IMG/VR virus record: IMGVR_UViG_3300032334_000513
Span: 1-31,351 of that record
DNA from: a virus
DNA length: 31,351 bases
Strand: one strand, 5' to 3'
Shown one piece after another: positions 1 to 31,351 of this stretch (within the stretch, counting starts at the first letter, position 1; every line of letters begins with the position of its first letter). The notes under the pieces were generated by a model, which had not been told where the DNA came from, ran no database searches, and worked only from the letters and a program-made list of their open reading frames with translations. A program made the translations under genes and the position numbers.

Positions 1-3000
1 GACGCAGAGCATTATGCTGCTCTAAATAAAGAAATAGATATCTTTGAGAATTTGACGGCGGTCGAAAAAAGACAGACTGACCACGGGCAAAGGATTTACG
101 CTATACCGGACTGGACAAATATTTTGCCGTCCGAAAAGAAGATATTTTTTGATCAGGTTACAAATATAAATGACCAGATCAAAAGTGATATTGACGCGTC
201 TACCGAACAAAAACTATCAAACCTTGATTGGTTTAAGCTACGAAACATAGGCGAATACAGGAAGGCTGGGCGTGTACTTCAAAAGTACCGCGCAATAAAA
301 ACTGATCGTGCTAAAGGTTACAAAACTTTTACCGACACTCAGAATAAACTTAAACAAGCCAAAAAAGAGGGCGACAAAGCAGCAATTGCTGCGCTTGAAA
401 AAGAACTGAAAACATTAAGAGCAATTGCTGAACTTGAAGATGCTGACGAGAATGAACTTACGATTGCTTATAACTACGAAGAGAACCGTAAGATTGTTAG
501 CAAACTGTTTGGCTTTGAATTTCCTAGCTGGAATAAACTATCAATCGCAGGTAGGGCTAATTTTGTAAGAAATTCATTCGCTGAAAGTGGCGGACTTGAA
601 CAAGATGTAGCCTACTTCAAACTTGCTGAATTTTTACTCAAAGAAAGTAACGTACTACCTAAAGATATTCAAGACAAGCTTATTGCGGCCAAAGAAAAAG
701 GCGATAACAAAGAAATAGCTAAACTCACAAAAGAATTAAAAGAAGCAAGAAATTCTACTGTTTTAAAAATAAAAGCACGGGCTATTACTGCAAAAATAGA
801 GCGGCTAGAGGACGCGCTTAAGCTTTCTGAAGGCAGGAAATCTACTGCTAGAAAAATTAACGATGAAGCGGCACTTGCTCGTGAAGATGAACTTACTGAG
901 CAAATCAAAGATGAGATAAAAGAACTATCCGGTAAAAATAAATTTGAGGTATACGACCGTAAAGCCAACCTTGCGGCTGAAAGCGAAGCCACCAGAAAGT
1001 ATATTGCCGAAATCAATCGGAAGTACACTATTGGCAACAGCGCTGAGAATCCATTCAAGGATATGTATGCAGCATATGCTGCCGTAAATGAACTCCTGAA
1101 CCAAGTTGAAAACACCACCGATCCGGAGGTGCAGTCACGGTTGCGCGCCGAGTTGGTTGAGAAGCAAAAGGTAGCTGACGAAGCCGCAAAACGCTACAAC
1201 GAGATCATCAACAAACCAGCTAACAAAGAAGTAGCCAGAGAACAAATAAACGATCAGATCCAAGCGGCTAAACTTCGCCTGATTGACCATGAACGCCGCA
1301 TGATTAACGCGGCGACTGAACAAGAGAAGGCAGAATATCAGGCGCTGATCGAGCAAGAGAATCAGTTAGTCGAAGGATTTACTGAAGAACTTGCTAATCT
1401 TGGTATGCCGTCCAGAGAGGTCTTTCAATCTCGGTCAAGGTTGCCTGAACATGTAATTAATCAAATCAACGCTAACAATCTACAAGGAGTTTTACAGTAC
1501 CTTCGTACGCAAAAAGGGTCTGTTGATGAAACTGGCAAAAGCGTAAACACTATTACGGCTGCGCTTGGTCAAATTTTGTTTGACATGAAACTGCAAACGC
1601 AGATCAAAATTGTCGAAAGGTTACCAAGCAAAGTAGCAGAAGGTACGGACGCGTTGGGCGCGTACGATCCGATGACGGATACGATCTATCTGACTAAAGC
1701 TGGCTTAGACGACAGCACAATCTTGCATGAGACTGTTCATGCGGCGACGATTCAAGTGCTCTACAAGTACCTTAGTGGCAAAGCGTTCCACAAAGATCTC
1801 ACAGCTACTCAGCTAAAAGCAGCCGCGCATCTCGAAAACATCATGGAGCAAGCCAAGCAGTACCTTGGTGAAAGCTACCCCAACGCTTTTGAGAATCTCT
1901 ACGAATTCGTTTCGTACTCGATGACGGACCGTACGTTCCAAGAAGAACTACTTGACATCAGCTACTCCGCACAAGGCGCTTCGTTCGCCAGTGAAAAAAT
2001 CAAAAAGTTTGAGTCAGAACTACAGAAGAAACTGAAAAACGGTGAAGTTCAACTAGAGCCAGTTGGTAACAGTCAATCGGCTTCTAACTGGGCGTCAAGC
2101 ACAATTATTGAAAGCATACTGAAGAAAAGCCGGTCGCTTTGGTCGGATTTTACTCGGACAATTGCTGACATCATTGGCTACGACCCGAAAGAATTCAACA
2201 AGAATTCCGCTGCGCGGCAGCAAGCCAAGATCCCCAAAGTAGTAACGATTGAGGGCGAAAGGTATCTGCTCAAACAGGGGAAATCAATTGGTGGTCTCCC
2301 TGCCGAAATCAATCTGTTCTTAGAAGTAGCCGAAGCGTTCAATCAGATTTTGACCGTGCCTCGGGGCGGGTTTGACATCAGCCAACTCCAAGCCAACGCG
2401 CCAAATGCCCCAAAACAAGCGCAAAAGAATTTACGTACCAATGTAGATATCTTTGACGACAAATCAAAAGACTACGCTCCTCGGCCAGAACGCGAAGAAA
2501 CAAAAGGCAAAACATTTGTTAGTCGGCTGCTGAGTGTTCCTACGCACTACAAAACCGCAGTTTACAATTTCCAAAACGACCGCGTTGAAGTTAAAACGTG
2601 GCAAGAGATGCTTACCCGTGCTAATAAAATTGTATATGACGTAGTAAATCAACCTGATTTGTACAACGCAATCAGTACAGCAATCACTCTTGCTACTTCT
2701 CTTGGTAAAAATAACCTCATAAGGCACGTAAGACCATTAGCAGATAATTTAAATAAATCGCTGTCTAAGTACGCCAAAGCAGAAGGTATTGACACAGACA
2801 CAGTTCTCAAACGTATCCATAAAATTATGGAGGGTTTGCACGAGCCAGAACGTCGGATGGTTAAATATCTGTTGATCGTACCGTTAAGTAAAGTTGCAAA
2901 TATCCAAGCTGGTACTAATAGGCTTATCAGTGCAGCGGATCTACGGCAAGACATCATTCATTACTTGAATACTCGGGCGTATACAGAGCAAGAACTTGCC

Positions 3001-5694
3001 AACGGACTCGATAAAACAGAAGCCGAAGCACTTCGTGCCAAGTTAGAGAGCATTGTCTTTACGACTGATGCCGCCGGTAATCGTGTGCCTAATCTGACTT
3101 ACGTAGATAAAAAAGGCAGCAGCCCAAGAATATCTGACAAAATGAACCGGTTCCTCAATAGTCGATACGCCCTTGTGGGTGGATGGGCCGGTATGGAAAT
3201 CGATATCAACCATGATACTTATAATGTCACGGGTATGACCCCGGCTGCTTCTGCTGCTGTTCGGGCGCAATATCAGAACATGCCCAATAAGGATCTGATT
3301 GACGACATCCTGAATCAAGTGCAGCAACTGCACAAGGTAACCACGGAGCTTAATAAAGAAGCTAATTATTGGTCGCAGCCGGTTAGCAACCGCGTGTTCT
3401 TCTATGGTTACAAACACTATGTACCACTTAAAGGTACTCTAAAACCGCTAGCGGTAGATACACAGCTAGATTTTGATAGCCTCAACAGGGGTAGAGAACA
3501 CCAAGAATTCCAACCAGAATTCGGTGGGCGTGAGTCTGTCTCAGACAATCCGCTTCAGCAATCAATCATCGATGCGTCCCGCGCCGCCACGCGAGCAGGG
3601 CGTAAGAATGTGACGCTTGCCATTAAAAACGCCATTAACCAAGGTCTGATAAAAGGTGCTCGGTTTAAAGACCCAGTGCCATTTGAGGAACGTGGTGACC
3701 GTGAATGGTTGAACAGTATTCCCAGAGGCAAGTCAATCTTTCACTACAACACGGACGGCAGCATCGAAGTCTTCATCATCGAAGATCCCAAAATGCGCGA
3801 GAGCATTCGTCGCACATACAGGGACACAAGCCCCGTGTGGAAAATTGCTAATGACATCACTAGTGCTATCGGTGCAATACATACGCGATACAACTTTAAT
3901 TTTGCTCCGCTGAACTTCGTTCGTGACGCGTTAACTAACACGTTTGCGATTGGCGCTGACATGGGGCCAAGGGAAGCTGCGGAATTCATAAAACAGATTT
4001 CATCCATAGTTGTTCAGGGCGGTTTGGTAAAGGCAATGCGTGTTGCTGTTTTGCACCAAAGTCTTGACCCAAATAAACGCGCCGAGTACGACAGGTTGGC
4101 AAAATTTGGGGATGCCCATACTCGTGCCATGATTGAATTCTTGAATAAGGGCGGCATGGTGTCGTACACCCAAGCGCTGTCTCTGAAAGAAAACTTCTCT
4201 GAGTTGGAAAAAGAAATCGGCAAAAACCGCATCGTAAGTACCGTGCAGGGTTTGAACAGGTTCCTTGATCTGTGGACGGACATGTTTGAGGTTGCCAGTC
4301 GCTCTGCTGCGTATATGGTTGCTAAGCAAAATGCCGTGAAGGAAGGTCTGTCTAGAGAAGCGGCACAAGAAAAAGCAGCAGACTACGCCAAAAATCTGGC
4401 TAACTTTGAGCAGGTTGGGAAGTACGGCAAAATTTTAGGTTCGCTTTATATGTTCTTCCGTCCATCTGCTACGGGTGCGGTAAGGGCTATCCAATCTGTA
4501 GCTCCTGCTTTTGACATGCGGTCTTGGGATACGATAAAGTTGACGTTGCCTGAAACTATCAGAGATGATCCAGTTGCTTCTGCTACGTACAGAAAGAACT
4601 ACATGAAGCAACAGGCAAATGCCCGGATCATGACCGCCTCGTTGATGGGCGCTGGTATGCTGGCATATACGATGGCGTATATGATGTCTGACGATGACGA
4701 TGACTTGGGCCGCAACCCAGTGTTGACAGACAACATGCAGCAGTGGACCCGCTTTGCGCGATTCCATATTCCCAGATCGATTACGGAAGCGATGGGTCTG
4801 AATAAGCCCGTGGTTATCCAGATACCTTGGGGTTTTGGACTTGGCGCGTTTGCTGCGTCGGGTGCGCAAATAGCATCTGCTATTGCAGGGCAGCAACCAG
4901 TCAAAGAGGCTTTGGCAAACATCTTCCTACAGATTTCGTTGGACTCATTCGTCCCAATTCCGATCTCACGGATGCCACCTACTGAGATGCCACTTGAGTT
5001 CTTCTTGGACTCAATTATGCCTAGCGTAGTACGTCCAGTCCTTGAGTTTGCTCTCAATAAAAATGGTCTTGGACAAGATATCTACAACGATCAAAACCGT
5101 CGTATGGGTGACGCTTACACTGGCGGCGACCGTATTCCTCAGATCTACAAAGATGCGTCTAGATGGGTTGCCAACAGCAGCATAGGTTCGTTTATTGGCA
5201 TACAAGACGTAAGCCCTAACACCTTGTACTTCCTGTCCAATAGTTACGCGGACGGTGCGGCTCGTATGTTTATAGAGCTTCCTTCTGCCATCTACAACAT
5301 GTCAAGCGACCGAAAAACATTCGATCCCAAAACAGATCTACCGCTTTTTGGTTCTTTCTTCGGTTCAAAGTCAAACGTAGACTCCCGCGAGTTCAGCAAA
5401 GTTGAAAGTCAGATTCTTGATATGAAAGAAAAAATCAAGATGTTTGATACTAGCCCGCTGATGGCTGCGCGTTACGATATGGCGTATCCATTTAATCGGG
5501 CGTTAGTAGAAATGTACGACAAGGATGTTAACGGCGAGTTGCGAGATCTGCGAGCGGAAGCCAAAAGAATTCGTTTAGATGAAAATATGAGTCCTAAAAC
5601 CCAAGAGTCTTTACTTAAAGTGATGACCTACCATCAAAACTTGATCAAACATAATTTGATCATGTCTTACAGAGCCTACGGGGTCGAACCCTAA
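1..5694 (+). CDS. Giant virion-associated protein with zinc-protease motif (5' end missing)
   Basis: The reading frame is open from base 1 without a stop, so the gene begins upstream; the TTG at 52 is only the first start-like codon. At least 1,897 codons are visible. The first ~480 residues are charged, coiled-coil-rich and contain a duplicated segment (nt 343-423 and 673-753) with pattern KL..AK..GD...IA.L.KELK..R. Near codon 576 lies HETVH in a hydrophobic context, matching the HExxH motif of zinc metallopeptidases. The C-terminal third (NFAPLNFVRD, then LGSLYMFFRPSATGAVR, then a membrane-like stretch ending in DDDDD) resembles the LPD38-type domain of large polyvalent phage proteins. Such proteins are usually virion components ejected into the host; that role is inferred. 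The gene ends in a 4-nt overlap with a convergent minus-strand gene. Confidence 0.85.
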   Translation, partial: DAEHYAALNKEIDIFENLTAVEKRQTDHGQRIYAIPDWTNILPSEKKIFFDQVTNINDQIKSDIDASTEQKLSNLDWFKLRNIGEYRKAGRVLQKYRAIKTDRAKGYKTFTDTQNKLKQAKKEGDKAAIAALEKELKTLRAIAELEDADENELTIAYNYEENRKIVSKLFGFEFPSWNKLSIAGRANFVRNSFAESGGLEQDVAYFKLAEFLLKESNVLPKDIQDKLIAAKEKGDNKEIAKLTKELKEARNSTVLKIKARAITAKIERLEDALKLSEGRKSTARKINDEAALAREDELTEQIKDEIKELSGKNKFEVYDRKANLAAESEATRKYIAEINRKYTIGNSAENPFKDMYAAYAAVNELLNQVENTTDPEVQSRLRAELVEKQKVADEAAKRYNEIINKPANKEVAREQINDQIQAAKLRLIDHERRMINAATEQEKAEYQALIEQENQLVEGFTEELANLGMPSREVFQSRSRLPEHVINQINANNLQGVLQYLRTQKGSVDETGKSVNTITAALGQILFDMKLQTQIKIVERLPSKVAEGTDALGAYDPMTDTIYLTKAGLDDSTILHETVHAATIQVLYKYLSGKAFHKDLTATQLKAAAHLENIMEQAKQYLGESYPNAFENLYEFVSYSMTDRTFQEELLDISYSAQGASFASEKIKKFESELQKKLKNGEVQLEPVGNSQSASNWASSTIIESILKKSRSLWSDFTRTIADIIGYDPKEFNKNSAARQQAKIPKVVTIEGERYLLKQGKSIGGLPAEINLFLEVAEAFNQILTVPRGGFDISQLQANAPNAPKQAQKNLRTNVDIFDDKSKDYAPRPEREETKGKTFVSRLLSVPTHYKTAVYNFQNDRVEVKTWQEMLTRANKIVYDVVNQPDLYNAISTAITLATSLGKNNLIRHVRPLADNLNKSLSKYAKAEGIDTDTVLKRIHKIMEGLHEPERRMVKYLLIVPLSKVANIQAGTNRLISAADLRQDIIHYLNTRAYTEQELANGLDKTEAEALRAKLESIVFTTDAAGNRVPNLTYVDKKGSSPRISDKMNRFLNSRYALVGGWAGMEIDINHDTYNVTGMTPAASAAVRAQYQNMPNKDLIDDILNQVQQLHKVTTELNKEANYWSQPVSNRVFFYGYKHYVPLKGTLKPLAVDTQLDFDSLNRGREHQEFQPEFGGRESVSDNPLQQSIIDASRAATRAGRKNVTLAIKNAINQGLIKGARFKDPVPFEERGDREWLNSIPRGKSIFHYNTDGSIEVFIIEDPKMRESIRRTYRDTSPVWKIANDITSAIGAIHTRYNFNFAPLNFVRDALTNTFAIGADMGPREAAEFIKQISSIVVQGGLVKAMRVAVLHQSLDPNKRAEYDRLAKFGDAHTRAMIEFLNKGGMVSYTQALSLKENFSELEKEIGKNRIVSTVQGLNRFLDLWTDMFEVASRSAAYMVAKQNAVKEGLSREAAQEKAADYAKNLANFEQVGKYGKILGSLYMFFRPSATGAVRAIQSVAPAFDMRSWDTIKLTLPETIRDDPVASATYRKNYMKQQANARIMTASLMGAGMLAYTMAYMMSDDDDDLGRNPVLTDNMQQWTRFARFHIPRSITEAMGLNKPVVIQIPWGFGLGAFAASGAQIASAIAGQQPVKEALANIFLQISLDSFVPIPISRMPPTEMPLEFFLDSIMPSVVRPVLEFALNKNGLGQDIYNDQNRRMGDAYTGGDRIPQIYKDASRWVANSSIGSFIGIQDVSPNTLYFLSNSYADGAARMFIELPSAIYNMSSDRKTFDPKTDLPLFGSFFGSKSNVDSREFSKVESQILDMKEKIKMFDTSPLMAARYDMAYPFNRALVEMYDKDVNGELRDLRAEAKRIRLDENMSPKTQESLLKVMTYHQNLIKHNLIMSYRAYGVEP

Positions 5695-5897
5695 CCTGTA
5701 CGCCAAGCACGGACACCCATGTGTCCGTCCTTGCTTGATGGGTATATCTTGAACCGCATCCCTTCTTTTTTGGCAGCGGTATCTATGGCGTATATCATTT
5801 GAGATACACGCAGGGTGGGGATAAAGAAACTATCCCCAACTCTCATCCCCATGAAAGGGAACACCCACTCAGGTTCCTTGATCAGATCCGGTGTCAA
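5691..5897 (-). CDS. Small conserved phage protein, 68 aa, TTG start
   Basis: The product contains the pattern VGDSFFIP, a basic GMRFKIY segment and a C-terminal GVRAWR. I associate this layout with small phage proteins found next to replication genes, but I know no function. No ATG is available in frame. The TTG at 5897 is supported by GGAGG six bases upstream, which lies inside the end of the primase gene, so translation is probably coupled to it (29-nt overlap). The 3' end overlaps the stop of the convergent giant gene by 4 nt. An 8-bp hairpin (5709-5728, loop CCAT) lies inside its coding sequence. Confidence 0.7.
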   Translation of the reverse strand: MTPDLIKEPEWVFPFMGMRVGDSFFIPTLRVSQMIYAIDTAAKKEGMRFKIYPSSKDGHMGVRAWRTG

Positions 5898-8703
5898 TCC
5901 ATTCCTCCGGTATTTGGGTCTTGAACCAGTATAGGTGAGTCGGATCTACGCTAATTGAAGTCTTCCAACCCGTAGTCAGACGACCCTTCTTGTTGTCGAT
6001 CAGGATGTTTTGAGCCGCCATCTCAAACTCAAACTCACGTGAACTAATCTGCCGCTCGTTGAGATACTTCTTGAAGTCAGTCTTGGAGACCTGCAAAAGA
6101 CTCTGCTCGCTGACTATGCGCCCAACAATAGCGCCTCGCGGTTCCATCGTCACCTTGCCGTCCTTGATGACTAGGATGTTGCCCATGTTCTTGTTGACGT
6201 AATCGCCAATCACAGACGGGTAATCAGTGCGGTTGATCTTGACCACGTTGTCACGGATCTCAATCATCGAACGAATGACCTCGTGGTAGATACGGTCAAG
6301 GTCTAGTTTAAAAATATTTGCATTGTTGCCAATCGTACCAGCGGTAAAAACTGCCGCCACAATATTTTGATAGAAACGATATGTTGAGCTATCGCCAAAG
6401 TTCTTGAGAAACCGAGCGTTCCACCTGCTGATCTCGTCGATGATCCACGCGTCGCCCAACTTAAATAGTTCTTTGATGAACATTGGACCGGCGTGTCCGT
6501 AGTTGTACGTGAAGGTATCAAAGATCTTCGCACCCAAAGCAGCGCCCCCGGCACCCTCAAGTACATCAGGTTTGTGGACTAGAAACTCAATAAGGCGCGC
6601 AGCCTCTCCGTCAGGGTTTGCTTTGAACTGCTCAAACTTGCTGTAGATCGATTGGTTGGTAGTGAAGATAGCAATCAGCGATGCCGACATTTCGTGCTCA
6701 CGCTCAGCATTGATTGAACTCTGCATCCTGATCTTCGCCTTGCCGTGGGAGATCTTATGCACCAACTGCGACGTTGGTTTGGCTTCGCGGTTCGACACCT
6801 CGTCCAATCCGAACGGCAAATTCTTCAACCCAAGGTATCGTCCGGTCAGTCCGTTCTCCGTAGCATCGAACACAGATAGCTCTTTAGGGTTCCCAAAAGC
6901 ACTCAATCCTGCGTACATTGCACCGGTCTTACCACACCCCGACTTACCTAAAAGGCACGTTACGACACCGGAAGTTGACGTATAAGGCATCAAAACTGTA
7001 CCGAAACCAGCCAAACCAGCGAATGCGTGGAGTTCAAATTGAGGTCGGTTCAACTCGTCAAACGAACTGCGCCACCGCTCATACGTGCCTTGAGGTTTAA
7101 GATATTTAGCAATTCCTTTGACGAAAGGTGATGAAGGTGCGTCCAAAGTTTCTCCGTTGTAGTTGATCTCTTTGTTGCCGATGACGAAGCTGCGCGTTGC
7201 CCAGTTTTCGCCTGTGATTTCCTCTGTCCATCCCATCTGCATACGCATAGTTTCCGCCACAGTGTTTGTCTGCATGTATTGACCCCACTTCACAACGTAG
7301 TCCATTAAAAGTTTAGTGTTGAGCGTTGAGGCAAGTACGCCGTTGTACGCCATCATTGCTTTGAAAGTCTCCTGCGCGTAGACATGCTTTAACGGCAAAA
7401 GAAACTCCCGCATAGAGTCGCGGGGTAGTACCAACCTCATGAGCAGACACTCGCCATCGTGGGGACTCATCATCCTTCTAATGGGGAAGAACTCGTGAGG
7501 TAGGATCAGGATCGGGTCGTCCTGATGTTTAATGCCCTTCTTATCTACGGTGGGTGCTGGCAGGAAGTAGATCCCTCCGTTATGCCCACGCACAAATGGC
7601 ATCAGGAATTCGGGAAACTCTGGAATAGTTTTGGTATCCGGTTGCGCCCAAACTGGTTCCTCCGTATTGGGCGGCGGGGCAACTCTGAGTTCTCGTCCAA
7701 GGAGGATGGGGCTTGCAATCTTGCCTCTGTGCTGACATCCATCACATCCACTAGGGTAGTTACTGATGAACCACTCGCATTTTCGAGGGGCAGGAATAGG
7801 TTCAACTTTTTGTTCTGTTTTATGGTAGTCATACTCCGGGTGATCTTCCGACATCAAATGAATAGCAGTCGCGCCATCTTCACAAAACTTGGCTACGGAT
7901 AGGCCAGCGAACCACAGTGGCTCCGGTATTGTGGCGGCGTTCACCAGAATATTTTTTATCTGATTACAACCTGTACCCTCAATACTTATTGCCGCTATTT
8001 TGTTGAAGCTCTTCGTAAAGTTGTCCAACTTCAGCATCTGAAGAGTGTCGTCATCCAGACCCTTCGACGCTACTTCAAGAACAGGCGCTTCGATCTTTAA
8101 CGGTTCTTCACCGAAGAACTCTTTGAACTCCTGCCAACTGTAGACCGGGAATTCCTCAGTGATGAACGATGCGAGCCGTGGTGGGTTGTATTTATAGTTG
8201 AAAGTCTCTGGCGCTCGTAGTAGCCGGGAAGCATCTGCCGTGACCACGGGGTCGATAGTGATGTGCTCCATGCAGAGGGTTCTAAATCTCTCTGCAAAAA
8301 CCCTCCATTCATCGACCGGAATGTCTTGATCCATCAGCCAGTAAGCGTGTAGCCCACCACCTGAATCGACAACCACTGGATCGGGTAAACCCGTAGCACC
8401 TATCAGTTTAAATAGTGCTACATGAGCGTCGCCTTTATCTGTGTAGGACTTGTTGTCACCTACATCAATATCGATAAAGAATGATCTAACGTATAAACAG
8501 TCAGCAGCCTTTCTGCTGTATCCGTCAAAGGAGCCTAGGGCTACTGAGACATTTCGATTATTACTCTTAAACTTTTCAATTTCTTCCAGAACACCGTCGA
8601 GTGTCTCTGCGTATCGGTTCTTGATGCTTCCGTGTATATCAAAACCGCTGACACAATAGACACCCTGCGTGGGCAATGCTTTCTCGTAAAATTGTTTTAA
8701 CAT
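5869..8703 (-). CDS. Primase-helicase (AEP-type primase fused to ATPase)
   Basis: A 944-aa replication protein predicted to make primers and unwind DNA at the fork. Residues 1-200 carry motifs of the archaeo-eukaryotic primase superfamily: DID at 78-80 (metal-binding acidic pair), SGGGLH at 114-119, and D157-A-S-R near the third motif. A Cys/His cluster (C309, C320, C323, H325) suggests a small zinc site. The C-terminal half has a Walker A GKSGCGKT at 586-593 and Walker B FGLDEV at 631-636, as in DUF927-like or superfamily 3-type helicase ATPases of phages. The ATG at 8703 has only a weak SD and lies 14 nt after a strong intrinsic terminator, so expression may depend on readthrough or an unseen promoter. 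Confidence 0.85.
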   Translation of the reverse strand: MLKQFYEKALPTQGVYCVSGFDIHGSIKNRYAETLDGVLEEIEKFKSNNRNVSVALGSFDGYSRKAADCLYVRSFFIDIDVGDNKSYTDKGDAHVALFKLIGATGLPDPVVVDSGGGLHAYWLMDQDIPVDEWRVFAERFRTLCMEHITIDPVVTADASRLLRAPETFNYKYNPPRLASFITEEFPVYSWQEFKEFFGEEPLKIEAPVLEVASKGLDDDTLQMLKLDNFTKSFNKIAAISIEGTGCNQIKNILVNAATIPEPLWFAGLSVAKFCEDGATAIHLMSEDHPEYDYHKTEQKVEPIPAPRKCEWFISNYPSGCDGCQHRGKIASPILLGRELRVAPPPNTEEPVWAQPDTKTIPEFPEFLMPFVRGHNGGIYFLPAPTVDKKGIKHQDDPILILPHEFFPIRRMMSPHDGECLLMRLVLPRDSMREFLLPLKHVYAQETFKAMMAYNGVLASTLNTKLLMDYVVKWGQYMQTNTVAETMRMQMGWTEEITGENWATRSFVIGNKEINYNGETLDAPSSPFVKGIAKYLKPQGTYERWRSSFDELNRPQFELHAFAGLAGFGTVLMPYTSTSGVVTCLLGKSGCGKTGAMYAGLSAFGNPKELSVFDATENGLTGRYLGLKNLPFGLDEVSNREAKPTSQLVHKISHGKAKIRMQSSINAEREHEMSASLIAIFTTNQSIYSKFEQFKANPDGEAARLIEFLVHKPDVLEGAGGAALGAKIFDTFTYNYGHAGPMFIKELFKLGDAWIIDEISRWNARFLKNFGDSSTYRFYQNIVAAVFTAGTIGNNANIFKLDLDRIYHEVIRSMIEIRDNVVKINRTDYPSVIGDYVNKNMGNILVIKDGKVTMEPRGAIVGRIVSEQSLLQVSKTDFKKYLNERQISSREFEFEMAAQNILIDNKKGRLTTGWKTSISVDPTHLYWFKTQIPEEWIDTGSDQGT

Positions 8704-8716
8704 GTCTCGCAGAGTT

Positions 8717-8741
8717 GAAAAAAGCGAGGTCGCCCTCGCTT
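8717..8741 (-). terminator. Intrinsic terminator between HTH gene and primase
   Basis: Read on the minus strand, a perfect 7-bp stem (AGCGAGG / CCTCGCT) with loop GCGA is followed directly by TTTTTT. It closes the helicase-to-HTH operon. A second 7-bp GC hairpin (8752-8769) sits just downstream of the HTH stop codon and ahead of this terminator. Confidence 0.8.
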
Positions 8742-8771
8742 TGTTAGGACAACGGGGGTTGCCCCCCGTAG

Positions 8772-9095
8772 CTATCTTTCGTCAGAAAGTTCTCTCCCTA
8801 CTACCCCTTCAAGGTAGAGTTTGGCCTCCATCGTACTACGTGCAGGGAGAATCCCTTTCGCCGTGTCACTCTCAATGATGTCCGTTAGGGTTTCAATCCT
8901 TAAGATATTCTTCTCGCGGATTTGTTTCCCGTTAAACCAATTGAAGATCGTCATCCGACTCACATCAAGAATATCAGCAACGTATTTTGCTGGTAGGTTT
9001 GCCTTGACGCAAGCCAGAGCCAGAGCCACCCCCGGCTTATGGGGGTTGGCCTTGAACAGCTTAATCAAAAAAGGTTCGCTGTACGTTCTGGACAT
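8772..9095 (-). CDS. Helix-turn-helix DNA-binding protein, 107 aa
   Basis: Probable transcription regulator. Residues ~34-55 (PAKYVADILDVSRMTIFNWF) form a classic helix-turn-helix with a small residue at the turn, like Cro/CI or XRE-type domains. The rest is charged and shows no second known domain. Its ATG shares one base with the stop of the upstream gene (TAATG), which implies translational coupling to the ssDNA-binding-like protein. It is the last gene of its operon, directly before two hairpins and ahead of the primase gene. A role in timing or autoregulation is inference; the repeated boxes at 25819-27866 are possible targets but nothing links them directly. Confidence 0.7.
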   Translation of the reverse strand: MSRTYSEPFLIKLFKANPHKPGVALALACVKANLPAKYVADILDVSRMTIFNWFNGKQIREKNILRIETLTDIIESDTAKGILPARSTMEAKLYLEGVVGRELSDER

Positions 9096-9919
9096 TACTT
9101 CTTAGACCATTTCTTAACCACATCCGAGATGTCCTTCTCAGGAACTTCAGCGGGTTTGGCAACGGAACGCTTCTGAGGTTCAACCTCGGCTTCGCCTTCG
9201 TCAAGCTGATAGACGTTCATCTTAATCGCAGCTTCAGCCGCCGCACTCTTGGCCTGTCGTGCAATAGTCTCAAGGTCAGCTTCTGGTACTGCACCAGCGG
9301 GCGAAAACACCACCTTCGGAGTTGGCGATTTAGTATCAAACGCCATCTTGGTTACAACGCGCCCTGCGGAAACATTGTGCGACGCCAAGTGCTGAATATA
9401 TGGACGGAACGGGAACCGACCGTTGTCTTCTTTACCAAAGGTAGAAGTGGCTGGCAACACAAGTTGCATTACATCCCCTGCTGGATCGTTAGGCAATACT
9501 ACAGCGGTACGCCACGACAGACGGCAAGCACTACCCAAACCGCCTTGACCCGAACCCTTGACTGACATCTCGCATTCACTGCACTTCGATGCCATCGGGG
9601 ACTTGACTTCGGGGTCAGGTGTATTTGAGTCACTAGCCCAACATGCGGGGCTGATCTTCTGCCCCTCTTGGTATCCCGACTGATAGTACATACGGGACGC
9701 TTGGTGTGCCATCTTCACGAAGATCACGTTCATGTGACGATCTTCAATCGCACCGATCTCTTTGCCGCCAGACATCAAACGAAACACACCGCCCTTGATA
9801 GAGATGCGTTTGCTACGTGACGCACCGCCGCCACCCGATACGGCAAGAGTATCTTCATCCAGACCGGTCTGGACAAGTGCGGGGTTGTTAGCGAGAAGAG
9901 TTACTAAGTCGTTTGCCAT
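9095..9919 (-). CDS. Probable zinc-containing ssDNA-binding replication protein
   Basis: A 274-aa protein with a Gly-rich N-terminal linker (SGGGGAS), a compact middle domain and a basic, Lys-rich C terminus. Four cysteines (C93, C113, C116, C132) in the order C-x19-C-x2-C-x15-C, within the pattern CWASD...SGQGG...ACR, suggest a structural zinc site. I recall this Cys pattern in phage proteins beside primases and helicases that are often thought to bind ssDNA, but I cannot confirm it by search. Position between the SNF2 helicase/132-aa pair and the HTH gene supports a replication or recombination role. It lacks the acidic C-terminal tail typical of bacterial SSB. Confidence 0.55.
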   Translation of the reverse strand: MANDLVTLLANNPALVQTGLDEDTLAVSGGGGASRSKRISIKGGVFRLMSGGKEIGAIEDRHMNVIFVKMAHQASRMYYQSGYQEGQKISPACWASDSNTPDPEVKSPMASKCSECEMSVKGSGQGGLGSACRLSWRTAVVLPNDPAGDVMQLVLPATSTFGKEDNGRFPFRPYIQHLASHNVSAGRVVTKMAFDTKSPTPKVVFSPAGAVPEADLETIARQAKSAAAEAAIKMNVYQLDEGEAEVEPQKRSVAKPAEVPEKDISDVVKKWSKK

Positions 9920-9946
9920 GATGATAATAATTCCTAACTAAGTTGA

Positions 9947-10345
9947 CTAATTGGAGGGTTTGCGGACTACGATGCCGAATTCCCTCATTACATTCACACC
10001 GGGAGGCAAGCCATCTTGCTCATGCTCGGCCATGAATTGCTTGAAGTTGCCCTGATGGATGCGGCGTTCCAACAGATCAACCGCGTCGTTTTCCATGACG
10101 AACTTCTTGAAATTATCCCAGTCGTTCGTCGTGAAACGCTCATTAAGTTTCCTGATCACTGTGCCGCTTCCAGTACGGATGCTGCTCGCGTTGGTGTCAT
10201 TGCAGATGACCAGCATCTCTTTCTCGATAGCCAGCATATCGTCCAAAAACACCTTGTCGTCGGCTTCGTACTGAGCCTTCAGTGTCTCACGTTCGGTTCT
10301 AATAGTCAAGTAGGCTTTGACTAATTCTTCAAGATTCCTGTCCAA
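9947..10345 (-). CDS. Conserved phage replication-module protein, 132 aa
   Basis: A mostly helical protein: an N-terminal coiled coil (residues 1-45), then SIRTGSGTVIRK, then a C-terminal part with DLLERRIHQGNFKQFMAEH and PPGVNV. I recognise this pattern as a widespread small phage family located between helicase and ssDNA-binding-like genes; its biochemical role is not known to me. The start is TTG at 10345, chosen because AAGGAG lies at good spacing upstream and no in-frame ATG exists before residue 37. It overlaps the end of the helicase gene by 17 nt, so the two are co-translated. Confidence 0.7.
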   Translation of the reverse strand: MDRNLEELVKAYLTIRTERETLKAQYEADDKVFLDDMLAIEKEMLVICNDTNASSIRTGSGTVIRKLNERFTTNDWDNFKKFVMENDAVDLLERRIHQGNFKQFMAEHEQDGLPPGVNVMREFGIVVRKPSN

Positions 10346-11711
10346 TTCCTAACTCCTTTTTGTACAGATCCACAAGTTTCTCGTGGGATGACACTTTGCC
10401 CTCCAGCATCTCGTAGACACGCCGCTCAGCCTCTGAGCCTTGCAGATGAACCACGGTCATACTGTTCTGTTGACCTACGCGGTCGATACGGGCGATACAT
10501 TGTAGATACGTTTCTACAGATGTGACGGGAGACCAAAACACCACAGTGTCAGCGGCAGTAAGCGTGACGCCATGTGATGCGGCTTGCGGTTGAATGACTA
10601 ACACCCTAGGATCGGGCGTTGACTGAAAACGGGTGATGATGTCTGCTCGTTCCCGTGGGGATACACTTCCGTTAATTACTTCACTGATGACTCCTTGAGT
10701 ATTAAGAAAACGCGAAACCAAATCGATGGTATGAGTGTATGGGACGAACACCAACACCTTGTTGTCGGTCTCGTCTAACACCTCCATCAGCGCGTTGAGT
10801 CTTGGGCTAATATCAAACTCAACGACATCGCCCTCATCGGTGTACACTGCACCGCCTGAGATCTGCAACAACTTGCTCATTTTCGCCGCCGCATTGACTG
10901 CGGTAATCTGCTCACCTGCCGCTTCGATCAACATCTGGTCTTTGAGACCCTTGTAGTACTTGTTGACCTGCGGTGTCAGAGGTACATGTCTTGTCTGATA
11001 CATCACTGACGGCAGGTCCAGACAGTCTGCCTTTTTGAAGCGTATGGCTGGCTGAAGTGCTGAGAAGACGTTCTTCTGAGCATCAACCTTCGGAACCCAT
11101 TTGAACTGCGTGATTTGTGTCATTACCCTATCGCGCCACGCCGTGAAGTACTGCGGCACATATTGAGGAGAAACTAACTTTGCTAACCCGTAAGCATCAA
11201 GAGGTGATTGAGAAGCTGGCGTTCCTGTCAGCATCCATAGTTTTGTGGACGGTCGTAACACTTTCTTTAGGGTTTTCCAACGCTTGGTAGAAACAGTCTT
11301 GTACGCGTTGGCTTCGTCGATGACTATCAGGTCAAACCCTGAGTTGTAGATCTCGTTGGCTACGATGTTCACGCCGTCGTAATTGATCACAACAAACTCG
11401 TAGCTTCCCTGAATAATCTTCTTACGCTTCTCAGGTGTGCCGTAGGCAACCGCAACGCTTCTGTGCATAGCCGTCTTGAAGATGTCGGCTTGCCATGCGG
11501 TGATCATGATCGAAAGTGGGCAAATGATGAGAACGCGGTTGACCTGTTTCTTATTCATCAGGTAGTCAGCCGCCCAGATGACGGATGATGTCTTACCTGT
11601 ACCTGCTTCATTGAAGCAAAAGGCCCGATCAGTTGTAGCTAAGAACTCAGCCGTTGTTTTCTGGTGTTTGAACGGGGTGTATAATCCCGGCCAATTATAT
11701 TCATTTACCAT
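10329..11711 (-). CDS. SNF2-family (superfamily 2) DNA helicase/translocase
   Basis: A 460-aa ATP-dependent DNA translocase. Visible motifs: Walker A NEAGTGKT (34-41), IDEAN (131-135, motif II), LTGTP (161-165, motif III) and QCIARIDRVGQQ (404-415, motif VI with arginine fingers). This is the compact SNF2-like form common in phages, without chromatin-related extensions. I start at the ATG at 11711, preceded by GTGAG at proper spacing; a GTG four codons upstream (11723) lacks an SD. It heads a four-gene operon (helicase, 132-aa protein, zinc protein, HTH protein). A likely role is replication-fork or recombination-intermediate processing. Confidence 0.88.
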   Translation of the reverse strand: MVNEYNWPGLYTPFKHQKTTAEFLATTDRAFCFNEAGTGKTSSVIWAADYLMNKKQVNRVLIICPLSIMITAWQADIFKTAMHRSVAVAYGTPEKRKKIIQGSYEFVVINYDGVNIVANEIYNSGFDLIVIDEANAYKTVSTKRWKTLKKVLRPSTKLWMLTGTPASQSPLDAYGLAKLVSPQYVPQYFTAWRDRVMTQITQFKWVPKVDAQKNVFSALQPAIRFKKADCLDLPSVMYQTRHVPLTPQVNKYYKGLKDQMLIEAAGEQITAVNAAAKMSKLLQISGGAVYTDEGDVVEFDISPRLNALMEVLDETDNKVLVFVPYTHTIDLVSRFLNTQGVISEVINGSVSPRERADIITRFQSTPDPRVLVIQPQAASHGVTLTAADTVVFWSPVTSVETYLQCIARIDRVGQQNSMTVVHLQGSEAERRVYEMLEGKVSSHEKLVDLYKKELGIGQES

Positions 11712-11737
11712 ACTAGATCTCACTAAATAACTAGAGG

Positions 11738-11756
11738 TGACCCCTTACGGGGGTCA
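11738..11756. other. Leader hairpin upstream of the SNF2 helicase gene
   Basis: A 7-bp perfect stem (TGACCCC / GGGGTCA, 5-nt loop) lies 27 nt before the helicase ATG. No T-run follows on either strand, so it is more likely an RNA leader structure than a terminator. A 13-codon ORF (MMHYLLGMSGLAD, minus strand, about 11755-11796) ends on it, but it has no clear SD. Confidence 0.4.
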
Positions 11757-11821
11757 GTCGGCCAAACCCGACATGCCGAGGAGATAGTGCATCATGAAGA
11801 CACCGCTTGGCTGATGCGGTT

Positions 11822-11844
11822 AAAACGGGGCGTCACGTCCCCCG
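11822..11844 (-). terminator. Weak intrinsic terminator after HNH-like gene
   Basis: On the minus strand a 5-bp stem (CGGGG / CCCCG, 9-nt loop) is followed by TTTT. It lies 30 nt after the stop of the last gene of the polymerase operon, where a terminator is expected. The short stem keeps confidence modest. Confidence 0.4.
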
Positions 11845-11873
11845 GCGAAGCACACTCACACCTGACTGCTTCG

Positions 11874-12155
11874 CTACTTCTTTTCGCGTTTGCTCGTTTC
11901 CGAGACCAACGCACGTTGAGAGTTTCTTTTGAATGAACGGTTCTTGGACGGGCTTTCCAAACGGATTCCGTCAGCGTTAGAACCGCCTTTGCTGAGGGCT
12001 TTAACGTGGGCGACATCTTTACCTGATCTATCAACACCATCATGATCCAGCTTGCGCCGTGCTCGCTGACGTTCCATCCGGTTCGGGAGTTCCCCCCGTT
12101 CCTTCTGTTGCTGGTACTCTTTCTTGTAGGGCCTTGGTTTGTTTACGTAGGGCAT
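11874..12155 (-). CDS. HNH-like small basic protein, 93 aa
   Basis: A very basic protein (many Lys/Arg) with N-terminal MPYVNKPRPYKKEY and the core KDVAHVKALSKGGSNADG followed by SPSKNRS. The DVAHVKALSKGGSN part resembles the HNH nuclease pattern DHI.PLSKGGSN, and the Asn in SKN sits where the HNH Asn/His would be. I recognise this as a common phage family often annotated as HNH-like, but the zinc cysteines of many HNH proteins are missing. The ATG at 12155 is chosen for the conserved MPYVN start; a TTG ten codons upstream is possible. It overlaps the upstream gene by 116 nt in a different frame. Confidence 0.6.
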   Translation of the reverse strand: MPYVNKPRPYKKEYQQQKERGELPNRMERQRARRKLDHDGVDRSGKDVAHVKALSKGGSNADGIRLESPSKNRSFKRNSQRALVSETSKREKK

Positions 12156-12321
12156 CTTGTCGGTCTCTTGCGTCAAGGATTGCAATATTGATCATCCGTA
12201 CCTCGATCAATGCACCCTGTGCCGCCGAGATTGCACCATCATAATCCTGTTCCAGCATCGCGTCATGTACATCTTGCAGGAATTTTTTAGCCCCTAGATA
12301 TGGTTCAGAATAATCAATCAT
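12040..12321 (-). CDS. Unknown small phage protein, 93 aa
   Basis: Residues 1-60 look like a helical domain (SEPYLGAKKFLQDVHDAML, then YDGAISAAQGALIEV). The last ~30 residues are rich in Thr, Gly, Pro and Ser and are encoded by DNA that also encodes the N-terminus of the HNH-like protein, so the tail may be overprinted. The ATG at 12321 is preceded by GAGGAAC inside the end of the upstream zinc-ribbon gene (8-nt overlap). No function recognised. Confidence 0.6.
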   Translation of the reverse strand: MIDYSEPYLGAKKFLQDVHDAMLEQDYDGAISAAQGALIEVRMINIAILDARDRQDALRKQTKALQERVPATEGTGGTPEPDGTSASTAQAGS

Positions 12322-12496
12322 TTTGTTCCTCAGTATATTTAGCCCAAACATCTTTGGGCATCTCGATAGTCATCACACGATAGTTGCACAAGGAACACAC
12401 CCTGCGCCGCTCGACCCAATCAAAATCTCTGGCTGGGTCTTTCCACTGCCGCGTATCTTTAGTCTTCATCGGCCACAAACATTCAGGGCATTTCAA
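12314..12496 (-). CDS. NrdR-like zinc-ribbon protein, 60 aa, TTG start
   Basis: MKCPEC at the N-terminus and RRRVCSLCNYRVMTIE near residue 31 reproduce the zinc-ribbon layout of NrdR (CPxC ... RRRxCxxC.xRf.T.E), the bacterial repressor of ribonucleotide reductase genes. The ATP-cone domain of NrdR is absent, so this is a stand-alone zinc ribbon of about 60 residues. It may bind DNA or a protein partner; repression of nrd genes is speculation. The start is TTG at 12496, overlapping the previous stop as TTGA, a coupling arrangement like ATGA. An ATG five bases further is out of frame. Confidence 0.6.
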   Translation of the reverse strand: MKCPECLWPMKTKDTRQWKDPARDFDWVERRRVCSLCNYRVMTIEMPKDVWAKYTEEQND

Positions 12497-12639
12497 AACA
12501 GTGCATCCGGTACGTTGGACAAATCCAACTTGGGTTTACGTTTGCGTTTGATGCGCTCGACTATGTGAGGGTATGGCGGCATATGCCAGACCCACCGGAT
12601 CACCTTGCCTTCGTCGTCAAGGATGCCGTATCTCATCAT
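12493..12639 (-). CDS. Small conserved phage protein, 48 aa
   Basis: Short gene reading MMRYGILDDEGKVIRWVW, a Pro/Tyr segment, a Lys/Arg run (IKRKRKPK) and the end DLSNVPDALF. The patterns EGKVIRWVW and a terminal ALF occur in a widespread family of tiny phage proteins of unknown function. An AAGGA precedes the two tandem ATGs (12639 and 12636); the second has the better spacing. It overlaps the upstream gene by about 20 nt and the NrdR-like gene by 4 nt. Confidence 0.65.
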   Translation of the reverse strand: MMRYGILDDEGKVIRWVWHMPPYPHIVERIKRKRKPKLDLSNVPDALF

Positions 12640-12883
12640 TTTCCTTTGCTCGCAACATTTCATCTGCGGTTTCGTAGGCCATGACTGTTATGGCTTGTTT
12701 TTTGTTCAACCCTTCGGCAGAAATGATTCCTCTTATAATAAACGCTTGCATTGCCTGTCCCGCAAAGTAATCGCGCAGGGTCATGCTCATGGCGTGTTCT
12801 GATGTGAAGTAGGTTGGTGCTGCGTAATCACCTGCTGTAAATACAAGTTTGTCTGGGTCTGTTGGGTGTGGTTTAAGCGGCAT
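12617..12883 (-). CDS. Unknown phage protein with MTLRDYFAGQA motif, 88 aa
   Basis: The central motif MTLRDYFAGQAMQA and the C-terminal helix YETADEMLRAKEN match a common small phage family of unknown function. The same kind of terminal helix (a residue pattern like A.E.AD.ML) appears in the 61-aa protein at 16821-17006. The ATG at 12883 has an excellent SD (AAGGAG, 7-nt spacing). It overlaps the upstream gene by 11 nt, consistent with an operon. Confidence 0.65.
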   Translation of the reverse strand: MPLKPHPTDPDKLVFTAGDYAAPTYFTSEHAMSMTLRDYFAGQAMQAFIIRGIISAEGLNKKQAITVMAYETADEMLRAKENDEIRHP

Positions 12884-13067
12884 CGTGATTCTCCTTAATC
12901 AAATTAACAATATCTTCGTGTGTAAATCCAAGTGCTTCCAAGTCAGCGGGGCGATACATGACCCACTTGGGTATGAGAGAAACTTTCTCTCCCTGCGCAT
13001 CAATGTGCCCTGCCACCTTCATGATTAGTTTCTCTAGCTCTTTTTGGGTTAGTTCGCGGTCAGTCAT
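12873..13067 (-). CDS. Unknown protein, 64 aa
   Basis: A predicted mostly helical protein with an N-terminal MTDRELTQKELEKLIMK helix and RPADLEALGFTHEDIVNLI. No domain recognised. The ATG at 13067 is favoured because GGGGAG lies six bases upstream; the TTG at 13073 would touch the SD. Start and previous stop overlap as ATGA. Confidence 0.55.
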   Translation of the reverse strand: MTDRELTQKELEKLIMKVAGHIDAQGEKVSLIPKWVMYRPADLEALGFTHEDIVNLIKENHDAA

Positions 13068-13264
13068 AGCCAACTCCCCTGCAAAACATACGCCTTCTTG
13101 CCAATTTGACGCACATCAATCTGGCGCACCTTGAGTTTTAGTTTCTTAGCGTAGTACCGCGCTCGGCCCAAAGACGGTGTACGGACATAGTTTCTACTGC
13201 CGTTTTTTACGGCAACCCAGCGGCACATAACGTAATAAAGTTTTTTGGGCCAACAGTGTTTCAT
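13064..13264 (-). CDS. Unknown small basic protein, 66 aa
   Basis: Strongly basic (many Lys/Arg, few acidic residues), with a RARYYAKKLKLKVRQIDVRQ segment typical of a nucleic-acid-binding or ribosome-associated surface. No domain recognised. ATGA overlaps with both neighbouring genes place it firmly in the operon; its SD (AAGGAC) is moderate. Confidence 0.5.
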   Translation of the reverse strand: MKHCWPKKLYYVMCRWVAVKNGSRNYVRTPSLGRARYYAKKLKLKVRQIDVRQIGKKAYVLQGSWL

Positions 13265-13401
13265 GCGATCTTGTCCTTAAATCCGCTTGTGCCTATCTTC
13301 TTGAAACACGTTTCGCACTTCCAGCGAAAGCCCTTGCCTTTTGATACCGGCACTTTATGTGTCGCAGGGTTCACTCTGCACTGCTGACAGTTATGGGTCA
13401 T
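13261..13401 (-). CDS. Tiny zinc-ribbon protein, 46 aa
   Basis: Begins MTHNCQQCRVNPATHKV and continues with RWKCETCFKKIG: two CxxC pairs (C5/C8 and C29/C32) separated by 20 residues form a complete zinc-ribbon. It is basic and ends in KDKIA. The 4-nt ATGA overlaps at both ends and the intact Cys pairs support a real gene despite its size. The function is unknown; nucleic-acid or protein binding is likely. Confidence 0.6.
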   Translation of the reverse strand: MTHNCQQCRVNPATHKVPVSKGKGFRWKCETCFKKIGTSGFKDKIA

Positions 13402-13640
13402 TTCTTTTTAGCCATCTGACCGGCCAAGTAAGCAGCCTTGTATGCCCCATCGTTTATATTTGATCTCAGCAACTGTTCTTTGAGATACGTAATCTCAGAC
13501 TGAGATTGTTTATCTGCCGCATCCCACCCTGCCATGAACGAATCATAGATGTGTCCTTCCATCGGATGATACCCGCCCATAGGCATGTTCTTGCCATGCG
13601 TTTCCGACCACCATTTGCGCCACGCTTCGCTTTTGTCCAT
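13398..13640 (-). CDS. Unknown phage protein, 80 aa
   Basis: Trp-rich N-terminus (EAWRKWWSETHG), a YDSFMAGWDAADKQSQSEI segment and a Lys-rich tail. The pattern FMAGWDAA is common in small phage proteins of unknown function that precede a coiled coil. The ATG at 13640 has a strong SD (GGAGG) located across the end of the nuclease gene, with a 2-nt gap between the genes. Confidence 0.6.
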   Translation of the reverse strand: MDKSEAWRKWWSETHGKNMPMGGYHPMEGHIYDSFMAGWDAADKQSQSEITYLKEQLLRSNINDGAYKAAYLAGQMAKKK

Positions 13641-13642
13641 GC

Positions 13643-14299
13643 TTACCTCCGGTCTTTGTAGTGTTCACAAGTAGTTACGGGACACCATCCACACAATGGC
13701 GTCTTGTTTGGGTTCCACATGTCTGCTTCGTATGAGATACGCAAGCGGGTGAGGTCATCGGTGAAGTAACTCCACAACTCGTCAATGTCCGCGCGTTTGT
13801 ATTCTTCTTCCAAAAAACTTTCTTTGACGATGAAGAGCAACGCCGCGTTGATATGCTGAACCTCTGGGAAGTGCGCGAACGTCATCAGCGCCATAAGCTT
13901 TAATTGTTTTGAATCAGCGTACTTGTTACTGCCCGTCTTATAGTCAACGATGTGTGCTTTGTCGCCGTTGATGATCAGCAAGTCAACGATGCCTCTCACC
14001 CAATAATCTTTTGAGTATTGTGCTGCGTTGCCGTCACGGTCCAGTGCCATTCTATGTTCGGGGTACTTCTCCCCGTCCATGTCTACAAGCACATCAAGTA
14101 CGGACTTAAATTGCTGGTAGTTTTTTGCAAGCTCCGACCCGTCCTTGACGTAATTTTCTATTGCCTTATGTACCTCGTTTCCGTAGGTCATCTCTGGCGT
14201 GGGGCGCTTGTGGAACCGCTTTAATACTTTTATCTCATGGTACTGCCTTGGGCAGTTAACATAATCTTTGAGGGAAGAGAACGACCAAGTGAAGCTCAT
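13643..14299 (-). CDS. PD-(D/E)XK nuclease, Cas4/RecB-like, with probable Fe-S cluster
   Basis: A 218-aa exonuclease-type protein. It has H44..E48 (YGNEVHKAIE), D106 in GIVDLLI, the core D119-Y-K121 in HIVDYKTG, and Q132 in SKQLKLMAL, which together are the RecB/Cas4-type PD-(D/E)XK site. C16 at the N-terminus plus C203, C206 and C211 at the C-terminus reproduce the four-Cys arrangement that holds a 4Fe-4S cluster in Cas4 and AddB. It lies immediately downstream of the DNA polymerase gene, consistent with recombination or end processing during replication. No CRISPR array or cas1 is present, so it is not an adaptation module. Confidence 0.82.
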   Translation of the reverse strand: MSFTWSFSSLKDYVNCPRQYHEIKVLKRFHKRPTPEMTYGNEVHKAIENYVKDGSELAKNYQQFKSVLDVLVDMDGEKYPEHRMALDRDGNAAQYSKDYWVRGIVDLLIINGDKAHIVDYKTGSNKYADSKQLKLMALMTFAHFPEVQHINAALLFIVKESFLEEEYKRADIDELWSYFTDDLTRLRISYEADMWNPNKTPLCGWCPVTTCEHYKDRR

Positions 14300-14332
14300 A
14301 GCGGTTCCGTTTGTAAAGCGCGAATGTACATA

Positions 14333-16210
14333 TTAACACTCTCCGTAGCTATGTGCAACACTTGCTTCGCAGGTAATCGGCAAATCTTTACCCCAATCGG
14401 GGGGCGTGGACATGCACTCGACGATATATGCTAACGCCTCGTCCTTCTCGGCTTCTGGTACTACGCACACCGCCGCGTCATGCACAGTCAGCACGACACG
14501 ATAGCGACGCTGAATAGCCAGCATCTGTTCGCCCACGACTATTCTTGCTAACGCTTGCACTACGTTCTCAACTATCGATCCACCCCATAGTGGGATCTCA
14601 CCTCGGCGTGACTTGTAGACATAGTGCGTCTTGCCCTCGTCTGTCTTTTTATCTAGTTCTGGATAACGGATGTACAAGCCGTTGGGTAACCTGATACCAG
14701 TTTTATCGACCTTGACCACGCCATGTTCACCATAGTCAAACGGTATGCTCTCGTCATCCCACGTGTACAGACCGTCGAGCATCTTGTCACCCTCGCCCCA
14801 TAGCTTGACGATTTTCTTATTCTTGTCCCGGTAGATCTTGACGATCCGTTTGGACTCCTCGTCGTCAATCTTGACGCTGATGGGTTGCGCCGTAGCTAAT
14901 GTGTGTTGCAACTTAGGCGCGCCTGTACCGTAACCTAGCCCAAGAATGCAGGTCTTGCCAACGAACCGCTCTTCAGGATTGGCTTTGGTGATCGGCGTGT
15001 TGTAGACCTCGCTTGCGAAGATCGAATACACATCCTCATCCTTGGCGAATTGTTTTACTACATCATCCTGACCAGCCAACCACGCGAGTATCCGTGCCTC
15101 AATCTGAGAAGAGTCACAGTTGATGACCATGTATCCGTCTGGCGGACAGATAGCGTTCTTGAGTGTCTTCTTCTTTTTATCTCTTGACGGAAGGTTCTGG
15201 AAGTTCACCTTGTCCGTACCTGACCACCGGCCTGTATGCGCCCCGTAGTACTTCAGGGGGATGGGGATGCGCCCTCGGTTGCGCTTGGCAACGTCTAAGA
15301 ATCTTTGGCACCTTGTCTCTTCAAGGGTGGACTTGGTGTCGAGCCTGACCGCGCACAACATCTGCACTTCCTCGTTCTCGTGCTCTAGTAGTGCAAGGAA
15401 GCCCTCGTCCTTTTTCGCCAGCGCAAGCGTGGGCTTGCCCGTCGTTGGGCTTATCTTCATCGGTGGGTCGATGCCGAACAATGATTTGAGAACGTCTGCA
15501 AATTGTTTGTTGCTATTGAGTTTCTTCATGACCTCTACTGGGTCTTCGACCTTGATCACTTCCCCAACTCTGCGATACATGATGAGTCTGTCGAACGCGA
15601 GGATGTCTAGTCTGTCCTCAAGCATCTGATCATCCACGGTCAGCACAGGCTCCGTGAACATGCGGATCGTCATGTCAATCAGATCTAGTTCTGACTGAGG
15701 AAAGTCTTTAGACAACAGACCCCACAACTTGTAGGTCAGGTCTACGTCGTTCACGCAGTAACGCCCGTATTCATCAAGTTCTTCTTTGGTGAAGTCGAGC
15801 CTACGCTTGCCCTCCGCAGCCACCACCTCATCGCCCTTGACCCCGATCTCGTAGCGCAACGCTAGTGAGGCAAGCGAACCCCCAACATCAACTCCGTGGA
15901 GCGCCCGCGCCATGCACAACGTATCGCGCAACGCCTTGGGCTTGATGCCGTATATCCAACTGAGGATCGCGCCGTCGAACAACATGTTGTGGCACAAGAC
16001 TGTACTATCGTCCCACGGTAGGGTGGATAGATATTTAGCGATCTCGTCCTTGGTCCCCGTAACCCACTTGGCCTCCCCCCCGTCAAACTTGACACCTACT
16101 CCAATTACCTCAAAGCGTTTGTCACGTATGTATTCCTCTGTTGTTTGGTGTTTGAACCCGAGTTTGATCTTCGAATCGTAAAATGTCTCAAAGTCTAAAG
16201 TTATAAACAT
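14333..16210 (-). CDS. Family A DNA polymerase with 3'-5' exonuclease
   Basis: Replicative polymerase of 625 aa. The exonuclease domain has LDFETF (D6, E8), HNMLFD (N75, D79) and YCVNDVD (Y151, D155), so proofreading looks intact. Polymerase motifs: TGRWS...FQNLPS (326-342), motif A CDSSQIEAR (D366, E371), motif B R415...K419...L423...Y427, and motif C TVHDA (H577, D578). Position 762 (E. coli numbering) is Leu. The usual Glu after the motif C Asp is Ala, a variant I believe is common in phage enzymes. No 5'-3' exonuclease domain is present. No clear SD precedes the ATG at 16210, unlike most genes here. Confidence 0.93.
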   Translation of the reverse strand: MFITLDFETFYDSKIKLGFKHQTTEEYIRDKRFEVIGVGVKFDGGEAKWVTGTKDEIAKYLSTLPWDDSTVLCHNMLFDGAILSWIYGIKPKALRDTLCMARALHGVDVGGSLASLALRYEIGVKGDEVVAAEGKRRLDFTKEELDEYGRYCVNDVDLTYKLWGLLSKDFPQSELDLIDMTIRMFTEPVLTVDDQMLEDRLDILAFDRLIMYRRVGEVIKVEDPVEVMKKLNSNKQFADVLKSLFGIDPPMKISPTTGKPTLALAKKDEGFLALLEHENEEVQMLCAVRLDTKSTLEETRCQRFLDVAKRNRGRIPIPLKYYGAHTGRWSGTDKVNFQNLPSRDKKKKTLKNAICPPDGYMVINCDSSQIEARILAWLAGQDDVVKQFAKDEDVYSIFASEVYNTPITKANPEERFVGKTCILGLGYGTGAPKLQHTLATAQPISVKIDDEESKRIVKIYRDKNKKIVKLWGEGDKMLDGLYTWDDESIPFDYGEHGVVKVDKTGIRLPNGLYIRYPELDKKTDEGKTHYVYKSRRGEIPLWGGSIVENVVQALARIVVGEQMLAIQRRYRVVLTVHDAAVCVVPEAEKDEALAYIVECMSTPPDWGKDLPITCEASVAHSYGEC

Positions 16211-16233
16211 TAGATAACGGCTAGTACAGTCAC

Positions 16234-16266
16234 AAAAAAGGGGGTACGTCAGAGACGTATCCCCCC
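16234..16266 (-). terminator. Intrinsic terminator after DUF3310 gene
   Basis: On the minus strand: GGGGG, bulged A, TACGTC, loop TCT, GACGTA, CCCCC, then TTTTTT. This 11-bp stem with U-tract ends the long operon begun at 22081. The polymerase gene starts only 24 nt further. Confidence 0.85.
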
Positions 16267-16273
16267 GCGCGTA

Positions 16274-16819
16274 TTACTGTTGTGCAGGAATACCTAAACG
16301 CTGTGCCTCTTCAGCGGACTGATCGGCATATTCTTCACAAGCCTTGTCGAGCGCACGGCGAAGATACCACTGCGCCTTCTGCAAGTCTTTGATTTTATCC
16401 CCCTTGTGCTCCGCACGGGTGATGTACTTCACCACGTTACCTAAGTTGTAATCCAGACCCTTCGCCTCGATAAAGTCGATGGTCTCTATCCCTCCAGCCG
16501 TGTAGTGCGGTGGGTGATTAACTGAGTCTGCGCGTAAAAACGATGGGACCGTGTATGTCGGGATAGTCATAGTTTTCGTCTCACCTTGAGGTGGAAGAGT
16601 AACCGTAGTAATTGTGATTGGAGGAGCGTCCCCTGCAACCATATTATCTGCCGCTACTCCGATGTCAGCCTTCGGGATGAGCGCCCGCGCCTTACTACGT
16701 AAGATATACGCATAAGCCCTGCTATTGACTTTCATCTTCTTGGTGAAATCATCCACCGACATGAACGGATCTTTCGTGAGCAGTTTAACTGCGCGATTAA
16801 GAGTACTTGCTTTAGCCAC
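16274..16819 (-). CDS. DUF3310 protein with N-terminal helix-turn-helix-like region
   Basis: The C-terminal half contains VNHPPHYTAGGIETIDFIEA, then LGNVVKYITRA and DLQKAQWYLRRALD, the signature of DUF3310, a phage family sometimes called nucleotide-kinase-like but without proven activity. Residues ~1-50 (MSVDDFTKKMKVNSRAYAYI) look like a small helix-turn-helix. A Thr/Pro-rich linker joins the two. The start is GTG at 16819, preceded by AAGGGGA. It is the last gene of the operon, one base after the stop of its neighbour and directly before a terminator. Confidence 0.8.
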   Translation of the reverse strand: MAKASTLNRAVKLLTKDPFMSVDDFTKKMKVNSRAYAYILRSKARALIPKADIGVAADNMVAGDAPPITITTVTLPPQGETKTMTIPTYTVPSFLRADSVNHPPHYTAGGIETIDFIEAKGLDYNLGNVVKYITRAEHKGDKIKDLQKAQWYLRRALDKACEEYADQSAEEAQRLGIPAQQ

Positions 16820-16820
16820 T

Positions 16821-17006
16821 TTATTCCCCTTCTGGAATGGGCGATTTAACGGAAACGATACCTTTGCCGGTACGTTCTACTAACATGGAATCTGCGATCT
16901 CAAATGAAACTCTGGCTATTTGGTCTCGGTAGACACTTTTCGTTATCAGACCGAGCATAGCCAACCCCGCATATAGATCTCGCAGAGACTCCAATTCTTT
17001 ATCCAT
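16821..17006 (-). CDS. Unknown small helical protein, 61 aa
   Basis: A helical protein with LYAGLAMLGLITK and SFEIADSMLVERTGK. The latter resembles the terminal AD.ML helix of the small protein at 12617-12883. The ATG at 17006 overlaps the VRR-NUC gene end by 8 nt. No function recognised. Confidence 0.55.
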   Translation of the reverse strand: MDKELESLRDLYAGLAMLGLITKSVYRDQIARVSFEIADSMLVERTGKGIVSVKSPIPEGE

Positions 17007-17307
17007 GACGCAACTCCTTCAACTGTTTAATTAACTCAACAAGATACTGTAAATCTGACGCATTCTCGTTGATGACTGCGGTGTAGCCCCCGCCCAACTC
17101 AATATCTTTCAGATTCTTCTTTTGCAACGCGGTGGGTTTACCTCCGTTTGCTTTCGCTTCGATCCCTAAGAATCGTCCATTAACACAACACAAGAAATCA
17201 GGTACGCCTGAGTTCCCCCACCCTGTACCTATTGGCATCGCATAATAAACTCCTTCCTCTTTTAAAACGGCTTTTATATTTGCCTTAACTTTTGCTTCCG
17301 GTGTCAC
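16999..17307 (-). CDS. VRR-NUC domain nuclease, 102 aa
   Basis: Minimal PD-(D/E)XK nuclease of the VRR-NUC type. GVPDFLCCVNGRFLGIEAKA gives D37 and E50-A-K52, followed by ALQ (Q62). Stand-alone VRR-NUC proteins of phages are thought to cut branched DNA such as Holliday junctions; this activity is inferred from the family. The start is GTG at 17307 with GGAGG upstream. It overlaps both neighbours, within the AAA+/VWA operon. Confidence 0.85.
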   Translation of the reverse strand: MTPEAKVKANIKAVLKEEGVYYAMPIGTGWGNSGVPDFLCCVNGRFLGIEAKANGGKPTALQKKNLKDIELGGGYTAVINENASDLQYLVELIKQLKELRHG

Positions 17308-17683
17308 CTTTCATTTCCTCCAAGTCTTTCTTTGGTATCACTAAACAGAAATACGAATCCGACGATTGCCAACCAATGTCGTGTAGTTCTACAGGTCCAT
17401 GATTGACATACAGTTCAGCCTTGAGAAGTTCTACGTCCCTGACAACATACTGATTGCTTGCAAGAATCATAGCCAATCTCATCTTAATCAAGTCTGGCAG
17501 CGTCTCGTCCGTATACGTTCGTGTGTAATTGTCACCCACATGAACCGTGTAAATTCCTTCCTCACGGTGCAATGGAACCCTAATTAACGCCCAATCGTTT
17601 TGATGCACGACTGGGCTAAGATGTACAAATCTTACTGACATGGTGAAGTCTTTCACAACCACCCAACCGGAATCATCATCCAT
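17285..17683 (-). CDS. Unknown protein, 132 aa
   Basis: No recognised domain. Mixed alpha/beta composition with a beta-rich C-terminus (ELYVNHGPVELHDIGW, YFCLVIPKKDLEEM). The ATG at 17683 has a distant GGAG and creates a 31-nt overlap with the upstream gene; the internal ATG at 17641 (MSVRFVHLS) would avoid the overlap but has no good SD. Its position suggests a role in the same operon as the MoxR/VWA pair. Confidence 0.55.
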   Translation of the reverse strand: MDDDSGWVVVKDFTMSVRFVHLSPVVHQNDWALIRVPLHREEGIYTVHVGDNYTRTYTDETLPDLIKMRLAMILASNQYVVRDVELLKAELYVNHGPVELHDIGWQSSDSYFCLVIPKKDLEEMKGDTGSKS

Positions 17684-18609
17684 TGTTCGTGATACTCCGA
17701 GATACTTGTTGGATAGTAAAGAGCAACATCTAAGTCAGCGTTGTACATGTCAGCCCTTGGTATAAATGGTGTGACCATACTATGTCCAGTCCCCTCGTAA
17801 GCAACCTTCGACATAGTTAAGATCGGAACCAAGTCCGTAAATTCTCTGTAGAGAGTTTCTTGGGAGACACGACGGAATGATTGCACGATCTCGTTCTGGT
17901 GCGGGTCGCTACCGTTTTTGGTTCGCTTGACCTTACCCACCATACAATGCCCACGCTTGTCTGCCGCGAGAAGATAGAACGGATTCTCAAACATCCTCGT
18001 GATCTCTTTGTTCCTCTCAACCAGATTAGAATCGATCTCGTTGTATTTGTCAAGTGCTGTTTGACATTTACTTCTGTCTACAAACAACGGCGCTCCGTTC
18101 AAGATAACTTTCAGCATCTGATGAATTTCGTCGCCAGTGAACGGCTCTAGAGATTTATAAGTTTTACCGAAGTGACTTTCTGCTTGGTTCTTCAGCCCGT
18201 CCACCGCTCGCCTGAGTTTGTGGACCGCCAGATCGGGCTTGATCGCATTGCTTTTTTTCAGCGCACCCATCAGCGAAGATAGTTTGTGGCTAGTCCAAGT
18301 CTGACGATGAATCTCAGTCTTGCCACGGTCTTTAGATGCAAACGGTGTGAAGTACGCGTAGTGGGTTTTCGCGTCCTCCTCCCATGCGTACACGTGACCT
18401 TGCGCGAACCCATTCTTCTCGACCAAATGAAAACTATTGCAGTTACCTTCTGCGCCTACTGTATGGTAGGCATATTTGTGATCCAACACCATCAGACCAT
18501 AGTGATGATTCAACTCACGGATGAGCGGTAACACCATTGTGTCGTTGGTGAGTGCGGTGATGAGTGAGTCCGTGGCGAACTCACCGTAGATTAATTTCTG
18601 TACAGACAT
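17653..18609 (-). CDS. Unknown protein of the MoxR/VWA operon, 318 aa
   Basis: No domain recognised. The N-terminal 120 residues are rich in aromatic and His residues (MVLDHKYAYHTVGAEGNCNSFH; YAYFTPFASKDRGKTE), the middle is helical (LRRAVDGLKNQAESHFGKTY), and the C-terminus is beta-like. The ATG at 18609 is preceded by GAGGAGTATTTGAAA, nearly identical to the leader of the MoxR gene at 21125 (GAGGAGTATTTAAA). It starts 13 nt after the VWA gene, so it is a plausible fourth partner or substrate of the ATPase system. Confidence 0.65.
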   Translation of the reverse strand: MSVQKLIYGEFATDSLITALTNDTMVLPLIRELNHHYGLMVLDHKYAYHTVGAEGNCNSFHLVEKNGFAQGHVYAWEEDAKTHYAYFTPFASKDRGKTEIHRQTWTSHKLSSLMGALKKSNAIKPDLAVHKLRRAVDGLKNQAESHFGKTYKSLEPFTGDEIHQMLKVILNGAPLFVDRSKCQTALDKYNEIDSNLVERNKEITRMFENPFYLLAADKRGHCMVGKVKRTKNGSDPHQNEIVQSFRRVSQETLYREFTDLVPILTMSKVAYEGTGHSMVTPFIPRADMYNADLDVALYYPTSISEYHEQWMMIPVGWL

Positions 18610-18622
18610 TTTCAAATACTCC

Positions 18623-19912
18623 TCAGTCGTTGTTGATCATTACTTTCTTGCCCACGGGAGGGTGGAACGATGTATTCTCGGTCACCATCCAGAGAGTTGG
18701 CGGGATGACATCCCACAGGAACGAAGACTCCACGTACCCGTCAGTGAAGACAATCACACAGTCTGCGTTGATTCTTTCTTTGACGATGTGATCACTAACG
18801 CAGCCAACACGAGTACCCCCACCACCTACAGGTTTGAGCATCTTCGCCAGCCCCATGTAGTTGCCCTCAAAGATCTGCTCGCCATGCACGTGCGTGTCCC
18901 ACCACAGAACACGAACCTTTTCTGGTTCACACAAGTCACAGATAGATGCCAGTTCTGTTGCGAACCCCGTAAGAATGTCACCGCTGATAGATCCCGACGT
19001 ATCGATGGCGACCACCACCTCGCCGACAGTCTCGTTCTCGATGCTCGGCAGATACAGATCATTGACCAACTGACGCTTGTTCAGCCGACGCCAAGTGAAC
19101 TCATCCTTGCCACGGATCGATGACGACACTACATCGCGCAACGCATCTTTCCAATCTACCTTTGGCGTAAGAAGATCACTGATGGCACGAGGCATCTTGC
19201 CGCCCATCCGTCCAGCTAACATTCCACCCTCACGTAGAGCTTTATCTATTGCTTCGCCCATCTTCTTGATGTCTTCCGGGTCCATGCCTTCGATCAACTT
19301 CTCAAAGTCATGCTCATCGAACCCACCGTCTGGGATCTCTTTGAGTTCATTACCATTGATGACAATCTTCCCTGACCCCGAACCTTGATCATCAGCAGGC
19401 TCATCGCCTGAGCCACCGCACGGCTTATCTCCCTTTCCACCCTCACGTGGAGGTGGAGGAGGATTCTGTTTCTTCAAATGATCCCAGATCTGACGCATAG
19501 ACCAGTCGTGAAACATCGAGTCATACAACGCCCCGTCAGGTAGCTCGACGATACGCTCGGGTGTATTACCAATGGTTCCGGTAATGTTGTAAATGATGTC
19601 GTTGACCACAAAGTCTGCTGCCATGTTCGCCAGCTTTGCGTTCTCCTTGAAGAAGTCCAGATGACGCGGCAACTGCTTGAGCGCAACGTGCAGGTTCTCG
19701 TGCAAGATCAGACCGCGACGCTTGGGACCGCTCGTAATCTTCTCTAAGAATTGACGACAATACTTCTTATTGACGCCATCGGTGTAAGCCGTGAAGTTGC
19801 CATCTTCCACGGCGCTCTCTCCCATCAGCATGACACCTGCGTACAGGGCAGTTTGTGGGTGCTTCATCAGCGCGATGTGCGCTTGCTTCAACAAAGTTTC
19901 TTGACTAGACAT
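18623..19912 (-). CDS. VWA-domain putative metallopeptidase (DUF2201-like)
   Basis: A 429-aa two-domain protein. The N-terminal domain has HENLH at 71-75 (HExxH zinc motif) followed by D100 and N104 in ADFVVNDIIYN, as in the putative metallopeptidase part of DUF2201-type proteins. A Pro/Gly-rich and acidic linker (151-180) follows. The C-terminal VWA domain carries a complete MIDAS: DTSGS at 304-308, GGGGT ending at T367, and FTDG with D391. In RavA-ViaA, CbbQ-CbbO and CobS-CobT pairs, the VWA protein is the partner that a MoxR ATPase remodels. Here it follows the ATPase gene after a 100-bp hairpin-rich gap. Confidence 0.85.
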   Translation of the reverse strand: MSSQETLLKQAHIALMKHPQTALYAGVMLMGESAVEDGNFTAYTDGVNKKYCRQFLEKITSGPKRRGLILHENLHVALKQLPRHLDFFKENAKLANMAADFVVNDIIYNITGTIGNTPERIVELPDGALYDSMFHDWSMRQIWDHLKKQNPPPPPREGGKGDKPCGGSGDEPADDQGSGSGKIVINGNELKEIPDGGFDEHDFEKLIEGMDPEDIKKMGEAIDKALREGGMLAGRMGGKMPRAISDLLTPKVDWKDALRDVVSSSIRGKDEFTWRRLNKRQLVNDLYLPSIENETVGEVVVAIDTSGSISGDILTGFATELASICDLCEPEKVRVLWWDTHVHGEQIFEGNYMGLAKMLKPVGGGGTRVGCVSDHIVKERINADCVIVFTDGYVESSFLWDVIPPTLWMVTENTSFHPPVGKKVMINND

Positions 19913-19939
19913 ACTATCCTCTACTTGATTAATTAACTT

Positions 19940-19955
19940 TCCACCTGACGGTGGA
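19940..19955. other. Leader hairpin of the VWA gene
   Basis: Perfect 6-bp stem TCCACC/GGTGGA with a 4-nt loop, 28 nt before the VWA start codon. Similar TCCAC/GTGGA hairpins with 4-nt loops occur in the leaders at 22095-22108 and 24277-24292. The rest of this 100-bp gap (19956-20012) contains further CGGGA/TCCCG inverted repeats without a T-run. Confidence 0.45.
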
Positions 19956-20012
19956 CACTAACACTCGGGATTCCCGACCGGGAAATAACCGGGAACCCCG
20001 ATCCCGAACCAC

Positions 20013-21125
20013 TCACAGAAGCTCGTGGTTGTTCTTCGCCCACTCACCGATCTTCGCGTTGTTACGTGCGAGTTTGATTGCTCGTGGGCTACGCATCATC
20101 ATGGTGAAGAACACCGCTTGAACCTCGGACGAACGAATACGCTCCACGAACTCCATGAATGAAGAGAGTTCATCCTGAGACGCAAGCGTATCGACTGCTT
20201 GGAACATCATCATCAACTGTGCCGCGATGTCATCGGGGACCGGGACACCTTTAGGATCTTTGATAACGTCCTTCACATCTATGAGATTCTTCTCCATGTC
20301 CAAGAACACCATCATGTCCTTGGCAGCAGCCAGACCGATAGTCCCGGCCATTGTTGCTTGCACGAAGTTGGATCTCAACTTATCACGCTTACGCACGATC
20401 ACATCGTTCTTGGCAAGCGAACGTGGCGACACAAACGACAACACCCCATTCCCCGGCTTGAAGATGTAGGGATTATCTTTTGTGTGATCTCCTTCTCTGT
20501 ACGACTGCAAGCACTTCGGGTACATAGAAACCCACGCCCTCGTGACACGAGAGATACCGTTGGCGCTCGCCCATGTCAACCAATCGTTTACACTTGGTTT
20601 GCTCAACTCCACGATACACACACGATTACCTGCATGGGCGAGCATCGTGTCACCGACACCATCTGACGAATTGTTGGATGTTGCAATAATCCACGACCCA
20701 TCAGTCAGCGCCTTGTCACCGACCATGCGCTCCAACAACATACGGGTGAAGATCACCTGCAAGAGCTTCGGCGCTTTGTTCAGCTCGTCGAGCATGATCA
20801 CCTTCGGACGCGGGTCGCTCAGGTTGAACAACGACGCCACGTAGTAGACAAGCTCTTTGGTGACATGATCAGGTATTGTCATACCGATGTCGCTCATGTC
20901 CTTGACCGGACAATCTACGTAGATATAGTCCCTACTGTCGTCAGGGAAATACTGCCCCGGCTTGCGCCACTTGTCACCGTTGTCTTCAGCGAGCATACCC
21001 AAGAGCGAACTCTTGCCACATCCGGGTTCGGATAAGACAACAACAGACAACTCTTCACCAATCAGGGGGATGCCCTGACGCAGTTCATCGATGCTGACAA
21101 CTGGACGGAAATTAAGTGCTGACAT
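20013..21125 (-). CDS. MoxR-type AAA+ ATPase
   Basis: A 370-aa AAA+ ATPase of the MoxR/CobS class. Walker A EPGCGKSS is at 33-40, Walker B VIMLDELNKA at 109-118, sensor 1 ATSNN at 148-152, and an arginine-finger-like NR at 167-168. MoxR ATPases act as hexameric remodelling machines with a VWA partner; such a partner is encoded directly downstream. The ATG at 21125 follows GAGGAGTATTTAAA. The upstream neighbour is the DUF3150-like gene, completing a three-gene set seen in other phages and bacteria. Its substrate in phage infection is unknown. Confidence 0.87.
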   Translation of the reverse strand: MSALNFRPVVSIDELRQGIPLIGEELSVVVLSEPGCGKSSLLGMLAEDNGDKWRKPGQYFPDDSRDYIYVDCPVKDMSDIGMTIPDHVTKELVYYVASLFNLSDPRPKVIMLDELNKAPKLLQVIFTRMLLERMVGDKALTDGSWIIATSNNSSDGVGDTMLAHAGNRVCIVELSKPSVNDWLTWASANGISRVTRAWVSMYPKCLQSYREGDHTKDNPYIFKPGNGVLSFVSPRSLAKNDVIVRKRDKLRSNFVQATMAGTIGLAAAKDMMVFLDMEKNLIDVKDVIKDPKGVPVPDDIAAQLMMMFQAVDTLASQDELSSFMEFVERIRSSEVQAVFFTMMMRSPRAIKLARNNAKIGEWAKNNHELL

Positions 21126-21166
21126 TTTAAATACTCCTCAATGGTAGGGTGGACTGATAAATAAAC

Positions 21167-22081
21167 TCAAACACACTGAAACGAACCAAACTTGCCGAGG
21201 ATGTCGTCAACATCCCCCTTCACCTGCGAGCGCACCGCGTCAGAGTCACGGATCGTATCCGCAGATACTCCCTTGATCGCATCTTCAAGTGCGGCTCGAG
21301 CTGCTTCCAACTCTGCGTTACCCGTAAGATTAAAATCCCTGAAGGTCTCGCACATCTCACGCGCTTTCTCAAGCGTGGACTCATAGATCTTGCGCTTGCG
21401 CGTCTTGACCTCACCGTTCTTACCCGTGACCTCCTCCGTGTCACAACAGTAAGAAATGCTCTTCATGACCTCGATGAAGCGATCCTGCTGATCTTGAAGA
21501 ATGCCTTGGACGATCTCTTCGGTCTGCTTGCTATATGTCACAAACAAATCATCAGCGATGTCTTGGGCAATTTGACACCTAAAGTCGTTTAGAGGTACGT
21601 CGCTCACAAACAAACGCATGTTGAACTTGCCCCGCACTATCTCCTTTGGTGGATAGTCATTACGATTGAACATGTCGCCCAGACCTGACTGCGTGAACGC
21701 CATAGCCGTTACGATGTTGTCGTACTCCGCTACAAACGATTCCACGTGTCCATCGAAAGCTATCTTATGAGCGTCATACTCCTGCTTGAACCGCTCAAGC
21801 TCTACTTGCGGCAAGTATTGGTTGCCCTTGTTCCACATGTAGGTGCGACGCTGAAGCCAGTTATAAACGGTCTGCCGATAGTTGGAGATCGCCTTGTGCT
21901 TGGGATGATCGGCCAGCAAGTGCTGCGTGTAGCGCCCTGCGGCAGCAGAGGCATTCTTAGATGAAGTCACCTCGTCCGACACCGCTTTGTTCTGCTTGGT
22001 CGCAGACCAGACGTTGACATCGACGCTGACCAAAAGGCCAGACGTTGCGAGGCTGATGAGATGCTTTGGCTTTGCAAACAT
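21167..22081 (-). CDS. DUF3150-like protein, first gene of the MoxR/VWA operon
   Basis: A 304-aa mostly helical protein. The N-terminal region (LLVSVDVNVWSATKQNKAVSDEV) resembles the start of DUF3150 proteins, which I associate with neighbouring MoxR and VWA genes; this assignment is from memory. The middle has a long coiled-coil-like stretch. The ATG at 22081 is chosen because AAGGA lies seven bases upstream; the frame extends 29 codons further up but passes through the promoter. A CCACG/CGTGG hairpin lies in its leader (22095-22108). Confidence 0.65.
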   Translation of the reverse strand: MFAKPKHLISLATSGLLVSVDVNVWSATKQNKAVSDEVTSSKNASAAAGRYTQHLLADHPKHKAISNYRQTVYNWLQRRTYMWNKGNQYLPQVELERFKQEYDAHKIAFDGHVESFVAEYDNIVTAMAFTQSGLGDMFNRNDYPPKEIVRGKFNMRLFVSDVPLNDFRCQIAQDIADDLFVTYSKQTEEIVQGILQDQQDRFIEVMKSISYCCDTEEVTGKNGEVKTRKRKIYESTLEKAREMCETFRDFNLTGNAELEAARAALEDAIKGVSADTIRDSDAVRSQVKGDVDDILGKFGSFQCV

Positions 22082-22162
22082 GATGTTTTCCTTCCCACGG
22101 TCACGTGGATTACTGAATAAAGACTGAGATGAGAACTGAACTAGCGGGACGATAGAACGCCC

Positions 22163-22222
22163 TGCCAATTCACATTATAGCACAACTTGACATATACACA
22201 CAGGGTTTGAGGTAACTTTTTT
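22163..22222 (-). promoter_or_regulatory. Extended -10 promoter P1 for the MoxR/VWA operon
   Basis: On the minus strand TGCTATAAT gives a perfect -10 (22174-22179) with the extended TGn element (22180-22182). The -35 region at 17-nt spacing is poor (TGTGTG). An A-tract lies further upstream. The whole region is near-duplicated at 24347-24409, with 26 identical bases around the -10. The predicted transcript starts near 22167 and has a leader of about 85 nt to the ATG at 22081. Confidence 0.75.
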
Positions 22223-22508
22223 ATAGCACCACTTTCTCTTGTACAACTTCTATGAGATACCCAAGCCTACGGATGCAGTCCAGCGTGTTGTCTGTCAGCA
22301 CCGTGTGTCCTGCCATTTGCGCGAAGATGCGAGATTTGTCACAGTCCGGGTAGACCATCCGTGTCCCGTAGACATGTTTGATACGAACAAAGATCGTCTG
22401 CTCTTCGGCAGCCTTCGTGTCGAACCTGCGCCATGCGTCACACGTAGGACACCCCTCTTCGTACTCATCACAACGTGGACCCCAAATTGCCTCAAATGCG
22501 TCTTCCAT
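22221..22508 (-). CDS. Unknown protein with CxxC motif, 95 aa
   Basis: Acidic N-terminus containing CDEYEEGCPTC, so a possible metal site, followed by a basic middle (VRIKHVYGTRMVYPDCDKSR) and a hydrophobic C-terminus (LGYLIEVVQEKVVL). No family recognised. The ATG at 22508 has GAGGAG at good spacing, located in the last codons of the upstream 54-aa gene. It is the last gene before promoter P1. Confidence 0.55.
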   Translation of the reverse strand: MEDAFEAIWGPRCDEYEEGCPTCDAWRRFDTKAAEEQTIFVRIKHVYGTRMVYPDCDKSRIFAQMAGHTVLTDNTLDCIRRLGYLIEVVQEKVVL

Positions 22509-22510
22509 GA

Positions 22511-22675
22511 TTACTCCTCGTTTACGTCAAGAATAGATTTAATCTCATAGGCGTTCTCGCCCATCCCCATACCCTGCACCTCGGCGTATATCAACGCCTC
22601 CTCCTCACTAGCGAACACGCCATACACCTGCGAAGGTTCGTGAGGAAAATAATTGATGATGATCCAACGCTCCAT
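22511..22675 (-). CDS. Small protein, 54 aa
   Basis: Begins MERWIIINYFPHEP and continues with FASEEEALIYAEVQ, an alternation of beta strand and helix typical of small globular phage proteins. Acidic overall. GGGAGA precedes the ATG at 22675, which overlaps the previous stop by one base (TGATG). No function recognised. Confidence 0.55.
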   Translation of the reverse strand: MERWIIINYFPHEPSQVYGVFASEEEALIYAEVQGMGMGENAYEIKSILDVNEE

Positions 22676-22881
22676 CACACTCTCCCAAATCTAAAATATT
22701 TGACGATCCGATCACGAAACTGCGCCTTGTGCCGCAAGAGAAGAGACGTTTGCAATCTCTCCATGTCCCACGACACCACGCGACAGTTCGTTGGTCCGGG
22801 CTTTTGATAGCCAATACTTATCATTGTTGGTCCCCAGTCCCTCCTGAGTACCACCTCACCTGAGTCATTCTTAATTAGCAT
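22675..22881 (-). CDS. Unknown basic small protein, 68 aa
   Basis: Contains EVVLRRDWGPTMISIGY and ends in a basic helix (LLLRHKAQFRDRIVKYFRFGRV). The ATG at 22881 has a very strong SD (GGAGG). No domain recognised; the basic C-terminus may bind nucleic acid. Confidence 0.5.
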   Translation of the reverse strand: MLIKNDSGEVVLRRDWGPTMISIGYQKPGPTNCRVVSWDMERLQTSLLLRHKAQFRDRIVKYFRFGRV

Positions 22882-22896
22882 TCCATCCTCCTGTGG

Positions 22897-22992
22897 TTAG
22901 TTAAAAACAACGATTGCCGCAACGGATACGCCAATGACGTACCCAACGCAAAATGCAGCCATCCAATTAAATGCACGATCAATTGCTTTCAT
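22897..22992 (-). CDS. Micro-protein with one membrane segment, 31 aa
   Basis: A short basic head (MKAIDRAFNW) is followed by a hydrophobic helix (MAAFCVGYVIGVSVAAIVVF) and a terminal Asn. The helix is long enough to span the inner membrane and carries small residues (G..G, A) that favour helix packing. GAGG lies upstream at 8-nt spacing, and the start overlaps the previous stop as ATGA. Single-span phage micro-proteins often modify host membrane functions; the role here is unknown. Confidence 0.5.
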   Translation of the reverse strand: MKAIDRAFNWMAAFCVGYVIGVSVAAIVVFN

Positions 22993-23303
22993 TTCTTCAT
23001 CCTCTCCCATAGTTTGATTACCCAACTCGATTCGCTCCATGTCCTGTCGTCTGTGATGAACCCCCTATCAAACTGAAAGCCAGCACGCGCCACGCGGTCG
23101 AGATGATCGTCAGCAGATAATTTCTCTTCCGAATAGCAGAACCAGCCAACGTCCGTCACCGCTTTGACCTCATCCCAAGTTCCACGTTCGGGTGGATCGA
23201 AAACTTTCGCCGCACTCTCCAAATCAATAGGCATGCCACGTTTGGCGGTACGCACGTGATACTCAATGCGAGGGTCTACTCGTCTTCTTAGTGGGGCATT
23301 CAT
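22989..23303 (-). CDS. Unknown protein, 104 aa
   Basis: Basic N-terminus (LRRRVDPRIEYHVRTAKRG), a central acidic region and a Trp-rich C-terminus (GWFCYSEE, TWSESSWVIKLWERM). No recognised family. The ATG at 23303 overlaps the upstream stop (TGATG); the longer frame to 23342 would begin at a TTG inside the neighbour. Confidence 0.5.
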   Translation of the reverse strand: MNAPLRRRVDPRIEYHVRTAKRGMPIDLESAAKVFDPPERGTWDEVKAVTDVGWFCYSEEKLSADDHLDRVARAGFQFDRGFITDDRTWSESSWVIKLWERMKK

Positions 23304-23698
23304 CACCAGTCCTTGATTATTTCTCTTCTGACCCAGAGCCAATTGGTATCATATTTGCCTTTGGCTCTCCAATCGTTGTCGTCGTCGTTATCACCTATAC
23401 GTGCGAACACGTAGCCGATGCACTCTTGGGTGTCCTCGTATGTTTCAAGAGTGTCGCCAGCCAATTGAATCAACTCCTCGTGGCCCTGAACGTGCGAATA
23501 ATTGTCGTACCACTTAACGTCCTCCACGTAATAGTTGATCTGCAACTTGTTCTCATCAACATCGCATTCTTCTAACGCCGCCCGGCAGCTATCGTTAGAT
23601 TTGGCTTCGGCAATGAATGTGTAAAACGTCTGCTCGTTCAGTCTGTCGTCATCGCTTGTAAACCTGATCGTGTACGCGACGCTTGATCTATATCCCAT
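23303..23698 (-). CDS. Conserved phage protein with MGYRS start, 131 aa
   Basis: Starts MGYRSSVAYTIRF, a pattern I recognise from many phage proteins of unknown function. Rich in Asp/Glu and aromatic residues, with an acidic GDNDDDNDW segment. The ATG at 23698 has GGAG seven bases upstream, which makes it far better than the TTG at 23767 inside the hairpin region. Acidic charge and size would be compatible with DNA mimicry or an inhibitor role, but this is unproven. Confidence 0.6.
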   Translation of the reverse strand: MGYRSSVAYTIRFTSDDDRLNEQTFYTFIAEAKSNDSCRAALEECDVDENKLQINYYVEDVKWYDNYSHVQGHEELIQLAGDTLETYEDTQECIGYVFARIGDNDDDNDWRAKGKYDTNWLWVRREIIKDW

Positions 23699-23766
23699 TC
23701 GTTTTCTCCATAGTTTAGAAAAGTAATTTCCGATTTGTACTGCATTACTCACTTCACGTGTTGACA

Positions 23767-23794
23767 ATCTAGGCCGGGAAATACCGGCCTAGAT
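23767..23794. other. 11-bp perfect hairpin at the end of the CxxC gene
   Basis: ATCTAGGCCGG / CCGGCCTAGAT with a 6-nt loop, covering the stop codon of the 68-aa CxxC protein gene. No T-run follows on the minus strand, so it may protect or process the mRNA rather than terminate it. The remaining gap to the next start (23699-23766) shows no clear promoter. Confidence 0.6.
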
Positions 23795-23995
23795 CCCTGT
23801 CGTAATCTTGGGGTTCAACTGTTTGAGCATCTCTCGATCAAAACATGGGAAGTAGTGAGACTTGTTCAGCGGCACGATGGTGTGCCGATGCTTCTTCGCT
23901 CGCTTCTCTCCACATGGGAGGCAACACTCATACTCAAGCATCCACCTCTCCGTGGAGTACTCTTCGCCGCAGTCGACGCATTCAGGTATCAACAT
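23789..23995 (-). CDS. Zinc-ribbon-like phage protein, 68 aa
   Basis: Cysteines CVDC (C6, C9) and CCLPC (C24/C25, C28) form a zinc-ribbon-like pair, followed by a basic EKRAKKHRHTIVPLNKSHYF segment. The pattern VPLNKSHY resembles a small phage family with VPMHKSNY, function unknown. The ATG at 23995 has AGGGGG upstream and overlaps the neighbour by 7 nt. Confidence 0.6.
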   Translation of the reverse strand: MLIPECVDCGEEYSTERWMLEYECCLPCGEKRAKKHRHTIVPLNKSHYFPCFDREMLKQLNPKITTGI

Positions 23996-24255
23996 GCTGC
24001 CCCCTGCAAGTCATAAGTCTGAACCTCATACTTGAAGCGCCCGTCGTATGCGGCAGAAGTATCGCCGTGTATAAACAATAATCTGGCGAAGTGCGCTGAC
24101 GCTTCGTCTGCATACACGCCCATCATGTGCCGCTCTGTGTCCGGGTATTCGCTGCACCAGAGAATAAATACTTGGGGGAGATCGGGTTGTGGACCCATCT
24201 CGTCTTCGGTCTGCTGAGAAATTTCTTCGTGATAGAACGCTTTGAGCTTGCCCAT
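23989..24255 (-). CDS. Unknown protein, first gene after promoter P2, 88 aa
   Basis: No family recognised. Residues 28-60 (QVFILWCSEYPDTERHMMGVYADEASAHFA) look like a strand-loop-helix fold. The ATG at 24255 has AGGAG at 6-nt spacing. The leader contains a TCCACG/CGTGGA hairpin (24277-24292) similar to those before the VWA and DUF3150 genes. As the first gene of the P2 operon it is probably well expressed. Confidence 0.55.
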   Translation of the reverse strand: MGKLKAFYHEEISQQTEDEMGPQPDLPQVFILWCSEYPDTERHMMGVYADEASAHFARLLFIHGDTSAAYDGRFKYEVQTYDLQGAAC

Positions 24256-24346
24256 ACTGAACTCCTACTTGTGGATTCCACGGGTACGTGGATGTTTAGT
24301 TAACGATGCTGGTCACGGCGTTGGCTAGCGTGTTGAGAAGTCGCCG

Positions 24347-24409
24347 TGCCAATTCACATTATAGCACAACTTTACTTATAACCACAGGCTTCGGGGTATC
24401 TTTTTTTCG
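24347..24409 (-). promoter_or_regulatory. Extended -10 promoter P2 for the small-gene operon
   Basis: Near copy of P1: TGCTATAAT with -10 at 24358-24363, identical to P1 over 24347-24372. The upstream part is similar (CCTGTG, TATA, then TACC and an A-tract). The leader to the ATG at 24255 is about 95 nt. Confidence 0.75.
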
Positions 24410-24469
24410 TGGGGCTGGCGGGTAGAGATAGAAAATTTGATATCAGAATCTATCTTTTGGGGTGGATTC

Positions 24470-24915
24470 TTGTTCCTTTTGTTCCATTTGTTCCAATTTT
24501 GGCGTTTTACGTAAGTCTACAATTTTCGTAGTTTTTTGTAGGATGAGTGTTCGTAAGTGCTTGATTTTTAATAATAAATATATATTATATATTATATAAT
24601 AGTTATAAAGAGACAGGGTTGTTCCGATGTTCCATGATTTTGAGAGGGGAGGGGGTTTTTTGGGTGTTTTTCATTCTTTTATTTTGCATCGGCTGCGCTT
24701 CTTTGCCTCAACGCGAAAAAAACAGAAAATCTAGGCACCCCCTAAAAACCGTGGAACAAATGGAACAAACGGAACATTCCTTTGTAATCAAGGACTTACG
24801 CTGTACTTCTCTGTTCCTACATGAGGAACGCTTGGAACAAAAAAACCGATTTGACAAACAAAAACATTCATGCTATTTTCTGTCTTGCAGACAAGCCGGT
24901 GCAAGACAGAAAACT
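24470..24915. other. Candidate replication origin: iterons, AT-rich stretch, inverted repeat
   Basis: The 5-mer GTTCC/GGAAC occurs 11 times here: GTTCC at 24472, 24481, 24490, 24621, 24629, 24813; GGAAC at 24753, 24762, 24771, 24825, 24834. Three groups are phased at 9 bp, and the consensus unit is GGAACAAA. Between the left group and the next lies a stretch of almost pure A/T (24568-24607). A perfect 14-bp inverted repeat lies at 24876-24913. Iterons beside an AT-rich unwinding region are typical of origins, so this is a candidate phage origin; no initiator site has been matched. The wider gap 24410-24990 holds no convincing gene. Confidence 0.5.
24876..24913. repeat. 14-bp perfect inverted repeat
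   Basis: TTTTCTGTCTTGCA and its exact reverse complement are separated by 10 nt. The A/T ends on both sides could act as a bidirectional terminator, or it could be a dyad binding site within the origin-like region. Confidence 0.7.
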
Positions 24916-24989
24916 AAAACAAGGGAAAACCGGATTTCCACCGCCACGTGGATAACTAATTAGTGAGCCAGCCCTACTCACGCACGCCT

Positions 24990-25020
24990 ATGCGCGCGCG
25001 ACCACAAAGAACTGGCATCA
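24990..25020 (-). promoter_or_regulatory. Conserved cassette block, copy 1
   Basis: Copy of a 31-bp block (core on plus strand AACTGGCATCA preceded by CGACYACAAA) that always follows a cassette terminator. This copy has no 18-bp box further downstream and instead faces the origin-like region. Promoter function is a guess. Confidence 0.45.
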
Positions 25021-25033
25021 GCCACGCTGGGCC

Positions 25034-25073
25034 AAAAAAAAAGGGGCCGCTGACCTTGCGGCCAGCGACCCCC
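25034..25073 (-). terminator. Terminator of cassette 1
   Basis: Minus strand: GGGG..CGCTGGCC, loop GCAA, GGTCAGCGGCCCC, then nine T. Strong intrinsic terminator 18 nt after the stop of the 210-aa gene. Confidence 0.85.
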
Positions 25074-25091
25074 TAGTCGGTAATTAGTTAA

Positions 25092-25724
25092 TTACCTAGT
25101 AGTCCAGGCATTCAAGAATGCCTCGATTGCAATACCCAATGCCTTACTATCTGCCGTTGCATCACCGCGCGCATTGGCGGTTTTGCACTTGTCTTTCATG
25201 TCGGCTAATGTAATATCAACCCGATCAGCAAAAGACTTAGTAGCACCACGTTCTCGCGTTTTACCCTCATTGAGGTATTTGCGAGCCTCAGACTTGAGAG
25301 TACCGAGTTTATTCGACGCATAAGTATTAAACTTATCGCGCACGACCTTAACCAACGCATGTTTGTTTGGTTCAGACTCACGCAATGCACCGAATTGTTG
25401 CTGACTGAATGACATTGCAAAATCGACGCCAACCTGAATACGCTCCAGCTTGTCAATCTTTTCTTTCATCTTGTCATTCAAGTCATCAACGCGATGGTAA
25501 TTACCATCGATCACGACATAATCGACTTTCGGGTTAATCTCCGAATAACGGAGTTGATAACCCGCAAACAATGTAGCTTTATCTGTTTTGCTAATTTCTT
25601 CAGGGAAACCAACAATTGCATCCAAAGCATACTTTGCTTGCACCCTCAACGTATCACCAGTCACAGCTTGTTTATATCCAAGGTCTGCAATGGAATTGAA
25701 TTGAGTGTAATCGGATTGTGACAT
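25092..25724 (-). CDS. Unknown helical protein, 210 aa, stand-alone cassette 1
   Basis: No family recognised. A predicted soluble protein: an N-terminal third with KYALDAIVGFPEEI, a central coiled-coil-like part (DLNDKMKEKIDKLERIQVGVDFAMSF) and a basic C-terminal third (KLGTLKSEARKYLNEGKTRERG). The ATG at 25724 follows GGGG at good spacing. It has its own upstream 18-bp box (25819-25836) and its own terminator, so it is transcribed alone, as is common for abundant early phage proteins. The leader of about 95 nt (25725-25818) holds no ORF I can support. Confidence 0.65.
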   Translation of the reverse strand: MSQSDYTQFNSIADLGYKQAVTGDTLRVQAKYALDAIVGFPEEISKTDKATLFAGYQLRYSEINPKVDYVVIDGNYHRVDDLNDKMKEKIDKLERIQVGVDFAMSFSQQQFGALRESEPNKHALVKVVRDKFNTYASNKLGTLKSEARKYLNEGKTRERGATKSFADRVDITLADMKDKCKTANARGDATADSKALGIAIEAFLNAWTTR

Positions 25725-25818
25725 TTTAATCCCCTTTAAAAATGGGTTGAAGAAAATATCGCAAATCGCATGTCGGGCGACTTGCGATGATTAGACTATG
25801 GCATACCACGCTGATTAA

Positions 25819-25836
25819 GTATCGATTCATTACGAA
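25819..25836 (-). promoter_or_regulatory. 18-bp box upstream of cassette 1
   Basis: Plus-strand GTATCGATTCATTACGAA, two mismatches from the consensus GTATCGATTCGCTACGAA. It lies 95 nt before the gene start. Copies occur at 26522, 27203 and 27849, each 70-100 nt before the first gene of a cassette. Likely promoter core or operator. Confidence 0.5.
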
Positions 25837-25874
25837 CTGGAATTCTAATCAACGCGCTTGGTTCACGCGCACAT

Positions 25875-25905
25875 GGCCGCGCGCGACCACAAATAACTGG
25901 CATCA
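25875..25905 (-). promoter_or_regulatory. Conserved cassette block, copy 2
   Basis: Second copy of the 31-bp block, between the terminator of cassette 2 and the 18-bp box of cassette 1. Differs from copy 1 mainly at one base of the ACAAAKAAC core. Confidence 0.5.
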
Positions 25906-25917
25906 AAACGCAGGGCC

Positions 25918-25946
25918 AAAAAAACCCCGAGGCCGAAGCCCCGGGG
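25918..25946 (-). terminator. Terminator of cassette 2 (UUCG loop)
   Basis: Minus strand: CCCCGGGGC, TTCG, GCCTCGGGG, then seven T. The one non-Watson-Crick pair is G-U on the minus strand but A-C on the plus strand, which fixes the direction. Confidence 0.9.
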
Positions 25947-25966
25947 CCACCGATCAGATGGGCTGA

Positions 25967-26431
25967 TCAGTCACATTCAAGTGCATAGACTGGTTCTTGT
26001 CTAACACCGGTTTGAACTCTACGACAAGTTGTGCTACTGCTACTAACGTAGGCATTTACCGAGATATAAATCCGACCCGTCGTGCAATCAGATTTCATGT
26101 AATCCATGACGAACTTGAAATCCCGGTTCAACGCTCCCGGATAATCGTGAGTACCACGATCCTGTATATTATGCAGGTCCATTATTTTTGATAGACCATT
26201 TAACAGGCGTTCGTCTTTAAGACTACTTAGATTATAAAGAGAGAATATAATTGATTCTTCATCAACTATGACCATGTCGTCATCATTTACGTCAATGCAA
26301 TTAATAACAGAGATATATACTCCGCGATACTCTTGCATGTGCCGAATTGCATTTGCCATGCTACGCTTGTAATCGCGTTTACGAGCAATTGCTGACTTGA
26401 TGATAGCGTTAGGCGTTTTGGTTGTTGCCAT
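25967..26431 (-). CDS. Unknown protein, 154 aa, stand-alone cassette 2
   Basis: Basic N-terminal helix (IARKRDYKRSMANAIRHM), an acidic beta-rich middle (ISVINCIDVNDDDMVIVDEES) and a Ser/Thr-rich C-terminus with several Cys. No family recognised. The ATG at 26431 (MATTKTP) is chosen because GGAG lies six bases upstream; two upstream in-frame starts (26443 and TTG 26449) lack an SD. It has its own box and terminator like cassette 1. Confidence 0.6.
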   Translation of the reverse strand: MATTKTPNAIIKSAIARKRDYKRSMANAIRHMQEYRGVYISVINCIDVNDDDMVIVDEESIIFSLYNLSSLKDERLLNGLSKIMDLHNIQDRGTHDYPGALNRDFKFVMDYMKSDCTTGRIYISVNAYVSSSSTTCRRVQTGVRQEPVYALECD

Positions 26432-26521
26432 TTCATTCTCCATGATCAAGACTTAGGTCGCCCCGACTAGGGCGTTGAACCCTGTCTTGATGTTCTTAGG
26501 ATGCCATACTGCGCGGGTTCT

Positions 26522-26539
26522 GTATCGATTGGCTACGAA
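26522..26539 (-). promoter_or_regulatory. 18-bp box upstream of cassette 2
   Basis: Plus-strand GTATCGATTGGCTACGAA, one mismatch from consensus, 90 nt before the ATG at 26431. The intervening leader contains a GTTCAACGCCCTAGTCGGGGCG stretch able to form a short GCCC/GGGC hairpin. Confidence 0.5.
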
Positions 26540-26566
26540 CCACCAACCCCTGACGCGCCCGCTCTC

Positions 26567-26597
26567 ATGCGCGCCCGACTACAAATAACTGGCATCA
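26567..26597 (-). promoter_or_regulatory. Conserved cassette block, copy 3
   Basis: Third copy of the 31-bp block. It is identical to copy 4 (27248-27278) over all 31 bases and preceded by the same CGCTCTC on the plus strand. Confidence 0.5.
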
Positions 26598-26609
26598 AAA
26601 CGCAGGGCC

Positions 26610-26637
26610 AAAAAAAGGGAAGGGCCGAAGCCCCTCC
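26610..26637 (-). terminator. Terminator of cassette 3 (UUCG loop)
   Basis: Minus strand: GGAGGGGC, TTCG, GCCCTTCC, C, then seven T. One G-U pair, favouring the minus direction. It starts 3 nt after the 88-aa gene. Confidence 0.88.
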
Positions 26638-26640
26638 GTG

Positions 26641-26907
26641 TTACATCGACGCGTACTGGCTACCGTGTAACCCAAACCTAAAACCGTAGTAATAATGGTG
26701 AATCCAATTTGGTGATGGAATCCGGTAATAGACTACGTTGGGATACTGCAACGCAAGGCAAAGTTTCATGAAGGTAAATCCAAACACACACGGTTTGCCA
26801 TTGTTCTCGTTGCAAAGATCAAGCACATCAAAGATTGTTAATCTTTCGCTGGTGGGATACTCACGCAATTGCGCTTCCCACAATTTCTTTTTGCTAATGA
26901 CAGGCAT
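26641..26907 (-). CDS. Unknown aromatic-rich protein, 88 aa, second gene of cassette 3
   Basis: Contains RLTIFDVLDLCNENNGKPC and a C-terminus very rich in Tyr, His and Phe (NWIHHYYYGFRFGLHG). No family recognised. The ATG at 26907 has GGAGA five bases upstream; the GTG one codon earlier is less likely. It is separated from the preceding gene by a GC hairpin that is repeated in cassette 4. Confidence 0.55.
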   Translation of the reverse strand: MPVISKKKLWEAQLREYPTSERLTIFDVLDLCNENNGKPCVFGFTFMKLCLALQYPNVVYYRIPSPNWIHHYYYGFRFGLHGSQYASM

Positions 26908-26911
26908 CACT

Positions 26912-26947
26912 CTCTCCAGTTATGGGGCGGCTTGCGCCGCCCCGTTT
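26912..26947 (-). repeat. Intercistronic hairpin/SD repeat, copy in cassette 3
   Basis: Perfect 8-bp stem GGGGCGGC / GCCGCCCC with a tetraloop (GCAA on the minus strand), then ACTGGAGAGAGT just before the next ATG. The same unit occurs at 27533-27569. No T-run follows, so it is not a terminator. Confidence 0.75.
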
Positions 26948-26948
26948 A

Positions 26949-27131
26949 TCAAATCGCTTGGACTACCTTGCCAGCTTTTGTAGTCCATTGGAAAATGGCT
27001 TGATAAGAACCATCTTCCAATTCTTCCCACCCAAGGAATACCGCATCGGTATATCCATCGGCATGGAATTCATCGAGCGTGACGCAGATATGCCACAACA
27101 TATCTGCGTTTGATTTGAGTTTCGTTTTCAC
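26949..27131 (-). CDS. Unknown protein, 60 aa, first gene of cassette 3
   Basis: MKTKLKSNADMLWHICVTLDEFHADGYT is followed by an acidic LGWEELEDGSYQAIFQW strand region. No family recognised. The start is GTG at 27131 with GGAGAGG upstream. It ends 5 nt before the hairpin repeat. Confidence 0.55.
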   Translation of the reverse strand: MKTKLKSNADMLWHICVTLDEFHADGYTDAVFLGWEELEDGSYQAIFQWTTKAGKVVQAI

Positions 27132-27202
27132 GATACCCTCTCCAAAGTCTGCAACAGGGAATCCGTCGCATTGGATTCAATCTATCAAATCCCATCAGAT
27201 CT

Positions 27203-27220
27203 GTACCGATTCGCTACGAA
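27203..27220 (-). promoter_or_regulatory. 18-bp box upstream of cassette 3
   Basis: Plus-strand GTACCGATTCGCTACGAA, one mismatch from consensus, 71 nt before the GTG at 27131. Confidence 0.5.
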
Positions 27221-27247
27221 GCGGCGGACCATCGCACGCCCGCTCTC

Positions 27248-27278
27248 ATGCGCGCCCGACTACAAATAACTGGCATCA
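27248..27278 (-). promoter_or_regulatory. Conserved cassette block, copy 4
   Basis: Fourth full copy of the 31-bp block, between terminator 4 and the box of cassette 3. A fragment (ACAAATAACC) near 27952 may be a fifth, decayed copy upstream of cassette 4. Confidence 0.5.
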
Positions 27279-27291
27279 GATCCGTGGGCGC

Positions 27292-27325
27292 AAAAAAAGG
27301 GGCGGGGCCGAAGCCCCAACCCCCA
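27292..27325 (-). terminator. Terminator of cassette 4
   Basis: Minus strand: a GGGGC / GCCCC stem with TTCG loop inside an outer GGGG/CCCC stem, followed by seven T. It begins 4 nt after the stop of the 66-aa gene. Confidence 0.85.
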
Positions 27326-27329
27326 ACCG

Positions 27330-27530
27330 CTAGGGTAGGTATGCAACCGGGCGGTTATTGCCGTCCAGTCCAATCCTAATGATTTCCCATGCAGCCTGAT
27401 ATGTCGGATTGTTTGGCGCTACGCGAAGCGCCTTTGCACAATCAAACCGGATGCCCTTGTACAAGCAATCCAAATCCTGCTCATACAGCCAGTCGAGAAT
27501 CTCGACGACCATTGTGTGAACTCTTTTCAT
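27330..27530 (-). CDS. Unknown protein, 66 aa, second gene of cassette 4
   Basis: MKRVHTMVVEILDWLYEQDLDCLYKGIRF, then a NNPTYQAAWEIIRIGLDG helix. No family recognised. The ATG at 27530 follows TTGGAGAGAGTC of the hairpin repeat. Confidence 0.55.
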   Translation of the reverse strand: MKRVHTMVVEILDWLYEQDLDCLYKGIRFDCAKALRVAPNNPTYQAAWEIIRIGLDGNNRPVAYLP

Positions 27531-27532
27531 GA

Positions 27533-27569
27533 CTCTCTCCAAGTTGGGGCGGCTTGCGCCGCCCCGTTG
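27533..27569 (-). repeat. Intercistronic hairpin/SD repeat, copy in cassette 4
   Basis: Same 8-bp stem and tetraloop as at 26912-26947, with flanking bases also conserved (ACTCTCTCCA on the left and CGTT on the right, plus strand). The flanking genes are not obviously similar, so the spacer itself is what is duplicated. Confidence 0.75.
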
Positions 27570-27571
27570 CA

Positions 27572-27751
27572 TCACCAGTTGTTGAAGATCTCAACAAGCT
27601 GGTAACAAGACACCGCGTAGCAGATCGCTGCCACGCCCCAACACACCGCGTCACTCAGCACCGGTGGGTGCTTGCGTGTTACGTAACAGGTGAAACCCAC
27701 CTGACCCACTCGGAAGAAGTGAATCCCCCCGACTTTGCGATATGAAACCAT
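27572..27751 (-). CDS. Small Cys-rich protein with possible membrane helix, 59 aa
   Basis: A beta-like N-terminal half (GGIHFFRVGQVGFTCYVTRKH) is followed by a hydrophobic stretch DAVCWGVAAICYAVSCYQLV that could be a membrane or amphipathic helix. Four cysteines. The ATG at 27751 has GAGGAG eight bases upstream. First gene of cassette 4; no family recognised. Confidence 0.55.
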   Translation of the reverse strand: MVSYRKVGGIHFFRVGQVGFTCYVTRKHPPVLSDAVCWGVAAICYAVSCYQLVEIFNNW

Positions 27752-27848
27752 GACGGTCTCTCCTCTGTATGCCTACGCCGTCAACCCCGGCCCATCCGGT
27801 GTCATCCGTCGTCTGCATGTTTCCAATCTGCCAGAATCCGAGGATTTT

Positions 27849-27866
27849 GTATCGTTTCGCTACGAA
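27849..27866 (-). promoter_or_regulatory. 18-bp box upstream of cassette 4
   Basis: Plus-strand GTATCGTTTCGCTACGAA, one mismatch from consensus, 98 nt before the ATG at 27751. Confidence 0.5.
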
Positions 27867-27879
27867 GTGGTCTCAGACC

Positions 27880-27906
27880 CCGGGGGTGCGGCCCCCCACC
27901 CCCCGG
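27880..27906. other. GC hairpin in the divergent region
   Basis: CCGGGGGTG pairs with CACCCCCCGG (one bulged C). No T-run follows. It lies between the box of cassette 4 and the C-run-rich spacer (27969-28124). That spacer has no supportable gene. Confidence 0.4.
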
Positions 27907-28130
27907 ATACGCGCGATGGGACCCGCGCCATCTCATACTCTTGAACATGCACAAATAACCACCGAATTCCCCAAATCCCACGTCGTTGTGACCCCCTTAT
28001 GTAAATTTCTAAAAAATCCCCCAAATAATATGTAAAGTTAAGCCCCCCAAAACTCCTTTTTTCCAACCCACCCCCACCCCTTGTTCTATAGAAACACCCC
28101 CCCTTATGGGACCCAAACCTCCCCTTTTGC

Positions 28131-28158
28131 TTGCATAAATATATTTTTGTGATACATT
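28131..28158 (+). promoter_or_regulatory. Possible late promoter giving a leaderless terS mRNA
   Basis: TTGCAT (28131-28136) and TACATT (28153-28158) are separated by 16 nt, each with four of six bases matching sigma-70 consensus. The start point expected about 7 nt downstream coincides with the A of the terS ATG at 28166, and no SD precedes that ATG. Confidence 0.3.
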
Positions 28159-28165
28159 TGCAGTC

Positions 28166-28735
28166 ATGACTACGATTGTTCCTCCCATCGAAGAGAACAT
28201 TCCTCTTCCAGATAATGCGCGAGAAGCTTTTCCTGAGTTGACTGCCACTCAGGAACTGAACATGCGTGCGAATGTTGTGAAGCTAATGGCTGACTTGACG
28301 GGTCAGGTGCTCACGCCTACGCAAGACAACGTAGATCAGGCCAACGATTTGGCCCGTATGATGATGACCGACCCCCAACATCGCCCAGAATTTGGGCGGT
28401 ATCCAAATGAGACCCTTGCTTATCTTGCAGGGATGGTCGCTCAGATGAACGTATCCATCGTTGACGAGCTTTCAGACCTGAAGATGTACGTGGTCAACAA
28501 GCTGGTGATGGAGGTCGAGAACGCCAAGGACGCTAAGAATCGTATTTCTGCTCTGTCTAAGCTAGGCGAAGTCGATGGCGTTGACGCGTTTAAGAAACGC
28601 AGCGAGATGACGGTCAAGATTCAGACTATGGAAGAGGTTGAAAAAGAACTTCTGCTTACTCTAGATAGTCTGGAGTCCAAAGTAATTGATGTAGAAGCCA
28701 GAGAAATAGTGCAGGGCAATGCAGCTAACCCCTGA
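28166..28735 (+). CDS. terS: Terminase small subunit (by position)
   Basis: A 189-aa mostly helical protein directly upstream of terL, with a Pro-rich acidic N-terminus, a central helical domain and a C-terminal coiled coil (TMEEVEKELLLTLDSLESK). I see no clear sequence signature; the call rests on position, size and the long helical C-terminal part typical of TerS oligomers. TerS would recognise the packaging site and stimulate TerL. No SD is seen upstream of the ATG. It overlaps terL by 17 nt. Confidence 0.65.
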   Translation: MTTIVPPIEENIPLPDNAREAFPELTATQELNMRANVVKLMADLTGQVLTPTQDNVDQANDLARMMMTDPQHRPEFGRYPNETLAYLAGMVAQMNVSIVDELSDLKMYVVNKLVMEVENAKDAKNRISALSKLGEVDGVDAFKKRSEMTVKIQTMEEVEKELLLTLDSLESKVIDVEAREIVQGNAANP

Positions 28736-30233
28736 AAAGCTATTTTTGTTGCGGCAAGCTCTCCCAACTATGCCGGAGAAGCAGAAACGTCGCACTTTAG
28801 AGCTAATCAAAACCTATGAAGCGGGTCTAACGCAGGATCTAGCGAAGAATTCATTCCTAGATTTTGTAAAACATGTCTATCCGGGCTACAAAGTAGGCCC
28901 ACACCACCTGAAATTGGCTCAGATCTTTGAAGATATAGCCAAAGGGTTAAAAAAACGTGTAATAGTTAACATTGCGCCGCGACATGGTAAGTCGGAACTC
29001 ATATCCTATCTTGCACCGGCATGGTTTCTGGGGAGACACCCCGAAAAAAAGATCATCATGTCCTCGCACACTGCTGATTTGGCGGTGAACTTTGGGCGAA
29101 GGGTGCGTAACTTAGTAGGATCTGAGAACTATCGGGATATTTTTCCTCAGATAGAACTACAGGCTGACTCTAAATCGGCCTCAAGATGGGGTACGAACTT
29201 CAATGGTGAGTATTTTGCTATTGGTGTTGGAGGTGCTCTCGCTGGTAGGGGCGCTGATTTGTTCATTATTGACGATCCACATTCTGAACAAGAGGCCAAA
29301 ACCGGACGACCCGACGTTTTTCTACCTGCTTGGGAGTGGTTCCAGTCTGGGCCTCTTCAGCGGCTTATGCCGGGTGGCGCAATCATTGTTGTGATGACTA
29401 GATGGTCTAAATTGGACCTGACTGGTCAGATTGTGACGCAGATGAATCGGGAAGAGGGCGTAGATAAGTGGGAAGTGGTCGAGTTCCCGGCGATTAAAGA
29501 CAATGACGAGGCGTTATGGCCTGAATTCTGGCCGGTTGAAGAACTTTTAGCCAAAAAAGCTGCCCTTGATGTACGGTATTGGAACGCCCAGTACATGCAG
29601 AACCCCACTTCTGAAGAGGGGGCGCTAATTAAGAGGGAGTGGTGGAAGATCTGGGATAGAGAAGATCCACCGTCATGTGACTTTATAATTATGAGTTTGG
29701 ACGCCGCGCAGGAGACCAATAATAGGTCTGACTACAACGCGCTCACAACTTGGGGGGTCTTCTATAACGAGGAGACCAACAATCACGCCATTATTTTGCT
29801 CAATTCCATCAAAAAACGGATGGAGTATCCCGATCTAAAGAAGATGGTGCTTGAAGAGTACAAAGAATGGGAGCCTGATGCGTTCATGGTGGAGAAAAAG
29901 TCCAATGGCGCTCCGCTATATCAAGAATTCAGGCGAATGGGTATTCCGTGTCAGGAGTTTACTCCGGGCAAAGGGCAGGATAAGATAGCAAGGGTAAATG
30001 CAGTAAGTGATTTGTTTGCATCGGGTATTGTTTACGCCCCTGACCGCAGGTGGGCCAAGGAAGTTATTGAAGAGTGCAATGATTTCCCTAGCGGCGCAAA
30101 TGATGACTTGGTGGACTCCACTACCCTTGCGCTGTTAAGATTCCGGCAGGGTGGTTTTTTGCGTTTGCCGTCAGACGAGCCAGACGAAGTATTTAGCTTC
30201 TTCAAATCACGCAAACGCGCCGCGTATTACTAA
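28719..30233 (+). CDS. terL: Terminase large subunit
   Basis: A 504-aa packaging motor and nuclease. The ATPase domain has the deviant Walker A APRHGKSE (86-93) and Walker B FIIDDPH (182-188). The C-terminal nuclease of RNase H fold shows D328 (SLDAA), E392 in VEKKSNG and D463 in GANDDLVDS. The ATG at 28719 lies inside the terS end, with AGGG just upstream. It cuts and pumps concatemeric DNA through the portal, whose gene follows after 9 nt. Confidence 0.95.
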   Translation: MQLTPEKLFLLRQALPTMPEKQKRRTLELIKTYEAGLTQDLAKNSFLDFVKHVYPGYKVGPHHLKLAQIFEDIAKGLKKRVIVNIAPRHGKSELISYLAPAWFLGRHPEKKIIMSSHTADLAVNFGRRVRNLVGSENYRDIFPQIELQADSKSASRWGTNFNGEYFAIGVGGALAGRGADLFIIDDPHSEQEAKTGRPDVFLPAWEWFQSGPLQRLMPGGAIIVVMTRWSKLDLTGQIVTQMNREEGVDKWEVVEFPAIKDNDEALWPEFWPVEELLAKKAALDVRYWNAQYMQNPTSEEGALIKREWWKIWDREDPPSCDFIIMSLDAAQETNNRSDYNALTTWGVFYNEETNNHAIILLNSIKKRMEYPDLKKMVLEEYKEWEPDAFMVEKKSNGAPLYQEFRRMGIPCQEFTPGKGQDKIARVNAVSDLFASGIVYAPDRRWAKEVIEECNDFPSGANDDLVDSTTLALLRFRQGGFLRLPSDEPDEVFSFFKSRKRAAYY

Positions 30234-30242
30234 GGATATAGA

Positions 30243-31351
30243 ATGGATATCGCCAAGGCGTTGTATCAAGCTCCCCAAGGACTAGACCAATTAATGGTGG
30301 GGGAAGAAGAGCCTATCGAAATTCAAATTGAAGATCCAGAAAGCGTAAGTATCCAGATGGGTGGTACCCAAATCCTCATAGAACCAGAAGTAGACGAGGA
30401 TGAATTCAGCAAAAATCTGGCTGAAGACATGGACGAAGGCGAGTTGCAGTTACTTGCCGGGGAATTGATTAGCGATTTTGATACAGATATTTCGAGCCGT
30501 AAAGATTGGATTCAGACCTACGTAGATGGTCTTGAGTTGTTAGGTTTAAAGATCGAAGAGCGCATGGAGCCTTGGCCCGGAGCATGTGGTGTGTATCACC
30601 CGTTGCTTGCAGAATCCGTTGTTAAGTTCCAAGCAGAAACAATGATGGAGACCTTCCCCGCTGCGGGTCCGGTCAAAACTCAGATCATTGGTAGAGAGAC
30701 TCCAGAGAAAAAGAAAGCCGCAGAGCGCGTTCGTGATGACATGAACTATCAGCTCACAGATGTAATGAAGGAATATCGCCCAGAACATGAACGGATGTTG
30801 TGGGGTCTAGGCTTAGCTGGTAACGCTTTCAAGAAAGTATATTTTGATCCATCTTTAAATCGACAAGTGTCGATGTACGTACCCGCTGAAGATGTGGTGG
30901 TGCCGTACGGTGCGTCGAGCTTAGAGTCTGCGGAGCGTGTTACCCACGTGATGCGTAAGACTACTAATGATGTACGCAGACTTCAGCACGACGGGTTCTA
31001 TCGGGACGTTGATTTGGGTGAACCTGTTCGGACGATGGACGAGGTAGAGAAGAAGATTGCCGAAAAGTTGGGATTCCGCGCCACTGAAGACAATCGGTTC
31101 AAGCTCTTGGAGATGCAGGTTGAGCTTGACTTGCCGGGGTATGAACACAGGGATGAGGACGATAAAGAGACTGGGATTGCTCTGCCGTATATCGTCACGA
31201 TGGAAAAGAGCACGAGCACTATCCTAGCAATCAGAAGGAATTGGAATCCTGATGATGAAACGTATCAAAAACGCGCTCATTTCGTTCATTACCCGTATAT
31301 TCCGGGTTTTGGATTCTACGCCTTTGGACTTATACATCTTATTGGCGCTTA
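30243..31351 (+). CDS. Portal protein (3' end outside the window)
   Basis: The frame is open to the right edge, so about 369 codons of the N-terminal part are visible. After an acidic N-terminus (EEEPIEIQIEDPES), the segments ACGVYHPLLAESVVKFQAE, RPEHERMLWGLGLAGNAFKK and VPYGASSLESAERVTHVMRK match portal proteins of P22-like and related podoviruses as I know them. The portal forms the dodecameric ring for DNA entry at the capsid vertex. The ATG at 30243 has AAGGA six bases upstream and follows terL after 9 nt. Confidence 0.85.
   Translation, partial: MDIAKALYQAPQGLDQLMVGEEEPIEIQIEDPESVSIQMGGTQILIEPEVDEDEFSKNLAEDMDEGELQLLAGELISDFDTDISSRKDWIQTYVDGLELLGLKIEERMEPWPGACGVYHPLLAESVVKFQAETMMETFPAAGPVKTQIIGRETPEKKKAAERVRDDMNYQLTDVMKEYRPEHERMLWGLGLAGNAFKKVYFDPSLNRQVSMYVPAEDVVVPYGASSLESAERVTHVMRKTTNDVRRLQHDGFYRDVDLGEPVRTMDEVEKKIAEKLGFRATEDNRFKLLEMQVELDLPGYEHRDEDDKETGIALPYIVTMEKSTSTILAIRRNWNPDDETYQKRAHFVHYPYIPGFGFYAFGLIHLIGA

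Follow-up and report, generated by a model that had tools for sequence, protein, structure and literature searches.

The locus discussed here raises the question of what a MoxR-type ATPase and a VWA protein, encoded together with a DUF3150-like gene and several others on one strand, could be doing in a phage, and which of these genes belong to one system. In the window, by which the whole analysed stretch of 31,351 nucleotides of viral DNA is meant, the gene order on the - strand is gene A, ATPase, VWA, C318, D132, VRR-like nuclease, a 61-aa ORF and DUF3310 (Table 1), with overlaps of D132 with C318 (31 nt) and with the VRR gene (23 nt). All operon genes were found on that strand where the preliminary description had placed them, and so was its one strong terminator, a GC-rich hairpin with a T tail that was also called by the terminator scan. 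The single promoter claimed there (P1) was recovered only in part: the promoter-element scan matched GTGCTATAAT ahead of gene A, with a second copy at 24358-24367, and the match has the form of an extended -10 element, but it has no -35 partner and the number of elements in promoter scans of the window was no higher than in shuffles. A promoter ahead of gene A is plausible. The start of gene A at 22081 agrees with its relatives, while an upstream TTG start disagrees with them.

Table 1. Features of the operon and its borders in the window.
Feature	Position	Strand	Basis
Gene A, DUF3150-like helical protein, 304 aa, putative adaptor/third subunit	21167..22081	-	PF11348 matches of relatives; profile alignment to plasmid DUF3150 over 177 columns; DUF3150-annotated homologue in Synechococcus phage MinM2
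MoxR-type AAA+ ATPase, 370 aa	20013..21125	-	phrog_1297 ATPase 1.8e-47; profile matches; motifs
MoxR-VWA intergenic region, two RNA hairpins	19913..20012	-	fold -32.3 kcal/mol, z -2.3
Metallopeptidase-VWA protein, 429 aa	18623..19912	-	DUF2201_N and DUF2201; phrog_1314 6.2e-74; HENLH zincin motif, residues 71-75; MIDAS
C318, 318 aa, protein without assigned function	17653..18609	-	pLDDT 87; no PDB match; BFVD match; conserved position
D132, 132 aa, protein without assigned function	17285..17683	-	VWA upstream in 34/34 D132-fetched loci with enough upstream DNA
VRR-NUC-like nuclease gene, 102 aa	16999..17307	-	phrog_93 3.5e-14; weak VRR_NUC in relatives
DUF3310 gene	16274..16819	-	PF11753 1.5e-20
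Candidate extended -10 promoter element ahead of gene A	22174..22183	-	TGTGCTATAAT; no -35
Rho-independent terminator closing the operon	16234..16266	-	sequence; terminator scan -16259..16245

The ATPase carries all of the motifs initially read from it, namely Walker A (SEPGCGKS, with Ser in place of the first Gly), Walker B (VIMLDE) and sensor 1 (SNN), together with a sensor-2-like SPR motif, and the SEPGxGK[ST] form of Walker A is shared by nearly all members of the clade. Since the Pfam AAA model gave only 15.9 bits, which is under its cut-off, the MoxR assignment is made by transitivity, and the protein is placed among MoxR AAA+ ATPases by its motifs, the adjoining VWA gene and its similarity to annotated phage MoxR proteins, with profile matches to LIT1 gp24 (3.5e-16) and the MoxR protein of MinM2 (2e-14). 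The VWA protein is of the DUF2201 metallopeptidase type, with both the DUF2201_N metallopeptidase domain (Pfam 2.4e-21, 77 bits vs the cut-off of 23.2) and the VWA-like DUF2201 domain (3.8e-15, 56.6 bits vs 26.4) over their cut-offs. As described earlier, it combines an HExxH motif, located in an N-terminal domain, with a complete MIDAS (DTSGS, GGGGT, TDG). HExxH is present in 130 of the 132 phage VWA relatives, the two exceptions being a truncated protein and the jumbo phage Atu_ph07, which has HQILH at this place. By this conserved motif, the VWA protein is a putative zinc metallopeptidase. A sequence search of solved structures with the ATPase and the VWA protein returned nothing useful.

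In regard to gene A, the initial DUF3150-like reading holds as one of distant kinship. A Pfam search of its product (P0001) gave no match. Its relatives match PF11348 (DUF3150) at 2.2e-5 to 0.05, the best of them reaching 18.0-18.7 bits vs the curated cut-off of 24.9. Profile-profile alignment with plasmid DUF3150 gave an E of 1.1e-4, compared with 0.13-0.28 for unrelated controls, and begins at a common N-terminal motif (LVSVDVNVWSA vs VIHVDFDIWSG). Because the PF11348 scores stay under the cut-off, gene A is best described as DUF3150-like, a distant relative backed by the profile comparison and not a Pfam member. Its structure model is moderately confident (pLDDT 75, pTM 0.50) and gave no significant match in the PDB.

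MoxR ATPases with a VWA partner form the pairs RavA-ViaA, CbbQ-CbbO and CobS-CobT, for which we know of no DUF2201-type metallopeptidase-VWA protein and no DUF3150 partner. The window shares the ATPase and VWA composition with all three pairs (PMC10585395, PMC4660213), and the earlier reading of the operon as a MoxR-VWA remodeller gains support, with the DUF3150-like protein as its third part. Pairs of MoxR and a metallopeptidase-VWA protein have been described before in N4-like, Vequinta and jumbo phages. N4 gp24/gp25 (Schitoviridae AAA+ ATPase and vWFA) are a homologous pair with the same order and metallopeptidase-VWA architecture as in the window, located close to the DNA polymerase in the N4-like phage LIT1, again as in the window. 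They are core genes, left functionless in listings or named only as ATPase and vWFA (PMC4193335, PMC7650795, PMC2784036). Unlike in the window, no DUF3150-like, C318 or D132 homologue was detected near pairs of the N4 gp24/gp25 type, and the window phage belongs to a separate lineage of ~64 kb. Likewise, group 2.2 jumbo phages share the two-protein architecture of MoxR and metallopeptidase-vWA, but no third gene was described for them and a virion role was proposed (PMC7824862). VMAP or iSTAND domains, which mark MoxR-vWA ternary conflict systems, were found neither by Pfam nor by NCBIfam or PADLOC, libraries that may not model VMAP. Our analysis adds the coupling of MoxR/VWA with DUF3150 in phages as well as in conjugative plasmids, the setting among DNA-metabolism genes and the extra genes specific to the clade.

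Each of the seven plasmids examined has adjacent MoxR, DUF3150 and VWA genes, with at most recombination genes in between; each VWA protein (7/7) carries HExxH, and Bet/RecT, exonuclease, SSB or primase-type genes stand beside the trio on six plasmids. The IncC plasmid pSN254, whose DUF3150 protein is a strong match (305 bits), has the order AAA ATPase, unknown, ssb, bet, exonuclease, DUF3150, VWA. In six further plasmids, with DUF3150 proteins 26-31% identical to that of pSN254, the trio is contiguous or interrupted by a single small gene, and genes for Bet or RecT, lambda-type exonuclease, topoisomerase or toprim proteins are found near it on five; on pCAR1.3, helicase and 3'-5' exonuclease genes lie a few kb upstream. 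IncC, IncP-7 and related conjugative plasmids as well as SXT/R391 thus resemble the window in three neighbouring genes, in HExxH combined with VWA and in DNA-metabolism neighbours, whereas they differ from it in a longer, CobT-like VWA protein, a CobS/CbbQ-like ATPase, very distant sequences and an order that is mostly MoxR-DUF3150-VWA. The trio of a Shewanella baltica plasmid has the order DUF3150-MoxR-VWA, identical to the phage one. The kinship between plasmid and phage VWA proteins is remote (profile probability 4%, over a short zincin stretch), and a phage search with the pSN254 DUF3150 protein matched a single record, at 100%, which is labelled Salmonella enterica. For pCAR1, MoxR and VWA genes (ORF101/103) were noted in 2009, together with their conservation in R478, Rts1, SXT and R391 (PMC2642839). 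In the literature searched, the term DUF3150 did not occur, and no description of a MoxR-DUF3150-VWA(HExxH) unit across element types was found.

In two relatives of ~64 kb, the genes from gene A to the primase are contiguous on one strand, and TerL, portal, a giant ORF and other recognised virion genes lie on the opposite strand. The VWA gene is less than 4 kb from a family A DNA polymerase gene in five phages (the window, LIT1, At2, 1.169.O and TM29) and ~20 kb from the DNA polymerase in phiCB2047-B and phage inoa. Neither a RecT-family annealing protein nor an integrase was found in genomes G000-G002. As for the host, one 7.6-kb MAG contig labelled actinobacterium is a hint, insufficient for a host call.

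Since the plasmid trio lies beside recombination genes and the phage operon on the replication strand, we favour, at a little under an even chance, an ATP-driven MoxR-VWA-DUF3150 remodeller that acts on replication/recombination complexes of the element itself and may be a protease; virion assembly and cobalamin synthesis are less likely. On the other side stand the ~20-kb distance to the DNA polymerase in phiCB2047-B and inoa, the remote kinship of plasmid and phage VWA proteins, the failure to find a RecT-family protein in G000-G002 and the moderate confidence of the gene A model, and gene neighbourhood is indirect evidence. A virion-assembly chaperone/protease, in which the MoxR/VWA pair folds and processes structural proteins, is what Iyer et al. 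2021 proposed for jumbo-phage MoxR with metallopeptidase-fused vWA, citing Scheele 2011 (PMC7824862); in the archaeal virus ATV, p618/p892 are reported to act in tail development. Some mid-phase virion proteins are also encoded near gp24/gp25 in roseophages (PMC4193335). Such a role is nevertheless unlikely here, given the location of the operon in the replication block, whose strand is opposite to that of TerL and portal, the occurrence of the trio on conjugative plasmids, which make no virions, and the expression class of the N4 homologues, which are middle genes (PMC4193335).

Alternatively, a host-takeover or counter-defence machine could inactivate or dismantle a host protein attacking the incoming DNA. 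The module is common to phages and conjugative plasmids, both facing host defences, and on some plasmids it lies near transfer genes, yet its place is a conserved core position and not a variable accessory island, and PADLOC gave no meaningful match; we consider this explanation improbable, to the same degree as virion assembly. Far less probable still are auxiliary metabolic genes boosting cobalamin synthesis, even though phage homologues are often annotated as CobS/CobT (PMC8651126, PMC11705849, PMC11288001). This reading was rejected on family models and gene context: the CobS (NCBIfam) and CobT (Pfam) models matched none of the window proteins, which places these outside the cobaltochelatases, the VWA protein of the window is of the DUF2201 type, even the plasmid ATPase reaches only 105 bits vs the CobS cut-off of 558, and DUF3150 and the recombination context would be left unexplained.

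It remains to consider the genes downstream of the VWA gene. Loci were obtained from scans of viral contigs anchored on VWA, C318, D132, B320 and gene A, and their order was read with profile HMMs. B320 is an extra family of 313-356 aa, located between VWA and C318 in most relatives and absent from the window and its close relatives. The order A-MoxR-VWA-(B320)-C318-D132-VRR-DUF3310 is nearly invariant, the deviations being contig ends or missing or weak detections of D132 or B320. VWA is present in 34/34 loci fetched with D132 that have at least 4.5 kb upstream and in all 58 fetched with B320 that have 1.5 kb upstream, while MoxR, VWA and C318 are all found in the 41 loci fetched with gene A that have 8 kb downstream (41/41). 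The neighbourhood test suggested in the preliminary description was thereby run, and the 318- and 132-aa genes proved conserved beside MoxR/VWA within the clade. On the other hand, the search around MoxR/VWA in eight other phages (MinM2, LIT1, inoa, At2, TM29, 1.169.O, Atu_ph07 and phiCB2047-B) gave no homologue of C318, D132, VRR or DUF3310.

Distance correlations among A, MoxR, VWA, B320, C318 and D132 range from 0.82 to 0.93, and those of polA with the same six families from 0.85 to 0.90, while the values for VRR and DUF3310 drop to 0.53-0.72 although both sit between D132 and polA. Short proteins give noisier distances, but D132, which is also short, still reaches 0.82-0.91. These correlations point to the block from gene A to D132 as a vertically inherited core and to looser histories of VRR and DUF3310, which, by their sequence distances, are exchanged more freely than the 318- and 132-aa genes. 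The VRR-NUC call itself rests on weak matches of relatives and a PHROG endonuclease match. Because of these looser histories, the two genes, taken earlier as a hint of a DNA-linked role, are weak evidence for the function of the operon, and the DNA link comes instead from the replication-strand location and the plasmid trio.

Since polA correlates with C318 and D132 as closely as MoxR/VWA do, distance correlation does not single out these two proteins as partners and was discarded as proof of partnership. Of their proposed role as partners or substrates, the constant position beside MoxR/VWA in the clade stands. It is a serious possibility, though short of an even one, that MoxR-VWA(-DUF3150) alone is the system and that its neighbours C318 and D132, core genes of the clade, are unrelated to it and adjacent by chance, as the eight phages and the polA correlations would have it; against this, the two were never separated in the loci seen, their genes overlap, and C318 holds its position although it diverges fast (mean identity about 33%). 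The confident structure model of C318 matched a viral protein in BFVD (A0A516LPG7, E 7.7e-14); this sole match has no name, and the fold gave no identity. Pfam searches of C318, D132 and B320 returned no matches, and comparison found no kinship between B320 and C318 or of either with gene A.

The favoured remodeller would have three core components: the MoxR-type AAA+ ATPase, a VWA co-chaperone that also carries a zinc-metallopeptidase-like domain, and the mostly helical DUF3150-like protein. The ATPase ring would work with the VWA protein, whose MIDAS site most likely grips the target, and the DUF3150-like protein would help to choose or bind it. The target, in the element's own replication/recombination complexes, would then be remodelled, and the HExxH domain would probably cleave it, with C318 and D132 as possible clade-specific adaptors or substrates. 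Complex formation, proteolysis, the target and this role of C318 and D132 are what we infer. More tentatively, MoxR, metallopeptidase-VWA and DUF3150 could form a single ancient machine for remodelling or clipping replication/recombination complexes, common to phages and conjugative plasmids and accompanied in this clade by the extra adaptors B320, C318 and D132 and often by a small membrane peptide.

Hundreds of phages carry core gene pairs of this type (N4 gp24/gp25 and relatives), for which no function is known and which are labelled HNH endonucleases or vitamin B12 genes in annotations. Tying these pairs, by way of DUF3150, to the recombination region on IncC-type plasmids leads to a testable common role and would correct this widespread annotation, and the proteolytic motif raises the possibility that mobile elements handle their own DNA with the help of energy-driven, controlled proteolysis.

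Finally, the gap between MoxR and VWA holds two RNA hairpins in the window, and an Rfam search gave no meaningful match. In most other clades, a small single-helix membrane-like peptide is encoded there, and a small TM-like ORF was found in 76 of the 87 gaps of at least 80 nt vs 53 of 435 shuffles.

Among relatives of the window, gaps of at least 80 nt between the genes for the MoxR-type AAA+ ATPase and the metallopeptidase-VWA protein were found to encode a small, single-helix, membrane-like peptide (for example, MLTRWEKFERVALLMSLIVLLLDLFYWRP) in 76 of 87 cases, compared with 53 of 435 shuffled gaps. It is possible that this peptide serves as a membrane anchor for the MoxR/VWA machine. The MoxR/VWA genes of the other phages that were looked at had nothing comparable next to them. 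The corresponding gap of the window (19913-20012) is devoid of such an ORF; there, in the window and its close relatives, two RNA hairpins are found in place of the peptide gene (fold z -2.3).

In most relatives, an additional protein family, B320, is encoded between the VWA protein and the downstream 318-aa protein (order VWA - B320 - C318), while the window clade is without it. B320 had no match in Pfam. The giant ORF at the window edge, which reaches 2490 aa in the related genome G001, had no match in PHROG.

Selected features of the window and related loci
Feature	Location	Strand	Remarks
MoxR-VWA gap with small membrane-like peptide ORF	L016 4236-4334		further examples in L247, L229
B320 family member	L014 5725-6753		KPYRGS motif in the family; counterparts in relatives
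Giant ORF	window 1-5694	+	runs off window edge; adjoins virion genes
DUF927/primase-helicase-like protein	window 5869-8703	-	944 aa
SNF2-type helicase	window 10329-11723		

The metallopeptidase-VWA family (phrog_1314, many phage records) commonly carries the label HNH endonuclease, apparently a propagated error.
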